Part shown: one piece after another, positions 1 through 49,620 of the stretch
How positions within the stretch are numbered: the stretch's first letter is position 1
Layout: each line of letters begins with the position of its first letter
From: a virus
Strand: one strand, 5' to 3'
DNA length: 49,620 bases
Virus record (IMG/VR): IMGVR_UViG_3300027674_000005
Location: 1-49,620 of that record
Translations under genes and position numbers: made by a program
Notes under the pieces: generated by a model
The model's input: the letters and a program-made list of their open reading frames with translations, nothing else
Told to the model about the DNA's origin: nothing
Database searches by the model: none

Positions 1-453
1 GATATCGCGAACGGGGCGCGTGTGCGTCTGCCTGCGTCGCCCCCGCCTGCCACAGTGCGGGCAAGGATAGGTTTTCGGAGCGCACTGACGCTGTACCACG
101 CGAACGCGGGGTTGAACGGCTTCCACTTCGGCCATAAGTAGATCATAGCCCCCAGCAATGTGAGGATGCACCACGTGCCCCCTAACAGTAGGCCAACCCA
201 TAGCACGAACATCATGTTGGGCTCCTTTGGTAATGGGCCGCCAAACTTTCGCGTCACCCCCAGGCGGTCTGACCCTACATGCCAGGGTCACCCGGCATTG
301 ATTACGGGCGATTCCAGCGTCCGCCAGCATCCGGTCGAGGGTCTGCCCCACCATGCCCCGGAAAGGCCGCCCTAGCCTCACGTCGTCAGCCCCAGCGACA
401 TCGCCGACGATCATGATCCGGGCATCCATCGGCCCCTCACTCTGCACATCCAT
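1..453 (-). CDS. UDG-DNA polymerase fusion, N-terminal part (truncated at window edge)
   Basis: This is the N-terminal half of a family 4/5-type uracil-DNA glycosylase domain, which removes uracil from DNA. It is joined in the same polypeptide to a family A polymerase whose remainder is at 48338-49620. The glycosylase signature near residues 12-35 reads RIMIVGDVAGADD then GRPFRGMVGQ, followed by CRVRPP and a GWPT...VHPHIAGG stretch typical of phage UDG-polymerase fusions. Motif 1 is degenerate (GDVAG where GEAPG is usual). The ATG at 453-451 overlaps the upstream stop (TGATG) and follows GAGAGG. After QPRVRVV the last 30 or so codons hold a C-x6-C-x2-CG cluster that does not match the family. 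The frame running off base 1 is one nucleotide out of register with the C-terminal half at the other window end, so the seam is suspect. Confidence 0.8.
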   Translation of the reverse strand, partial: MDVQSEGPMDARIMIVGDVAGADDVRLGRPFRGMVGQTLDRMLADAGIARNQCRVTLACRVRPPGGDAKVWRPITKGAQHDVRAMGWPTVRGHVVHPHIAGGYDLLMAEVEAVQPRVRVVQRQCAPKTYPCPHCGRRGRRRQTHTRPVRDI

Positions 454-1082
454 CACAGACCTCTCATGAATTCACGGTGAGCATCGGCATCGAAACCTTC
501 CTTGCGCTCCGGTGGCGGCATGTGTTGAACGGTGGGTACGGTCGTAGCGGGACAGTGGCTCAAGTAGGCCATACCGACACTAGCTTCTGTGATTCCTGCG
601 AAGTGGAAGGTTTCCCGTAGCACAACCTCCCGCGTCATACGGACGCTGCCGGAAGAAGGTATGTCCGTTATCACCCCCTCAAAGATGTCGGGGCCGCTAC
701 TGTAGTGGCTGAGGGAATCGTCGAAGCGTACACGGTCGCCTACCTTGAAGGTTGGACGGTGGACGGGATTGTGGGTTTGTGCTCCACCAATGGCACCAGG
801 GCCACCGCTGGCAACCGTTGTGCCTGTTGCGCCACCACCACCATACCCAAAGGGAACAGCAACACCGCCCTTGAGCCTGAAGTGTGGACTAGCCAACGAA
901 GTTTGCCACGTTATAGGGACAGCGCCTCTTATATTAGAATGAAAGACACCCTCAACTTCTGCGTAGGGTTCTCCATTGCTGTACGTTCCAATGGATTTAA
1001 TTTTCCCCTCATGAGTTACACGGCATTCTGCGGTGCCGTAAAACTCAACCTCGTCGCCAACCTTGTAGATAACATTGCTCAT
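453..1082 (-). CDS. hypothetical protein with two SH3/KOW-like repeats
   Basis: Unrecognised 209-residue protein. It has two related beta-rich segments, VIYKVGDEVEFYG near residue 4 and TFKVGDRVRFDD near residue 111. The 'KVGDxVxF' pattern is common in SH3-like barrels that bind nucleic acid or protein, so a small adaptor role is inferred only. A Gly/Thr-rich linker separates the repeats. The ATG follows AAGGAG at 6 bases and overlaps the upstream HAD gene by 4 bases (ATGA). The stop overlaps the UDG-polymerase start, so the gene belongs to the same translationally coupled operon as the polymerase. Confidence 0.75.
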   Translation of the reverse strand: MSNVIYKVGDEVEFYGTAECRVTHEGKIKSIGTYSNGEPYAEVEGVFHSNIRGAVPITWQTSLASPHFRLKGGVAVPFGYGGGGATGTTVASGGPGAIGGAQTHNPVHRPTFKVGDRVRFDDSLSHYSSGPDIFEGVITDIPSSGSVRMTREVVLRETFHFAGITEASVGMAYLSHCPATTVPTVQHMPPPERKEGFDADAHREFMRGL

Positions 1083-1531
1083 GACTCACTCCTTGGTCTT
1101 ACGACGCGCATCACCAGTAGGCCCCCCTTCTCTCGCAGCACCTGTATGACCCGTGGATCGTCGTCGTAGGCGCAGATAACCCGATCCCGGGGAACGGGGG
1201 CGTTGTTTAGCCAGTTCAGCTTGGTCAGTTCCGTTGGTTCCTCGTTCCCCACAGGTTTCATCAGGAGTTGACTGAAGGGGACGCCGTGATTTAGTAGCCA
1301 TGTTTCGGTGAGACTCCTGATGCGTTCAGTGCGGCCAGTCCAGCACCACACTTGCTTGCCCACTGCCTTGTAGGCTTGAGCGGCCATGATGGTTTCAATG
1401 ATGGGTGGATCGTAGATTGCCTGCTGCTCGAACTCCACCCAATCGACGTGCTCCCGTTGGAGGTAATGGGCGCGATGGTCCATGTTCGCCAGGGTGTTGT
1501 CGATGTCAAAAAGGATGATGTTTGGTGTCAT
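1079..1531 (-). CDS. HAD-family phosphatase, polynucleotide 3'-phosphatase-like
   Basis: 150-residue HAD-superfamily hydrolase. Motif I is FDIDNTLA, with the nucleophile and general acid Asp near residues 8-10. Motif II is WTGRTE near residue 64, and motif IV is YDDDPRVI near residue 127. The DHR after motif I, the spacing, and the NWLNNAP lysine region resemble the 3'-phosphatase domain of phage polynucleotide kinases (T4 PseT type), which removes 3'-phosphate from nicked DNA or RNA ends. No kinase domain is attached. The start MTPNIILFD is chosen because GGAGAGG lies just before it. A longer in-frame start lies 10 codons upstream. ATGA overlaps on both sides place it in the replication operon. 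Confidence 0.85.
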   Translation of the reverse strand: MTPNIILFDIDNTLANMDHRAHYLQREHVDWVEFEQQAIYDPPIIETIMAAQAYKAVGKQVWCWTGRTERIRSLTETWLLNHGVPFSQLLMKPVGNEEPTELTKLNWLNNAPVPRDRVICAYDDDPRVIQVLREKGGLLVMRVVRPRSES

Positions 1532-1671
1532 ACTTCCCTCTCCAGGCGGAACCAACTCCAATGCAGTTGAGGGAATAGTTTGCGGGCTCTATTGAAGGCT
1601 TGCTTACAGGTCAAGCTTTTGCCCTCTACTACGGCCACCACCCTCCCCTCAACGTAGACGTTGAACCTCAC
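1528..1671 (-). CDS. small hypothetical protein, GTG start
   Basis: 47-residue protein of unknown function, predicted beta strand then helix (VRFNVYVEG..., then a basic, aromatic C-terminus LHWSWFRLEREV). I chose the GTG at 1671. It overlaps the upstream TGA as GTGA and has GGAGGG just before it, matching the coupling used by its neighbours. Upstream ATGs would add residues that overlap the previous gene without a better binding site. Confidence 0.65.
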   Translation of the reverse strand: MRFNVYVEGRVVAVVEGKSLTCKQAFNRARKLFPQLHWSWFRLEREV

Positions 1672-1907
1672 ACTTCCCTCCGGCAGACCCATTGCTGCAA
1701 CTGTTCGGTGTACGTGAAGCTGTAGGCCCAACCGTAGTCAATCTTGACCTTCGATGCACGGGACCGACATGCGGCGATCTTCCCATCAGGCACGATGAAA
1801 CTGTCGCCCACTTCCATTTCGTAGAAGGGGTATTTCGTGTAGTTGGTGGCCACGTTGTGGTGGACTTTATGACGCTTAGCTCGGGACTTCTTCATAACTG
1901 CACTCAT
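1668..1907 (-). CDS. small basic hypothetical protein
   Basis: 79 residues, with a strongly basic N-terminus (KKSRAKRHKVHH) and a body that contains EVGDSFIVPD and ends QQWVCRREV. The layout, a basic tail followed by a 'GDSF' beta segment and a putative short DNA-contacting helix, is frequent in small phage proteins, but I recognise no family. A GGAG site precedes the ATG, and ATGA/GTGA overlaps link it to both neighbours. Confidence 0.65.
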   Translation of the reverse strand: MSAVMKKSRAKRHKVHHNVATNYTKYPFYEMEVGDSFIVPDGKIAACRSRASKVKIDYGWAYSFTYTEQLQQWVCRREV

Positions 1908-2134
1908 GCTGCATCTCCGCTGGTGCCAATAATGTGGCCGGTGGGGTCAACGTACACGCCGTGGCACTCAGCCTTGGTCATGTAGTAGGGACCGTTGTCG
2001 GTGTCGATGACGTGGTGTTCGTTCAGTGCGTGGGCACACTCCGCTGGGGTGGCAAAGATGGCCTTGCCCATTTGCTCGTCTCCGGTGGCAGGGTTGACGA
2101 AAAGGGCGTAGCCGATGATAAGGACTGAAAGCAT
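1904..2134 (-). CDS. small secreted or membrane-anchored hypothetical protein
   Basis: 76 residues. The N-terminus MLSVLIIGYALFV is a short uncleaved anchor or signal-like segment. The rest is polar, with PAECAHALNEH and a C-terminal TKAECHGVYVDP. The two Cys could form a periplasmic disulphide (inference). AAAGGA lies before the ATG, which overlaps the upstream TAA (TAATG). No family is recognised. Confidence 0.6.
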   Translation of the reverse strand: MLSVLIIGYALFVNPATGDEQMGKAIFATPAECAHALNEHHVIDTDNGPYYMTKAECHGVYVDPTGHIIGTSGDAA

Positions 2135-2352
2135 TACGATTCCTTTGTGTGATCGGGGAATTTTACGGATTCAACTAGCTCAATGATGCGGACGATGTAC
2201 GTGTGGGTAGTGCTCCTGTTGTAGATGCGAACGTCGAGACCACCAGAGGCTTGCGGGGGCGTGAAAGAACCTAGCGGCCCCAGCAAGAATTCCCCCCGAA
2301 GCTCTTCACTTATGACTCTTTTTAAACCATCGATGGCGTCGGGCTTGGACAT
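2134..2352 (-). CDS. small hypothetical protein
   Basis: 72 residues, predicted helix (MSKPDAIDGLKRVISEEL) then beta strands (LDVRIYNRSTTHTYIVRIIE). No recognised domain. A GAGG binding site lies near the ATG, and the stop overlaps the next start. Confidence 0.6.
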   Translation of the reverse strand: MSKPDAIDGLKRVISEELRGEFLLGPLGSFTPPQASGGLDVRIYNRSTTHTYIVRIIELVESVKFPDHTKES

Positions 2353-2360
2353 GGTTGGCC

Positions 2361-2714
2361 TCAGAAAGGGAGGTCATCAGGTACAGGGGCCGGTCTTACA
2401 GGCAAGCAGTCGTCATGGCCGATGGCAAGCAAGTTCTGGATCTTCTCGTCCACATGCTTGGATTGGTCCAGGAACACTTCCCGTAAGGCGTCCTTCTTCA
2501 TCTGAAGGGACTGCACTTGTCGTGCAGTGAACTCCCCAGGGCTCAGTTCTTCCACTTCAATTTCAAACGGACAGATGTAGACGTACTCCTGCGCCTGATA
2601 CTCTTGCATGCTTTTTTCGTTGTAGTGGGTAAAGAAGAAATATTGTGGTTTGTTGTCGGCATTCCAACTGTACTGCTGGGCGTAGATTCCGCCGACAATC
2701 TTTACTGTAGACAT
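2361..2714 (-). CDS. hypothetical protein
   Basis: 117 residues starting MSTVKIVGGIYAQQ. The start is set by GGAGAA about 8 bases upstream. An in-frame extension of 27 codons would run back through a structured non-coding leader and is rejected. The sequence has an aromatic-rich first half (QYFFFTHYNEK) and an acidic/helical second half ending DDLPF, a C-terminal motif reminiscent of the acidic tails of ssDNA-binding proteins. That resemblance is weak and no function is assigned. It heads the last polymerase-proximal block after a 248-base non-coding gap. Confidence 0.7.
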   Translation of the reverse strand: MSTVKIVGGIYAQQYSWNADNKPQYFFFTHYNEKSMQEYQAQEYVYICPFEIEVEELSPGEFTARQVQSLQMKKDALREVFLDQSKHVDEKIQNLLAIGHDDCLPVRPAPVPDDLPF

Positions 2715-2962
2715 GGCATTCTCCGTTGAATGGTGAGGTGGCAAGGGTGGGCGTCGAACCCACATAAAGCGGCGACCGGGATAAGAGCCATTCATCTAGA
2801 ATGTAGGCTCCGTGGGTCCCCACTCAGTCATACCCATGTACAAACCGTTGCCATTGGAACCATGCTTGTGTGGGATAGGTGCATGGTTGCCTTAAACCTA
2901 TCGGAGACTCCAGCCGGGACCACTGCATCCCCTCTACAGCATGGAGCCCACGCTGCAATCCG
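2715..2962 (-). other. structured non-coding leader with T-arm-like hairpin
   Basis: A gap between two co-directed genes, with several strong potential minus-strand RNA structures: a GATAGGT...ACCTATC stem near 2870-2902, a GAGCC...GGCTC stem near 2780-2812, and a GTGGG-TTCGACG-CCCAC hairpin near 2744-2765 that looks like a tRNA T-arm. I could not complete a tRNA cloverleaf. The 13-mer at 2890-2902 recurs at 8066-8078. Confidence 0.5.
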
Positions 2963-3397
2963 TTATTGTGCTGCGACCGACTTCACGTCTTCCTGGATCT
3001 TCCCTTCGTAGACGCGATGCTTCACTTCGACAAGGGCTTGGCAACCCACGATATCGTTGAGCGGACCCTTGACCTTGCCCACTGCCTTACGCAGTTGACC
3101 TAGTTGCCAGTTCTCGCCCTTCTTCGTGGATAGGCGGCCCGTTGCTTCGTCGATTTGAAGCATAAGGCGTTGCGTGAGGTACACCTTCTCGCGGGCCATC
3201 TCTTCCAAGACAGCGGGTTCCGTGATGCACCATTTCACTTCCAAGCGTGCCCAATCGACACCAGACTCGCTGGTGCCGGACTTGGTGTCGAGGGATTCGA
3301 CAAATGCTTGGTGAACGCCCTGTGGAATGAGGGTGCGTTCGGTTGACAGTTCCTCTTGTTCATCGTTGAGGAATTGGTCGGGATCAAAAATACTCAT
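2963..3397 (-). CDS. probable ssDNA-binding / recombination accessory protein
   Basis: 144 residues, MSIFDPDQFLN... with GENWQLGQLRKAVGKVKGPLND and a C-terminal GCQALVEVKHRVYEGKIQEDV. The order (short acidic start, beta-rich middle, 'N..LG.LR.AVG' motif, 'G...V.V.....G...DV' OB-like end) matches a family of phage ssDNA-binding proteins usually encoded beside Sak4-type ATPases. That ATPase lies three genes upstream here, supporting a role in coating ssDNA during replication or annealing. No acidic DDLPF-type tail is present in this protein. Assignment rests on pattern and context. Confidence 0.65.
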   Translation of the reverse strand: MSIFDPDQFLNDEQEELSTERTLIPQGVHQAFVESLDTKSGTSESGVDWARLEVKWCITEPAVLEEMAREKVYLTQRLMLQIDEATGRLSTKKGENWQLGQLRKAVGKVKGPLNDIVGCQALVEVKHRVYEGKIQEDVKSVAAQ

Positions 3398-3651
3398 GAT
3401 ATTGCGTCCTTTAGAGACAGTGGTAATACGGTAAGAGCCTTAGGGCGTAGTTTCAGCTTGCGCGCTATCTCGTTGGTGATGGTTACTTCGTAAGTGTGTA
3501 GGTAGTGGTCAACTCCTTCATCGGTCATGCGCCGACCATCGGCATACAGGGTGAGAACGTATAGTAACTCAGGTTGTTCCATTGTGCGGGTGAGAATGAA
3601 GAGCAGTCCACGCGTTTCCGTGGTGACGTGGACGTGGACAGTTGAATTCAT
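3394..3651 (-). CDS. small hypothetical protein
   Basis: 85 residues with predicted beta strands (STVHVHVTTETRGLLFILTR) and a C-terminal KLKLRPKALTVLPLSL. No recognised domain. An ATGA overlap joins it to the gene below, and it lies between the Sak4-like ATPase and the putative ssDNA-binding protein. Confidence 0.6.
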   Translation of the reverse strand: MNSTVHVHVTTETRGLLFILTRTMEQPELLYVLTLYADGRRMTDEGVDHYLHTYEVTITNEIARKLKLRPKALTVLPLSLKDAIS

Positions 3652-3839
3652 CCTTGTGCCTCCCGGCGTGCTTGGGCATCGGCCTCACACTGGCGATAGC
3701 CCTGCTCCCAGGCGTCGTGCCATGCCAACTTGGCTAACCCACGAGCAATGGAAATATCCATCTTGGGAACATTCTCATTGAGGTGGCGTGCTTCCCACCA
3801 CGCAATCCATGCTTCTAGTCTTTCCGTTGCCGTGTTCAT
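3648..3839 (-). CDS. small helical hypothetical protein
   Basis: 63 residues, almost wholly helical and Trp-rich (ERLEAWIAWWEARHLNEN...LAWHDAWEQGYRQ). It overlaps both neighbours by 4 bases. Position next to the recombination ATPase suggests an accessory role, but this is inference from context only. Confidence 0.6.
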   Translation of the reverse strand: MNTATERLEAWIAWWEARHLNENVPKMDISIARGLAKLAWHDAWEQGYRQCEADAQARREAQG

Positions 3840-4672
3840 GTTGTCTGCGCTCCTACGCTACGGGTCTTCCACTTCTCATACATCGGGCCGAAGTCTGCCG
3901 GTAGCTTGTTCGATAGGGCGAGGTTTCGGTTCTTCACGTCCGCGTTGCTCTCGGCTGTGCTCCACGAAAAGTTCGCCACCTCCTTCTTGCACAACACTAC
4001 ATCACTGAACTTTGATGGGATAATGGGGGCGATGGCTTTTCCCAGGGTGCTGACCATAAGTTTGACTCCTCCCTGTACCACATCCACTTCACGTTCGATG
4101 TGGGCAATGAGGACAAAGTGGCAACGACATCCATCGGCGAGTTTTCCGATAAGTGACATGACATATGCCTGAGCAACTCCCCAATCAGTTTGTGTACGCT
4201 CGGCACGCCCCCCGATGACAAGCTGCATAGCGTAATTGTTAAGGCCCGTAAGCCCGTCGAGTACCACAACTCGATCAGTTCCCCATTGGTCCGCAGGTTC
4301 ATAGATCTCCCCGGTCCTTGAGTCTGTAAACGCGTTGAGCGCTCCAAGAAGTTTGAGGTATCCATCGTATTTACTCCTTCGCCCATCAACCATCTTCATG
4401 ACGGCGTCATGGGGCAGTGTGTTGGTTTTCTTTGCTGCTTCTGCAATGTCAAGGAACGACGCTTGGGGTTGTTGCAAGGCGTGCATATGTAAATTGGGTG
4501 GGACGGGCAATCCGCGATCTGTCCAGTAACCCACAAGACTCTCTGCCCCACTTTCAAGCGGAATGTAAAAGACCTCCAGGCCCGTATCGACAAGTGTTCC
4601 GATTGCATGTGTCTTCCCCGATCCGGCTGAGCCCATGAGAATGCAGTTAAATCCATTGATGACTTCACTCAT
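3836..4672 (-). CDS. Sak4-like RecA-fold ATPase (single-strand annealing/recombination)
   Basis: 278-residue P-loop ATPase. Walker A GSAGSGKT is at residues 14-21, the strand-2 acidic segment IPLESGAESL near 38-47, Walker B VVVLDGL near 135-141, and a sensor-like HFVLIAHIERE near 184-194. Size and motif order match the phage Sak4/AAA_24 type RecA-like ATPases, which work with a cognate ssDNA-binding protein to anneal strands. The neighbouring ssDNA-binding protein and PD-(D/E)XK nuclease genes complete a recombination module. No N-terminal DNA-binding extension is seen. The ATG overlaps the upstream stop as ATGA. Confidence 0.82.
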   Translation of the reverse strand: MSEVINGFNCILMGSAGSGKTHAIGTLVDTGLEVFYIPLESGAESLVGYWTDRGLPVPPNLHMHALQQPQASFLDIAEAAKKTNTLPHDAVMKMVDGRRSKYDGYLKLLGALNAFTDSRTGEIYEPADQWGTDRVVVLDGLTGLNNYAMQLVIGGRAERTQTDWGVAQAYVMSLIGKLADGCRCHFVLIAHIEREVDVVQGGVKLMVSTLGKAIAPIIPSKFSDVVLCKKEVANFSWSTAESNADVKNRNLALSNKLPADFGPMYEKWKTRSVGAQTT

Positions 4673-5028
4673 ATGGGGCTCCCCTGAGGGGCTTGTGTGA
4701 CACCCAGGTCAACGCCGGGGGTGACGTTGGTAAGGGTGACGTTCCCGGCTGTAGCTTCCAGGGTGACGGATACGTTGGCGGGCAGGCCCAGGGGCGTCAG
4801 AGCCACGGCTACTGCGCCAGCAATGGCAGCCTCCATATCACTGGTTGCCATTGTGTTGGGCATATCCACCAGGACGCGGAACCGGCACAGCCATGTGGGG
4901 GCGTTGGCGAACTTCCCATTGGGATTCTGTGCCTTGCCCACTTGGCCGGGAGGGAGGGAGCCCGTCTGCCCTGGTGCGTTTCCACTGTTACCAGGGTTGT
5001 TGCCACTATTTCCCGAGGGCGTACTCAT
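4669..5028 (-). CDS. hypothetical protein with low-complexity Gly/Asn/Pro start
   Basis: 119 residues. The first 40 are low complexity (SGNSGNNPGNSGNAPGQ...). Residues 45-119 look like one folded domain with strands CRFRVLVDMPN and ASVTLEATAGNVTLTNV-like segments around a helix DMEAAIAGAVAVALTPLG. The fold suggests a small alpha/beta domain but no family is recognised. It is coupled to the Sak4-like gene by an ATGA overlap. Confidence 0.6.
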   Translation of the reverse strand: MSTPSGNSGNNPGNSGNAPGQTGSLPPGQVGKAQNPNGKFANAPTWLCRFRVLVDMPNTMATSDMEAAIAGAVAVALTPLGLPANVSVTLEATAGNVTLTNVTPGVDLGVTQAPQGSPI

Positions 5029-5327
5029 GCCGCACCTCCCTTATCGTGGTGGTTGATGATCTGCTCGACCACGTTGACGCCCTCGACATAGGGGAATCCT
5101 GCGTTAGGGACGTGAGGGGCCTGAAGTCGCCCCGTTGCCACCGCACGCCCTATGGATTTGGTGTAGTGGTCCTTGGGGGAGCAGACGGAGTAGGCATATT
5201 CAACAAACGCATCAGGGTGGCCGGACTCGTCAGATAGAAGTTGATAGGCCACGGTGACGCCACCGCAGGGTTCGAGGTTGCCGAACAATGGATGTCGGCG
5301 ACGCAAGTGGATGAATTTCACAGTCAT
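5025..5327 (-). CDS. hypothetical protein
   Basis: 100 residues starting MTVKFIHLRRRHP. AGAGG lies 6 bases before this ATG. An alternative ATG at 5396 overlaps the upstream stop (ATGA) and would add a Gly-rich 23-residue extension, but it lacks a binding site. The protein contains PCGGVTVAYQL and VCSPKDHYTKSIGRAVATGRL. No recognised domain. Between recombination genes, so possibly accessory. Confidence 0.6.
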   Translation of the reverse strand: MTVKFIHLRRRHPLFGNLEPCGGVTVAYQLLSDESGHPDAFVEYAYSVCSPKDHYTKSIGRAVATGRLQAPHVPNAGFPYVEGVNVVEQIINHHDKGGAA

Positions 5328-5392
5328 GATTGCCTCTTTTCGAGATAAGTCTGGTATGCCGCTACCGTAGCCAGCGCCAGGGTTAAATATGC

Positions 5393-5599
5393 TCATTTGG
5401 GTGCGTACCACTTACCTTCGACCCCACAATGGGGAATGAGGCAGTTATAAGAGCGCATCAGGTCGCAGCTTCCATTCTTGATGCCCCACACTAGGTCGAC
5501 TGGAGCACTCGGATGGTGGCACATGGGATATGCCTGCCCCATTTGCGTGTGGAAGTGCTTACAGCCCATGCACAACTTCACTTGTCCAGAGGGTTCCAT
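5393..5599 (-). CDS. small Cys/His-rich, likely zinc-binding protein
   Basis: 68 residues with a dense metal-ligand pattern: C-M-G-C-K-H-F-H near residues 10-17, MCHH near 26-29, then C..., NC and PHCG near 46-60. The spacing suggests one or two bound zinc ions, and many such short phage proteins are annotated only as zinc-finger-like. The start MEPSGQVKLC is set by GGAG 6 bases upstream, inside the 3' end of the nuclease gene (22-base overlap). Confidence 0.65.
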   Translation of the reverse strand: MEPSGQVKLCMGCKHFHTQMGQAYPMCHHPSAPVDLVWGIKNGSCDLMRSYNCLIPHCGVEGKWYAPK

Positions 5600-6501
5600 G
5601 TGTTCTCCACGAAGTTCGTTGTCAACCAATTGATCCGCTTCTCTGGGGGAATGGTGCATACGGATTTGAATCCACAACCTCCGTACTCTTCACAGGTTCC
5701 GTCGAAGGCGGGTTCCCAAAACCCTTCTTCTTGTCCATGTCTATAGCCATCTGCGCCATAGCATTCAAGGGCTTTGGTGATAAGGAAGTCCCGGTGCTTG
5801 ACCCACTCGTCGATCTTCCAGTCGGGCGAGTTGACAATCGCTTGAGCACTTTCGTACTTCGTTTTGAGGATACTAACGCCCCTGACGAGAGTGCCTTGAA
5901 GACCCAATCCCAACTCGCGTCCTGCCCATGCGTAACCCACAAACTGACCGCGCATCTCCCACTGATGTGACCACCGTGCCCCCAAGGACTTGGTTGTCTT
6001 GTCATCTTCGGCATAACGTCCTCCTGCGAACTCGCAGATCATGTCGGTACGACCCGCGTAGAGAAGGGGTTCACCCGTATCGGGGTTGTTGAAGGGGAGT
6101 GGGAGGGCGAACCGCCACTCAACTGCCGGCACTCCGGCCAAGGTACTGATACGAGCAGGATCATCATCCAGAGGGTACTCGGAAAAATAAAACTCCAAAG
6201 CACCGACCATGCGGTCGAGGGTCTTTGCTTCCGTTGGCGGACATTCGGCATCTCCATACTCCTCGATCAGTGCAGCAGTGCCTAGTTCGAGGCACGTTTC
6301 CGTGTCCTGGCCCCTGCTATATGCAAGCCTTGCCACTTCAAGGCCCTTGGCGTACGCCTTTCCAGCAGTGAGATGAATGGATTCATCTTCCCCGCCACGC
6401 CGCCAACGCTGTATGTTGCCCAAAAAAAACTTGCGTGGACAACGCATATTAGAGAGCATCGTGGCGTCGATAACCTGTGGGAAACGCGCGTCATTAGGCA
6501 T
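5578..6501 (-). CDS. Cas4/RecB-like PD-(D/E)XK nuclease with probable Fe-S cluster
   Basis: 307-residue nuclease. PD-(D/E)XK core elements are E128 in AVEWR, GRTDMI at 150-155 with D153, EDDKTTK at 165-171 (acidic residues followed by K168), and a QF..Y motif at 186-190, which is typical of the RecB/Cas4 group. One Cys at residue 21 (MRCPRKFF) and three near the C-terminus (C270, C276, C282) give the 1+3 arrangement that holds a 4Fe-4S cluster in Cas4 and AddB. It probably resects DNA ends for the Sak4/ssDNA-binding recombination pathway. No CRISPR array or cas gene is near, so it is a phage replication or recombination nuclease rather than a CRISPR adaptation protein. Confidence 0.85.
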   Translation of the reverse strand: MPNDARFPQVIDATMLSNMRCPRKFFLGNIQRWRRGGEDESIHLTAGKAYAKGLEVARLAYSRGQDTETCLELGTAALIEEYGDAECPPTEAKTLDRMVGALEFYFSEYPLDDDPARISTLAGVPAVEWRFALPLPFNNPDTGEPLLYAGRTDMICEFAGGRYAEDDKTTKSLGARWSHQWEMRGQFVGYAWAGRELGLGLQGTLVRGVSILKTKYESAQAIVNSPDWKIDEWVKHRDFLITKALECYGADGYRHGQEEGFWEPAFDGTCEEYGGCGFKSVCTIPPEKRINWLTTNFVENTWNPLDK

Positions 6502-6721
6502 GGCCTACTTCACCTTCGGCTGCAGTCAATGCCGTGTCCAGTTTGTCGGCCACCTTTATCGCCTCTGCGACAAGGCCATCCACTTCGTTCTCCGATACTT
6601 CCAGGCAGGCCGTAATGCACTGTCGTCCCGATGCCTGCGTGGATGCCGACACGAGGAAGAGAAGAGCGCCCAATACCGCCACTGCTTCCTTATGGTCCAA
6701 TACTGCGTGGTGTACGGTCAT
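6494..6721 (-). CDS. small membrane-associated hypothetical protein
   Basis: 75 residues, MTVHHAVLDHKEAVAVLGALLFLVSAST... A hydrophobic stretch at residues 12-26 could be a membrane anchor or signal. The rest is acidic and helical (EVSENEVDGLVAEAIKVADKL). The ATG at 6721 follows TGAGG eight bases after the previous stop. No family recognised. Confidence 0.6.
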   Translation of the reverse strand: MTVHHAVLDHKEAVAVLGALLFLVSASTQASGRQCITACLEVSENEVDGLVAEAIKVADKLDTALTAAEGEVGHA

Positions 6722-6728
6722 AGTGGCC

Positions 6729-7007
6729 TCAGGCAATGTGGTGGAAAATGCGCAGTGCTAGCGCGGCGATGGACAATCCGGCACTGGCGAAGGAGATGTT
6801 TTTGACGTGCGCTGTAATGTCATAAATCTTCGATTGCACTGTGTCCCAGGCAGTCTGCTCGAAGCGGAGACCACGAGTTTCAAGATCCTTGAGTCGTTGA
6901 TGGATACCTTCGATACTGGCAGGCGTTGGTGGCAGGCTATTGGCAATAGCTTGTGCCGCTTGCAGTCCTTCCGGTAAAGTGATGGGATTAGTGTTCGGTG
7001 TGCTCAT
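6729..7007 (-). CDS. small protein with C-terminal transmembrane segment
   Basis: 92 residues: Pro-rich start, a coiled-coil-like helix (IEGIHQRLKDLETRGLRFEQ), then a hydrophobic C-terminus (ISFASAGLSIAALALRIFHHIA) long enough to cross the membrane. Tail-anchored layout. No family recognised. It overlaps the upstream gene by 20 bases. Confidence 0.6.
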   Translation of the reverse strand: MSTPNTNPITLPEGLQAAQAIANSLPPTPASIEGIHQRLKDLETRGLRFEQTAWDTVQSKIYDITAHVKNISFASAGLSIAALALRIFHHIA

Positions 7008-7233
7008 GCTGCTCTCCAGGGTTGGGGCCGTTCAAGGCCAAGGCTACTAATTCTTTCAACAGTTTATCTTGCGCGTCATGACCCTGTGCAAGGGTTTCGT
7101 AGGCGCACTTCACTCCCTTCGTCCACATTGCGAGGCATAGGGCTCGGAAGCCTTTCTGTGCATCGACGGGAAGGTGTTCAAACCCTTCCGTGGCATTGAG
7201 AATGTCCTGTAAATCCTTTTCAAACATCGACAT
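6988..7233 (-). CDS. small helical hypothetical protein
   Basis: 81 residues, helical (MSMFEKDLQDILNATEGFEHL...), with a His/Glu-rich tail EQHEHTEH that might bind metal. No recognised domain. It is part of a run of four small helical genes upstream of the Cas4-like nuclease. Confidence 0.6.
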   Translation of the reverse strand: MSMFEKDLQDILNATEGFEHLPVDAQKGFRALCLAMWTKGVKCAYETLAQGHDAQDKLLKELVALALNGPNPGEQHEHTEH

Positions 7234-7235
7234 TG

Positions 7236-7457
7236 CTACTCTCCGTTGAGAATGTCATTGAGTAAGTCTTCACCACTTTTCTTGGCCGTCCTCTTGGCCG
7301 GACGCTTGGCCTCCACACCCTCGATCACCTTGCCCCGTGCTTCCCGTACCATGTTGATTGCTTCCTTGACCAAGGCTATTTTCTCTGATTCGGGTGTTTC
7401 CGGCAAAGCCAGCAACTGTCTGATTGTCGCTATGCGGCCACGCACTTCCGGCGTCAT
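7236..7457 (-). CDS. small helical protein with basic linker
   Basis: 73 residues: two helices (VRGRIATIRQLLALPETPESEKIALVK...), then a lysine/arginine-rich linker (KRPAKRTAKK) and a short acidic end. A very strong binding site, AGGAGGAGG, precedes the ATG. It lies for 188 bases inside the 3' half of the gene that starts at 7779, in another frame. Confidence 0.65.
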   Translation of the reverse strand: MTPEVRGRIATIRQLLALPETPESEKIALVKEAINMVREARGKVIEGVEAKRPAKRTAKKSGEDLLNDILNGE

Positions 7458-7779
7458 ACCGTCCTCCTCCTAAGTTGTTTGCACAAATGGTTTGTGTGTT
7501 GATGCCACCGTTGAGGATTAACCCCTTGACCAGGGTTTCGAGGAATGCAATGCGCCGCTCGAAGCCGTGGACACGGGCGTTGCTATCATTGACTAGGTTG
7601 AACGTGTCGTTCATGTTGCGCGTTAGGGCGTCTTCAAGTTCAACAATCCGTTTATCTAATTGTCTCGCGACAAGAAGAAGTTCTTGAAGAGGGCTCGTGC
7701 CGGGACTCATATCTACTGCGATCATGCCATCTTCCTTTGGATCTGTCCAACCACTTCCATACTCAAGTTCATCGCTCAT
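7270..7779 (-). CDS. coiled-coil protein, 3' half overlapping next gene out of frame
   Basis: 169-codon frame. Residues 1-100 form a credible protein with a coiled coil (LQELLLVARQLDKRIVELED, then VHGFERRIAFLETLVKGLIL). From about residue 105 the composition changes to Gly/Ser/Gln-rich low complexity, exactly where the out-of-frame gene at 7236-7457 begins. Either the two genes overlap by 188 bases or the real stop was lost through a base change or sequencing error. No known function. Confidence 0.6.
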   Translation of the reverse strand: MSDELEYGSGWTDPKEDGMIAVDMSPGTSPLQELLLVARQLDKRIVELEDALTRNMNDTFNLVNDSNARVHGFERRIAFLETLVKGLILNGGINTQTICANNLGGGRYDAGSAWPHSDNQTVAGFAGNTRIRENSLGQGSNQHGTGSTGQGDRGCGGQASGQEDGQEKW

Positions 7780-7937
7780 GATTTTGGTCTCAATTCACTT
7801 TGAATAACTTTGAGGTCTGCAAGAGCTTGGGTCAATTTGTCTTTTTCAATCGCAAGGTCATGTTCCATTGCAACAATTTGACTTTCGATCTGCCTGAGAC
7901 GGGCCGCAACGGACCCAAGTTGATTCTCGAAGGACAT
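7776..7937 (-). CDS. short coiled-coil protein
   Basis: 53 residues, MSFENQLGSVAARLRQIESQ..., heptad-like throughout (QIVAMEHDLAIEKDKLTQAL). AGGAG lies 6 bases before the ATG at 7937. The stop overlaps the next ATG (ATGA). Both it and the next protein are coiled coils, so they may pair. It begins only about 24 bases after the T-run of a terminator-like hairpin. Confidence 0.75.
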   Translation of the reverse strand: MSFENQLGSVAARLRQIESQIVAMEHDLAIEKDKLTQALADLKVIQSELRPKS

Positions 7938-7960
7938 ACAGGGCTCCTACGATGGGGAAG

Positions 7961-7986
7961 AAAAAAGGCCCCCTTGCGGAGGGGCC
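7961..7986 (-). terminator. rho-independent terminator or attenuator
   Basis: Read on the minus strand, a GC-rich 7-bp stem (GGCCCCT / GGGGGCC, loop CCGCAA) is followed at once by six T residues. It is the clearest terminator in the window. It stands between co-directed genes with only about 24 bases from the T-run to the next ATG, too little for a promoter, so it probably acts as a partial terminator or attenuator inside the operon. Confidence 0.8.
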
Positions 7987-8017
7987 AACAGCACTGCATA
8001 GCAGCACTGGCAGGAAG

Positions 8018-8043
8018 AAAAAGAGGCTAGGCTAACGAGCCTA
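8018..8043 (-). terminator. second terminator-like hairpin
   Basis: A perfect 6-bp stem TAGGCT-CGTT-AGCCTA at 8028-8043, followed on the minus strand by GCCTC and five T residues. The T-run is offset from the stem by 5 bases, so it is weaker than the terminator 30 bases further on. Confidence 0.45.
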
Positions 8044-8065
8044 TTTAATCCCGTTCAGGCGGGAA

Positions 8066-8095
8066 CCTTAAACCTATCCCGGATGAAGGGATAGG
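8066..8095. repeat. CCTATCCC inverted repeat carrying the shared 13-mer
   Basis: CCTATCCC (8073-8080) and GGGATAGG (8088-8095) form a perfect 8-bp inverted repeat with a 7-base loop. The adjoining 13-mer CCTTAAACCTATC at 8066-8078 also occurs at 2890-2902 in another gap. It may be a protein-binding site or an RNA hairpin in the 165-base gap after the gene ending at 8103. Confidence 0.55.
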
Positions 8096-8102
8096 CAGGG
8101 GA

Positions 8103-8645
8103 TCAATCTTCGTGGCTACGTTTCATAGAACGTAGCATATCCTCTTCGGCAGGGAACCCGTCCCGGAGAACAGTTTCAATCCGGTCAATCACGGCTTGTG
8201 GGTCCCTAGGATCGTCGTAGGGATACGGCATGAAGAGGTATTGGGCCTGAAGGTCATCCAGCTCGTAGAATTGGGCCATGCCATCCCATTCAAAGTGGAT
8301 TACTTCCCTTGTGTCAGGGTCTAGCATTACCACTGTGCCGTTCGAGCGCGTAACGAAGCCCCGTGCACGGAACCATGGGTCAAGGCCAGCGTAGCCCGTG
8401 GCACAAGCCGTACAGCCGCAAGCATGGGGGATACGTATGTCGGGGCCTTGATCATTGAATATCTCGGAAAACTTGCGCGCCTCTTGCGAATCGCCACCAA
8501 TCTCTCCATAACTAAGGCTACGATTCGCGGACCCGCTCTCTCGTTCCTTTGTAACCCCCACAAACGTATGGAGGTCGAAGCCCAACTGTTCCTCTTTCAC
8601 GCGCTTGAGCACACGTATGGTTTGCTCCAATGCTTCTCGGTTCAT
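8103..8645 (-). CDS. hypothetical protein with CxCxxC-like cluster
   Basis: 180 residues starting MNREALEQTIRVLKR. The start is set by AGGGGA nearby, and a 33-codon upstream extension is rejected. It contains HACGCTACATGYAG near residues 74-87, with three closely spaced Cys that could bind metal, and an acidic C-terminus. No recognised domain. Confidence 0.7.
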   Translation of the reverse strand: MNREALEQTIRVLKRVKEEQLGFDLHTFVGVTKERESGSANRSLSYGEIGGDSQEARKFSEIFNDQGPDIRIPHACGCTACATGYAGLDPWFRARGFVTRSNGTVVMLDPDTREVIHFEWDGMAQFYELDDLQAQYLFMPYPYDDPRDPQAVIDRIETVLRDGFPAEEDMLRSMKRSHED

Positions 8646-8890
8646 GTTGTAATCCCCTGTTCGATTCCGTTTGACATCCGCCGCAACATCTTCCAGTTGT
8701 GGCGACGATCCAACTCCCACAATTCCCGTTCCGACCCAATGCATCTATCAAATGACTCGTGTGCACTGACTCGTTCCCGGTGAATGTCGATAACATGGCC
8801 GAAAGACTTGATGAAGAAAAGCGGTGCCGGGGGGCACTGTACGTCTTTCCCTTCAATGTAAAGCCGTTGGCCTGCTACTGATTGCTGCAT
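8642..8890 (-). CDS. small hypothetical protein
   Basis: 82 residues, MQQSVAGQRLYIEGKDV... with basic middle and end (RRHNWKMLRRMSNG). GGAGGA 6 bases before the ATG fixes the start. The next gene overlaps by 4 bases. No family recognised. Confidence 0.65.
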   Translation of the reverse strand: MQQSVAGQRLYIEGKDVQCPPAPLFFIKSFGHVIDIHRERVSAHESFDRCIGSERELWELDRRHNWKMLRRMSNGIEQGITT

Positions 8891-9297
8891 GTTCGTCCTC
8901 CGTTGCACATACGGGGGGCGGCTACTATCAGGGAGCAGATGAAAGCCTTTGCCGGACCCTCGGTTAATCCGAATAGGGCGCAGGTATTCTGCTACGTGCT
9001 GTGACGGGAGTAACCGCCCCTCGTATGGCCCTTTTCTTTGAAAAGTGAAAAAGGACAAAATGTCTTTGACGTTTCACAGTCTGCTTGAAGTATCTCCCTA
9101 CCATCGCTGGTGTAAGGGCTCACCCCACTTATCTCGTGACTGCTTGAGGGCTTCGCTATCTCGATCACTAGGCCATTGCGAAGAGGTGCGTACTGCACTT
9201 TCCGAGAGCAACTAATCTTCGTTATGTGCCCCTACTCATGGCCAGTGGGTCTGCTGCCCCTATCCGGGGCAACTGGCGACTTTCGGGGCGTAACTCT
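8891..9297. other. 407-base intergenic stretch
   Basis: No convincing gene on either strand. A 68-codon GTG-started minus frame (8992-9198) lacks a good binding site and has atypical composition. The gap holds a 6-bp GCCAGT...ACTGGC outer stem around a 7-bp TGCCCC-GATA-type inner hairpin (about 9239-9276) and a CTTTTC-TTT-GAAAAG inverted repeat near 9030-9045. It may hold a promoter or RNA element for the genes below, but none is clear. Confidence 0.5.
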
Positions 9298-9549
9298 TCA
9301 ATCGTCGGGAAACTGACAACCACCCTTACCTTCAAACTCTTTCTCGGAGAGGTGTGGCACACTCTTGTCCGCTACCTTCTTGACCCGTTGATATAGGTCA
9401 TCAAACTGCTCCCAATGGTCGGAGATTGTGTACCGTTCTGGTAGTGCCCTCACGCCGTAGCCCGATGCTGCAAGTCTGGCGATGGTGAGGGCGGCCAACA
9501 GAATCGGTAATTCCTCCGCTGGGATATTAAGCAGCGCGTTTTTCGTCAC
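9298..9549 (-). CDS. hypothetical protein, GTG start
   Basis: 83 residues. A helical hydrophobic start (TKNALLNIPAEELPILLAALTIARLA) is followed by a polar body. The GTG at 9549 is preferred to the ATG two codons upstream because AAGGAGG is 6 bases from the GTG but abuts the ATG. It overlaps the end of the upstream gene by 23 bases. Confidence 0.6.
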   Translation of the reverse strand: MTKNALLNIPAEELPILLAALTIARLAASGYGVRALPERYTISDHWEQFDDLYQRVKKVADKSVPHLSEKEFEGKGGCQFPDD

Positions 9550-10030
9550 CGCCATCCTCCTTGAGCAAGTCGTCGAGTACGTCATCGCCCTCGGCCTTTC
9601 CTTCTGCGCCCTTGATCCTCGCGATGATGGTTGCAACCCGTTCCGTGTTGCGCAACTTCGCTTGGGTGGCCTTGCTCATTCCCTTAACCAGCTTCTCGCT
9701 GTCGGCCACGTCGATGCCCTTCAGTTCGGCCAGTGCCTGCACAAGCGGACTGTACTTGCTAGTCCCTTCACCCTGCGTGCTCCACTTACCATCATCGAAG
9801 GCGTCACAAAGCGCGTCAACCTTCTCCACGGCCTTGTCCGTATCATCGGTGGCATTGACAGCGTTGAGTAGCTTCGTCTTTGCTCCGTAGGATGCGAATT
9901 GTTGCGTCAACGCATGGTCGGGGCTAAACGCCACGGACCGCTTCTGTCCATTGCTGAACGTGAGATGGTGTACGAAGCTACCATCCTCATGGTGCGTTGT
10001 CTCAATCTGTACTTTCGATGCCTTGGCCAT
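9527..10030 (-). CDS. conserved-type phage hypothetical protein
   Basis: 167 residues: beta-rich start (KVQIETTHHEDGSFVHHLTF then NGQKRSVAFSPDH) and helical C-terminal half, ending in an acidic then basic tail (DDLLKEDGGDEKRAA). I know similar 'HEDGS..H.L.F.NGQ' proteins from other phages as unnamed early proteins, but no function is established. It overlaps the upstream gene by 29 bases. Confidence 0.65.
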   Translation of the reverse strand: MAKASKVQIETTHHEDGSFVHHLTFSNGQKRSVAFSPDHALTQQFASYGAKTKLLNAVNATDDTDKAVEKVDALCDAFDDGKWSTQGEGTSKYSPLVQALAELKGIDVADSEKLVKGMSKATQAKLRNTERVATIIARIKGAEGKAEGDDVLDDLLKEDGGDEKRAA

Positions 10031-10409
10031 TCTCTAACTCCAATTTGTCTAAATCCCCCCAATCTACTTCCTGGGGGTCTGCTGTCATCGTGATCGGTGC
10101 CTCCATCGCTGCAACTTGCGCACGCATCTCCGGGGAATTCACACGATTGACGATAGTAACAAGATTCTGATTTATCTTGAAGGTGAAATACTTACAAGCC
10201 TTCGATAGTTCGTTGTCCGGCTCAAAGTGCAGTAGTGATTCTCGCAACCTCCATAGACGTGCCTTGGTATTGGTGGCTTGGTTCGGGGTATCGAACGTCA
10301 TCGTTAGCTTGCCGTGCTTCACAACGTAAAGCAAGTTCTGGAAATCTACGGGCAGAAATCGGTCAAGAGGCGTTGGGTTGCGTGCTCTCGGCTTCTTCTT
10401 TGTTGCCAT
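10002..10409 (-). CDS. hypothetical protein with basic N-terminus
   Basis: 135 residues. The basic start MATKKKPRARNPTPLDRFL leads to an alpha/beta body with the segment ATNTKARLWRLRESLLHFE. TTGGAG precedes the ATG. It is the first gene after the long AT-rich gap, so it may be expressed from a promoter there. Basic residues suggest nucleic-acid contact, which is not proven. Confidence 0.65.
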   Translation of the reverse strand: MATKKKPRARNPTPLDRFLPVDFQNLLYVVKHGKLTMTFDTPNQATNTKARLWRLRESLLHFEPDNELSKACKYFTFKINQNLVTIVNRVNSPEMRAQVAAMEAPITMTADPQEVDWGDLDKLELENGQGIESTD

Positions 10410-10541
10410 CTGGGCACTCCAAGGGGTTAGTTCATGAGAAGCAGTGTAGCATGGGTTTCGGTGGATTGTTGGCGTATTTTGATTGGTTTTTCGTATGGAG
10501 CGTATTGGTGTGATAGGCGTTACGGTGTCATATGGTTATTT

Positions 10542-10583
10542 TGGTCACATGGCTTTTTGACTATATCACTTCCGTAGGGTGGC
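10542..10583 (+). repeat. left arm of long imperfect inverted repeat
   Basis: Starts TGGTCACATGGCTTTTTGAC and continues CTATATCACT then GGGTGGC. The reverse complement of 10744-10786 reads TGGTCACATGACTTTATGAC, CTATATCACT, then GGGTGGC, so the arms agree at nearly every position of the first 29 bases. Weaker similarity continues inward to about 10625. Confidence 0.8.
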
Positions 10584-10644
10584 CCATTCCCCTATCCATC
10601 TCTTGTGATGAATAAAAAGTCTCACATCGTACGATATAGTGTGC

Positions 10645-10660
10645 TACTATATATATAGTA
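10645..10660. repeat. perfect 16-base AT palindrome
   Basis: TACTATATATATAGTA is its own reverse complement and lies close to the midpoint of the two inverted-repeat arms. It is a candidate DNA-unwinding or dimeric-protein site. Confidence 0.75.
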
Positions 10661-10743
10661 CTATGGGGACAGTATTATCTAAATATTATAAAAATTTTCA
10701 TACAGGAGAGTTTATTATCATAAGGAAAGGGGAGAGGGATATA

Positions 10744-10786
10744 TGCCACCCCCCGAGAGTGATATAGTCATAAAGTCATGTGACCA
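10744..10786 (-). repeat. right arm of long imperfect inverted repeat
   Basis: Mirror copy of 10542-10583 on the other strand, with a spacer of about 160 bases between the arms. Read outward from the centre the two arms give the same sequence, so two identical sites face in opposite directions. Confidence 0.8.
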
Positions 10787-10839
10787 CAGTAACGCCAATA
10801 CGCACAATATTTTCGATTTTTCCCTTCTCCCCATGACAA

Positions 10840-10860
10840 ACGCCACCTCCAGGGTGGCGT
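10840..10860 (-). terminator. hairpin after gene 10878-11030, possible terminator
   Basis: A perfect 8-bp stem ACGCCACC / GGTGGCGT with a 5-base loop, 17 bases after the stop of the upstream minus-strand gene. Only TTTGTC follows on the minus strand, so it is a weak intrinsic terminator or an RNA-end hairpin. Confidence 0.5.
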
Positions 10861-10877
10861 CGTTGTCAGTGCCCCTC

Positions 10878-11030
10878 TCACGGGAATAGGCGGTCGCTGA
10901 CGGCACAGAAGAACCAGACTGAGGCGAGGATACCTACACCACTGACGGCCTCCCTACGGCCCGTTAAAACGGCCCACCTCGTGTACAGGATCGACGCCAC
11001 CAGACACCCTATCAGCAATAACGTCTTCAT
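10878..11030 (-). CDS. 50-residue membrane protein
   Basis: MKTLLLIGCLVASILYTRWA then a basic loop (LTGRREA) and a second hydrophobic segment (VSGVGILASVWFFCAVSD). Two predicted transmembrane spans, or a lipoprotein-like start (LLIGC) plus one span. GGGGAAGG precedes the ATG and sits just after the previous stop. It is the last gene before the inverted-repeat region. No family recognised. Confidence 0.7.
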   Translation of the reverse strand: MKTLLLIGCLVASILYTRWAVLTGRREAVSGVGILASVWFFCAVSDRLFP

Positions 11031-11039
11031 AGCCTTCCC

Positions 11040-11225
11040 CTAACTGTGTCTCGTCCTACACGCCCCCGCCTCGATCAGTGCGTGCGCCGTCCTCCCATAG
11101 CATCCTTGCAATTGCCACGCCAATCCGTTATCAATCAATGCCTGAAACAGGTCAATGGTATCCGCCTCGTCCAATTCCCCCTGCTCCCATGCAATCATTT
11201 TGTCCAACTGATCCACTTGTTTCAT
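11040..11225 (-). CDS. conserved small phage protein (LQGxYGRTA family)
   Basis: 61 residues: LDKMIAWEQGELDEADTI, then LFQALIDNGLAWQLQGCYGR and TAHALIEAG. This 'IAxExGELD...LFxxLIxxGLAWxLQGxYGRTAxxLIExG' pattern is a widespread small phage protein family of unknown function (I recall it as a DUF family, number not certain). ATGA overlap with the upstream gene. Confidence 0.75.
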   Translation of the reverse strand: MKQVDQLDKMIAWEQGELDEADTIDLFQALIDNGLAWQLQGCYGRTAHALIEAGACRTRHS

Positions 11226-11461
11226 GATGCATCCTCCATTAGATAGAGTTGGTCGGCAGGGTTGTTCAACGTTGATACGCGGAAGGGTTTTCCATACCCG
11301 ACAATGGGCTCTAGTACCTTGTCAATGTCACTTAATACGCCCCGTGGACCGCTAACATAGCCCGTAACGTGGTGCCCCAATAAGCGGCACAAATACAATG
11401 CCTCCTTGTGGGATAACGTCACGCGGACGTTCCCCTTTTCCGTCATCTTTGCCTTAGCCAT
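11222..11461 (-). CDS. small hypothetical protein
   Basis: 79 residues, MAKAKMTEKGNVRVTLSHKE... with a helix carrying ALYLCRLLGHHVTGYVSGPR. GGAGGAGG precedes the ATG. No recognised domain. Confidence 0.6.
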   Translation of the reverse strand: MAKAKMTEKGNVRVTLSHKEALYLCRLLGHHVTGYVSGPRGVLSDIDKVLEPIVGYGKPFRVSTLNNPADQLYLMEDAS

Positions 11462-11648
11462 TACACACCTCCTCCGGGCCTATGGCCCCTTTAACTTCCT
11501 TCGTGAACGAGACATAACACATTGGGAATGCGGCCAGTGCCTGCGCCAATGCGTCAATCTCACGGTCCGCCCTCACGGGAATCACAAAATCCCCCACTAC
11601 GTTGGGCTGACACAAGTGCACCTCATACAACCGGGTTCCGGTGGTCAT
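11454..11648 (-). CDS. small hypothetical protein
   Basis: 64 residues, MTTGTRLYEVHLCQPNVVGD... with a helix REIDALAQALAAFPM. Start set by GGAG 8 bases upstream and an ATGA overlap. The strand-helix order suggests a small alpha/beta fold. No family recognised. Confidence 0.6.
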   Translation of the reverse strand: MTTGTRLYEVHLCQPNVVGDFVIPVRADREIDALAQALAAFPMCYVSFTKEVKGAIGPEEVCNG

Positions 11649-11968
11649 ATCTTGAACTCCATTCCATCGATAAAGGGCACTTCGTCCTGCCAATACTGCC
11701 CATTCCAGTCCTGGTGCTCATGGGGAAGGTGAAAGGACACGTACCATTCCCCCTTGCGCTGATATACGGTAAACCTCCCGTTGCAGTATTCCTTGGCAAA
11801 CTGGTTCATCCTTGTCTTCGTCGTTACGGTCCTCCATCCGCCACTGTTCAGCCATACCGTGTTGCCCCTTTTACACACAATAGTCGTCCTATGCAGGATA
11901 CAAACCAACTCTTCCCCCGACGAACGAACAGTGGTGTTGTTGCTCGATACCCTCTGCGTTTGTCCCAT
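11645..11968 (-). CDS. conserved phage protein with NSGGWRTVTTKTRMNQF motif
   Basis: 107 residues starting MGQTQRVSSNNTTVRSSGEE. The middle motif NSGGWRTVTTKTRMNQFA and the following GRFTVYQRKGEWYVSFH occur in a family of small phage proteins that I recognise as conserved but unnamed. GGAGGTGA before the ATG is a near-perfect binding site, and it lies inside the end of the 35-residue gene upstream. The 'TTK.RMNQ' helix may bind nucleic acid (inference). Confidence 0.7.
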   Translation of the reverse strand: MGQTQRVSSNNTTVRSSGEELVCILHRTTIVCKRGNTVWLNSGGWRTVTTKTRMNQFAKEYCNGRFTVYQRKGEWYVSFHLPHEHQDWNGQYWQDEVPFIDGMEFKI

Positions 11969-11969
11969 T

Positions 11970-12077
11970 TCAATCACCTCCGATGATGTCCCACAGCAAC
12001 CACAATAGCGCAGCACAGAAGCCTGCGCCAATTAGGGTTAACCCGAATATGTACGCAATCTCAAGTACCGTGTTCAT
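11970..12077 (-). CDS. 35-residue membrane peptide
   Basis: MNTVLEIAYIFGLTLIGAGF followed by CAALLWLLWDIIGGD: one long transmembrane helix with an acidic end. It overlaps the JAMM-like gene's stop as ATGA and has no separate binding site, so it probably depends on coupling. Its end contains the binding site of the next gene. Confidence 0.6.
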   Translation of the reverse strand: MNTVLEIAYIFGLTLIGAGFCAALLWLLWDIIGGD

Positions 12078-12691
12078 AGTGCGTCCCAACGTGTCAATAT
12101 GGCCCGGGCCTTCGGCCCCAACTGCACGTGGTAATCTTTCAGTGCGCCTACACGGGCGAGGTACGCATTCATCTTGTGCGCCAACACCACATACCGCTCG
12201 TCATTCTTATCTTTCCACGTGTTGAGCCATTGCTGAAACGCCTTATCGGTCGTGATCGTCGGATCTTCCCGTTGTGCCACTTCACTGACAATTTCCTGAC
12301 TCAATTGGTGCACAGCAGGCAATATCATGAATTCCAACATGAAACCATCCCGTGGTGCCTTAAACCCTTGTGACCATGAGATGGTGTCATCGTCGCAACA
12401 GGCGGCAAGGTTCCCCCACGCATCGTAGCCCATGATACAAGTGAAATCGGCGTCGCTCAGTTCCGTTGTAAGGCCCGGGTGGCAATGGACCAGTAACACG
12501 TCCTGTAGCTTGCCACAGTACGATTCCGGCCCATCGACACGTTGGTTGGTGCCATTAACTTCAAAGACCCTGGTGCCATTCCGCCTTAGGGCGATTAGCT
12601 TCTCCTTCCCCTCTTTAATGCCATAAGCCCTCACGTCCGCTATCGCCTCATGAATCCCTTCAAAGGGGGGTAGTTCAAATGCCGTGTCCAT
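12074..12691 (-). CDS. JAMM/MPN-like metalloprotease-fold protein
   Basis: 205 residues. VLLVHCHPG with H69 and H71, followed by TELSDADF with S79 and D82, gives the H-x-H-x7-S-x2-D zinc motif of JAB/MPN (JAMM) domains, found in deubiquitinase-like, RadC-like and phage proteins. The usual upstream catalytic Glu is not certain (E12, E15 or E44 could serve). The C-terminal half is helical. Functions range from isopeptidase to nucleic-acid-linked roles, so substrate is unknown. TAATG overlap with the 21-residue gene upstream. Confidence 0.65.
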   Translation of the reverse strand: MDTAFELPPFEGIHEAIADVRAYGIKEGKEKLIALRRNGTRVFEVNGTNQRVDGPESYCGKLQDVLLVHCHPGLTTELSDADFTCIMGYDAWGNLAACCDDDTISWSQGFKAPRDGFMLEFMILPAVHQLSQEIVSEVAQREDPTITTDKAFQQWLNTWKDKNDERYVVLAHKMNAYLARVGALKDYHVQLGPKARAILTRWDAL

Positions 12692-12756
12692 TATCGTTCT
12701 CCGCGTTTAAACCACAAAGCAACCATCACCAATGCTGCTGTCACGAGTGTGGCCAT
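12691..12756 (-). CDS. 21-residue membrane peptide
   Basis: MATLVTAALVMVALWFKRGE plus a terminal R: one hydrophobic helix with a positive cytoplasmic-type end. GGAG lies 9 bases upstream and the stop overlaps the next ATG (TAATG). Very short, so the call rests on its binding site, overlap and membrane-helix composition. Confidence 0.5.
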   Translation of the reverse strand: MATLVTAALVMVALWFKRGER

Positions 12757-12762
12757 GTTCCA

Positions 12763-12927
12763 TTACTCCAATCCGTAAATGAGGCGGTCAAGGTGTGGCG
12801 CAAGGGCCAATTCTGCCGCCATTTTCGCGCTTTCGGCCTTTGTGATCCACCATACGGCAATGCCAATGGTGATGATGGCGCATGATGCGATGATGCGATG
12901 CTTCAACGGTACGTGTTTTAGATGCAT
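12763..12927 (-). CDS. 54-residue membrane protein
   Basis: MHLKHVPLKHRIIASCAIIT then IGIAVWWITKAESAKM and a polar helical end. One transmembrane helix with a basic N-terminus. AGGGG precedes the ATG. It heads a set of three short membrane proteins (54, 21 and 35 residues) around the JAMM-like gene. Confidence 0.65.
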   Translation of the reverse strand: MHLKHVPLKHRIIASCAIITIGIAVWWITKAESAKMAAELALAPHLDRLIYGLE

Positions 12928-13041
12928 CCTGTTCCCCTGGTTGGTCGGCTTCGCCGTGGTGCCTGTACTACGCTTTAAGATTAAGGCGGATTGACCATGA
13001 TGCCAATCCGTATTAACCCTACTTGGTGCCTAGCTTCGCGT

Positions 13042-13082
13042 GCCTACCTATTACCTCACCAGCTTCGCTGTGCGCCGTAGGC
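13042..13082 (-). repeat. intergenic stem-loop element, copy 1
   Basis: GCCTAC...GTAGGC outer stem around CAGC-TTC-GCTG. It shares TGCCTACCTATT, then ACCTC and CCA, with copy 2 at 13418-13473. Both follow a gene's stop and precede the next minus-strand gene. The rest of the 157-base gap holds no gene. Confidence 0.55.
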
Positions 13083-13084
13083 GG

Positions 13085-13399
13085 TTACAGCAGCTTGAAC
13101 AATGCGGCATTGAATGCGCCCCAATCGGCAGCTCGCGGACCAACCAATGACCCCTCACACTCGTGCAGGTCATATTGGGCAATGCAGTCCTGATCGAGTG
13201 CCGTTGCAATGGCCCGTGCCTTGTCATTGGTCCACCCTTGCACGTGGACGATGTACGTGTCCTCTTCCTGGTTGTCGCCGATGGCGACGCGATGCTTCAA
13301 ATCCAATATGTTGAATTGGTCGAATGCGCGATTGATGTCCGCTATGCGGACGAACCCGGATGTGTTGCGAAGCAACCCGATATTGAGTAGTGCGTTCAT
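13085..13399 (-). CDS. hypothetical protein
   Basis: 104 residues, MNALLNIGLLRNTSGFVRIA, then DINRAFDQFNILDLKHRVAI and a C-terminal ADWGAFNAALFKLL. Mixed alpha/beta. No family recognised. It has AGGGGAAC before the ATG, the same leader sequence as the 54-residue membrane gene, and a stem-loop element on each side. Confidence 0.65.
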   Translation of the reverse strand: MNALLNIGLLRNTSGFVRIADINRAFDQFNILDLKHRVAIGDNQEEDTYIVHVQGWTNDKARAIATALDQDCIAQYDLHECEGSLVGPRAADWGAFNAALFKLL

Positions 13400-13417
13400 G
13401 GTGGTTCCCCTGATGGT

Positions 13418-13473
13418 GCCTACCTATTCACCTCGCCACTTTGTGTTGTGTCACGCCGTGAGGCGATGTAGGT
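13418..13473 (-). repeat. intergenic stem-loop element, copy 2
   Basis: GCCTAC...GTAGGT outer stem with an inner TCACG-CC-GTGA type hairpin. It shares a 13-base start with copy 1 at 13042-13082, though loop sequences differ. Confidence 0.55.
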
Positions 13474-13477
13474 GGCC

Positions 13478-13621
13478 TTAGTACGTTCCCGCGATGATGT
13501 GAGCTGCTAGGGTCTGGACTTGCTCGTGCCAATAGGTGTTGTCGATGGGGCCGTAGCCGAAGCCGAACACGGGATCGGGACTGTGCACCAGGACGAAGAG
13601 TTTATATGCGGTGGTGGACAT
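13478..13621 (-). CDS. first gene of the minus-strand arm, 47 residues
   Basis: MSTTAYKLFVLVHSPDPVFG then FGYGPIDNTYWHEQVQ and a short end. AAGGAGG 5 bases before the ATG is a near-perfect binding site. No domain recognised. Being promoter-proximal in the early arm, it could be an early host-acting protein (inference). Confidence 0.7.
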   Translation of the reverse strand: MSTTAYKLFVLVHSPDPVFGFGYGPIDNTYWHEQVQTLAAHIIAGTY

Positions 13622-13806
13622 AATGTCCTCCTTGGTGATTGGGGCACTGTGTGCGTAGTGCGGTGGTTGCCTGTGCCCATGACTGTAGTGTAGGTCGGCT
13701 ATGGCCGAGGGCCATGAGGACTTACCCTAACGTGGCCGAAGGCCCCACATAGAACCACTGGGCTACGCTATCGGGGGGATGATCGGGGGGAGTGCATTGC
13801 GCAGAT

Positions 13807-13828
13807 TGCACATTGTGTGCACATTGTG
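13807..13828 (+). repeat. 11-base tandem repeat
   Basis: TGCACATTGTG occurs twice head to tail, followed by a partial third copy (TGCG). Similar CACATTGTG/GCACAGTGTGC motifs continue to about 13885. It may be an operator or terminase recognition array. Confidence 0.65.
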
Positions 13829-13988
13829 TGCGTAGCTTGTGCATCGACCCATTGTGGCGTCGCTACTCGTGGCACAGTGTGCATGCGCGAGGGGTTTGAG
13901 GCACTTTGAGCCACGTCATACCATAGCCCGGGATAGCCCGTGAGCCTTACGTGGTGGCCCTCCGGCAGGATGGCGGTCCCTTCCGTGC

Positions 13989-14023
<35 letters not shown>

Positions 14024-14053
14024 GGGGCAATCCGTTCGCGCGAAAAGACCAAT

Positions 14054-14082
14054 TTGACAGTATGCGATGCAGCAGCTACATG
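14054..14082 (+). promoter_or_regulatory. possible late promoter
   Basis: A consensus -35 TTGACA at 14054-14059, then 17 bases, then TACATG at 14077-14082 as a weak -10. It lies 74 bases before the first late gene. The -10 matches only three of six positions, so activation may need a phage factor. Confidence 0.4.
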
Positions 14083-14155
14083 GGCATACAGATATGTCCC
14101 CAATTTCCAAAAATTTTTTCCTGTTATCATCGCGACAAGTTAAGGAGTACATCAT

Positions 14156-14335
14156 ATGGCCCTCATTCATGACATCGCCCGCCTAGCCCACAGCGGCACA
14201 CCTCGCGAAGACATTGCCTCCGCCGTCCTCATTTCCCGCCAAACCCTTGACTGGCTCATGGACTCCGACTCCTTCCTTATCGTCATGGAGCAGATGCACG
14301 GCTCCGCCGACAAGGGCACCGACCACGTGGATTGA
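14156..14335 (+). CDS. small helix-turn-helix-like protein before terminase
   Basis: 59 residues. MALIHDIARLAHSGTPREDI, then ASAVLISRQTLDWLMDS, reads like a short helix-turn-helix. TAAGGAG precedes the ATG. It is the first late gene and its stop overlaps the TerS start (TTGA), so it may regulate or assist packaging. No family recognised. Confidence 0.65.
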   Translation: MALIHDIARLAHSGTPREDIASAVLISRQTLDWLMDSDSFLIVMEQMHGSADKGTDHVD

Positions 14336-14940
14336 TCGTGAAGATCCTGGATGATGGCACGGTCATCTTCGACGATCCCGCCGACGAGGCCGACCAAACG
14401 TGGGAATCGGAACGTCTCCCATGGGAGGTGCAGGCATGCCGCTTCTTCACCGAGACGGGCAACATAGCGGCCACGGCCCGTCGCTTCAACACCACCCCAT
14501 ACGAGATTAAGAAGTTGATGACCAAGGTATGGTGGCAGGATGAAGTCACCAGCCTGAAGCAGCAGATCCGCCTACGCACCGAGTCCTCCTTCTCTCGCAT
14601 TATTGAGAAGGGTTTAGCCCAGCTTGAAGATCGGCTCGACAATGGCGAGATAATCAAGACAAAGATTGATCCCAACACTGGTGAAGAGGTTAATGTCCGC
14701 GTCAAGATGAAGGCTCGGGATATTGCCGCCATTACCGACATGGCCTTCATGAAGCGACAGTTGATCCGCAATGAACCCACCCAAGTGCAAGGTGCGACCG
14801 AAACGTTGACCATCCTAGCAAGGAAGCTCCAAGCCCTTGGCGGTAAGGATCCAACTCTCCTCAATGGTCCGGGCCACACATTGGAGCCGACCGAAGGGTC
14901 GGTGCCTGGGTCAGCGGGAGGTGGTAATGGAGAAGATTAA
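14332..14940 (+). CDS. terS: terminase small subunit
   Basis: 202 residues. Residues 30-65 (PWEVQACRFFTETGNIAATA, then RRFNTTPYEIKKLM) form the helix-turn-helix that binds the packaging site in phage small terminases. A helical middle with RIIEKGLAQLEDRL and a Gly-rich end follow. It sits directly before the large subunit. The start is uncertain: TTG at 14332 overlaps the previous stop, while GTG at 14338 is the alternative. Confidence 0.82.
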   Translation: MIVKILDDGTVIFDDPADEADQTWESERLPWEVQACRFFTETGNIAATARRFNTTPYEIKKLMTKVWWQDEVTSLKQQIRLRTESSFSRIIEKGLAQLEDRLDNGEIIKTKIDPNTGEEVNVRVKMKARDIAAITDMAFMKRQLIRNEPTQVQGATETLTILARKLQALGGKDPTLLNGPGHTLEPTEGSVPGSAGGGNGED

Positions 14941-16381
14941 TGTTGACGCCAACCTTGTGCAAGGCTTTGTCGAGGCGTTCCTCCTCGGTGATTTCGACCA
15001 GCCCAAGCCGGTTCCCACCTTCCACAGAGAACTCTGGGAACTTTTCACAAGTCCTGAAACTCATGTCGCAGTGGCAGCCCCGCGTGGGCACGCCAAGTCT
15101 ACCGCTGGCACGTTGGCCTTTACTCTTGCGTCGCTACTGTTTGGGTCCGACGACTTCGCCCTATTGGTTTCCGCTACAGAGCGGCTCGCGTCTGCACACC
15201 TGTCCAACATGGCGCGTGTACTAGCCACAAACGATGACCTACGCACGGAGTTCGGATGTGAACTCGTCAAGTGCAACGAAACAGAACTTACAGCCATTGT
15301 GGGCAAGAGAGAGTTCCATGTACTAGGAAAAGGAGCTGAACAAGCCGTAAGGGGAACGCTGTGGAATAATAAGCGCCCATCCCTCATTATCATTGATGAC
15401 CTCGAAACTGACGAGGCCGTCATGTCAAAGGATCGCCGTGAGAAACTACGAGACTGGTTCAACGAAGCTCTCCTTCCGTGTGGGTCCGATAATCTCCGTG
15501 TACGCTTCTTGGGAACAATCCTACACCTTGATTCACTACTCGAAAGGCTCCTTGAGGACACTGAAGGCGGATGGGTGGGTCGTCGTTTTAGCGCGCATCG
15601 GGGATTCGATGATTTCACCGAACTCCTATGGCCTGAGAAGTGGACTGAAGCTCGTCTGCGAAAGGAGCGGCAGCGCTACATATCAGCAGGCAACCCCTCT
15701 GGCTACTCTCAAGAGTATCTGTCTCAACCCATTGCCGAGAGCGACGCATACTTCAAAAAGGACGATTTTCGTCCAATGACTGTGGATGACCACGCACAGC
15801 CCAAGACCTACTATGCATCAATTGACTTCGCTCTTGGACAAGGTAGCCGCGGTGACAATACTGCTATTGTCATTGCTGGTATGGACAGTGGGGGGTGTCT
15901 CCACATCTGCGACATGTACGCCGGCAAGTATGACCCGCTCCAGTCCATCAACAAAATGTTCGACGTGCAAGAACTCTACGACATTCACATGTGGGTTGTG
16001 GAGGACGATAACATATCAAAAGCCATTGGGCCGTTCCTCAACCAAGAGATGATGCGGAGGCAATCCTTCCTTCCACTGGAGCGGATCCGCCCGCATAAGG
16101 ACAAGCAGGCACGGGCTACTGCCATCCAGGCACGGATGCGTGCTGGCGGGTTGCGGTGGAACGCGGATGCCCCGTGGTACTTTGACATGTACAATGAGAT
16201 GATTACCTTTCCAAGGGGCAAGACCGACGATCGTGTTGATGCATTGGCGTGGATCGGGCTCTACCTGGATAAGATGTCTCCGTCTCTTACGCGAGAGGAA
16301 CTTGATGAACTCGCTTGGGAAGAGGAGATGGGCATTGATGACTTCGATCAGGGTGGTCGCAGTGAAGTTACCGGATACTAG
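14927..16381 (+). CDS. terL: terminase large subunit
   Basis: 484 residues: packaging ATPase plus nuclease that cuts concatemers and pumps DNA through the portal. The Walker A variant APRGHAKST is at 51-59, Walker B LIIIDDLE at 153-160, and a coupling motif FLGTILH near 194-200. The RNase H-like nuclease has D300 in ASIDFALG, acidic residues in VVEDDN near 357-362, and TDDRVDALAW at 433-442. The start MEKINVDANL follows GGGAGG. It overlaps TerS by 14 bases. An in-frame start 30 codons upstream is rejected. Confidence 0.95.
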   Translation: MEKINVDANLVQGFVEAFLLGDFDQPKPVPTFHRELWELFTSPETHVAVAAPRGHAKSTAGTLAFTLASLLFGSDDFALLVSATERLASAHLSNMARVLATNDDLRTEFGCELVKCNETELTAIVGKREFHVLGKGAEQAVRGTLWNNKRPSLIIIDDLETDEAVMSKDRREKLRDWFNEALLPCGSDNLRVRFLGTILHLDSLLERLLEDTEGGWVGRRFSAHRGFDDFTELLWPEKWTEARLRKERQRYISAGNPSGYSQEYLSQPIAESDAYFKKDDFRPMTVDDHAQPKTYYASIDFALGQGSRGDNTAIVIAGMDSGGCLHICDMYAGKYDPLQSINKMFDVQELYDIHMWVVEDDNISKAIGPFLNQEMMRRQSFLPLERIRPHKDKQARATAIQARMRAGGLRWNADAPWYFDMYNEMITFPRGKTDDRVDALAWIGLYLDKMSPSLTREELDELAWEEEMGIDDFDQGGRSEVTGY

Positions 16382-16389
16382 GGGTTGAT

Positions 16390-16845
16390 ATGGTGTTTAA
16401 CCTGTCGGATTTCACAAGCGAGGAGCCTGCCTATGTTAGTGTCAAGGCGGTTCCAATTTACAGTACGTACATTCTGATGAACAGATTGGGGCGTGTGTAC
16501 GTGGGGATGACCAAGGACTTGGGGAAGAGGGTTGCACAGCATCGGGCGGGGACGTGTAAGACTAGTGCTAGGATGGGCGACACACAGTTCCGAATTGTCC
16601 ATGTCTATGCGGCGTTAAACTATATGATGTCCAGTAAGTTGGAGCGGTACATGCATCGGATACAACAGGAACGTGGCGATAAAGCTGTCCTGGAGCTGGT
16701 GGCGCACTCCCCCGCGTTTGCGGGATCGTTACGCGAGCAGGTGAGGAGGTTGTCACCCACATGTACCGAGGTTAATCGCATGAAACTGGAATCCTGCGGC
16801 GTTTGTGGCCGCGAAGTATGTGATTGCTACGATAGGGATATGTGA
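16390..16845 (+). CDS. GIY-YIG nuclease-like protein
   Basis: 151 residues. The motif Y-S-T-Y-I-L-M near residues 24-30, VYVGMT at 36-41, GKRVAQH at 45-51 (Arg and His of the active site) fit GIY-YIG endonucleases. A C-terminal cysteine cluster, CGVCGREVCDC, may bind zinc as in Slx1-type nucleases. It lies between TerL and portal. It may be a free-standing homing nuclease or a structure-specific nuclease that helps packaging. Confidence 0.8.
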   Translation: MVFNLSDFTSEEPAYVSVKAVPIYSTYILMNRLGRVYVGMTKDLGKRVAQHRAGTCKTSARMGDTQFRIVHVYAALNYMMSSKLERYMHRIQQERGDKAVLELVAHSPAFAGSLREQVRRLSPTCTEVNRMKLESCGVCGREVCDCYDRDM

Positions 16846-17009
16846 TGGCTGACGTGCTGACGTTCAAACCTAAAGAGAAGGAGCCTAGTGACCTCCAGGA
16901 CGCTCTGTGGGAAGTGATGCTAAGGCCCGAGTTCTATGACATGCGAAATTCAGAATTGGTTGGTGTTCTCGAATATCTAAAGTGGAACATCATCAACCGG
17001 AGTACGTGA
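16845..17009 (+). CDS. small acidic helical protein
   Basis: 54 residues, MADVLTFKPKEKEPSDLQDA then LWEVMLRPEFYDMRNSELVG. TGATG overlaps at both ends link it to the nuclease and portal genes. Conserved-looking position but no family recognised. Confidence 0.65.
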   Translation: MADVLTFKPKEKEPSDLQDALWEVMLRPEFYDMRNSELVGVLEYLKWNIINRST

Positions 17010-19312
17010 TGGATTACGTTGAAGAGAAGGATGGCAATTTATGGTTGCCAGTGGAATTCACCACGAAGCTAGACCTAGATGAAGTTATCCGTTCCTCAAA
17101 TCTTGTCCCCCAATTCACCGAGGACGAGATGGGTGCGCTGGGCCACATGGTCGTGGAGGACTTTGAACGTGACCGCCAATCCCGCTACGAGTGGGAGCAG
17201 CGCATGGACAACGCCCTGCGCCTTGCTCTCCAGGTGACGGAGAAGAAGACATTCCCGTGGGAAGGAGCCGCCAATGTCAAGTTCCCCCTTATCACCATCG
17301 CTGCTATGCAGTATCAGTCTCGTGCTTATCCTGCTCTTGTCAACGGTCCTTGCCCCGTGGCTGCTCGCCCAATGTCTTCGATGCCGAAGTTGCGGATGCC
17401 GCCGATGCCACCTCAAACGCCTGGTCAGCCGCCAGATCCGCAAGCCCAACAAATGATGCAGCAGTTCCAGCAGAAGGCTCAACAGGCAAAGATGCAGTAT
17501 GACCAACTCCAAGATCGGGCTGACGAAATCGCCCATCACATGTCCTACCAGATTCTGGAAGAAGACGATCAGTGGGAAGAGAACCATGACAAGGCACTCC
17601 TTATCCAATCGATCCTGGGATGTGTTTTCAAGAAGTCCTACTTCGACCCGATCCGTTGCCACAACGTCTCCGAGTGCGTATCTCCACGGGACATCGTCGT
17701 TGACTACTTCACCAAGGACATCGAATCCGCTCCACGACTCACTCAACTTATTTACCTCTCAGCCAACGATTGCTATGAGCGCGTTGCCAGGGGCGTATTT
17801 TCTGAATTCAATGAGGATTCCCCTAAGCCCGAACCAACCCTCACCTACTCCCAAGATCAAGGAGCCAATGAGCGAACCGGCACAGTGCAACAGCCTCAAG
17901 ACCACGATGCGCCATACGAGTTGTTGGAACAACATCGGACACTTGATTTTGATGGCGACGGATACGGAGAACCTTACACAATTACTGTCCGTTATGACAC
18001 TAGGCAGGTGTTGCGCATCGTGCCGCGCTTCACTAGGAAGGGTATTACGTATAACCCCAACGGAAAGCTCCTCCGCATAGAGCCGGTCTGCGCCTTCACC
18101 AAGTATCCGTTCATTCCCTCCCCTGACGGAGGTTTCTATGACCTCGGATTCGGTGCACTACTTGGTCCCATCAATGAAACCATTGACAGCGCAATTAATC
18201 AGCTTCTCGACGCTGGCTCGCTTCAGACGGCGGGTGGAGGGTTCGTGGGTAGGGGGTTCAAAGGTAAGAAGGGTGAGTATCGCTTCCGACCGGGTGAATG
18301 GAAGACTGTTGATAGTAGCGGAGATGACCTCCGCAAAAACGTATTTCCTCTTCCCGCTCCACAACCCAGCCCCGTACTCTTCCAGCTACTCACTCTACTC
18401 ATTGAGTATGGAGAGGCTATTGCCGGTGCCGTAGACATCCTCCAGGGGAAGAATCCAGGGCAGAACACTCCTGCGGAAACGTCCCGTGCGATGGTTGAGC
18501 AGGGCATGAAGGTCTTCAACGGGATCTACAAGCGGACCCATCGTGCCTTCACACAGGAACTTCGCAAGTTGTTCCGCCTCAACACAATCTTCCTCTCCAC
18601 GGAGATGCCCTACTATGCCAACGCGATCCCCCCTGAAAGCGCTGCCGTGGCGAAATCCGGGCTCTATAAAGATGCCGGTGTTTCCATTAGGGCTGCTGCT
18701 GATCCATTCTACATGTCTGACGCACAGCGGTACAACCAAGCAACAGCCCTCTTGCAAGCAGCACATAGCAGCCCTGGCTACGACTTGTATCAAGTCAACC
18801 GTTACTACCTTGCAGCCCTGAAGGTGCCAACACCTGACTTGTTCCTCCCCGATCCCAAGGGACCGTTTGCCGTGCCGCCGCCTCCGAACCCGAAGGTTCA
18901 AGAGATGCAGATGAAGATGCAGGGCGAGCAGGCCAAGGCGCAACTCAACTTCAAACTCAAACTGTTGGAGCTAGTGCAAGGTGCTGAGAAGCAGGCAGCA
19001 GAAATCAAGCTATTGGAGGCCCAGGTCATTCAAACTTTGGCTGAAGCGAAGGGTGTGGATACTGGTCATCAGATTGCGATTCTCGAAGCGCAGATCGGCG
19101 CTGCCAAGAACAAGCAAGAGGGAACGTTGGAAGCGTTGAAGATCCTACAGTCAATGAGTAAGGAGCAAGATGATGGCGGTAAGTCGGGAGGACTGGCTGG
19201 AATGGAAGGAGCATCCGGTAACGCAAGCCCTATGGGCAATGCTGGAGGAGCACCATCGGGAGTTGGAGTTACGCCACTTGGAGGACTTCCGACAGCGGGT
19301 GGACCTTTCTGA
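17009..19312 (+). CDS. portal protein (P22-type, large)
   Basis: 767 residues. N-terminal DRQSRYEWEQRMDNALRLAL and TFPWEGAANVKFPLITIAAM are typical of long portals of podovirus type. A Pro/Gln-rich linker (about 130-165) and long helical, Gln/Ala-rich C-terminus (about 640-740, the barrel/coiled coil) follow. It forms the dodecameric DNA gate to which TerL docks. The ATG at 17009 has CGGAG 6 bases upstream and overlaps the previous stop. A GTG 9 codons upstream is rejected. Its last 140 bases also encode the start of the next gene. Confidence 0.88.
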   Translation: MDYVEEKDGNLWLPVEFTTKLDLDEVIRSSNLVPQFTEDEMGALGHMVVEDFERDRQSRYEWEQRMDNALRLALQVTEKKTFPWEGAANVKFPLITIAAMQYQSRAYPALVNGPCPVAARPMSSMPKLRMPPMPPQTPGQPPDPQAQQMMQQFQQKAQQAKMQYDQLQDRADEIAHHMSYQILEEDDQWEENHDKALLIQSILGCVFKKSYFDPIRCHNVSECVSPRDIVVDYFTKDIESAPRLTQLIYLSANDCYERVARGVFSEFNEDSPKPEPTLTYSQDQGANERTGTVQQPQDHDAPYELLEQHRTLDFDGDGYGEPYTITVRYDTRQVLRIVPRFTRKGITYNPNGKLLRIEPVCAFTKYPFIPSPDGGFYDLGFGALLGPINETIDSAINQLLDAGSLQTAGGGFVGRGFKGKKGEYRFRPGEWKTVDSSGDDLRKNVFPLPAPQPSPVLFQLLTLLIEYGEAIAGAVDILQGKNPGQNTPAETSRAMVEQGMKVFNGIYKRTHRAFTQELRKLFRLNTIFLSTEMPYYANAIPPESAAVAKSGLYKDAGVSIRAAADPFYMSDAQRYNQATALLQAAHSSPGYDLYQVNRYYLAALKVPTPDLFLPDPKGPFAVPPPPNPKVQEMQMKMQGEQAKAQLNFKLKLLELVQGAEKQAAEIKLLEAQVIQTLAEAKGVDTGHQIAILEAQIGAAKNKQEGTLEALKILQSMSKEQDDGGKSGGLAGMEGASGNASPMGNAGGAPSGVGVTPLGGLPTAGGPF

Positions 19313-19415
19313 CGATGCCCACGAGCGGCAAGTAAAGATTGCACTTAGAACGGGTGCATGGGAAGTGTGTGATGCAATTATCAATATGGACGAAACGGAG
19401 TTAAGCAATGAGTAA
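19173..19415 (+). CDS. small charged protein overlapping portal end
   Basis: 80 residues, MAVSREDWLEWKEHPVTQAL, then helical and acidic (LEEHHRELELRHLEDFRQRV). AAGGAG precedes the ATG inside the portal gene, and 140 bases are read in both frames. 'W..W..HP.T......L' small helical proteins occur next to portals in other phages. Function unknown. Confidence 0.7.
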   Translation: MAVSREDWLEWKEHPVTQALWAMLEEHHRELELRHLEDFRQRVDLSDDAHERQVKIALRTGAWEVCDAIINMDETELSNE

Positions 19416-19743
19416 GTGGAAACCTTGTGGGAATAAGATCCTGGTGTTGATGGATCCAGTTGAGGAAGTGACGAAGGGGGGTATTGTTATCCCCGGCACG
19501 AAGACAGAACGGGATGCAATGGGCCAGATGGTGGGGACCGTTGTAGCCGTGGGCTCTTGTGCATGGGCCGACCAACCCGCTCCGTGGGCTCGTGTCGGCG
19601 ACCGTGTGAAGTTTGCCAAGTACGCAGGTTTCCTGCACCAAGAGGAAGGCAGCACTGATATGTACCGCGTCATGCATGACCTTGACATTGTCATGGTCCT
19701 ACCGAAGAACTCCCATGATCCCTACAAGGTGAGTGACAGATGA
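19408..19743 (+). CDS. GroES/Cpn10-like co-chaperonin
   Basis: 111 residues. GNKILVLMDPVEEVTKGGIV and IP, then MVGTVVAVGSCAW, VGDRVKFAKYAG and DIVMVL follow the Cpn10 beta-barrel order (mobile loop near residues 20-35, 'GxVvavG', 'vGDrV'). Phage co-chaperonins such as T4 gp31 replace host GroES so that GroEL can fold a bulky capsid protein. The place between portal and scaffold/capsid genes fits such a role. The mobile loop TKGGIVIPGT keeps the hydrophobic GIVI-type contact. Confidence 0.85.
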   Translation: MSKWKPCGNKILVLMDPVEEVTKGGIVIPGTKTERDAMGQMVGTVVAVGSCAWADQPAPWARVGDRVKFAKYAGFLHQEEGSTDMYRVMHDLDIVMVLPKNSHDPYKVSDR

Positions 19744-19919
19744 CTACCAGTGTATTGATCCTTGCCCACGATCATAAGGTGGCAGTGGACATTCTCCATC
19801 CCGATCAGGCTGGGGTGATGCACGTTGACGGGACCGAATTCGTGGAACCCTTCCAGCATCGCCTATTCAACATTTTCCACGGCCAGGACATTTACGTACG
19901 TGAGATAGACCATGAGTGA
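19740..19919 (+). CDS. small beta-rich hypothetical protein
   Basis: 59 residues, MTTSVLILAHDHKVAVDILH then PDQAGVMHVDGTEFVEPF. ATGA overlap with the GroES-like gene, and an 8-base overlap with the scaffold gene. Short beta-hairpin-type protein. No family recognised. Confidence 0.65.
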   Translation: MTTSVLILAHDHKVAVDILHPDQAGVMHVDGTEFVEPFQHRLFNIFHGQDIYVREIDHE

Positions 19920-20796
19920 AGTAGACATCACTGAGTTGGGCAACTTGCCCGAACAGGTGGACGTAGATCCCGAAACGTTGGCCGAGGCCACCGAACAAGG
20001 GTGGGTGCCGCAGGAACAGTGGGCGGGCAAGCCCGAGGAGTGGACTGATGCTGAGACTTTTGTGCGTCGTGGGCGGGAAATCAATCCTATCCTGCGGAAG
20101 GCGCTTAAGAAGGAGAGAGAGCGGACTGCGGCACTGGAAACTGAACTACGCCAGACCGGGGCAACCGTTGCGGAGTTACGCGAGTACCTCGCTAAGGTGG
20201 AGGAACGTGCTACGAAGAACGCCCTCAACCAGTTGAAGGCTGCACGTAGGGATGCCCTCACTGCCGGTGACCATGCCGCAGCGGAGCAGCTTGAAGAGCA
20301 GATGGACGAGTTGAAGGAATCCGCATCGGCGGTGCCGAAGGCAGCGGCAGTACCGCAGGCCCAGCAACTCCATCCTCAGGTAGCGGCCTGGATGGCGCAG
20401 AACCCCTGGTACTCGGACGACAACGGCGACATGCAGGAGTACGCCAACGGCGTAGCCATGACGATGATGGCGAAGAAGAACGCGGCGGGGGAACGGTTCG
20501 AGCCCAATGACATCCTCCCTGCGGTGACGGCCAAGGTACGGAAGATGTTCCCAAAGCACTTCGCATCCACCGAAGAGGCCCCTGCCGCTATGTTCGAGAG
20601 TGGTGGAAGCGCAAGTGGCTCAACCAGAGCCGCTACTGGTCCACGAGGGGGTAACGCCTTCGACAAGTTGCCCAAGGATGCGCAATCCCAATTCCAACGT
20701 TTCTTCGACGCCGGTTACTATATCGACGTGAAGACCAAGAAGCCGCTCGACGTGAAGTCGGCGCAGAAGGAATACCTTAAGGAGTATGGATTATGA
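19912..20796 (+). CDS. scaffolding / head assembly protein
   Basis: 294 residues. Acidic start with GWVPQEQWAGKPEEWTDAET, a long coiled coil (about 65-145, ERERTAALETELRQTGATVA then helical), a linker and a basic C-terminal helix (KKPLDVKSAQKEYLKEYGL). The 'GWVP.eeW.G.PeeW.dA..F..RG' start occurs in phage head scaffolds. It lies before the capsid gene. No protease motif is seen. Confidence 0.78.
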   Translation: MSEVDITELGNLPEQVDVDPETLAEATEQGWVPQEQWAGKPEEWTDAETFVRRGREINPILRKALKKERERTAALETELRQTGATVAELREYLAKVEERATKNALNQLKAARRDALTAGDHAAAEQLEEQMDELKESASAVPKAAAVPQAQQLHPQVAAWMAQNPWYSDDNGDMQEYANGVAMTMMAKKNAAGERFEPNDILPAVTAKVRKMFPKHFASTEEAPAAMFESGGSASGSTRAATGPRGGNAFDKLPKDAQSQFQRFFDAGYYIDVKTKKPLDVKSAQKEYLKEYGL

Positions 20797-21293
20797 AAGA
20801 CGGACTACCCAATCGTGGCGAGGTCGAGCGTGACCTGAAGCCGGAACCTGCCAAAGATACCCCGCAGGGGGCCGAACCTATGGCTCGCCGTAGAATGATT
20901 GGCGGTGGCAGTAAAATGGGTGTAGACTGTTCACAACTTATAGCCAAGGGATACCATCCCTACTGGCGCAATGACCAGGACGGCAGAGTCCAAGAGGCAT
21001 TGGCAAACGGCTATGAGTTCGTCTCTCCAGACGAAGTCGAGGAAGTCCACTTGCGTATATCGGCCACTGAGCCTGCAAGTGATCGAGTGAGCCGTATCGT
21101 TGGTTATACCGAGCGTGGCGATCCCATCAAGGCGTTTCTTCTGAAGATAAAGAAGGAATGGCACGATGAGAACATGGCCTTCTACCAGAAGCGCAATGAC
21201 GCCATCGACAGGAAAATCCGATCCGGGGCTTCAGATGTGGAAGGTGCCTACCAACCTAAGGAAGGCATTAGCTACCAAACTCGCTCTCGTTAA
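20793..21293 (+). CDS. virion-associated hypothetical protein
   Basis: 166 residues. A Pro/Glu-rich start, MARRRMIGGGSKMG, and a central QLIAKGYHPYWRNDQDGRVQ precede a helical charged end. 'GYHPYWRND..GR...AL..GYEFV' is a motif I associate with small phage head proteins. ATGA overlap with the scaffold gene. Confidence 0.65.
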   Translation: MKDGLPNRGEVERDLKPEPAKDTPQGAEPMARRRMIGGGSKMGVDCSQLIAKGYHPYWRNDQDGRVQEALANGYEFVSPDEVEEVHLRISATEPASDRVSRIVGYTERGDPIKAFLLKIKKEWHDENMAFYQKRNDAIDRKIRSGASDVEGAYQPKEGISYQTRSR

Positions 21294-21305
21294 TGGAGAT
21301 TCAGC

Positions 21306-21944
21306 ATGGCAAACCCGAATGCACCTCACGGCCTTCAGCCCGTGGCGTACACCAACGGTGCCCCGTGGAGCGGTAAGGCGAACCTGTACTACATCGCCTC
21401 CGCCGACACTCTCGCCTACTACATTGGCGATATTGTACAAGCTACGAACACTGTGGACGCCAATGGTGTCCCTGGTGTAACCGGGTTTACCGCAGGCAAC
21501 GTTACGTCGAACCTTTTCCTTCTTGGCTCTATTGTCGGCGTGATGGCTGCGCCCATCGGCACTGGTGTGGGCAATCCCAATGGTGCCAACGTCAACCTGA
21601 ACCTGATGTCGGTTCCGGCGACGAAGGCCTACGCCTATTACGTATGGGTGGCGGATGATCCAAACCTCGTGTTTGAAATCCAAAGCGCTAGCACGACCGC
21701 TCTGACGGCGGCAACTACTGTCAACTACAACGTAGGCTTTACGCAAGCGGCTCCGGCCACGACGTTTGGTCCGTTGAGTGGGACTGTTGCGATGGCTACT
21801 CCCGCCACGACTCAGGGTCTCCCCTTGAAGATCATCGGCACTCCGCAGCGTGTGAACGTGACTCAGTTTGGTGCCTATGCACCGCTGCTTGTCCGCTTCA
21901 ATACGCACTTCCTAACTCAGCCGACTGGCGTAACTGGCGTCTAA
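21306..21944 (+). CDS. capsid decoration-type structural protein
   Basis: 212 residues, MANPNAPHGLQPVAYTNGAP then WSGKANLYYIASAD. The 'MANPNAPhGL.PV...NGaPW.G..n.Y.i..AD' start and a later VWVADDPNLVFEIQ segment match a beta-rich phage protein found just before the major capsid protein, probably a decoration or cement protein. A GGAG site (GGAGATTCAGC) precedes the ATG. Confidence 0.72.
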   Translation: MANPNAPHGLQPVAYTNGAPWSGKANLYYIASADTLAYYIGDIVQATNTVDANGVPGVTGFTAGNVTSNLFLLGSIVGVMAAPIGTGVGNPNGANVNLNLMSVPATKAYAYYVWVADDPNLVFEIQSASTTALTAATTVNYNVGFTQAAPATTFGPLSGTVAMATPATTQGLPLKIIGTPQRVNVTQFGAYAPLLVRFNTHFLTQPTGVTGV

Positions 21945-21956
21945 TAGGAGCTAATC

Positions 21957-22877
21957 ATGGCAATCGGTGGCGTTATCACAACCGGTTCACATCCCAAGGC
22001 ATTGTGGCCCGGTATCAAAGCGTGGTGGGGGCGTACGTACGCCGAACACCAAGAGGAATGGCCTCACCTGTTCATGCAGGATACGTCCCGTATGAACTAC
22101 GAAGAGGACGTGCAAGTCATTGGGTTCGGCCTCGCATCGGTCAAGCCTGAAGGTGCTGGCACGGTCTACACGGCGGAAGTACAGGGCTTCATCTCCCGTT
22201 ACGTCCACCTCGCCTACTCCCTTGGTTACATCGTGACCCAGGAAGAGTTGGAGGATAACCTGTACGAGAAGGTATCCAAGCGTCGTGCGGCCTCCCTTGC
22301 GTTCTCCTTTCGGCAGACTCAAGAGAACGTTGGTGCCAACATCTACAACAATGCTTTCTCTGCCTCCTTCCCCGGTGGCGATACGGTGTCGTTGTTGAAC
22401 ACTGCCCATCCGAACACATCTGGTGGCACGTTCTCGAATATGTTGGCGGTCGGTGCCGACCTCTCCGAGGCTTCGTTGGAAGACCTTATCATCCAGATCA
22501 TGGGTGCTACGGACGACGTGGGCAACCTTATCAACATCATGCCGCAGTCGTTGCTCGTCCCAAGGCAAGAGTGGTTCAACGCCAACCGCATCATGAAGAG
22601 TGTGTTCCAAGCTGGGACGGCCAACAATGACATCAACGTCATCAAGGCTGAAGGGTCCATCCCTGGCGGCATCCACGTCAACCACTACTTCACATCCCCC
22701 CATGCATGGTTCATCCGAACCAACTGCCCGGACGGAATGAAGATGTACTCGCGTGTACCCATCACATTCGAGCAGGACAATGACTTTGACACGGGCAACG
22801 CAAAAGCCAAGTCCCGTCAACGTTACTCCTTCGGATGGACGGATCCGCGTGGTCTCTTCGGCAGCAATGGTCCCTAA
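21957..22877 (+). CDS. major capsid protein
   Basis: 306 residues. PKALWPGIKAWWGRTYAEHQ and EEWPHLFMQD near the N-terminus, TQEELEDNLYEKVSKRRAAS in the spine helix region, DTVSLLNTAHPN, and a C-terminal FGWTDPRGLFGSNGP match an HK97-like phage capsid group. No N-terminal prodomain cleavage site is evident. A TAGGAG site precedes the ATG. It follows the decoration-type gene and is the shell protein by position and pattern. Confidence 0.88.
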   Translation: MAIGGVITTGSHPKALWPGIKAWWGRTYAEHQEEWPHLFMQDTSRMNYEEDVQVIGFGLASVKPEGAGTVYTAEVQGFISRYVHLAYSLGYIVTQEELEDNLYEKVSKRRAASLAFSFRQTQENVGANIYNNAFSASFPGGDTVSLLNTAHPNTSGGTFSNMLAVGADLSEASLEDLIIQIMGATDDVGNLINIMPQSLLVPRQEWFNANRIMKSVFQAGTANNDINVIKAEGSIPGGIHVNHYFTSPHAWFIRTNCPDGMKMYSRVPITFEQDNDFDTGNAKAKSRQRYSFGWTDPRGLFGSNGP

Positions 22878-22886
22878 GGAATCGTA

Positions 22887-23021
22887 ATGAAACTCAAGGT
22901 CAAGAAAGCTAAGACCGCCATGAGACCAACTAAGAAAGTCGGTAAAGAAGCCTCGGGCAAGGTCAAGACAGCGACCAAGCCTGTAGGCATCCCTCGTATG
23001 CGCAAAGGTAACGCCAAGTAG
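22887..23021 (+). CDS. small very basic protein
   Basis: 44 residues, about one third lysine/arginine (MKLKVKKAKTAMRPTKKVGK...). AAGGA precedes the ATG. Probably a DNA-binding or head-interior peptide placed after the capsid gene. No family recognised. Confidence 0.65.
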   Translation: MKLKVKKAKTAMRPTKKVGKEASGKVKTATKPVGIPRMRKGNAK

Positions 23022-23030
23022 GGGAACGTC

Positions 23031-23207
23031 ATGCCACTGAAGCGCGGAAAGTCGAAGAAGACCATCTCCTCGAACATCTCCGAGTTCCACCAGGGTAAGA
23101 CATTCGCAAACACGGCGAAGAAGTTCGGAAGGGCTACTGCCAACAAACAAGCTGTTGCGGTGGCCCTTTCTACTGCCCGTAAATCTGGAAAGGGGAGAGG
23201 ACGATGA
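23031..23207 (+). CDS. small basic protein, AVAVALSxARKS family
   Basis: 58 residues, MPLKRGKSKKTISSNISEFH, then ANKQAVAVALSTARKS and a basic tail. The 'MPLK.GkSkk.IS.NI......KQAVAiALs.ArK' pattern is a common small phage protein of unknown role near head genes. ATGA overlap with the next gene. Confidence 0.75.
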   Translation: MPLKRGKSKKTISSNISEFHQGKTFANTAKKFGRATANKQAVAVALSTARKSGKGRGR

Positions 23208-23392
23208 AAGGCAAACGTGCAGACAGTATCAACTCTCTGCCCTACAAGATGGAGATGCAGAAGAAGGGTATCTCCGTAGGACCGGCAGATAAGCCGAGGC
23301 CAATGACGGCTAACCCCGTTAGTAAGCAGGAACCAGGGCTTGGGGCGGCAACAATTCCGCATCCCTTCAAGGCTGGTAAGACCACCATCTAA
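23204..23392 (+). CDS. small structural-region hypothetical protein
   Basis: 62 residues, basic and Pro-rich: MKGKRADSINSLPYKMEMQK then KKGISVGPADKPRPM. No recognised domain. It is coupled to the preceding basic gene and followed by TAATAGGAG, the binding site of the next gene. Confidence 0.65.
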   Translation: MKGKRADSINSLPYKMEMQKKGISVGPADKPRPMTANPVSKQEPGLGAATIPHPFKAGKTTI

Positions 23393-23404
23393 TAGGAGCC
23401 TATC

Positions 23405-24193
23405 ATGGCTAAGGTAGCATCCCAACCTCCGGTTCGCACGCCCAGCGGCGGCACAACCGATCAAATTTTCCAGCCGTTGGCTGACTGTGGAAACGGTAAT
23501 CCTGCCTTCTACCACCAGTACTTCGATGACATGGACCAAGCGGTTTCGTTCAATGCTACGGCAGGGACGGGAACCTACACTGTCACTGGTACGGGAACGT
23601 GGGCAAGCAGCTCTCAGGATGGTGGTGTGGGGCGATTGTCTGCCCTGACAGCATCGTTTGAGCAGATTCAACTTCCGTCGCCCAGCTTCTCGATCAACTC
23701 ACAGCCAAAGAAAGTTTTCTTTGAAGTTGGTTTTACTGGCATGTCCACCCCGGCACTTTCGACTATCGTTGTTGGTCTCACCAACTTCAATGCCAACCTT
23801 ACCGGCTCAACGATCACCGATGGTGTGTACTTCACGTACGCAGGCGCAACCAACATCTTGACGTTGACGAGTGTGATTGCGTCGGCGGCTACCACGGTGA
23901 CGCTCCCTACGGCTGCATACAGTCTGTTGACTGCTGCCACTCCGTTCGCCTTGGCCTTCTATATCACGCGTTTAGGTGACATCCTAGCCTACGTCGATAC
24001 GCAACTTGTGGGTTTTATCCCTCAGTCGAACATTGGTACGTCAGGCAATCCGCAGAATGCTGGTGCAGTATCTCGCATCACTGGCCCAACGTTGACCACT
24101 GCATTGTTGACGCCCAGCTTGGGCATCGCGGCTGCTGCTGGTGCAACCCGGTCTATCGACATAGATTACATCGACGTTCAGAAGGAGCGTTGA
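23405..24193 (+). CDS. structural protein, beta-rich
   Basis: 262 residues, Thr/Ala/Gly-rich with predicted beta strands throughout (AGTGTYTVTGTGTWASSSQD, VFFEVGFTGMSTPALSTIVV). A jelly-roll-like profile typical of tail or head surface proteins. AGGAG precedes the ATG. Exact role unknown. Confidence 0.65.
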   Translation: MAKVASQPPVRTPSGGTTDQIFQPLADCGNGNPAFYHQYFDDMDQAVSFNATAGTGTYTVTGTGTWASSSQDGGVGRLSALTASFEQIQLPSPSFSINSQPKKVFFEVGFTGMSTPALSTIVVGLTNFNANLTGSTITDGVYFTYAGATNILTLTSVIASAATTVTLPTAAYSLLTAATPFALAFYITRLGDILAYVDTQLVGFIPQSNIGTSGNPQNAGAVSRITGPTLTTALLTPSLGIAAAAGATRSIDIDYIDVQKER

Positions 24194-24194
24194 A

Positions 24195-24644
24195 ATGACC
24201 GACTTCGCCATTGCAACACAGATCCTGGTGGATGGTCCCCGTAATACGGTGGCGAAGACGACAGGGAACTTCCCTACGGCTACGCCTCCTGGAACAACAA
24301 CGATCCTCGATCCTAGCCTACTCTCTGACATGAATCCAGGTATGTCAGGGGCAAAGTTAGCCACCCTCCTTCGTGTAGATCATATTGACTACGCCATTAC
24401 AGATGGTGTATTGGTGCAGCTTCTTTGGGATGCCACTACCCCTGTACCTATTGTAGAGTTGTATGGTCGGGGGAAACTTGAGGCTAAGATGTGGGGAGGC
24501 TACCAGAACAATGCTGGTGCTGGTGTGACTGGTAAGATTCTTATGTCAGTGCTCTCGACTAGCGCCTCCTTTCCAACAGAAACTTCTCTTCTATTGGTCA
24601 TGGCTTGTGTGAAGTATCGTCCAATTAGTGCTGGAGGTGTGTGA
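24195..24644 (+). CDS. structural hypothetical protein
   Basis: 149 residues: MTDFAIATQILVDGPRNTVA, then GKILMSVLSTSASFPTETSL. Beta-rich, no recognised domain. Near-adjacent to the gene before and overlapping the next start (TGATG). Likely a virion component by position. Confidence 0.65.
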   Translation: MTDFAIATQILVDGPRNTVAKTTGNFPTATPPGTTTILDPSLLSDMNPGMSGAKLATLLRVDHIDYAITDGVLVQLLWDATTPVPIVELYGRGKLEAKMWGGYQNNAGAGVTGKILMSVLSTSASFPTETSLLLVMACVKYRPISAGGV

Positions 24645-24829
24645 TGGTTGCCAAGAAGGAATCCAGTAACAAGGCCACCTTTCACCTAGTTGGGGATAAG
24701 GTTCTGTGGAAAGGGATTAAACTCACTGTTATTGAAATCTTGGATGATGGGAGTTTGGTAGCATGGTCTCCTACTATGCGTGTGCATGTAAAGCTGCACG
24801 AGCAATTGGAGAAGTTTAATGGCAGCTAA
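24644..24829 (+). CDS. small SH3-like hypothetical protein
   Basis: 61 residues, with FHLVGDKVLWKGIKLTVIEI as an SH3/KOW-type strand set, resembling the repeats of 453-1082. GGAGGTG precedes the ATG. No function known. Confidence 0.65.
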   Translation: MVAKKESSNKATFHLVGDKVLWKGIKLTVIEILDDGSLVAWSPTMRVHVKLHEQLEKFNGS

Positions 24830-25145
24830 TCTCCAAGTCCAGTATGCTTTCGGCAACCCTTCGTCGAGCGGTGTTACAAACATCGTGGCTGCTCAGGCGG
24901 GACAGCGTATCATTGTGCTCCAGTGCTGCGTCATCACCAGTGCTGCATGCACAGTGACTTTCTACACCAACACGGGTGGGACGGCTATCAGTGCATCCTT
25001 CCCTCTTGCAGCAAATGGGGGTTTTGTCCTCCCCTTCTCAGCCGTGGGATGGTTCCAAGGCGGCATTGGACAAACCCTTGACATCAACCTATCTGCCGGT
25101 ACTCCAACTGCCGTGCAGGTTGTGTGGTGTCCTAGTAACACTTAG
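24819..25145 (+). CDS. structural protein
   Basis: 108 residues: MAANLQVQYAFGNPSSSGVT, then QRIIVLQCCVITSAACTVTF and WCPSNT. Beta-sandwich profile with three Cys. It overlaps the previous gene by 11 bases. It resembles its neighbour at 25155-25619 in profile (QIVEISCAGMG), so both may be repeats of one virion fold. Confidence 0.65.
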   Translation: MAANLQVQYAFGNPSSSGVTNIVAAQAGQRIIVLQCCVITSAACTVTFYTNTGGTAISASFPLAANGGFVLPFSAVGWFQGGIGQTLDINLSAGTPTAVQVVWCPSNT

Positions 25146-25154
25146 GAGATTATC

Positions 25155-25619
25155 ATGTCGATGTACTCTGCTACTGTATCTAACACGGCACTCCCTGCCA
25201 CAACGAACGACATTATGACGCTCGTTCCGACAGCAAGTCGCCGTATTCAGATTGTCGAAATCTCATGCGCCGGTATGGGCACCGCCTCCTCGGCCTGTCA
25301 AGTCAACTTGTGGAACATTACCACGGCTGGTACGACTGGTGGTGGCGCTATCACCCCGACCAAGTTCGATGTGTATGCCCCGTCGTCAGCCACCACGGTA
25401 AGTACTACGTGGACCGGCCAACCTACGGTTGCAGGTGCGCCTAGCTTGGCAATTCCTTTCAACGCTAACGGCGGCATTTATCGTTGGGTAGCTCGCCCTG
25501 GTGAAGAGTTTTACTCCATCGGTGGTGTTGCTGGTGTCCTCGGCTTCTCTATCCGTCCGTTTGCAGGGGCAGGCCAGAACGCCACTGTAACCGTGATTTG
25601 GATGGAAGACCCGATGTAA
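25155..25619 (+). CDS. structural protein
   Basis: 154 residues, MSMYSATVSNTALPATTNDI, then RRIQIVEISCAGMGTASSAC and VTVIWMEDPM. Beta-rich profile shared with the preceding protein, including an 'I.....C......C.V....' core and a 'V.V.W' end. Probably a virion surface component. TAGGAG before the start. Confidence 0.65.
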   Translation: MSMYSATVSNTALPATTNDIMTLVPTASRRIQIVEISCAGMGTASSACQVNLWNITTAGTTGGGAITPTKFDVYAPSSATTVSTTWTGQPTVAGAPSLAIPFNANGGIYRWVARPGEEFYSIGGVAGVLGFSIRPFAGAGQNATVTVIWMEDPM

Positions 25620-25639
25620 TCACCACATGAGGTGCCGCA

Positions 25640-27136
25640 ATGACAGTCGTCGTACTGACAAGTGGCACCTCTTGGTCCACTCCTGGGGATTACACAGGCA
25701 CCGCTGACAAAGTTGAATGTATCGGCGGCGGTGGTGGTGGAGCTTGCGGTGTCAATAACAACTCCACGGCTGCTGGTGGAGGTGGCGGAGGAGAGTACTC
25801 GGTAACTGCAACGGGTGCCTCCTCCAACGTTATAACCATCTCAGGTAGTTTCGTAACGACTATTGCAGGTTCCCAGGTCGTTACTATCCCTTCCGGTATC
25901 GTCACAGGTACTGGATCTATTCCCATTGCTATTGGCGCTGGTGGTACAGGAGGCACGCCCTCCCATACCGCTGGGGGTACTGGTGGGCAAACCTCATTCA
26001 ACTCTGGGCAAGTTATTGCCAACGGCGGTAGCGGCGGGACCAATGCTGCCACAGCACAGGGTGGTGCAGGCGGTACTGGTGGCACGGGCAACACTCTCTT
26101 CGACGGGGGTGCTGGTGGATCAGACGGCACGATTGTTGCTCCTGCCGGTGGTTGCGGGGGTGGTGGCGCTGGTGGACCCAACGGTACGGGTGCGTCAGTC
26201 AACGGGCCGAATAGTCAGCTAGAAGCCAGTGGTGGTGGCGGTAATGGTGGCGGCACTAATGGTGCTGCTGGTGCTTCCTCTCATTCGGGTAATGGTGGGA
26301 ACAACTTCGGTGGGACTGGTGGTGGTACGGGTGCTACTACGCCGGTCGCCGGTGGTACGGGTTCGAACGGTGGGGGCGGTGGCGGAGGTGGTGGTTCTGT
26401 AGGTGGTGCAGCCGGGGCCGGTGGTGCCGGTGGCAATGGTACAGACCTCTCGGGCGGCACAGTAGGCGGTGGCGGCGGCGGAGGAGGGGGCGGCGGATGC
26501 GATACCACCCACACTGGTGCCGGTGGCGCTGGTGGCCTCTACGGCGGTGGTGGCGGGGGCACAGGTAACGCCAACCAGAACATCACGTTCCCCACAGCAG
26601 GTGCTGGTGGACAGGGCGTCATTGTCATTACGTACACGGGAGTTGGCCCACAAGCCCCCTTCCCGGTCATGGGGCTTCCACCCACCCGTACAGCATGGAG
26701 GAACGATCCCAACGCACAGTACAGCTATCAAGGCATACAGGCGTCTCCCCTATCCCTGGATGACACACCCTACATCTGGCAACACCCGATGTCGGTGCCC
26801 CCTGGCCGCTACAACTCTTTCAATTATCAACAATGGACAGCATCAACTCCACCCAACAGCATTGTTACCCCGGAGTATCAACCTTGGGTTGAAGTGCCTC
26901 GTGGCAGGCCGAACCCTGCAAACTACCAGCAGGTATTGGCAAGTCCCATCTCTACGGACCTTCCGCAACCTTGCTTTGGGGTGCGCTCGACAGACCTACC
27001 CATGAGGAGTTTTGATCCTAGGCAGATCGCCTACTACGCAGGTATGCAGTACTCTCCGATCCCGGCAAACGTGTCGCCTGGGGGCACAACTCATGGGCGT
27101 CAACCTCTCCTTGGCGTTGGCGCAGGGGGACCGTAA
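25640..27136 (+). CDS. glycine-rich adhesin-like protein 1
   Basis: 498 residues. A short N-terminal domain (TVVVLTSGTSWSTPGDY...VECIGGGGGG, about 1-34) leads into about 300 residues of Gly-rich repeats (GGTGG, GGAGG). That composition resembles polyglycine-II helix bundles seen in tail-tip adhesins. Residues 340-498 change to Pro/Tyr/Trp-rich repeats (PPGRYNSFNYQQW-type, about 25-30 residues each). Predicted receptor-binding or tail-fibre protein. The downstream gene is its paralogue, with TAATG overlap. Confidence 0.75.
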   Translation: MTVVVLTSGTSWSTPGDYTGTADKVECIGGGGGGACGVNNNSTAAGGGGGGEYSVTATGASSNVITISGSFVTTIAGSQVVTIPSGIVTGTGSIPIAIGAGGTGGTPSHTAGGTGGQTSFNSGQVIANGGSGGTNAATAQGGAGGTGGTGNTLFDGGAGGSDGTIVAPAGGCGGGGAGGPNGTGASVNGPNSQLEASGGGGNGGGTNGAAGASSHSGNGGNNFGGTGGGTGATTPVAGGTGSNGGGGGGGGGSVGGAAGAGGAGGNGTDLSGGTVGGGGGGGGGGGCDTTHTGAGGAGGLYGGGGGGTGNANQNITFPTAGAGGQGVIVITYTGVGPQAPFPVMGLPPTRTAWRNDPNAQYSYQGIQASPLSLDDTPYIWQHPMSVPPGRYNSFNYQQWTASTPPNSIVTPEYQPWVEVPRGRPNPANYQQVLASPISTDLPQPCFGVRSTDLPMRSFDPRQIAYYAGMQYSPIPANVSPGGTTHGRQPLLGVGAGGP

Positions 27137-28785
27137 TGACTGTCATCGTACTCACGAGTGGTACATCGTGGACTGTTCCTGGTGACTGGCAAACCACTGG
27201 CTCCCAAGTTGAGTGTTGGGGGGCTGGTGGTGGTTCCATTGGTGGTACTGGTTCCTTTGGTGGTGATGGTGGAGGGGGAGGTGCGTACTCTGCGCAAGCT
27301 ACCTTCACCACTACCGCTGGGAGCAACATCACCATTGTCATTGGCGCAGGGGGCGCAGGCACAACGGGAGCTACAGGCAATACTGGAGGTGACACTTCAT
27401 TCAACAGTGCTACTGTTTCTGGTTCCTTTTGTGGGGCAAAGGGTGGTGTCGGCGGTACGACCGGTGGGACGGGTGGGGCTGGTGGTGCAGCAGCCAGTGG
27501 TGTAGGGACGACGAAGTTCTCAGGCGGGACAGGGGGCAACACAAGGCTCACCGATCTTGCCGGTGCGGGTGGAGGTGGTGGAGCAGGACCAGATGGTAAT
27601 GGCGTGGTTGGGGGCAATTCCCCCGGAGGTGGTTCTGGGGGCAGTGGTGGTGCCGGAGACAATGGAAGTGGCGGTGCTGGAGGTGCCGGAAGTACAGTCA
27701 ACACTGTTAATGGTGGCAATGGTACTGCCAATGTGTTGGGGGGTGGTGGCGCTGGTGGCGGTCATGGTCTTACTCCTTCCGTAGGTGGGAATGGTGGTCT
27801 CCCAGGTGGTGGGGGTGGTGGAACATCAGGTACTTCCGGCACTGGCGGCTCCGGTGCTGGTGGACAGATCCGCATCACATACACACCTGTTGTAGGACTT
27901 GGTGGAACCAGTTTCTTAACAGACCTCCCACCCATTTCACAATACCGCACTCTTCGGGGCGCACGGGATGGGGACAAGTTTGAGTTCAATGGATGGCAAC
28001 AGCATCCTCTTTCCGCTAACGCCACTCCACTTTTCGTCAATGAGCATCCTTATGCGGTGCCTCCCGGAAAGTACAACTGGTCCCGTTATCAGGATTGGCA
28101 ACAAGCCCCACTGTCGGCCAGTGCGCCTCCACTCTTTGGTGCCTACCAAACAGGAGTGCCGCAAGGTTTATGGAATGTAGCCCGTTACCAGTATTGGACG
28201 GCGCAGCCTATTCCTGCGGAATACCTAGTCCCCCTACCTCGGACGGAGGTGCCGGTAGGGAAGTACAACTGGACGAGATACCAAGATCAACAGGTTGGGC
28301 CGCAGCCGAATTCGGTGGCACCTCTTCCCATCCAACCGTGGACAGACCTTCCCCCACGAGGAGTGGATCGACGGCAAGACAGGATGCAGTGGGTGCAGCT
28401 TGGCCCCCTCGCCACGATCATGTCGCCCCCCACTCCTGTCTATGGGGTGCCGCAAGGAAAGTGGAATTGGACCAACTATCAGGATCACAGGGTAGGTTAC
28501 ATTAGGCTTGAGTATCAAGCTCCTACAACTCCGGTCTACAACGTACCGTGGGGCGTGGATAGGAACAGTTATGTGGGATGGTCCTATGAGATTGGGAAGC
28601 CTGCGGCAACACCTCCGCTATCTTCTGGGATGTCCTTTCAGTTACCAATGCCTAGTGCATTGAGTCAGATGGCAGGACAGACGTGGTTGTTCCAGGGAGC
28701 CCAGGCGGGGCCAATTCCGGGGGATGTCATCAACGTTGGATTCTCCTTCCTCCCGTTGGTGGGCGTTGGATTTAACGGGCCGTAA
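27136..28785 (+). CDS. glycine-rich adhesin-like protein 2
   Basis: 549 residues, paralogue of the preceding gene. Start TVIVLTSGTSWTVPGDW...VECWGAGGG, then about 220 residues of Gly-rich repeat, then more copies of the Pro/Tyr/Trp repeat (PPGKYNWSRYQDWQ, VPVGKYNWTRYQDQQ, VPQGKWNWTNYQD). The repeat number differs from paralogue 1. Tandem duplication followed by divergence is a common route to changed receptor binding, but function is inferred. Confidence 0.75.
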   Translation: MTVIVLTSGTSWTVPGDWQTTGSQVECWGAGGGSIGGTGSFGGDGGGGGAYSAQATFTTTAGSNITIVIGAGGAGTTGATGNTGGDTSFNSATVSGSFCGAKGGVGGTTGGTGGAGGAAASGVGTTKFSGGTGGNTRLTDLAGAGGGGGAGPDGNGVVGGNSPGGGSGGSGGAGDNGSGGAGGAGSTVNTVNGGNGTANVLGGGGAGGGHGLTPSVGGNGGLPGGGGGGTSGTSGTGGSGAGGQIRITYTPVVGLGGTSFLTDLPPISQYRTLRGARDGDKFEFNGWQQHPLSANATPLFVNEHPYAVPPGKYNWSRYQDWQQAPLSASAPPLFGAYQTGVPQGLWNVARYQYWTAQPIPAEYLVPLPRTEVPVGKYNWTRYQDQQVGPQPNSVAPLPIQPWTDLPPRGVDRRQDRMQWVQLGPLATIMSPPTPVYGVPQGKWNWTNYQDHRVGYIRLEYQAPTTPVYNVPWGVDRNSYVGWSYEIGKPAATPPLSSGMSFQLPMPSALSQMAGQTWLFQGAQAGPIPGDVINVGFSFLPLVGVGFNGP

Positions 28786-28817
28786 CGCGGTAAAATAGGC
28801 AAACTTTGGGGATTGAC

Positions 28818-29051
28818 ATGCTTACCTACCTTTGGCAATACCTGACAAATTGGCTCCTCTGGCTCGACGAAGGCTTCAACACTCTTCGGGGAGGTGATCC
28901 AGGGGAATCCCTGTCGGTGGCTGCCGCCGTAGCACAGGGCGAAGGCAAACATTGGGGCTGTATTCTCTGCGGCCTCTTGGGCATGATCCGCAAAAATCAC
29001 TGTGCATCTGCCCTTGCCAATGAGCGTAAGCATTCCCTGTGGGGAGATTGA
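28818..29051 (+). CDS. conserved small protein with GGDPGES motif
   Basis: 77 residues. A hydrophobic/Trp-rich start (MLTYLWQYLTNWLLWLDEGF), then NTLRGGDPGESLSVAAAVAQ and a Cys-containing GCILCGLLGMI...HC end. The 'LL.GGDP.ES.S.......G..W.C.LC.LL......HC' pattern is a widespread short phage protein of unknown function. Start set by GGGGA upstream. Confidence 0.72.
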   Translation: MLTYLWQYLTNWLLWLDEGFNTLRGGDPGESLSVAAAVAQGEGKHWGCILCGLLGMIRKNHCASALANERKHSLWGD

Positions 29052-29052
29052 C

Positions 29053-29532
29053 ATGGGTCGCCGTGATGTTTACAAACGTGGTGATTTCAATGCCATTTGC
29101 TACGTCTGTGGCTTTAAACGCAAGGCGTCGGAGATGAAGTTGCGCTGGGATGGTGTGTACTGTTGCAAGCAGGATTGGGAGATTAGACAGCCACAGGACT
29201 TCGTAAGGGGTGTGCCCGACGAGCAGGGGATCCCATGGAGCCAGTCGGAACCACCTGATGCCTACAACGGGGCAGTGGTCCCTCCAGCGACGAACATAGT
29301 AGTGGGTACGCCTACCATCTTTGTCAACAGTACGCCCGCAGTCAGTGGCACTGATTACACGATTGCTCTCCCCGTAGGAGTCATTACCTTCATTACCCAA
29401 TTCGCCGTGGGTTCGATCATCTCGTGGAGTGGGGTATGGCTTGACAATGCAGGCAACCAGATCACCTACACGAATCGAGCCCTCTACATCCTGGCCCCCA
29501 ACACTAGCGTCTACCAGATCTACGGAACATAA
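29053..29532 (+). CDS. structural protein with N-terminal zinc ribbon
   Basis: 159 residues. N-terminal RGDFNAICYVCGFKRKASEM, then LRWDGVYCCKQDWE gives C-x2-C...C-C ligands for a zinc ribbon, followed by PQDFVRGVPDEQGIPW, and a beta-rich C-terminal domain. I recognise this as a widespread phage protein in structural regions. GGGAGA before the ATG fixes the start. Confidence 0.78.
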   Translation: MGRRDVYKRGDFNAICYVCGFKRKASEMKLRWDGVYCCKQDWEIRQPQDFVRGVPDEQGIPWSQSEPPDAYNGAVVPPATNIVVGTPTIFVNSTPAVSGTDYTIALPVGVITFITQFAVGSIISWSGVWLDNAGNQITYTNRALYILAPNTSVYQIYGT

Positions 29533-29543
29533 GGGAGTTCATT

Positions 29544-31154
29544 GTGACTAACATCACCATTAAAACCGCAGGGGGTGGACTAGGAATGCCTACTGCAAAC
29601 ACTGCGGTAGGTACAGAGTTCGTGCATGCGGTACAGTTGCAAACGGGCAACTACACTGACGTGGCATTGGAAGTGAATGGCATGGGTTCGGGGATTCAGT
29701 TCACCGGCCAAGGAACCTCCAACACGAGGAGCTTCAACGCTAAACTGGCCGATGTCGTGTCCGTGATGGACTATGGTGCCACAGGCAATGGATCCACCGA
29801 CGACACAGCCGCCATCCAAGCGGCCATTACTTTCTGCATTGGTTCTCAAACTGCGGGGACAGATACTCCGTACATGCTGTACTTCCCTGCGGGGACGTAT
29901 AAGATCACAGCAGCTTTGAACATTACGACAGGCAACACTGCTACCCTAACGGGCTTCTGTATGTCAGGTGCTGGGAAGTACGCCACTACCATCATCCAGT
30001 ACACCAACAACACGCCCATCTTTTCAATGGCTCCCTCAGCCATGCACTCCTGCTTGTTTGAAAACATGCAGTTGACGTACAACACTATGCAGACCAGTAA
30101 CACGAGTGGGAACGTGTTCAACATCACGGGCACCATTGCCGACGACGTGTACAACTGCAAGTGGTACAACATCCGGTCGAACAACTTCTATTACTTCATG
30201 AATTGTCCCACGGTGTTGTGGTGGGGGAATTGCTACGAGTTCTGCTGGTTCGGCGACATGTACCAGGGGGTCAATAACATCCAAGGTGCAACGGGCGAGC
30301 CCCGCAACACGTTCATCAACCTGTACATCGGTTGTGCAAGCTGTGTAGGCGTTCTGTTTAACCACTTTGCCTGTTACTGCTCCTTCTACAACATCGAGAT
30401 TAACGGTGCCAATAGTGGTGCTACGATGATTGCCGATAGTGCGGGGGGCGGTTACATCATCGGCCATTGGGCAATTGAAGTTGCGACCTATGCTTCAGGG
30501 AACCCTATCCTGTTCAACATCCCCAATGGGTATTTGAAGGCAGAGTACATCTATACCAACACGTTGACCATCAGTACGGGTGTGACGTTGACGGCTTTCG
30601 GGGTCAACAACAACGTCATATCGCGGGTGGATGTGGGCTACCTCACGGTGACCTTCGCCTCGAACTCGGGCAACTACTACATCATCAGTACTCCCGGTCC
30701 CAGCATCAGCCACTTCCACTATTTGGACAATGTACCCTTTAGTTCGACGTGTTCGTTGACCAACATCGTTGGGTCTACCTCGGCGGCTAGTGTGGTAGTG
30801 GATGACTGGAATGACTACAGTCGAGTGCAGATGAATGGCACGTCCAACGTGACCCTTGCCTACAACTCCGCAGTCAATCAAGTGTTCGATGTAGCGTTGA
30901 CGGGGGCGACCACGATCACGATGCCGGACGACACCCAGGTGGCTACGTGCAACCTGTTCAACGGGCGACGGTTCCGCATCATCAAGACCAATACCTCGGC
31001 GCAGACCCTGACCATCCTGAACCATGCAGGCAGTACCATTGCCACCATTTCTTCCGGGAATCGGGCAGTGATTGAAATCATGTGGAATTGTACAGGCGGC
31101 AGTGCCCAATACACATGGAAGATTGTTGACCAACATGTGATGGGAGCGACGTAA
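29544..31154 (+). CDS. tail spike with pectin-lyase-like beta-helix
   Basis: 536 residues. Residues 70-95 (VSVMDYGATGNGSTDDTAAI, QAAI) are the classic start of a right-handed beta-helix in phage tail spikes and pectate-lyase-like enzymes. Asn/Thr/Gly-rich beta coils follow to about 420, and a small C-terminal beta domain ends it. It probably binds or cuts surface polysaccharide. No catalytic residues can be assigned from the sequence alone. GTG start after AAGGGAG. Confidence 0.8.
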   Translation: MTNITIKTAGGGLGMPTANTAVGTEFVHAVQLQTGNYTDVALEVNGMGSGIQFTGQGTSNTRSFNAKLADVVSVMDYGATGNGSTDDTAAIQAAITFCIGSQTAGTDTPYMLYFPAGTYKITAALNITTGNTATLTGFCMSGAGKYATTIIQYTNNTPIFSMAPSAMHSCLFENMQLTYNTMQTSNTSGNVFNITGTIADDVYNCKWYNIRSNNFYYFMNCPTVLWWGNCYEFCWFGDMYQGVNNIQGATGEPRNTFINLYIGCASCVGVLFNHFACYCSFYNIEINGANSGATMIADSAGGGYIIGHWAIEVATYASGNPILFNIPNGYLKAEYIYTNTLTISTGVTLTAFGVNNNVISRVDVGYLTVTFASNSGNYYIISTPGPSISHFHYLDNVPFSSTCSLTNIVGSTSAASVVVDDWNDYSRVQMNGTSNVTLAYNSAVNQVFDVALTGATTITMPDDTQVATCNLFNGRRFRIIKTNTSAQTLTILNHAGSTIATISSGNRAVIEIMWNCTGGSAQYTWKIVDQHVMGAT

Positions 31155-31879
31155 TGAGCACAACCTTCTCCGTCCAGGCTGATGACATTGTGAATCGAGC
31201 GCTTCGCTTGTGCGGGACGTATGACGCTACGAACCCTCCCTCGACACAGGACTACACGAACATTCACCTCGCCTTTAACATGATGATTAAAGCCTGGATC
31301 CGCCAGGGCTTACCCATGTGGCAGATAGTGACGCAACCAATTCCATTGATCGCCGGACAAAACACGTATCAAATAGGCCCCTACGCAACCGGTACTGGTG
31401 CAGTTGTAACCAGTAAACTTCTAAAGGTGACCTATGCTTTCATCCGTGACAACCAGAACTTCGACACGCCAATCGACCCGCTCTCGATCCAAGAGTACAA
31501 CCAATATGCTGCAAAAGGCAGCTTGGGCGTGGTTAATAGTTATTGGTATCAACCTCTTAACGATAGTAATACTCCTCAGGTGAGTTCCTTTGCCTCCTTC
31601 TACCCAACACCCAATGACAGCACAAGGACGATCTACTTCATTGGGCTGCAGACATTGAATGATGTCAACCTTGGCACGGACCCGGTGGACTTCCCCCAGG
31701 AATGCTACATGGCTCTGTCGTGGAATCTTGCTGACGAGATTTCGATGGAGTACGCCACGTCAATGGATCGGGTGAAGGAGATTCAGATGCGGGCAATGAA
31801 GACCTACCAAGAGATGGTGGACTGGAGTCAGGAAAACACTGACTCGATCCGCTTCATGTATGACACTAGGAGCCGGTAA
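31154..31879 (+). CDS. P22 gp4-like head-tail adaptor (tail accessory factor)
   Basis: 241 residues. ADDIVNRALRLCGTYDATNP, then FNMMIKAWIRQGLPMW, followed by the beta-rich middle and helical end (VKEIQMRAMKTYQEMVDWSQ), match the gp4-type adaptor that sits beneath the portal. It is next to the gp10-like gene, as expected of a P22-style tail. ATG overlaps the tail spike stop. Confidence 0.78.
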   Translation: MSTTFSVQADDIVNRALRLCGTYDATNPPSTQDYTNIHLAFNMMIKAWIRQGLPMWQIVTQPIPLIAGQNTYQIGPYATGTGAVVTSKLLKVTYAFIRDNQNFDTPIDPLSIQEYNQYAAKGSLGVVNSYWYQPLNDSNTPQVSSFASFYPTPNDSTRTIYFIGLQTLNDVNLGTDPVDFPQECYMALSWNLADEISMEYATSMDRVKEIQMRAMKTYQEMVDWSQENTDSIRFMYDTRSR

Positions 31880-34713
31880 TGGGTGACGCTAAACCCCTTC
31901 GTGTTCCACTGGTTGAGCCCCTGGAAACGCGGGATGCTACTACGTTCTACGACGCCAAGGCAATCAACTGCCTGACTGAACAGACGCCCCGTGGAATGTT
32001 GATGGCCCGCAAGCGGCCAGGGCTTGCTACAGCCTTCACAGGAACGGTGGGGGTTGGTCAGGGTATCACGAACTACCAGAACCACATCTACTCGATCAGC
32101 GGAGATACGTTCAACGTATTGACAGGAAGTAGTGCTGCTTTCACGGCATTGCAGGCTACTCCCACGGCAGCATTCGGTAAGCGGGTAGGCCCTATTACTG
32201 TGGGGTTCAATGGGTTCCTTTACGTTATGGGTGGGATCAACTCCTCTGGCACGGCCCTCAACGACGTGTGGAAGAGTGCAGATGGGATTAATTGGACCCT
32301 TGTGACGTCTAGTGCGCCGTGGTCTGCCCGCTCCAAGGGGCAAGCAATCGTTTTGAACAACACCCTCTACTTGATGGGTGGTGCCACTGGTGCCAACGGC
32401 ACCCACTTTGGTGATGTGTGGTCTACAACGGATGGAATCAACTGGACACAGTTGAATGCCAATGCATGGCCTGGGCGACGCAGGTTCGGCGCAATGGTGA
32501 TGGGTGGGCAAATATGGATCTGTGGTGGGGCGGGTAAGACCTCCAACACGAGTCCTGACGGATTCTACCCTAACACTAAGTACAGTGATGTATGGTCCAC
32601 GAGTAATGGCATCACATGGACCCAAGTAGCCAATACGTCCCCATGGGTAGCGCGGAGTGACCACGCCTTCTATAGTATTGGCAGCACGATGTATGTCTGT
32701 GGGGGCCTGTTGATTGATGCCTTCGCCAATGCAACCTCTGACCTATGGAGTAGTACCAATGGTAGTACATGGACCCTTGTCAATTCTAATCCTTTCGGAG
32801 TTGCCTCAAGCCCCCTCTGGCCTATCGCAGCCCTCAACTCAGCCGGGGCAGACTTCCCCATCCCGTCCGCCGTTACCGTGGGATCAGGCACTGCAACGGG
32901 CTTTGCGTTCTCCGACTTCGACGACGACTCAGACGACGACTGCTTCGCCGGACCCTACGTGGAAGTCACCTTTGGAAACCCTGGATCGGGTTACACCGCT
33001 ACCCCAACGGTAACGATGGGAACTAACGTTGGCTTCAACGCAAAGCCCTATGCACTTCTAGACGGTACATCCAATGGGGGATCTAAGGCGGTGCGGGTAG
33101 CAACGTTGAATGGTGTTACCTACCTGTTGGAAATCAGTGCCACTGGCACCTACGATCACGTGCTGTGGTCCACTACCAATGGTATAACCTTCACGAACAC
33201 GAATACGGTTTTCACGGCTGGGTGGATTCCCCGTGATGGGGAGTTCTTCGCTCAAGGGAACCTGTGGTTCACGGCAGGACTTGATGGGAGTAATAACTAT
33301 TATCAGGATGTGTGGTTTATCTCCGCTGGTGGTACATCTTTTGCCCTGAACCCGACAGTACCGCTGGGCTTCTACCACTTCAATCAAACATCCTCGACGA
33401 TCACCTCCCCCCTGCTTGTCTTCAAGTCCACTGGTGACCTTTATGACTACAATGCAGCGTTGAACTCGTTGACTAAGCTGACAGCCAATGCTAATTATCC
33501 CGTCACTACGGTGCCTGGGCTGGTCAACCTGGACACGTATTTCTTCGTGATGGATCCGCAAGGGCGGATATGGAACAGCAACCCTAACGATCCGACAACA
33601 TGGGGGGCTCTTCAATTCATCCCCATGCAGAACGAGCCTAATGGTGGTGTAGCCATTGCGAAGCTGGGACAGTTTGTTGTGGCGTTCGGGCAATGGACAA
33701 TTGAGTTCTTCTACGATGCAGCCATTCCAAGTCCGGCATCGCCCTTGGCACCACAGACCTCTCTCCCGTTTGACATTGGTTGTGCCAGTGGCGAGTCCGT
33801 TCGAGAAATGCAGGGTAACATTGTATGGATCGGGCAGACGAAGGCAGAGGGTGCAGGCGTGTACATGTTCCAAAACTACACTCCTGTCCGCATCTCTAAC
33901 CCTTACATTGATCGGATCCTCCAGAATGATCCACTGACCAACATCACTGCATTGAACGTGGATGCCTCGGGCTATTCCCTCTATGTGCTGACCCTTCACA
34001 CCAGTGGCATCACTCTGGTCTATAGCTTCGCCAGTAAAATATGGGACGTATGGACAACTACTACGGTCAAGGGGTCGGTGGCTGTACAATCGTTGACTTG
34101 TGATCCTTATGGATTGGTGACGGCCATTGCTACCTCACATGGACTTAGTGATGGTGATCCCGTGACAATCTCTGGTGCAGCCAACAATGCCTACAATGGA
34201 TTGTGGAATGCAATGGTCACAGGCTCCTCAACGTTCCAGTACGTTCTTCCACAGGCAACAACTGCCAATCCGGGGACAGCCACGCTAACGGGCTACACTG
34301 AAGCAGCGTTCAATCCAGTAGCTAGCGCCCAAGTACTCGACATTGATTACCTGCAAGATCCTGTCAATGGAAACATCTATTCACAAAACTTCACCAACTA
34401 CAGTGACGGGACAGTACCTATCAACGTGAGAATTGTGACGCAGAGGTTTGATGCAGACACTAGCGAATGGAAGTATTGTCGCCGCATCTCGTTGATTGGG
34501 GACATTGTGGCTAGTAACTGCATGCTTGCCTATAGTGACAATGACTACCAAACGTATAGCCTGTTCCGAACTATGTCACTTAATCAGGGGCAAAGGGCTA
34601 CAATAACTCCTGCGGGACGATTCCGCAGTAGGGCCTTTCAGATCCGTCACACAGCTTTCACCCCCTTCCGGGCAATGGCCCTCGAACTTGAACTTTTGCC
34701 GGGAGGCTTCTAA
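31879..34713 (+). CDS. P22 gp10-like tail hub with Kelch-like propeller insert
   Basis: 944 residues. The N-terminus (KPLRVPLVEPLETRDATTFY, then AKAINCLTEQTPRGMLMARK) and C-terminal half (from about 500) match packaged-DNA stabilisation proteins. Residues about 105-490 contain six repeats of the form 'LYxMGG...DVWxSxDGxxWT', Kelch-like beta-propeller blades, unlike P22 gp10. The insert may replace or add to the needle/receptor interface. The gene is much longer than P22 gp10 (about 470 residues). Confidence 0.8.
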   Translation: MGDAKPLRVPLVEPLETRDATTFYDAKAINCLTEQTPRGMLMARKRPGLATAFTGTVGVGQGITNYQNHIYSISGDTFNVLTGSSAAFTALQATPTAAFGKRVGPITVGFNGFLYVMGGINSSGTALNDVWKSADGINWTLVTSSAPWSARSKGQAIVLNNTLYLMGGATGANGTHFGDVWSTTDGINWTQLNANAWPGRRRFGAMVMGGQIWICGGAGKTSNTSPDGFYPNTKYSDVWSTSNGITWTQVANTSPWVARSDHAFYSIGSTMYVCGGLLIDAFANATSDLWSSTNGSTWTLVNSNPFGVASSPLWPIAALNSAGADFPIPSAVTVGSGTATGFAFSDFDDDSDDDCFAGPYVEVTFGNPGSGYTATPTVTMGTNVGFNAKPYALLDGTSNGGSKAVRVATLNGVTYLLEISATGTYDHVLWSTTNGITFTNTNTVFTAGWIPRDGEFFAQGNLWFTAGLDGSNNYYQDVWFISAGGTSFALNPTVPLGFYHFNQTSSTITSPLLVFKSTGDLYDYNAALNSLTKLTANANYPVTTVPGLVNLDTYFFVMDPQGRIWNSNPNDPTTWGALQFIPMQNEPNGGVAIAKLGQFVVAFGQWTIEFFYDAAIPSPASPLAPQTSLPFDIGCASGESVREMQGNIVWIGQTKAEGAGVYMFQNYTPVRISNPYIDRILQNDPLTNITALNVDASGYSLYVLTLHTSGITLVYSFASKIWDVWTTTTVKGSVAVQSLTCDPYGLVTAIATSHGLSDGDPVTISGAANNAYNGLWNAMVTGSSTFQYVLPQATTANPGTATLTGYTEAAFNPVASAQVLDIDYLQDPVNGNIYSQNFTNYSDGTVPINVRIVTQRFDADTSEWKYCRRISLIGDIVASNCMLAYSDNDYQTYSLFRTMSLNQGQRATITPAGRFRSRAFQIRHTAFTPFRAMALELELLPGGF

Positions 34714-35228
34714 TGTCATCCGCAATGAACATCACCCTCGAACCCTTCACAAGGGAACTAGCTACGGAGATTACCCCCCTTGGGCAACAAGCGTGGGACG
34801 AGTGCTCGGAAATAAAGAAGGATACGTGCGCTTACCACGGGCAGCGGGGGTTGCCCATCGACCCTAACATTGACCAGTACATCCGCCTGTCGGATAACGG
34901 GGCGCTGGTGGCGATGACCCTTCGCAGCGACGAGGGCACCTTGCATGGATATGCGCTGATGGTCCTATACCACAGCCTGCACTTAAAGAATGAGTTGTGT
35001 GGGAACGTGGATACCTTCTTCATACAACCCGACCACAGGCAATTGATGCCACGATTCATGTCACGGATTGAGGATGAATTCCGGTCCCGTGGCGTCAGTA
35101 TTGTAGGGTGGCCTGTGACTATGACAGGGAAACTGTTTGAGATACTGAAGAAGCGTGGCTATATAGCCGACGATGTTATTATGGAATTGAAGTTGAAAGA
35201 CCTTCCTGGGGATAAATCATGTGTGTGA
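34713..35228 (+). CDS. GNAT-like acetyltransferase
   Basis: 171 residues. GYALMVLYHSLHLKNELCG, then VDTFFIQPDHRQ and FEILKKRGYIADDVIMELKL follow GNAT strand-helix order. The acetyl-CoA loop (usually QxxGxG/A) is degenerate here (PDHRQLMPRF). GNAT-fold genes beside tail/ejection genes are common in podophages, but their substrate is unknown. TAATG overlap with the gp10-like gene. Confidence 0.72.
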   Translation: MSSAMNITLEPFTRELATEITPLGQQAWDECSEIKKDTCAYHGQRGLPIDPNIDQYIRLSDNGALVAMTLRSDEGTLHGYALMVLYHSLHLKNELCGNVDTFFIQPDHRQLMPRFMSRIEDEFRSRGVSIVGWPVTMTGKLFEILKKRGYIADDVIMELKLKDLPGDKSCV

Positions 35229-36451
35229 TCGCAGGAGCAGTTGGCGCAGTTGCGGGTGGAGTTGGCTCACTGGTCAACGCCACAAGTGGTGGTGGAGGGG
35301 GTGGTGGATCCGCTCCTCCTCAAGGCGGTAATGTACAAACTGTTTACAATCCACAGTCCCTTGGGCAGACGATGACCGGGATCCTCAGTGGTGGCTTGTC
35401 CACTGCATTGGGAATTAGTGGACTTGCCGGTGGGAACCTCAACCAGTTGCAGGCGGGTGCGGCTGCGGCCAACCCGTGGGGAAGTCAGGCCCCCGGATAC
35501 TATGGTGCATTGTCCTCACTGCTTGGTGGCGGTCTCCAAAACCAAATCAGCGGAGAGCAGGGGCAGAATCAAGGCTACTTGGGCATGCTCAATTCACAGA
35601 ATGCAAGGGCTTTGAATTCAGCTAACCTGGGACAACTTGGGCAATTGGGAAACATTTCTACCCCAGGAGCTACCAGTGCTATGCAAGGGTTGGTGACCAA
35701 TCCACAGTCCGCCTCCTTGCCCTCAAGCATCCAGAATATCCTGGCACAGAATCCTTATGCAATGAATGCAGGACAACAGTTCCAATTCCAGCAAGGGGAG
35801 AATGCACTGAACGCTACGATGGCTGCGCAAGGGTTCTCTGGTAGTGCCCACCAAATGTTGGCCCTTCAGGACTATGGGCAACAGGCTGCTAACACGGCAA
35901 TGGGGACTAACATCCAAGCAGCGTTGGGAGCGGAGCAGGCACAGCAAGGAGCCTTTGGACAACAAGTTGGGGCATTGGGCTCTCTCTCGAACATCCTGTC
36001 ACAGCAGCAGCAGAATTCATTCGGGAATCAGTTGGGTGTGCAACAGTTCGGCGCGGGATTACAGCAACAGGCTTATGGCAATCAGGCGGGCATCCTCAAC
36101 TCTATGATGCAGATGAACAGTACGCAAAGTCAGTTGATGGAAGGTCTGTTGCCATCGTTGTTGACTGCAACGCAGGCGACGACTAGCAGTCCATCTACGG
36201 CAGGGGGCATCCTGGCCAACCTCGGAGTAGCCAATCAGGGCAGTGCGGGGAACATCGGCGCAGGTATTGGGGGGCTTGCCAACGGCATTGGCAGCCTCGC
36301 CAACGGGCTCTCGAACATGAATTGGGGTGGAGGTGGCGGCAGCTACAGCGGGGCCTTCAACACTGGCGCAGGCACCACAACCTACGATCCAACCGGTGGC
36401 GGCAGCAGCTACACCTACAGCGGTGACAATAGTTACGGCTTCACAATGTAA
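35219..36451 (+). CDS. internal virion / ejection protein 1
   Basis: 410 residues. A Gly/Ala N-terminus (MCVIAGAVGAVAGGVGSLV) with hydrophobic character, Gln/Asn/Gly-rich middle (FGQQVGALGSLSNILSQQQQ), and low-complexity Gly/Ser tail. Position before two more ejection-type genes and the composition resemble P22 gp7-type DNA transfer proteins that leave the head and enter the envelope. No enzymatic motif. Confidence 0.68.
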   Translation: MCVIAGAVGAVAGGVGSLVNATSGGGGGGGSAPPQGGNVQTVYNPQSLGQTMTGILSGGLSTALGISGLAGGNLNQLQAGAAAANPWGSQAPGYYGALSSLLGGGLQNQISGEQGQNQGYLGMLNSQNARALNSANLGQLGQLGNISTPGATSAMQGLVTNPQSASLPSSIQNILAQNPYAMNAGQQFQFQQGENALNATMAAQGFSGSAHQMLALQDYGQQAANTAMGTNIQAALGAEQAQQGAFGQQVGALGSLSNILSQQQQNSFGNQLGVQQFGAGLQQQAYGNQAGILNSMMQMNSTQSQLMEGLLPSLLTATQATTSSPSTAGGILANLGVANQGSAGNIGAGIGGLANGIGSLANGLSNMNWGGGGGSYSGAFNTGAGTTTYDPTGGGSSYTYSGDNSYGFTM

Positions 36452-36460
36452 GGATAGATC

Positions 36461-37696
36461 ATGGGTTACTCAATGAGTGTTCCATCGAATCTCGTGCAGA
36501 CGGCATTCGATGCATACAATGCGCCGGTGCAGAGCCAGATCCTTCAGTCGGACCTCCAGTTGAAGCAGCAGGAGGTGCAGGCTGGGGCAATGGCACTCCA
36601 GAATCAGATGGGCTTCCAGCAGGACATGACTAAGATATGGGGACCAGGAGGCTTGGCCGGTGCCAGTGCAGCCGACCCCAACGATCCTTCCGTCATGCCC
36701 AAGTTGATGGCCACTGCAACGGATGCGTTCGCCCGTGGAATGCCACAAGCGGGGGCTTCGATGCTTAGTGGATTGGGCATGATGTCGTACCGCAATGCAG
36801 AGATTCAGAAGTTCTCGGCGCAGACGCAATCGAAGATGCTTGATAGCGTGGGGAGTGCCCTAGGTGGTGTCAGTGATCAGGGTAGTGAGGATGCAGCTAT
36901 TTCGGCTATCAGGGCTGAAGGTATTGATCCTGCCAAGTATGGATTGACGGGCGACTATGCACTGGATGCGTCCAAGATTCCAGCACTGGCACAGGCGGCA
37001 ATGAGCCGTTCCCAACAGGTGTTGGCGGGCTACCGGGATCAGTCGTTGCAGCAGCGGGATCAGGCTCAACAGTTCCGTGAAGGGATGGCACAGAAGCAGT
37101 TGAGTCTTGCGTCGAAGCGACTTGACATCGCCCAATCAATGGCGGACCTTCGCGTGCATCAGGCAGATACGATGAACACGCATCGGGACCGGCAGGATGC
37201 CCTGGCGCAGGAAGGATTGGACCTGAAGAAGTTGCAGGCAGAGGACCGTAGCTATGCGGCGGCGGCCAAAGTGCAGCCTGCGGAGGCACAGATCGCGCAG
37301 GGCATCTTCGCCACTGATGATCGTACGGCTAACCTCGACCCGAACCTTCAGAAGTCCCTTGCTACGTTGGCCTCCCGCAGGGCCAAGATGGCCATTGCCC
37401 AGCAGATGCAACAGACGGGACAAGTGGAGTTTGAGCCACAGGACTACGAGGCGGCATTGGGGGATCAGATCGACAAGATGCAACGGGAAGGTCTCTTCAC
37501 GCAGGAACCGGGAGGCATGTTCCACAGTGGCGGATACAAGTTCGCGCCCAAGGCTGAGACTCCTGCGGCCAAGGGAACAACTGCTACGAAGCCTTCGCCC
37601 TATGGTTCCCCTGCGGATGTGGCCACGGCGTACAAAACGGGGAAGATCACGAGGGCTGAGGCCACCAAACTGTTACATGACATGGGAGTGAAGTAA
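36461..37696 (+). CDS. internal virion / ejection protein 2
   Basis: 411 residues, mostly helical, Gln/Ala-rich with long heptad-like segments (QVLAGYRDQSLQQRDQAQQF; LSLASKRLDIAQSMADLRVH). The C-terminus SPYGSPADVATAYKTGKITR (then AEATKLLHDMG) is a motif shared by the ends of phage ejection proteins and some tail proteins. Its stop overlaps the next start (TAATG). Second member of a three-gene ejection set. Confidence 0.7.
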   Translation: MGYSMSVPSNLVQTAFDAYNAPVQSQILQSDLQLKQQEVQAGAMALQNQMGFQQDMTKIWGPGGLAGASAADPNDPSVMPKLMATATDAFARGMPQAGASMLSGLGMMSYRNAEIQKFSAQTQSKMLDSVGSALGGVSDQGSEDAAISAIRAEGIDPAKYGLTGDYALDASKIPALAQAAMSRSQQVLAGYRDQSLQQRDQAQQFREGMAQKQLSLASKRLDIAQSMADLRVHQADTMNTHRDRQDALAQEGLDLKKLQAEDRSYAAAAKVQPAEAQIAQGIFATDDRTANLDPNLQKSLATLASRRAKMAIAQQMQQTGQVEFEPQDYEAALGDQIDKMQREGLFTQEPGGMFHSGGYKFAPKAETPAAKGTTATKPSPYGSPADVATAYKTGKITRAEATKLLHDMGVK

Positions 37697-40644
37697 TGCC
37701 TACAGTCGATGATCTGCTGGGACCGGACCCAACGAAGCAGGATCCTGAGAAGGCAGGCATCGCTGCGGGCCTTCCTGCGGGCCTGTTCCCTGCTGTCGTT
37801 GGCGTAGAGAGTGGTGGACGAGACGTGGTGTCGAACAAGGGTGCCGTAGGCCCTGCACAGGTACTGCCCGCTAGTGGTGCCAATCCAGGCTATGGCATCC
37901 AGGGGGGCAACCCACGAGACATCAACACAGGCGCACGCATCCTTGCCGGTTACATCAAGAAGGCAGGGGGCGATGTCGCCAAGGGATTGGAGGCATACAA
38001 CGCAGGATTCGGCAACCCAAAGGCGGGGAAGGATTATGCAAACAAGGTCATCTCGAAGTGGAAGCCTAGTGTTGACGCATTGCTTGGAGCTGATCCGAGT
38101 GCGCAATCCCCGTTGGCATCGCGGCCCCCACAGGCAGCACAGCCGCAGCAACAACAACAGCAGCAGCCCGCCCCGAAGCCTGAAGTGCCACAGTCCATTA
38201 TGGAAGCAATGAATCGTCCTGCGGATCGGACGGTGGAGTTGATGCAACAGAGTGTGCAGCAGACGGCAGCTTCCATTGATGCGTTGATTAAGCATCCAGG
38301 TCTTGGGACCGCAACCAATGCAGCCTTGAACGTCATTGGGTTGCCGTTCTCTCCGGTCACATCGGTGGTGGATGCATTCGTGGGGGATCCTGCGGTGCAG
38401 TTGGCCCACTCGCTGGGTGTAAGCCCTAAGGCAGATCCATACATCAGGCAGGCGGCACAAGCAATCCTCCCCATTGCGGGAACACGGAGTGCAATGGTGC
38501 AGCAGGCGCTAGGGGCGGAAGGCCAGTTCCTGGCAGGCTCATTGACGCCAGGAGCCCCTGAGTTGAAGCCGGGACAGCAAGCGGCAAAGATCAACGCCGG
38601 TCTTATCCGCCATGATCAGCAAGCCATTGCCCGTAACGTGGAGCGTGCCCGCAACAACGATCAGTTCTTCAAGTTGAACCCTCAATTCAAGCAGTATGAT
38701 GAAGAGATTTACCATGCCGGGGAGGATCCCAACGTCAAGCTGAGTCCCCAGGCAGCAGCCTTCAAGAAGGCATACCTCGATCCACGGAAGAAGGAGTTTG
38801 ATGCCTACGTGCAAGAGGCCCAACGCCTTGGCGTGACGATGCCTAAGGACATGACGGACCTCGACCGCTACATGCACAGGCAGGCTATCGAGCGCCCGGA
38901 GCCGATGACCAAGTTGCAGCGCGTTGGGGCCATCGTTGACCCTAACAACATGCTCAACAACACGCCTCCGTCTAAGGGGTTCGGTGTCAAGCCTGACATC
39001 TTCCAGACGCCTCTAGCGGGGAAGGTCACATCCGCCTTGACGGGTGAAGAGGGTGGCTACCACATCGACCCGGAATCGAATGTCGTTGACATCTACAAGA
39101 ATGGAAAGGTCATCGATCACGGGACGGTGCAGGACAAGACTATCGTCACCAAGAACGGTGGCGTGTGGGATATGTCTCGGGGGACCACGAAGGAGATTGA
39201 GCAGCATACGCCGGTGAGGTATTACAAGAGTGCAGCAGGGTCGATAACGGAGGCGCAGTCACAGATCGCGGACGTGGTAGCCAATGCGAGGTTCCTGAAG
39301 GGGCTAAAATCGTCCCCGGAGTTTGTACAGCTTGCGCACCCTGGCAACATGCCTAGTCCCCGTGACTGGCGCACAGTGGACATTCCCGGCTACACGGGAT
39401 TCGAGGGATACAAGTTTCAACCCAAGCTTGCCAATGTCCTTGAGGACTACACGGGGTTGAAGCAGGATCATAATGCACTGATGCAGGGGATTAACCGCGT
39501 CGTCCAAGGGTCCATCTTTCTAGACCCAATGAAGCACTTGCTCAACGTTGAATTTCACGCAGCCATCCAGGCGGGACTGTTCGGTGGCATGAGTCGCCTT
39601 GTGGATGGTGGGGTACGGCTGATGACCCCAGGGGAACAAACGTTGACCCACCAAGCAATCATGGGCGTCATCAATAAGGATGACAAGTATCTGTCCTACG
39701 TGCGCGAGAGTCCGGGACTGAAAGGGGCTAACAACTACGTGAGGGACTACGGCAATCGGCTACTAAAGCAGATGGGCAAAGATCCGAAGATGATGCAGGC
39801 GGCACAGCCGTTGGCACAAGTCCTTGGCATGAAGCCTGCACAGTTGGTTGCGGCCATGTATAGGGGCTCCAATGCCACGCTGTGGGGCGTTGGCGACATG
39901 ATCCTATACCGGGGGTTCCTAGCCAGTGAAACTGAGCATGGCGGCACCATTGCACAGACAGCCGCGTCAGTAGGCGAGCACGTTCCCACGTATGTGATTC
40001 CCCCGGAAATCCTCGGCTCCCGTGCACTGTCGGAAATCATGCGCCACCCGTGGTTCATGGGCTTCTCTCGGTATGAGTACAACCGTTTGGCATCGTACGG
40101 CAACTTGATGAAGGGGGTGGTGAAACCTTCGGCGTTGGAGAGTCGTGGACAGGTGGCCGATCAAATCGCAGCGTTGGCCTTCCACTTTGCCGTGACGTAC
40201 CCGTTGGTTAATGCGGGTATCCAGCATGTGACGGGGAACAAGAACGCATCGCTGGGCTGGTTCGGTCCGTACTCCTACCCCGGTGCCATCAAGGACTACA
40301 CGGAGGGGAAGAAGGATATTGCCCAAGCTACGACACAAACGGCGGTACGCCCAAGCGCAGCAGTTGAAACGTTGATGGAAGCCTACTATGGTACAGAGTT
40401 GTGGAAGCAAGGTGGCAAGTCCATTTACCACTCGCCGGGAGACTTCGGCAAGTACCTCATGAGCAAGACGTATCCCACACAGACGTTGATGAATGTGGTA
40501 ACGCCGAAGAAGGGCGTTACCCCTGCCCAGGCAGTCCGACAATTCGCCCTAGACTTCGTCGGCATCAAAGACCCCACCCCACAGCAAGAAGCAATGATCC
40601 GTAAGTACGCCGCACTAGAGTTGAAAAAGAGGCAGAAGCCATGA
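37696..40644 (+). CDS. internal virion protein with lytic transglycosylase domain
   Basis: 982 residues, comparable to T7 gp16 in plan. The N-terminal SLT domain has E38 in FPAVVGVESGG, then KGAVGPAQVLP near 48-58 and AYNAGFG near 100, the E...GxxQ...YNAG order of goose-type transglycosylases. It opens peptidoglycan as DNA enters the cell. A Gln/Pro linker (about 150-165) and a long helical body follow. At its end it overlaps the ATP-grasp gene by 4 bases. Confidence 0.88.
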   Translation: MPTVDDLLGPDPTKQDPEKAGIAAGLPAGLFPAVVGVESGGRDVVSNKGAVGPAQVLPASGANPGYGIQGGNPRDINTGARILAGYIKKAGGDVAKGLEAYNAGFGNPKAGKDYANKVISKWKPSVDALLGADPSAQSPLASRPPQAAQPQQQQQQQPAPKPEVPQSIMEAMNRPADRTVELMQQSVQQTAASIDALIKHPGLGTATNAALNVIGLPFSPVTSVVDAFVGDPAVQLAHSLGVSPKADPYIRQAAQAILPIAGTRSAMVQQALGAEGQFLAGSLTPGAPELKPGQQAAKINAGLIRHDQQAIARNVERARNNDQFFKLNPQFKQYDEEIYHAGEDPNVKLSPQAAAFKKAYLDPRKKEFDAYVQEAQRLGVTMPKDMTDLDRYMHRQAIERPEPMTKLQRVGAIVDPNNMLNNTPPSKGFGVKPDIFQTPLAGKVTSALTGEEGGYHIDPESNVVDIYKNGKVIDHGTVQDKTIVTKNGGVWDMSRGTTKEIEQHTPVRYYKSAAGSITEAQSQIADVVANARFLKGLKSSPEFVQLAHPGNMPSPRDWRTVDIPGYTGFEGYKFQPKLANVLEDYTGLKQDHNALMQGINRVVQGSIFLDPMKHLLNVEFHAAIQAGLFGGMSRLVDGGVRLMTPGEQTLTHQAIMGVINKDDKYLSYVRESPGLKGANNYVRDYGNRLLKQMGKDPKMMQAAQPLAQVLGMKPAQLVAAMYRGSNATLWGVGDMILYRGFLASETEHGGTIAQTAASVGEHVPTYVIPPEILGSRALSEIMRHPWFMGFSRYEYNRLASYGNLMKGVVKPSALESRGQVADQIAALAFHFAVTYPLVNAGIQHVTGNKNASLGWFGPYSYPGAIKDYTEGKKDIAQATTQTAVRPSAAVETLMEAYYGTELWKQGGKSIYHSPGDFGKYLMSKTYPTQTLMNVVTPKKGVTPAQAVRQFALDFVGIKDPTPQQEAMIRKYAALELKKRQKP

Positions 40645-41969
40645 AGATCCTTGTCATCGACGTGTATGGTGTGGGAGTGGACTACTGCCTTCGGGCACAA
40701 TGGGCGGGCCACGATGTCCGCCACTTCCTCACACCGAATTCTAAGTACCCGGACATTGGAAAGGGGCTCACCATCCGCGTGCAGGACTGGCGTAAGTGGA
40801 TGAAGTGGGCCGACCTCATTGTGTGTACGGCCAGTGCCAAGTATGCCGCAGACCTCGAACCCTACTACGAGATGGGTTACCCCATCTTCGGGGCTAACAA
40901 GGGATCGGCGGCACTGGAACTTGACCGGTGTGTGGGAATGGAACTCCTCCAGGCGCATGGGATTGAGACGCTGCCTTACACGAGGTTCAGCAAATATGAA
41001 GACGCTCTTGCTCACGTTCGGGCTACTAACGGTTCTTATGCTTGTAAGCCTATTGGTGATGCTGACCGTTCTCTTAGTTACGTCGCCAGTGGACCTGACG
41101 ACATGTGCACGATGATGAAGCGGGCGCAGCGGCTGTACGGTGGGGCGAAGCAGGACTTCATCCTGCAACAGAAGGCTGTGGGAGTGGAGTTTGCTGTCGG
41201 CGGATGGTTCGGTCCGGGTGGATTCAATGACGTGGCTGAGGAGAACTTCGAGCACAAACCACTCTACGCTGGAGACACTGGCCCGAACACGGGCGAGATG
41301 GGTACGAGCATGAAGTACTGTGAGATAGGGCAGTCGAAGTTGTTCCAGCAGATGCTACAGCCGTTGGCCCCTGCATTGAAGGCACTACGTTTCTGCGGCA
41401 ACATCGACGTGTCCGTTATTATTGATGAGGACGGGAAGCCGTGGCCCCTTGAATTTACGATGCGTATGGGATGGCCCGCCTTCTACCTCAACCAGCATCT
41501 CCACAAGGGTGACCCTGTACAGTGGATGAAGGATCTTGTCGATGGCACTGATTCACTTAAAGTATCTTACGATCATTGTATCGGCGTATGCGTTGTCGGC
41601 CCCAACTTCCCGCACAATTCGAAGATTTCTGATGAGTGTGAAGGTGTACCGATCTATGGTATCAACCATGAGAACATCGCCAACGTGCATCTGTGTGAGG
41701 TCATGGCTGTCGAGGATGAAGTGTTCGAGAATGAGAAGTGGATCAGTAAGCATCTGTTCGCTACTGCTGGTTCTTGGCCTCTTGTTATTGTTGGCACAGG
41801 ACCATCCGTGGTGAGGGCAAAGGAGGCTTGTTATAAGGTGGTTAAGGAAGTGAAGATACCTAACAGTCATGGGTACAGGCCGGACATCGGGGACCGATGC
41901 AAGCGACATATCAAGACCCTTCAGGCGCTGGGCTACGCTAAATCTTGGAGTTACGGTGATGGCGAATAA
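40641..41969 (+). CDS. ATP-grasp enzyme, PurD (GAR synthetase)-like
   Basis: 442 residues. NKGSAALELDRCVGMELLQA, KPIGDADRSLSYV, GVEFAVGGWFGPGGF, NFEHKPL, GPNTGEMGTSMKYCEI, and PWPLEFTMRMGWPAF match the ATP-grasp domain of phosphoribosylglycinamide synthetase (acyl-phosphate plus amine ligase). The N-terminal Rossmann-like segment starts KILVIDVYGVG. No other purine-pathway gene is visible, so it may ligate an amino group in a DNA or protein modification. Similar genes are known in tailed phages, usually without a proven role. ATGA overlap with the transglycosylase gene. Confidence 0.83.
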   Translation: MKILVIDVYGVGVDYCLRAQWAGHDVRHFLTPNSKYPDIGKGLTIRVQDWRKWMKWADLIVCTASAKYAADLEPYYEMGYPIFGANKGSAALELDRCVGMELLQAHGIETLPYTRFSKYEDALAHVRATNGSYACKPIGDADRSLSYVASGPDDMCTMMKRAQRLYGGAKQDFILQQKAVGVEFAVGGWFGPGGFNDVAEENFEHKPLYAGDTGPNTGEMGTSMKYCEIGQSKLFQQMLQPLAPALKALRFCGNIDVSVIIDEDGKPWPLEFTMRMGWPAFYLNQHLHKGDPVQWMKDLVDGTDSLKVSYDHCIGVCVVGPNFPHNSKISDECEGVPIYGINHENIANVHLCEVMAVEDEVFENEKWISKHLFATAGSWPLVIVGTGPSVVRAKEACYKVVKEVKIPNSHGYRPDIGDRCKRHIKTLQALGYAKSWSYGDGE

Positions 41970-42684
41970 CAACCTTCCACCTCCGGCCACTGGACCTACA
42001 TTCGATTGGCGCTTCTTCAAGGATTGGCTTTACAAACTGTGGAAGTCGATGCAGAACTTTGACCTGACGGGGACCACTGCGGGCAACACACAGATCGATG
42101 GGAACTTGACCGTCACGGGGACCACTACCATGACAGGTGGCATTGCCGTGCCCACGGGTGCCAACTTGACGGGGATGCCGCTCTCCCTGCTTAGTGCTGC
42201 CGCAGGCCAGAGTGATGGAGAAGTTGGTCTACAATTTCTCCCTTCTTCCATTCATCTTTTCTACAGCAATGCTGGTGGGCAAAGCATCCCAACAAATGCC
42301 TACACCACTGTAACGTCATGGACAAAAGTGTATGATACGACAAGTGCATTCTCTGCTGCCGCAGGAACATTCACAGCCCCTCAATCTGGTTACTACCTGT
42401 TTGCATCTGGAATGGCTTTTTCTAGTGCTACGTGGGCTTCTACAGCCTCTTTGCAAATCTCTTTCACGATCAATGGGGGTGGCCGTGCTATGACAGGGGT
42501 GCAGATTCAGTCCACAACATCCAATAACATGTTGATGCCTCCTGTAACAACTACTGCCTATCTGAATACAGGTGATGTTGTTGCCATTAAAGTGTTTCAA
42601 AATAATGGAGCTTCTGTAAACACTCTTGCCAATGCATCTTTCAATTGGCTTAGCATAGACCTACTTACCACTGGCGCAAGTTAA
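41959..42684 (+). CDS. fibre protein with C1q-like jelly roll
   Basis: 241 residues. Helical start (DWRFFKDWLYKLWKSMQNFD), a repeat-like linker (TQIDGNLTVTGTTTMTGG), then a C1q/TNF-like beta jelly roll from about 125 (TSWTKVYDTTSAFSAAAGTF, TAPQSGYYLF, NTGDVVAIKVFQNNG, NWLSIDLL). The fold often forms trimeric head or tail fibres. GGAG before the ATG chosen. 11-base overlap with the ATP-grasp gene. Confidence 0.8.
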   Translation: MANNNLPPPATGPTFDWRFFKDWLYKLWKSMQNFDLTGTTAGNTQIDGNLTVTGTTTMTGGIAVPTGANLTGMPLSLLSAAAGQSDGEVGLQFLPSSIHLFYSNAGGQSIPTNAYTTVTSWTKVYDTTSAFSAAAGTFTAPQSGYYLFASGMAFSSATWASTASLQISFTINGGGRAMTGVQIQSTTSNNMLMPPVTTTAYLNTGDVVAIKVFQNNGASVNTLANASFNWLSIDLLTTGAS

Positions 42685-42697
42685 TTACGGTGATGAA

Positions 42698-43189
42698 ATG
42701 ACAGACGCACACGAACAGAAAGAAACGTTGACGGTGGATGTTGACATCCCGGAACATGATAAGCGGGTGACAACACCACTCTTCACGAAAACGAAACGAT
42801 TGCTGATGAAGGTGGGGGGAGCGTTAGGGTTCAATATCAAGCGTGAGCCGGGGCGGTGCTGGATCTGCAACAAAACGGAGCAGGAGTTGGGGCAACCGCT
42901 GGAGGCCCACCACTATGGAATCGAGCGCTGCTACCTCGACGCCAACATCCGTTGGAACGTTGTCCAGCAAGACTTTCCCCTGTTTGACTGGAAGAACTTC
43001 GACCCCGCAAATCCGGTACAATTCGTTGACAATATGGCGTCCCAAGGTGTACTGCTGTGCAAGGCGCACCACACAGGGAAGGATACGGGCATCCACGACC
43101 TCCCCCATTCGATCTGGATCATGCAACGGTATCTAGCGGACGGCACGAGGTTCAGTCCCAACGAAGTTATTCACGATGATGGAGCATGA
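42698..43189 (+). CDS. HNH-like nuclease / zinc protein
   Basis: 163 residues. CWICNK near 54-59, then EAHHYGIERC, VDNMASQGVLLCKAHHTGKD, and IH. The C-x2-C ... C-x2-HH ligands plus AHH and N in VDNM fit a beta-beta-alpha-metal HNH fold. Phage HNH proteins often help terminase cutting, but this one lies in the fibre/lysis region. It may instead be a conserved structural-region HNH-like protein. Confidence 0.68.
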   Translation: MTDAHEQKETLTVDVDIPEHDKRVTTPLFTKTKRLLMKVGGALGFNIKREPGRCWICNKTEQELGQPLEAHHYGIERCYLDANIRWNVVQQDFPLFDWKNFDPANPVQFVDNMASQGVLLCKAHHTGKDTGIHDLPHSIWIMQRYLADGTRFSPNEVIHDDGA

Positions 43190-43190
43190 C

Positions 43191-43655
43191 ATGGCACTTA
43201 TTTCTGATCCCATTTCCGCCGTCGCCAGCGCTGTGCAGTCCATCGTTGAGCGCGTTGTCCCCGATCCCACGGCACAGATCCAGGCCAAGGCCCAGCTTGC
43301 ACAAATGTACCTCAATGGCGACCTCCAGACGTTGACCTCCCAGGCTGGTGTCATCACGGCTGAGGCCAACAGTTCCAACAAACTCACCTCGTCGTGGCGT
43401 CCCATGCTGATGTACCTCTTCATGGTCATCATCGCCTTCAACTACATCATCAGCCCCATCGTGTCGTACTTCGATCCCACGCTGCCCATTGCGTTGCCGA
43501 TCCCCCCCGACATGTGGTCACTAATTAAGCTCGGTGTGGGTGGCTACGTCATGGGCCGCTCGGTCGAGAAGATCACGACGCCTCACCCCGTGACAGGTGT
43601 ATCGCCACTGGCATCCACTGTCTCTGCTATCTCTAACGTCTTCTCTGGAGGCTAA
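43191..43655 (+). CDS. holin, GTA-type 3-TM
   Basis: 154 residues. Amphipathic start (VQSIVERVVPDPTAQIQAKA), then hydrophobic segments near RPMLMYLFMVIIAFNYIISP and a third with WSLIKLGVGGYVMGRS. The pattern 'SSWRP..M.....I...........P...W.L...gvGGY..GRS.EK' matches 3-TM holins of the GTA type. It times lysis by opening the inner membrane. GGAG before MALISDP fixes the start. Confidence 0.85.
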   Translation: MALISDPISAVASAVQSIVERVVPDPTAQIQAKAQLAQMYLNGDLQTLTSQAGVITAEANSSNKLTSSWRPMLMYLFMVIIAFNYIISPIVSYFDPTLPIALPIPPDMWSLIKLGVGGYVMGRSVEKITTPHPVTGVSPLASTVSAISNVFSGG

Positions 43656-43656
43656 C

Positions 43657-43992
43657 ATGGCCTTTACCACAGTACAGTACATCAGGATGTTCCAGGCCGC
43701 ATTAGCCACTGCTGCGACGACGCAGTACACAGTGCCCGCATCTAGGCAGGACGTGATTAAAGACATGGAATTCGCCAACACAACAGGTGCGGCCATTACG
43801 CTGATCGTCAACGTGGTGCCTACGGGGAATAGCGCAGGCACGGCCAATCAGGTGCTGCCCACGGTAAGCATCCCTGGCAATCAGGTGCTCCACTGGACGG
43901 GCACCATTGTCATGAACGCGGGCGATTTCATCTCTACCGCAACCTCCGCTACGGGCATCACTGCCACGGTGAGCGGGATGGAGAGCCAATAA
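43657..43992 (+). CDS. small structural protein between holin and fibre genes
   Basis: 111 residues, MAFTTVQYIRMFQAALATAA then beta strands (AAITLIVNVVPTGNSAGTAN). Beta-rich profile similar to the small virion proteins at 24819-25619. GGAGG precedes the ATG. TAATG overlap with the next gene. Confidence 0.65.
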   Translation: MAFTTVQYIRMFQAALATAATTQYTVPASRQDVIKDMEFANTTGAAITLIVNVVPTGNSAGTANQVLPTVSIPGNQVLHWTGTIVMNAGDFISTATSATGITATVSGMESQ

Positions 43993-44531
43993 TGGCCACT
44001 GGACTGCTGCCCGAGTTTGGGCTCAACATTGTCAACCTGTATGCCCCTGCTGGGACACGGATCCCCATGCAGCAGACCACTGCACCGCTGGGATGGACTG
44101 TTGATGGCACAGTCGCTTTGGATGATGCCATTTTCCGTTGCCGGAACAATACAGGATCCTTTGGGACTGGTGGTAGCAATGGTGTGTCGGGAACTTTCCT
44201 TTCTGCTTTCTCCATCAATGCTTTTACCATCAGTACGGCGCAGATGCCTTCCCACACGCACACGGATTCAGGCCATTCACACCCCATCACTGATCCAAGC
44301 CACGGTCACACGTTGGCAGGTGGTAATAGCAGTTCTACTGGTCCCTATATGGCCGTTGATTCAATCTTGGGTTCTGGCTCGTATTACAGTACAAACGCAG
44401 CTTCCACAGGCATAACGGGAACCAACACAGGCGTTGCCAATATTCAAGCCAACGGTTCCGGTGCTGCAATTCAGCCTACTGTATCTTTTAACATCAAGTA
44501 CGTTGATTACCTAGTGGCCGTAAAGTCATGA
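43992..44531 (+). CDS. fibre / tail-collar-like protein
   Basis: 179 residues. The central MPSHTHTDSGHSHPITDPSHGH His-rich repeat is typical of phage tail-collar/fibre tips (metal-binding HxH motifs), with FNIKYVDYLVAV at the C-terminus as in collar domains. N-terminal APLGWTVDGT is the usual 'P.GW...dG' start of collar domains. Likely trimeric. Receptor unknown. Confidence 0.78.
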   Translation: MATGLLPEFGLNIVNLYAPAGTRIPMQQTTAPLGWTVDGTVALDDAIFRCRNNTGSFGTGGSNGVSGTFLSAFSINAFTISTAQMPSHTHTDSGHSHPITDPSHGHTLAGGNSSSTGPYMAVDSILGSGSYYSTNAASTGITGTNTGVANIQANGSGAAIQPTVSFNIKYVDYLVAVKS

Positions 44532-44905
44532 GTAAAAACATTTGCCCATTCCTCAAGAAGACATGTATCGAGCATGACTGTGCTTTGTACATGCACGTTC
44601 AGATGCAGACCAATCCACAGAGTGGTAAGACAGTGGATGAATTTGGGTGCGCCCTTGCGTGGACACCCATCATGATGATTGAAGCCTCCCGCCAAACACG
44701 GGGAGTCCAAGCTGCCGTCGAGAGCACGCGTAATGAGATTGTCAAGCGCCAAGACATCCTCAATGGCGCAATTGATGCTGCCTCACAAGGGCGGCAACTT
44801 GGAGCGGGTGATGAAACTAGGCTTATTGATGGTGGTGGCGGGACTCTTCCTAGGCTGCGTAGCGGTCCCAACGGGTTCAACGGTGTGGTTGAAAGCGCGG
44901 AGTGA
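44528..44905 (+). CDS. small Cys-containing hypothetical protein
   Basis: 125 residues. CPFLKKTCIEHDCALY near the start and DEFGCALAWTP give four Cys that could bind metal or form disulphides. A helical middle (RNEIVKRQDILNGAIDAASQ) follows. Its last 95 bases also encode the lipoprotein protease start. It may be a small conserved phage protein. Function unknown. Confidence 0.68.
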   Translation: MSKNICPFLKKTCIEHDCALYMHVQMQTNPQSGKTVDEFGCALAWTPIMMIEASRQTRGVQAAVESTRNEIVKRQDILNGAIDAASQGRQLGAGDETRLIDGGGGTLPRLRSGPNGFNGVVESAE

Positions 44906-45416
44906 AACAGTTCTACTGGAGGACATGGTAGGTTCCCGTGGCACGGGAGTGGTGGTCAACCCGAAGTGCGTACTGATGGCGGCTCACGTTGCCGACCGGC
45001 CGGTGATGCAGGTAACCACGGCCTCCGGTACGATCTACAGTGCAACTGTGGTGGTCTATGATGGCGATAAAGATGTTGCGGTTGTCTGTGCAGACAAGGT
45101 ACTTGATGCGCCAGCGGTCACGTTCGGCCCGACTGCGGCTCCTTACAGTCCTGTCTTTACGATTGGCTTCCCTGTCGGCCTCCGCTACGTCCTCACCACG
45201 GGACTGATGCAGATGGGCAACATCATGACGGTACCTTGTGCGCCGGGGAATTCAGGAGGGGGAGTCTTTAATAACGAGGGGAACTACGTTGGGTTCGCCG
45301 ATGCCATTGTGGTGTACCCGCATATCGACGCACTGCCTCACCTCTGTGCCATTGTCCCGGTGGCCGACATCATCCCGCTGCTAGACACCAATCACATTAC
45401 GTACCAGAGGGCATAA
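44811..45416 (+). CDS. trypsin-like serine protease, lipoprotein
   Basis: 201 residues. Residues 1-16, MKLGLLMVVAGLFLGC, form a signal peptide with lipobox LFLGC, so C16 should be lipidated and the enzyme periplasmic. The catalytic triad is in order: H59 in LMAAHVA, D88 in KDVAVV, S148 in APGNSGGGVF. A VVYDGDKDVAVV and IGFPVG pattern matches the chymotrypsin/trypsin-like fold of bacterial proteases. It lies between the fibre and endolysin genes, so a role in envelope disruption or defence against superinfection is inferred. GGAG precedes the start inside the previous gene. Confidence 0.85.
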   Translation: MKLGLLMVVAGLFLGCVAVPTGSTVWLKARSETVLLEDMVGSRGTGVVVNPKCVLMAAHVADRPVMQVTTASGTIYSATVVVYDGDKDVAVVCADKVLDAPAVTFGPTAAPYSPVFTIGFPVGLRYVLTTGLMQMGNIMTVPCAPGNSGGGVFNNEGNYVGFADAIVVYPHIDALPHLCAIVPVADIIPLLDTNHITYQRA

Positions 45417-45595
45417 TGAGCGAGGATCGATTTGACTGTCTGGAAAAACGATTGGACGAAATGCAGTCGCAGCTAAACTCGATCCTTGAGATGGTCTCCG
45501 TTGGCAAGGGGGCCTTCATTGCTGCCAAGGTGCTGGGATGGCTAACGGCGACGTTGGTGGGTGTGATTGAACTTTGGCGAACCTTTCACAAGTGA
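45416..45595 (+). CDS. short coiled-coil membrane protein, possible second holin
   Basis: 59 residues. A heptad-like helix (FDCLEKRLDEMQSQLNSILE) precedes a single transmembrane segment (AAKVLGWLTATLVGVIELWR). The layout resembles XhlA-type or antiholin-like proteins. TAATG overlap with the protease and just 9 bases before the endolysin gene, so it is probably a lysis accessory protein. Confidence 0.68.
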   Translation: MSEDRFDCLEKRLDEMQSQLNSILEMVSVGKGAFIAAKVLGWLTATLVGVIELWRTFHK

Positions 45596-45604
45596 GGACA
45601 ATTC

Positions 45605-46078
45605 GTGAGTGCCGATTCTAATTTCGACTACTGCATCCCCATCGTGTTGGAGTTCGAAGGGGGGCTTGTCGATAACCCCCACGACCCCGGTGGCACAACC
45701 AACATGGGGATTAGTCAACGGGCTTATCCACACACCGACATCCGTGCACTCACCAAGCCGGAGGCCGAGCAGATCTACTACAACGATTACTGGCTCAAGA
45801 ACTCCTGTGGGGAAGTACCAGTGCATCTGAACCTTTGGTATTTTAATGCGTGTGTTATGAGTGGTGGCGTGACGGCGGCAAAGATCCTTCAACAGGTGGT
45901 GGGAAGCCCGACCGATGGTGTTATGGGTCCACACACCTTGGCCGCTGTGAAGGCATTCCCAAGCTCGGGTTATGTAGAGTATCTTACGCTGTACACGGGC
46001 CATCTGATGTCGCTCCCTGGGTTTAAGACGTTCGGCAAGGGGTGGATGAACAGGTTGTTTAGAATAGCTGCACTCTAA
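45605..46078 (+). CDS. endolysin, GH108 family
   Basis: 157 residues. LEFEGGLVDNPHDPGGTTNM, then GIS is the GH108 (lysozyme/muramidase-like) signature, with E18 the likely catalytic acid. The rest (EAEQIYYNDYWLKNS, PTDGVMGPHTLAAV) matches the family's peptidoglycan-binding end. No signal peptide, so export depends on the holins. GTG start after GAGGA. Its last 20 bases overlap the convergent helicase gene. Confidence 0.9.
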   Translation: MSADSNFDYCIPIVLEFEGGLVDNPHDPGGTTNMGISQRAYPHTDIRALTKPEAEQIYYNDYWLKNSCGEVPVHLNLWYFNACVMSGGVTAAKILQQVVGSPTDGVMGPHTLAAVKAFPSSGYVEYLTLYTGHLMSLPGFKTFGKGWMNRLFRIAAL

Positions 46079-47243
46079 AGGCTTGCTCACCTCCCTTCGT
46101 ACACGTCACAATCATCCGGGACTTCAACAGTCCCATCAACAGTTCCTTAAATCCCTTGTCCGTAGGTGCCACGCTTCTCATGAAGCGTGCTGCCTCATTC
46201 ATTGTGACACCAGCAGCGCCTCCTCTGGTGATGAAATCAAGTAGCCTATCGGAATTGTTAGATGCCTCACTTCGTCCGATGCGATCAAATATAGATGGTA
46301 GGCACTGTTCGAGTCGAGATACTTCGGCTTCGGCACGCTGAAGGTCTTCTGCGGTGATGACTCGTTGGTCTCCCCGTGCCGCAGAGAGGACCATCGCGAG
46401 CTTATGGATGTGCGACTGCTTCCTTGCATTCCATCCACCAAAGCGGCTATCATCTTTCCCTTTCGCGTGAAGAACGTTGTGGGCTTCATACCAGTCAGTG
46501 CCCCACGCCAAAGCACTCTTGTCCAGCTTAAATTCTCCTTCCATGCGCCCAATTGCATTAAGATCATCAACCAAGTGGCGGTGCAACTCTTTCCGTAAGG
46601 GTGTATCTCCCGTAGGGTAGGCAATGAGTTGCCGTTTCGATTCCGCGTAGACCCACACGATACGCGAGACAAGCCCACCATCAAGCATGTAGGCCGGAAA
46701 GTTTCCACTGATCCAGGACGGTGTAGTACACGCCAGGAGATTGAGGAATGGGGAAGATATTGTCTGTTGTCCATCTGCCTTTGTCGCCTTTTCAATTGAG
46801 CCACAGTCCCACATGGTGTTGAGCATGTCCATCATTTCGTTGTCGTCGGGACGAATGAGGTTACCAAGCTCGCCGGAGTGGATCGTCAGGGAGTACGTGG
46901 CTTCATTCTCCCCATTGTAGTTTGTAATAGTCTCGGCCTTCAATAAGCATTCGATCAAGGCTTGCCATGTGGTAGTTGACGGCCCGAAGATCACGCCATC
47001 CACCTTTCGGAGCATCCTCATGGCAGTACCAGTGGTGGTCGTTTTTGCAATAATCCCTGGAGGAGCCACAAGAACTACATACATGTTTGGAAACCACCAG
47101 AAATCTCCTTGCGATACGTAGCACTTACGCTGAAGAGCCCCCGCTATTGCGGAGGCCCCGGACCAAAACAACACGTGATTGGGCGCCTCTCCTGCCTGCC
47201 CATACTCGATGAAACCATCGAGCCAATTGTCAACCTTCCTCAT
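46059..47243 (-). CDS. DUF3987-like primase/helicase ATPase
   Basis: 394 residues. MRKVDNWLDGFIEY..., with APNHVLFWSGASAIAGALQR, and YVVLVAPPGIIAKTTTTG as a P-loop (APPGxxxKTT near 60-70), IHSGELGNL and NLLACTTPSWI match the family of DUF3987 P-loop ATPases in phages, thought to serve as replicative helicase or primase-helicase. The C-terminus has a wHTH-like region. The start follows GGGGGA and overlaps the polymerase gene's stop (ATGA). Its end overlaps the endolysin end. Confidence 0.78.
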   Translation of the reverse strand: MRKVDNWLDGFIEYGQAGEAPNHVLFWSGASAIAGALQRKCYVSQGDFWWFPNMYVVLVAPPGIIAKTTTTGTAMRMLRKVDGVIFGPSTTTWQALIECLLKAETITNYNGENEATYSLTIHSGELGNLIRPDDNEMMDMLNTMWDCGSIEKATKADGQQTISSPFLNLLACTTPSWISGNFPAYMLDGGLVSRIVWVYAESKRQLIAYPTGDTPLRKELHRHLVDDLNAIGRMEGEFKLDKSALAWGTDWYEAHNVLHAKGKDDSRFGGWNARKQSHIHKLAMVLSAARGDQRVITAEDLQRAEAEVSRLEQCLPSIFDRIGRSEASNNSDRLLDFITRGGAAGVTMNEAARFMRSVAPTDKGFKELLMGLLKSRMIVTCTKGGEQAFRVQLF

Positions 47244-47956
47244 TGACAATCCCCCCAACTTTTCGTAGAAGTTTTTATCCCTATTGGAATTAATAGCGGG
47301 TCATCATATGGAATAGGAACCTTGCACTGTTCTCTGATAGAAAGTTCATGCAATTCCTTATTTTCTATCGGGTACTGTAGAGTCAGTGAGTCGTGAACTT
47401 GTAAAAGCACCTCTACTCGGGGCAGGTTAGAGTCAACATTGACATATATCTTGTTGATAAGCACAGCAATCGACGATTGAGGTAGCCATGCTACCATTTC
47501 ATTGAGCGTATTCCCCTCAATCCTATCGAACCACTTCTTCCTATAACCAAACGCATTAGAAACAGTCGCAGTCCGTATACACTTCTTAACAAAATCCTCC
47601 TGCCACTTTTGAATCTCGGGGAACATCCCAAAGTACCATCTCTGAATCCGTTCAACTTCTTTGACCAGTAGCCCGCACTGCCCCGCAATAGTCGGTGCCT
47701 TACCGAGATAGTTCGTCGCATGGCACAGTTTTTTGAACGTATAGTAATGGGGCGAAGCCTTGTTGATCGACGGATCATGAAAGTACTCCCTTGCGATAAC
47801 GAGATAGGGCTTCAAACCTTCGCGAAAAAGGTCCTTCATCCCTTGGCAGTTCGATTCCTGGACAACTATCCTCAGGTCCGCCGAGTCCAGATCCAGATCC
47901 CCCATCATCATGCCTTCGTCCGGCACGAACATCTTCCTCACATTGGGCATCGACAT
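47240..47956 (-). CDS. family A DNA polymerase, catalytic palm/fingers part (split gene, C-terminal)
   Basis: 238 residues with the catalytic part of family A DNA polymerase. RKMFVPDEG near 8-15, motif A GDLDLDSADLRIV at 19-31 (D22 aligns with the catalytic Asp), motif B KKLCHATNYLGKAPTIA near 75-91, and motif C LLQVHDSL at 184-191 (D189). The rest of the polymerase (UDG, exonuclease, thumb) is in a separate gene at 48338-49620. The split falls between NLQNI and the RK.FVP.EG segment, normally contiguous. ATG at 47956 is in frame with motif A and preceded by GGTGG. The upstream gene overlaps it by 182 bases out of frame. Confidence 0.9.
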   Translation of the reverse strand: MSMPNVRKMFVPDEGMMMGDLDLDSADLRIVVQESNCQGMKDLFREGLKPYLVIAREYFHDPSINKASPHYYTFKKLCHATNYLGKAPTIAGQCGLLVKEVERIQRWYFGMFPEIQKWQEDFVKKCIRTATVSNAFGYRKKWFDRIEGNTLNEMVAWLPQSSIAVLINKIYVNVDSNLPRVEVLLQVHDSLTLQYPIENKELHELSIREQCKVPIPYDDPLLIPIGIKTSTKSWGDCQ

Positions 47957-48326
47957 CTGAGACCACCATTCCTTTCATTGTTTGTTCAAGGTCCGTCAAC
48001 GCACCAATGGAGTCTTTGAATGCGTCACGGGGCTTGTGCCACTGGTTCCCGCCGTTGTGTCCACCACGACGAGCCCATTCGTTAGGGTTGAACGGGTTTG
48101 GTCCTAGCTTGTACAGCAGAGAGGGCTTCTTCCCACCCTCCAGGCGCTTCTCGGGGCATCGTTGTAGCATTCCCAAGTGCTCCATCTTCCTGATGGCTAC
48201 ACCGATACAGTCCTCGCCTAGTTGCAACTCTCTTCGTAGCTCCACTCTGGTGGCGCAACCCTTGTCTACGATGTATTCATTGATCCGTTCTGCTGCGAAC
48301 GGCACCTTAGGGTCTTTGAGTCCCAT
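47775..48326 (-). CDS. winged-helix-like protein between polymerase halves
   Basis: 183 residues. Residues 1-75 (KVPFAAERINEYIVDKGCAT, then RVELRRELQLGEDCIGVAIR, and KMEHLGMLQRCPEKR) read as a winged helix, then PNPFNPNEWARRGGHNGGNQW, a motif I associate with short phage replication-region proteins. From about residue 122 the frame is the out-of-frame reading of polymerase motif A DNA and looks unselected. The start MGLKDPK follows GAGGA. An ATG 4 codons upstream overlaps the polymerase stop (TAATG). It separates the two polymerase parts. Confidence 0.72.
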   Translation of the reverse strand: MGLKDPKVPFAAERINEYIVDKGCATRVELRRELQLGEDCIGVAIRKMEHLGMLQRCPEKRLEGGKKPSLLYKLGPNPFNPNEWARRGGHNGGNQWHKPRDAFKDSIGALTDLEQTMKGMVVSDVDAQCEEDVRAGRRHDDGGSGSGLGGPEDSCPGIELPRDEGPFSRRFEALSRYRKGVLS

Positions 48327-48337
48327 TCTTATCCTCA

Positions 48338-49620
48338 TTAGTCACCAGACGTTATGTTCTGCAAATTACAACCTGATCCGAAGGCATCGGTGCTGCTAGA
48401 GAATCTAAAAGTGATGGTCCCTGTAATGTTGTACGAGCAGTGGATGCGCCCATCATACCCAATCGCGTTTGACTTAAGTGCATTCGACGCGAGGGTTTCA
48501 CAGCTACGAAATTCTTTGATACGCCGTACCACAGGGAACAGTATCGGTTCCTTACTGGCAATCTTATAGAGCGCCTCGTCGTCACAGGATAGTGCCTTCG
48601 TTTTTCTATTCCGTACGGGTGCAACACCCATCTCCTCATAGAAGAAATGCTGCATCTGTTTCGACGACTTCGGGTTAAGGGCATAACCGACCATCTCCGT
48701 GACCTCAGACTGTAACGTGTTCGCATGATCCTTCAACTCCTTCAACATCCTTTGGCGTACTTCGTTGTCCACTCGAACACCACGAGCCATAGTCCGAAGA
48801 ACAGGTGTAAAGAGCGATTGTTGAAAGTCGTGTTGCGTACGCAAGCCCATTCGATCGACCACTTCTTGTAGCCTCGTATCGGCCTCAAACGTCCTGATGC
48901 AATCCTCACAGTTGTACGCCCAATACTTATCTTCATCCTGATCGGCTCCCTTGTCCCATTCCTTGCCGTCATCCTTCCAGTAGACGTACCACTCACAGTA
49001 CATCGACGCGATGTAGTCTAGCGATTTGGGCATTCCCGTGAAACATACATGCTGGGCAACCATAGTGTCACGCACGTTTCGCGGGATGAAGTGCCAATGG
49101 CGAAGGATATATTGCGAGTCGTAAATAAAGTTCTGCCCGACTGTGAGTACATTCGGGTTTGTGAGTAGCCGATAGAGCAGCCACACAATCTCAGCCTCCT
49201 CCCCTTCACTCCAGTAGCCTTGGGGGTTCTCGACGCAGAGCAAAGGGATACAGATAGCATCGGTGTTACTCCAGGCAATGCCAAGGCACGCTATGTGACC
49301 GGCACGGGTTTCAATGTCACAAGCCAGCTTCAAGGGGCCTTGTTGACTCGCTTGATAGAGGCTTTCGAGAGATTCCCGCACTTGGGACATCGTAGGCCGT
49401 ATTGTAAAGTTCCATGTTGGTCGAACAGGAGCCCTACCAGCAGCATCGGTGACACGCCGCAAGTCCTGCACGCAACATGGCTTAGATGCCCGTTGTCGCA
49501 AGACACGGGAGGGGTGATAGGCAGGTATGACAAGGCCGTGCTCCGTTTCGAGATACGATCCCCTCCACTTGTCAACGCTGGTGAGACCAGTGAGTGCCCA
49601 CAAGGCAAGATCACCGAGGG
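48338..49620 (-). CDS. UDG-DNA polymerase fusion: UDG C-terminus, 3'-5' exonuclease and thumb (split gene, N-terminal)
   Basis: Continues across the seam from 1-453. Numbering from the first internal start (49603): ALTGLTSVDKWRGS and IPAYHPSRVLRQ near residues 3-37 are the C-terminal half of a UDG (HPS motif). LACDIET at 93-99 is Exo I (D96, E98), VGQNFIYDSQYI near 155-166 is Exo II (D162), and YNCEDC near 230-235 is Exo III (Y230, D234). A thumb-like helical stretch follows, and the gene ends at NLQNITSGD before a TAA. The palm motifs A, B and C are missing and lie in 47240-47956. Proofreading residues look intact. A codon for LGDLALW precedes the first start and fits the UDG consensus. Confidence 0.88.
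   Translation of the reverse strand, partial: LGDLALWALTGLTSVDKWRGSYLETEHGLVIPAYHPSRVLRQRASKPCCVQDLRRVTDAAGRAPVRPTWNFTIRPTMSQVRESLESLYQASQQGPLKLACDIETRAGHIACLGIAWSNTDAICIPLLCVENPQGYWSEGEEAEIVWLLYRLLTNPNVLTVGQNFIYDSQYILRHWHFIPRNVRDTMVAQHVCFTGMPKSLDYIASMYCEWYVYWKDDGKEWDKGADQDEDKYWAYNCEDCIRTFEADTRLQEVVDRMGLRTQHDFQQSLFTPVLRTMARGVRVDNEVRQRMLKELKDHANTLQSEVTEMVGYALNPKSSKQMQHFFYEEMGVAPVRNRKTKALSCDDEALYKIASKEPILFPVVRRIKEFRSCETLASNALKSNAIGYDGRIHCSYNITGTITFRFSSSTDAFGSGCNLQNITSGD

Follow-up and report, generated by a model that had tools for sequence, protein, structure and literature searches.

An inverted repeat with arrays of 8-bp units around an AT-rich centre is a candidate replication origin in uncultured, probably lytic tailed phages

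In the R1 parC/ParR system, arrays of short tandem sites (direct repeats of 11 bp in parC) are arranged around a promoter, and the met boxes bound by MetJ are tandem sites of 8 bp. The replication origins of phage T7 are not known to contain iterons and use the phage's own RNA polymerase. Theta origins share a common theme, namely, repeated initiator sites beside unstable A+T-rich DNA, often with transcription nearby, and the iterons of plasmids are generally helically phased (PMC5043065). The origins oriL and oriR of phage SPP1 consist of direct repeats and an AT-rich DNA-unwinding element (PMC6316719). For most uncultured phages, the origins are unmapped. Here we describe an element of one such phage, a tailed and presumably lytic one, that we consider, with a probability of about 0.58, to be a replication origin that acts in cis and is present in a single copy, in which inverted iteron arrays surround an unwinding element.

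The window, that is, the whole analysed stretch of 49,620 nucleotides, is an IMG/VR phage record. Its matched genes encode terminase, portal, a GroES-like protein, a head-closure protein, endolysin and holin, along with pieces of a DNA polymerase, a Sak4-like protein and a primase/helicase. The scanned proteins gave no match to an integrase or a repressor, which suggests that this is a lytic tailed phage. The contig has no end repeat. The DNA polymerase gene (47240-49603, minus strand) is apparently split: two ORFs, 48338-49603 and 47240-47956, correspond to successive portions of phrog_17 and are separated by an ORF of 187 aa that has no match (47775-48338), and the annotation of OK172329 also contains two adjacent polymerase ORFs. 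A leftward gene group lies on either side of the element, which is located about 4 kb to the left of the terminase and is not adjoined by known replication genes. The coordinates of the element, its neighbours and its counterparts in looser relatives are collected in Table 1.

Table 1. Features of the element and its surroundings (window positions, unless another phage is named)
Feature	Position	Strand	Basis or remark
Gene A (135 aa), conserved next to the repeat; candidate for the binding protein	10002-10409	-	
Putative leftward extended -10 of gene A, TGCTACACT	10443-10451	-	sequence; consensus match only
Left arm of inverted repeat	10535-10597	+	
Left 8-bp array, GGTCACAT.GGCTTTTT.GACTATAT.CACT	10543-10570	+	8-bp periodicity; paired unit confined to repeat
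AT-rich centre, least stable 120 bp of contig; proposed unwinding element	10608-10727	.	stability ranking
Putative rightward promoter, CTCACA-18-TACTAT, extended -10 (TGC)	10621-10650	+	consensus match only
16-bp palindrome, TACTATATATATAGTA	10645-10660	.	sequence
Right arm of inverted repeat	10731-10793	-	
Right 8-bp array, GGTCACAT.GACTTTAT.GACTATAT.CACT	10758-10785	-	8-bp periodicity; paired unit confined to repeat
T-rich motif of right flank, approximately GAAATTTTCGTTTTCCC, similar in relatives	10806-10824	+	alignment
Strong hairpin right of repeat	10835-10867	.	window copy without T-run
Small predicted membrane protein ORF, right neighbour	10878-11030	-	similar ORFs in L008, L019
Spaced inverted repeat, second group, L066	6640-6890		
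Spaced inverted repeat, second group, L064	6585-6837		
Spaced inverted repeat, second group, L087	5535-5738		

The original prediction placed a long imperfect inverted repeat at 10542-10583 and 10744-10786. The repeat is real and larger than proposed, these segments being enclosed by two ungapped arms of 63 nt each that are 79% complementary. In a gapped alignment with its own reverse complement, the stretch 10535-10793 (259 nt) matches at 70% over 268 columns (E=3e-17), with a dyad centre at about 10664 and fainter symmetry outside the arms (10494-10511 with 10792-10809, and 10513-10527 with 10785-10799). It is the longest inverted repeat of the 49.6-kb contig, the runners-up measuring 24 and 23 nt, and the other gap, 8891-9297, which had been said to lack symmetry, indeed holds no reportable inverted repeat. 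The local self-alignment score stands out from shuffles with a z of 13.7, and the folding of the repeat was matched by none of 100 shuffles (z of -8.4 and -9.9, one for each strand). The 16-base palindrome around which the repeat was thought to be built does lie in the AT-rich centre, but about 11 bp off the dyad axis. Direct searches with the repeat sequence yielded no informative match in annotated phage records or in IMG/VR.

Searches with the terminase and with gene A, the neighbour of the repeat, gave four further gene-A lineages (contigs of L003, L019, L008 and L119/L120). With two looser relatives (L066/L064 and L087), the sample of five lineages plus two is small and entirely metagenomic. 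Copies within the L008 group are identical at the repeat and were counted once. The original prediction was to stand or fall with conservation of the symmetry in related phages, and an inverted repeat is located directly upstream of gene A in every gene-A lineage (5/5, including the window); L119/L120, which came to light only once the pattern was already fixed, constitute an out-of-sample success. The repeat sequences of different phages are mostly not alignable: the architecture is kept while the sequence changes. In the looser relatives, the same general place is taken by an inverted repeat whose arms are spaced around an AT-rich centre; it lies upstream of a gene that is found there in place of gene A and encodes a small protein with weak helix-turn-helix matches.

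Close pairs of phages show strong purifying selection on the element. Between L119 and L120, 1 of 285 sites differs in the element compared to 151 of 2120 flanking sites (p=6e-8), and between L066 and L064, 3 of 251 sites differ in the element compared to 133 of 1180 in the surroundings (p=6e-9). Since the flanks are largely coding, the non-coding element, its centre included, is more constrained than the neighbouring genes.

Inverted repeats of L078, L062, L027, L095, L047 and L096 were rejected as instances of the same element, their flanks and layout being different. At 8325-8698 of L078, upstream of the terminase, units resembling TTAACTGTTAATAGTTAACAG form long inverted arrays whose ends are GC-rich; L062 contains a strong inverted repeat (E=2e-13) at 4-337, right at the start of the locus, that is not AT-rich.

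The arms contain tandem 8-bp units in all five gene-A lineages, with about three units where the pattern is clearest, such as GATTTATT.GATTTATT.GATTTATC in L119, TACAAGAG.TACAAGAA.TACAAGTT in L008 and GACTTTAT.GACTATAT.CACT in the window. Averaged over the ten arms of the gene-A group, lag-8 identity lies 0.25 above expectation, lag 16 being second. The lag was first noticed in L119 and L008; with arm coordinates taken directly from the repeat search, the held-out set of the window, L019 and L003 gives p=5e-5 (allowing any lag between 4 and 19), and lag 8 is the highest or second-highest in each of the five lineages. In the looser relatives, the arms lack the 8-bp period. The paired unit occurs in exactly two copies per genome, one in each arm and nowhere else, in all five genomes. 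The arms are 72-85% identical within one phage compared to 35-70% between phages, indicating that the two arms change together.

The AT-rich centre was assessed by nearest-neighbour stability in windows of 60 bp and 120 bp across whole contigs. The least stable 60 bp of the window contig are 10644-10703, and the least stable 60-bp site falls within the element in 7/7 contigs ranked (G000, G001, G002, G003, G004, G005 and G007), two of which have a neighbour gene other than gene A; with 120-bp windows, the element ranks first in all ranked contigs except G005, where it is a close second. Of the features expected of iteron origins, an adjacent, intrinsically unstable AT-rich region is found in all seven contigs, and a short repeated site in several copies, putatively bound by protein, in the five lineages. 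A cluster of DnaA boxes, as expected of DnaA-dependent, oriC-type origins, is absent at all seven repeats: within 200 bp of each, exact boxes are lacking, and boxes with one mismatch number two at most. Among terminase loci of at least 19 kb, the least stable site lies no more than 7 kb upstream of the terminase in 18 of 23.

In a calibration on T7, the four least stable 60-bp sites were the phiOL, phi1.1, phi6.5 and phiOR regions, of which we take phi1.1 to be the primary origin; in lambda, the origin was missing from the top eight. Given this failure on lambda, the ranking of the least stable site is suggestive and falls short of proof, and AT-rich islands mark promoters too. Near-pure A/T palindromic tracts, two per record, were observed in two relatives, L012 (OK172329; 48.5 kb and 31.84 kb) and L011 (MW202796; 18.63 kb and 13.79 kb); they are the two least stable sites of the respective record, one upstream of the terminase and the other at a DnaB-like helicase gene.

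GC skew was discarded as evidence on the origin: the cumulative minimum of the window is at about 12-13 kb, and its relation to the repeat is not kept in relatives, the minimum lying near the repeat in G000 and G005 but the maximum in G001 and G002. Just to the right of the repeat, at 11000-13000, the GC skew is more strongly negative than anywhere else in the contig (-0.25 at 11-12 kb), and several relatives likewise have a steep C-rich stretch to the right of the repeat.

For the origin role that had been proposed from the outset, the conserved symmetry, the 8-bp arrays and the least stable centre in 7/7 contigs make a strong, albeit indirect, case that stops short of proof. A phage-encoded protein, with gene A as the first candidate, would bind the two facing arrays of tandem 8-bp sites; binding, perhaps aided by transcription from the central promoter or by DNA supercoiling, would open the AT-rich centre, and the replicative helicase/primase could then be loaded onto the opened DNA. 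The phage encodes its own primase/helicase and polymerase, which we count in favour of an origin. The 8-bp step, unlike that of plasmid iterons, is not helically phased and counts against it, as do the distance from known replication genes, the lack of exact DnaA boxes, the lack of a conserved GC-skew turning point at the site, the lack of the 8-bp period in the looser relatives and the restriction of a clear TTGACA promoter to three of the five lineages.

Gene A is an attractive candidate for the binding protein, being adjacent and conserved, with a net charge of +9 over the first 100 residues and a compact predicted core. It belongs to no Pfam or PHROG family. A search with the single protein gave no matches, whereas alignment-based searches did find relatives; there was no match in annotated phages, including Alcaligenes phage vB_Af_QDWS535, the closest annotated cultured relative among those encountered, and none in GTDB genomes by a pattern-based search. 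Foldseek returned no match below E 0.001 for the predicted fold, and the best VIA-align Z, 5.7, is in the range that can mean mere common arrangement. No initiator protein was found among the proteins scanned.

The foremost alternative, possible although in our estimate unlikely, is that the element controls transcription. A small phage regulator would bind both 8-bp arrays cooperatively and loop the DNA, repressing or activating two promoters, one that faces rightward in the centre and that of gene A immediately beyond the left arm, and thereby timing early transcription, with the AT-rich centre being promoter DNA. Consensus matches to promoters are indeed present in the centre, facing rightward, in L019 (TTGACA-17-TACTCT), L003 (TTGACA-17-TAGTCT) and L119 (TTGACA-17-TAATAT), and the site in the window is a weaker variant at the same placement; L008 has no promoter-like site of note in its centre, such that a clear TTGACA match is limited to three of the five gene-A lineages. 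Promoter-like sites also lie between the repeat and gene A, with L019 showing a consensus match (TTGACA-17-TACACT) at the place equivalent to the gene A -10 of the window. The position at an operon boundary is in line with such control, as is a leftward terminator-like hairpin that L119 and L008 carry at the place equivalent to the right-hand hairpin of the window. Tandem 8-bp sites, as in operator arrays of MetJ and other RHH proteins, are present and recall the met boxes; Pfam scans of the early proteins revealed no RHH family, although small divergent RHH proteins are easily missed. In SPP1, AT-rich islands flag transcription-control regions as well as origins (PMC6316719).

Against control of transcription, no conserved ORF was seen downstream of the rightward promoter in the centre, where the neighbouring genes are oriented the other way; the operator motif is found nowhere else in the genome; and being the least stable site in 7/7 contigs exceeds what a promoter requires. 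The original prediction of a dual operator serving both directions is weakened in particular, because the genes on both flanks are leftward and the site is therefore not a divergent intergenic gap or promoter region, though its centre does hold a sigma-70-like rightward promoter. An origin and a looped operator are not mutually exclusive; we favour the origin because the parts fit the general scheme of theta origins.

That the symmetry is explained by a long hairpin RNA, made by a transcript through the element and acting as a leader, antisense RNA or dsRNA decoy, appears very improbable. Both strands do fold far better than shuffles, but the mismatches across the dyad, summed over six phages (L064 being omitted as a near copy of L066), amount to 39 G-T, 30 A-C and 115 others, close to the ratio of about 1:1:4 expected without RNA pairing on either strand. 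Moreover, leftward transcripts should end before the element in L119 and L008, the central promoter starts within the loop, Rfam gave no match, and the 8-bp period is left unexplained. Given the terminator-like hairpin in L119 and L008 and the promoter-like sites that separate the repeat from gene A, leftward transcription would not have to span the repeat, and this, together with the balanced mismatches, argues that the symmetry is most likely read in double-stranded DNA.

We give equally little credence to a DNA-processing site for packaging (pac/cos), telomere resolution or partition. The element is present in a single copy a few kb from the terminase, and protelomerases use long palindromes; however, the contigs of every lineage continue through the site, no genome ends at the palindrome as at a protelomerase site, the end repeats of G002, G005 and G007 are elsewhere, and the scanned proteins gave no match to a protelomerase or a partition protein. 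A functionless palindrome, decaying or regrowing, whose symmetry is maintained by template switching during replication is hardly credible either: strand switching is known to correct quasipalindromes, a mutational process that would make the arms change together, but the same place in five lineages, the 8-bp units and conservation above that of the neighbouring genes would not be expected of neutral DNA.

Returning to the replication origin, we tentatively suggest that the element could represent a novel class of phage origins, in which mirror-image arrays of 8-bp iterons surround a promoter-containing unwinding element and are bound by an undescribed initiator family, gene A. Co-evolution of gene A with its site would account for the persistence of the architecture while the sequence turns over. 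A site that keeps its architecture and replaces its letters is overlooked by similarity searches, as the lack of informative matches in annotated phage records illustrates. For several related phages, the sequence predicts position, symmetry, 8-bp unit, unwinding element and candidate binder alike, and initiation can therefore be tested with a single short fragment of DNA and a single small protein.

Compared with described systems, the element resembles R1 parC and the met boxes in having short tandem arrays around a promoter, and shares the 8-bp step with the latter, but no homologue of ParR, ParM or MetJ was matched in the window phage. With the primary and secondary origins of T7, which are also the least stable sites of that genome, it has in common a promoter and an AT-rich region; it differs from them in its arrays, and the scanned proteins of the window phage (part of the ORFs of a contig that may be incomplete) gave no match to a single-subunit RNA polymerase. 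SPP1, also a lytic phage, likewise combines repeats with an AT-rich DNA-unwinding element, and its oriR is intergenic (PMC6316719). The repeats of SPP1 are direct and have a known binder, gp38, whereas the arrays of the window are inverted and their binder is putative. The likeness to the lambda ori would lie in repeated initiator sites that adjoin A+T-rich DNA prone to opening, with origin-activating transcription in or near it (PMC5043065). In lambda, however, four iterons of 18-19 bp lie on one side, within the initiator gene, whereas in the window, where no O-like gene was seen, two inverted 8-bp arrays flank AT-rich non-coding DNA.

What the first reader, a model, noticed from the sequence alone, without database searches (positions are those of the whole stretch)
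47240..48338. Family A DNA polymerase split at the NLQNI / RKxFVPxEG junction with a winged-helix gene between halves
Exonuclease and thumb end at NLQNITSGD-stop. Palm motifs A, B and C start in a separate gene with RKMFVPDEG 3' of a winged-helix-like gene. Canonical family A polymerases have these motifs in one chain. Split polymerases are known in some phages, but I do not know one interrupted by a winged-helix gene exactly between these motifs. The two parts would have to associate as subunits, or a spliced mRNA or trans-splicing would be needed.
Basis: partly seen in the sequence, partly recalled or inferred. Interest (0 to 1): 0.88.

Follow-up and report, generated by a model that had tools for sequence, protein, structure and literature searches.

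The report
Phage DNA polymerase in two pieces
This phage makes its DNA-copying enzyme as two separate proteins, with an unrelated small DNA-binding-type gene sitting between their genes; relatives show that the enzyme has been cut at this same loose loop many times in evolution, so the break is real and tolerated, although phage enzymes in pieces are already a known phenomenon.

Summary
A family A DNA polymerase (N-terminal uracil-DNA-glycosylase domain, 3'-5' exonuclease, thumb) stops at NLQNITSGD-TAA (48338). Its palm/fingers (motifs A, B, C) are a separate ORF, 47956..47240(-). The ORF between them starts inside the stop codon (TAATG), has coding-like codon usage and a weak winged-helix signature. 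It is not unique. Among 178 non-redundant relatives fetched, 48 are cut in the same loop. Twelve have 100 nt or less between the halves (down to 2 nt); the others carry unrelated inserts: XRE regulators, HNH homing endonucleases (four), MazG-type pyrophosphatase, dUTPase, thymidylate synthase. Splits fall in 17 all-split clades (13 state changes, at least 8 on strongly supported branches), and a single origin is rejected for a tested subset. An AlphaFold model of an unsplit relative shows the loop to be the least confident part of the polymerase domain. Both halves are under purifying selection and keep catalytic residues. Best reading: a two-subunit polymerase made by stop/start-coupled translation, broken repeatedly at a dispensable loop, at least sometimes by free-standing homing endonucleases, the gap then serving as a cargo site. 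Splicing, frameshifting and sequencing error are disfavoured. This is a new variant of known phage 'genes in pieces' (T4-like gp43A/B, Aeh1 NrdA; PolA of MEP401).

The parts
48338..49618 (-). N-chain of the split family A DNA polymerase: end of the uracil-DNA-glycosylase domain, 3'-5' exonuclease (DIET, QNFIYD, YNCED), thumb and the TFRFSSS/NLQN motifs; runs off the right end of the record
1..456 (-). start of the same N-chain: uracil-DNA-glycosylase domain; the ends of the record lie inside polA, and the last ~100 nt towards position 1 no longer match polA
47957..48338 (-). insert at the fission point: coding part of the small winged-helix-like gene, its ATG sharing the A of the N-chain's TAA
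47775..47956 (-). out-of-frame tail of the insert ORF overlapping the start of the palm gene; does not score as coding in that frame
47240..47956 (-). C-chain (palm/fingers): motif A DLDSADLR, motif B KKLCHATNY, motif C QVHDS; own start ATG with purine-rich upstream sequence
46059..47258 (-). downstream DUF3987 primase/helicase-like gene; a DUF3987-type gene or an unnamed gene of like size follows the palm in the relatives read

Best explanation
The phage's replicative family A polymerase is a natural two-chain enzyme. Chain 1 (UDG-exonuclease-thumb, ending just after NLQNI) and chain 2 (palm/fingers with motifs A, B, C) are made from one operon and assemble non-covalently into a polymerase. 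The break lies in the flexible loop between NLQN[IV] and [LM]PN[IV]RK, which tolerates a chain break. Ribosomes finishing chain 1 restart on the overlapping ATG (stop/start coupling) to make the insert protein; the palm start is reached from its own start site. The break has arisen repeatedly in this phage group, at least sometimes by insertion of a free-standing HNH homing endonuclease. Once broken, the gap was colonised or exchanged by other small genes, here a winged-helix-like one that probably acts as an independent DNA-binding protein. Shown: the two ORFs, recurrence, loop position, conserved catalytic residues, purifying selection, HNH genes at the site in four loci. Inferred: assembly into an active enzyme, coupled translation, homing as cause, function of the insert.
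For: Same cut in 48 of 178 non-redundant relatives, 12 with 100 nt or less between the halves. Split state needs 13 changes on a 163-row tree, at least 8 forced by strong branches, in 17 all-split clades; on a 38-row subset one split clade is rejected, p-AU about 1e-4. 43 of 48 N-chain stops have an ATG within -4..+2 nt, against 132 of 361 other gene ends. Reading-frame offsets of the two chains are evenly spread (17/16/15), which disfavours a shared frameshift. Both chains: pN/pS about 0.2-0.35 with near-saturated synonymous sites. D705, K758 and D882 equivalents and QVHDS invariant in 14 split palms. AlphaFold of an unsplit relative: mean pLDDT 91.4, residues 541-550 (the loop) 65, the lowest block; fold matches Pol I, Foldseek 3.6e-30. 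HNH genes in the gap of L003, L012, L199, L233; L012's nearest relative L092 is unsplit. Precedent: phage 25 43A/43B co-purify with polymerase activity, and split Aeh1 NrdA is fully functional (PMC2988022).
Against: No biochemical, RNA or mass-spectrometry evidence; the complex could not be modelled (single chains only). Most gaps contain no endonuclease, so homing is shown only as plausible. The phage might rely on another polymerase, although both halves are conserved. In the window the insert ORF has no stop near the palm start, so palm translation must depend on its own ribosome-binding site.
Confidence: 0.82

Rival explanations
1. The insert is a self-splicing intron (group I or II) and the mature mRNA encodes one polymerase chain, as in SPO1, Bastille and KASIA.
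For: Group I introns do interrupt phage polymerase genes (PMC11878797, PMC8541194), and the MEP401 authors suggested one for their split PolA.
Against: No Rfam intron in the window or nine split relatives. The 382-nt insert is coding throughout, whereas intron non-coding parts average about 350 nt in the phages surveyed. Twelve relatives have gaps of 2-95 nt. Chain 1 ends and the insert starts with overlapping stop/start codons.
Confidence: 0.04
2. Programmed frameshift or stop read-through joins the insert protein, or chain 1, to the palm.
For: The insert ORF overlaps the palm by 181 nt with the palm in the +1 frame, and similar overlaps occur in L002, L004 and L009.
Against: Frame offsets between chain 1 and the palm are spread evenly over the three frames in 48 split loci. 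The overlap is not coding-like in the insert frame. Similarly long open shadow frames occur in a minority (11 of 92) of unsplit genes.
Confidence: 0.05
3. The gene is broken and the polymerase non-functional, or the split is a sequencing or assembly error.
For: Metagenomic contig; the record's ends lie inside polA.
Against: The same split in many independent contigs and an isolate genome (Vibrio phage VS-ABTNL-3); strong purifying selection on both halves; conserved catalytic residues.
Confidence: 0.02
4. The fission is ancestral and unsplit relatives are re-fusions; the inserted HTH protein is a dedicated third subunit of the polymerase.
For: The window clade has been split throughout (9 rows, starred support), and HTH-type inserts recur within it.
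Against: Inserts are of many unrelated families, or absent, across split lineages. L012 is split among unsplit relatives. Counts of changes cannot by themselves tell gain from loss.
Confidence: 0.07

Closest known systems
Split PolA of OM43 phages MEP401/MEP402 (Zobellviridae), gp13/gp14/gp15 (PMC10580990)
   Same: Family A polymerase in two ORFs, exonuclease plus N part and palm, with a small unrelated ORF between
   Different: Cut about 20 residues further on, just before motif A (gp13 ends KTLFLSRYGE, gp15 starts MILNADAKALEWV); no UDG domain apparent in gp13; authors guessed an intron
T4-like split PolB gp43A/gp43B of Aeromonas phages 25 and 44RR (PMC2988022)
   Same: Replicative phage polymerase encoded in two pieces, in phage 25 with a homing endonuclease (seg) associated; pieces co-purify and are active
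   Different: Family B polymerase, different fold; few related phages
Genes-in-pieces NrdA of phage Aeh1, split by mobE (Friedrich et al. 2007, as cited in PMC2988022)
   Same: Free-standing homing endonuclease breaks an essential gene into two functional chains
   Different: Ribonucleotide reductase, not a polymerase; one described case with the endonuclease still in place
DNA polymerase I ORFs of Aeromonas phage MQM1 with HNH gene (PMC10410586)
   Same: PolA in several ORFs with an HNH gene between
   Different: Three pieces with two intervening ORFs; interpreted by its authors as putative introns
Group I introns in phage polA (SPO1, Bastille, KASIA)
   Same: polA interrupted, often with HNH genes
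   Different: RNA splicing restores one chain; not indicated here

Membership tests
Family A DNA polymerase | Pfam DNA_pol_A match with motifs A, B, C and catalytic Asp residues | tested here: met
   Two consecutive partial matches covering profile 5-131 and 140-357; D22, K75, D189 equivalent to D705, K758, D882
Family A DNA polymerase | Pol I fold | tested here: met
   Met by an unsplit relative (L045): Foldseek to Klenow 3.6e-30; not folded for the window chains themselves
Genes-in-pieces enzyme (T4-like gp43A/B, Aeh1 NrdA type) | One ancestral gene divided into two ORFs, nothing but linker lost | tested here: met
Genes-in-pieces enzyme | Break associated with a free-standing homing endonuclease | tested here: inconclusive
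   None in the window; HNH genes in the gap of relatives L003, L012, L199, L233
Genes-in-pieces enzyme | The two chains assemble into an active enzyme | not testable with these tools
   Only indirect: purifying selection on both chains
Group I/II intron | Recognisable intron RNA | tested here: not met
Split intein | Intein halves at the ends of the exteins | tested here: not met
   Read directly from the sequence: chain 1 ends four residues after NLQNI; palm homology begins three residues after the palm's start Met
Winged-helix DNA-binding protein (insert) | Profile or fold match to a winged-helix family | tested here: inconclusive
   Pfam NrtR_WHD 0.031 below cut-off; low-confidence model; Foldseek not significant

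The most novel reading that the evidence does not exclude
A whole group of phages uses an obligate two-subunit family A polymerase whose active site is built from two chains. The fission is selectively favoured rather than merely tolerated, for example because the gap lets a DNA-binding or metabolic gene be co-translated in fixed ratio with the polymerase and possibly act with it.
Probability: 0.15. Interest if true: 0.8.

Novelty: new variant of a known kind. Interest (0 to 1): 0.55.

Why it matters
It suggests a natural, repeatedly evolved two-chain family A polymerase, cut at one predictable disordered loop a few residues before motif A. That gives a ready system to ask how a replicative enzyme survives fission, what causes it (homing endonucleases or chance stop/start mutations), and whether split polymerases behave differently. 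It also warns annotators and marker-gene surveys: a quarter of the relatives fetched here would be missed or counted as truncated if polA must be one ORF, and surveys that kept only F/L/Y at position 762 would exclude this His762 group.

Tried and rejected
Intron: Rfam at gathering and relaxed thresholds gave nothing. Relatives of the winged-helix protein: none in IMG/VR with near-exact peptide patterns, none in phage records, no reliable match to the SANT/winged-helix inserts of L010 and L020 (hhalign probability 0.4%). Prophage copies in GTDB genomes: none. Frameshift between insert and palm: rejected on frame statistics and codon usage. The two chains as a complex could not be predicted with the tool.

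Full report
Observation. The window is a complete IMG/VR record of 49,620 bases. On its minus strand the polymerase N-chain ends GSGCNLQNITSGD* at 48338, and the palm ORF 47956..47240 begins MSMPNVRKMFVPDEG. Pfam DNA_pol_A covers profile positions 5-131 in the first and 140-357 in the second, with an exonuclease domain before them, so almost nothing but a linker is missing. The ORF between (48338..47775) starts at the A of the N-chain's TAA (TAATG). Its part before the palm start scores as coding (0.151 against 0.13-0.31 for trusted genes), while its tail over the palm does not (-0.128); only 0.75% of shuffles of the insert leave a frame open. The winged-helix assignment stays weak.

Relatives. 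The closest relatives (70-74% identical palms) are split at the same point but carry different genes there: XRE regulators in L002, L004 and L009, and an XRE regulator followed by an HNH endonuclease in L003, whose N-terminus MPMPNI repeats the palm start. Within the same clade L010 and L016 carry a MazG-type pyrophosphatase plus HTH genes, and L020 a SANT/winged-helix-like gene. Further out, L036, L043, L065 and L143 are cut with 2-30 nt between the chains. A scan seeded with the split polymerase of Vibrio phage VS-ABTNL-3 found 35 of 79 relatives split at the same loop; this fraction is biased by the split seed. In all, 48 of 178 non-redundant relatives are split, 12 with gaps of 100 nt or less. 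Phage MW202489 and many others are unsplit.

Evolution. On a tree of 105 polymerases the split state needs 6 changes, at least 5 on strong branches. On 163 rows it needs 13, at least 8 on strong branches, with splits in 17 all-split clades. For 38 well-placed rows, one clade of split genes is rejected (p-AU about 1e-4, with or without L012). Counts of changes do not say how many are fissions and how many fusions. The window clade is split throughout (9 rows, starred).

Why here. In unsplit relatives the linker between NLQN[IV] and PN[IV]R varies in length and sequence. An AlphaFold model of an unsplit relative, L045, is confident (pLDDT 91.4, pTM 0.87) and its lowest block of ten residues, 65, is 541-550, this loop. 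The fold matches Klenow and Bst polymerase. The cut separates the exonuclease, thumb and TFRFSSS/NLQN motifs from motifs A, B and C.

Function kept. Between window and clade members pN/pS is 0.21-0.33 for the N-chain and 0.23-0.29 for the palm, with synonymous sites near saturation. Equivalents of D705, K758 and D882 and the QVHDS motif are invariant in 14 split palms.

Expression. In 43 of 48 split loci an ATG lies within -4..+2 nt of the N-chain stop, against 132 of 361 ends of other large ORFs. This fits stop/start-coupled translation of the next gene. Chain-1-to-palm frame offsets are evenly distributed (17/16/15), which disfavours programmed frameshifting or read-through.

Cause. HNH endonuclease genes occupy the gap in L003, L012, L199 and L233; L003 and L012 HNH proteins are homologous, 44% identical. 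L012's nearest relative, L092, is unsplit. Homing endonuclease insertion is therefore a plausible cause in some lineages; in others chance stop/start mutation or loss of the endonuclease would do. Other gap genes (dUTPase, thymidylate synthase, nucleoside deoxyribosyltransferase, Mom-like, methyltransferase-like, an extra exonuclease) look like cargo.

Known background. Splitting of essential phage genes by free-standing endonucleases into functional two-chain enzymes is established for Aeh1 NrdA and discussed for T4 topoisomerase; the 43A/43B polymerase chains of phage 25 co-purify with activity (PMC2988022). Split PolA was reported for MEP401/402, cut about 20 residues further on and suspected to hold an intron (PMC10580990). 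Group I introns in polA occur elsewhere but are not indicated here. The contribution here is the recurrence at one loop, the small-gap fissions, and the variety of inserted genes. I found no paper describing this in the library searched, which lacks most subscription journals.

Noticed in passing
window 1-456 and 49618-49620: The record's two ends lie inside polA; there is no terminal repeat. About 100 nt at the left end (minus strand, reading RVVQRQCAPKTYPCPHCGRRGRRRQTHTRPVRDI) no longer match the UDG domain and look zinc-finger or transposase-like, perhaps an insertion where assembly broke.
   Followed up: partly
window 47720-47724 (H79 of the palm) and relatives: The residue equivalent to E. 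coli Pol I Phe762 is His in the palms aligned here; surveys of viral PolA kept only Phe, Leu or Tyr (PMC9069017). R754 is Tyr in the split palms of alignment A7.
   Followed up: partly
window 1-456, 48338-49618: A uracil-DNA-glycosylase superfamily domain is fused to the N-terminus of the exonuclease-polymerase, also seen in relatives.
   Followed up: no
L003 4327-5014: The HNH gene's N-terminus (MPMPNI) duplicates the start of the palm gene, as if the endonuclease gene had inserted at the palm start and a new start had formed downstream.
   Followed up: no
L180 1159-2987: A gap of 1,845 nt between the polymerase halves holds five ORFs, including a Mom-like DNA modification gene and a second exonuclease-type gene.
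   Followed up: no
L174 and L177: Both carry a nucleoside 2-deoxyribosyltransferase-like gene (phrog_355) in the polymerase gap.
   Followed up: no

Follow-up and report, generated by a model that had tools for sequence, protein, structure and literature searches.

The window considered here, the whole stretch of DNA analysed at its full length of 49,620 bases, is the complete virus record of a tailed phage that encodes a large terminase, a portal and a major head protein, and the two ends of the window lie inside minus-strand reading frames that both look like parts of one protein. This raises the question of whether the ends are two broken genes or a single gene opened by the linear map. The frame 453-1 is stop-free to the window edge and encodes the N-terminal half of a UDG, including GRPFRGMVGQ and CRVRPP, and the frame 49618-48338 runs from LGDLALWALTG through HPS into a 3'-5' exonuclease (PF01612, E=1.7e-10) and the N part of PolA (PF00476, E=1.5e-16). 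An alignment of 15 relatives' proteins together with the window's C part matches the solved UDG TM0511 (1vk2) at E=1.7e-26. The N-terminal UDG of the UDG-exo-PolA phage polymerases is therefore present in the window, as is the exonuclease followed by PolA (PF01612 and PF00476), and the domain order in the phage would be uracil excision, proofreading and then polymerisation. The domains are not carried on a single chain in the window, since a stop ends the frame at 48338 and a separate ORF encodes the PolA C part (Table 1). The gene entering at 49620 accordingly holds the C-terminal UDG half followed by the exonuclease, as the earlier note on this DNA had described, but not the whole polymerase.

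Table 1. Features of the polymerase gene region at the two ends of the window
Feature	Coordinates	Strand	Details
Putatively extraneous 95-nt tail past the true UDG sequence	1..95	-	66% G+C; contains CPHC codons; delimited by join scan
UDG N-terminal half of the UDG-exo-PolA gene	96..453	-	ATG at 453; PF03167 E=1.8e-12 (frame 453-1, unjoined N arm)
UDG C-terminal half, 3'-5' exonuclease and PolA N part to NLQNITSGD	48338..49620	-	TAA 48340-48338
Candidate cargo ORF, 187 aa, between the polymerase parts	47775..48338	-	ATG overlaps polymerase stop (TAATG)
PolA C part (MSMPNVRKMFVPDEG...), motif A onward	47240..47956	-	PF00476 E=9.3e-18, profile 140-357

Comparison with related records supports the proposal, made in the earlier note, that the two ends are halves of one UDG-exonuclease-polymerase gene. 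The UDG of contig G002 used as a query matched 27 of 28 records. In the window the match was divided, residues 1-119 lying at one end and residues 121-179 at the opposite end, while 26 of the 27 other records have a single stop-free piece over the window's break point, the remaining one (G018) being a fragment without a UDG match. None of these 27 encodes the UDG halves in two separate genes, the case that the earlier note had named as refuting its own proposal. In G002 (49,407 bp) the halves adjoin in mid-contig, at 33767-34123 and then 34127-35404, with one codon between the matches, and they adjoin in the same way, again with one codon between, in G003 (52,064 bp). The product of 96..453 is 61% identical to that of G002 across 119 residues, and the product of 48338..49620 is 76–77% identical to those of loci L002-L005.

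The same records bear out the circular map. The ORFs along G002-G005 that match those of the window are collinear with it after rotation, and terminal overlaps (99–455 bp, 95–100% identity) occur in 14/14 of the long relatives included in the end-overlap test, a set that lies apart from other long contigs such as G029 and G031-G038. These overlaps measure 100–455 bp at 95–99.5% identity in G002-G005 and 99–219 bp at 99–100% in G006-G010, G021, G025, G027, G028 and G030, that of G009 finishing 14 bases before the contig end. Since all 14 have overlapping ends, contigs of this group as a rule close into circles. The ends of the window itself share no exact repeat of 5–199 bases in either orientation, so that the circularity of the window is argued from its relatives.

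Read straight across 1|49620, the two frames differ by 2 nt (equivalent to 1 nt in the other direction), and the last 31–32 codons of the N arm, CPHC among them, have no counterpart in relatives. Both features had been pointed out before, and the frame break had been ascribed to a single extra or missing base at the joint. To locate the join, positions 60-140 of the window were combined with positions 49620-49596 and scored on a profile of the UDG of 23 relatives from which the window was excluded; 2,025 joins were tried, 681 of them contained a stop codon and were dropped unscored, and 1,344 were scored. The best join, 96|49620, reaches 212.6 bits (runner-up 209.0), compared with 117.4 bits for the unjoined ends as given and 119.0 bits for the N arm alone. 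It restores the frame, supplies the codon GCC (Ala) seen between the halves in G002 and G003, and gives ...QPRVRVALGDLALWALTG, which aligns in register with the L003 sequence ...RPTVIIALGNTALWALTG. As the best of the scored joins, 96|49620 places bases 1-95 outside the gene; the frame break is then explained by 95 leaving a remainder of 2 on division by 3, and the odd CxxC (CPHC) codons by their location in the 95-base tail. A one-base assembly error at the 49620/1 joint would fit the difference of one nucleotide modulo 3 between the frames, but it would not account for the roughly 31 codons without a fit to any relative, and it is removal of 95 bases that lifts the family score by 95 bits; such an error is scarcely credible, and the extraneous tail accounts for the frame break in its place. 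A 23-base pattern spanning the 96|49620 join matched no viral contig, in a scan from which the record of the window and its closest neighbours may be missing. Taken together, the window is very probably a single tailed-phage genome whose map is circular (circularly permuted) and was cut within the UDG domain of the replication polymerase gene, bases 1-95 being extraneous, and the true gene would run from 453 down to 96 and then on without loss from 49620 to 48338. The relevance of the seam is one of annotation: the ends should not be recorded as two broken genes, nor bases 1-95 as phage protein.

The tail most likely represents a chimeric, mis-joined or wrongly extended contig end. No match to it emerged, at the sensitivities used, when viral and genome contigs were scanned with exact and degenerate patterns, plasmids and E. 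coli with blastn, and plasmids and phages with tblastn, and these searches offer nothing to suggest that it derives from a transposon, a plasmid, a phage or E. coli. Against the other collected loci blastn returned nothing better than E=0.047, and the three minus-strand frames of the tail have no Pfam match above cut-off. The C side starts exactly where the tail diverges and the abutment is precise. Because a k-mer overlap would be expected at a simple de Bruijn contig end, a contig-end artefact explains this precision incompletely, and the edge of an insertion would also suit it. We also considered the alternative that part of the population carries a real insertion in its UDG gene, such as a transposable or homing element, with 1-95 as the first bases of the insert. 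The tail does leave the gene at one exact base, with the C arm taking up at the next, and it is an open frame containing CPHC and RQTHTRPVRDI, which may, as a lead only, resemble transposase zinc ribbons. However, the flanks abut exactly with no target-site duplication, the C side carries no foreign bases, the database and contig searches just described were all negative for the tail, and a stretch of some 31 codons easily stays open by chance at 66% G+C (an estimate rather than a computed value). An insertion is for these reasons unlikely, and we retain the faulty contig end as the preferred origin of the tail.

The place of the cut could itself be meaningful if the genome were a linear molecule whose physical end always lay within the UDG gene, so that this gene became whole only once the genome had circularised in the cell. 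The UDG domain is also where two of 14 further circular contigs, namely G004 and G005, are opened, making three such circles counting the window, and two cuts of 14 in a 620-bp target give a binomial P=0.014 for a target that was chosen after the fact. The end overlaps of both G004 and G005 nevertheless read through the place, and in G002 and G003 the cut lies at another place and the UDG is uninterrupted. Nor are the ends of shorter contigs gathered at the seam: of the 38 ends of 19 such contigs, the 35 that could be placed on the window all lie outside the UDG domain, although zero among 35 would be 63% likely by chance alone. The cut-site data are thus no good evidence for a fixed end, which we reject as very unlikely. 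The seam is in itself unremarkable: the circular map of the phage was opened within a gene, and a contig end there is bad.

The natural split that lies beside the seam is a better lead than the seam itself. The window polymerase stops at 48338 and resumes at 47956 with MSMPNVRKMF. By alignment, the break site in solved Taq polymerase falls between NLQNIP and RIRRAFI, and the stretch that follows is presumably the one named motif A. The modelled structure of L010, a fused relative (791 residues, mean pLDDT 89.3), has only two segments of at least 3 residues under pLDDT 50. One of them is 550-554, and from the coordinates this segment directly precedes residue 555, the start of the C part. The natural gene break at 48338/47956 leads us to propose a two-chain polymerase: the enzyme appears to be made as two chains, which we infer to assemble.

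The split recurs among relatives. Split and fused polymerases number 19 and 14, respectively, among 33 rows, several of which are near-identical and one of which (L024) is scored as split though its locus ends before any C part. Among a further 80 loci, the best 80 of 462, 63 are fused, 15 are split (10 of these being contigs already counted) and 2 have no N part in reach. On a tree of 27 rows, which omits the long-branch L149 and L189 and the near-identical L007-L009 and L027, the split state occurs in several lineages and requires at least three changes of state. A single origin of all split polymerases is rejected on this tree (106 log-likelihood units worse, p-AU 2e-58), the single-split clade tested being a group named after an earlier tree had been seen. 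The gaps between the polymerase parts range from 1 to 1,130 bp, and at small-gap loci the stop and start are adjacent or overlapping. At five loci (L015, L019, L215, L222 and L243) the gap is 1–20 bp and holds no cargo. Gaps this short make an intron impossible at these five loci. At the gathering score Rfam found no intron match in the window or in nine split relatives, and at a lax threshold the window gap gave chance-level matches only, so that an intron in the polymerase gap has no Rfam support; divergent group I introns are possible.

Where the gap is longer its contents vary. The cargo ORF of the window, the 3' part of which overlaps the PolA C part in a different frame, is winged-helix-like (NrtR_WHD, E=0.031, below cut-off), and the gaps of L002-L005 encode HTH proteins, that of L003 with an HNH endonuclease in addition. 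The gaps of L006, L026 and L144 encode pyrophosphatases (PHROG pyrophosphatase, E=8e-66 to 7e-24) that we call MazG-like, a name of our own for which Pfam gives weak support in L026 only, and L007-L009 have the same ORF as L006. ThyX is found in the gap of L023 and dUTPase in those of L025 and L028, L027 being identical to L025 in the tree rows, and the gap of L239 also contains ORFs. We consider it an evenly balanced proposition that the loop before motif A is a recurrent fission point and the gap a cargo site, with a two-chain, stop-start-coupled enzyme rather than an intron. The UDG domain would then sit on the N chain of the two-chain polymerase, the break would be a regulated or tolerated slot for cargo, and the cargo may often act on dUTP/dTTP pools (dUTPase, ThyX, MazG-like) or be DNA-binding or HNH. 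If the chains assemble into a working enzyme, the loop shows where a family A polymerase tolerates cutting, and, if the cargo proposal is true, the gap ties replication to uracil control within one transcription unit. A literature search covering few subscription journals found no account of this loop as a recurrent site of fission and cargo.

Elements of this arrangement have precedents. A UDG-exo-PolA polymerase has already been described for phage PaBG and the Lupandier phages, and it shares with the window an N-terminal UDG followed by the 3'-5' exonuclease and a C-terminal polymerase; there it is one protein of a jumbo phage, whereas the homologue in the window is split before motif A and belongs to a 49.6-kb phage (PMC7412058). 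The OM43 phages MEP401 and MEP402 have a split PolA for which the authors suggest an intron, with the exonuclease and PolA N part and the C part in two ORFs and a small ORF between, as in the window, but no UDG is described for them (PMC10580990). The window likewise has the exonuclease and N part in one ORF and the C part in another across a gap, but comparison of the sequences puts the MEP401 break elsewhere, at ...KTLFLSRYGE / MILNADAKALEW. In the Mic1 cyanophage, DNA polymerase gamma is encoded by two ORFs separated by 298 bp, which its authors call an intron; the split falls within the PolA motif region as it does in the window, although the polymerase is of a different subfamily (PMC7156551). 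The break of the window is shared by Vibrio phage vB_VspS_VS-ABTNL-3 (MF497422, host Vibrio splendidus), where NLQNLPKGDG precedes the stop and the C part resumes with ...LPNIKKLF. An ORF again lies between the polymerase parts, without a family match, and the polymerase is distant from that of the window (33% identity).

Two relatives depart from these layouts in other ways. In L014 the fused polymerase (frame ending 8925) has an insert of about 270 residues in its C part that starts CLTAGHEVLTPDGW and ends VTGN, and that may be an intein. The polymerase match of L148 (Caulobacter phage Kuura, OQ067476) is spread in two pieces over several genes, and separate ORFs precede the annotated DNA polymerase; the UDG and polymerase may be separate genes in this phage.

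The UDG itself also varies. Within window 280-405 on the minus strand the motif reads GDVAG, compared with GEAPG in most relatives, and TLA replaces the TNV of relatives. L008/L009 and L018 are likewise altered at the UDG motif, and, judged from these motif changes in the sequence, the predicted glycosylase may be weakened in some members. In G011, the contig of L006, the UDG at 9536-10068 is in two frames, the pieces of which overlap at 9838-9853, unlike the near-identical L008 and L009 where it is in one frame; the two-frame UDG of G011 is probably an indel or an assembly error.
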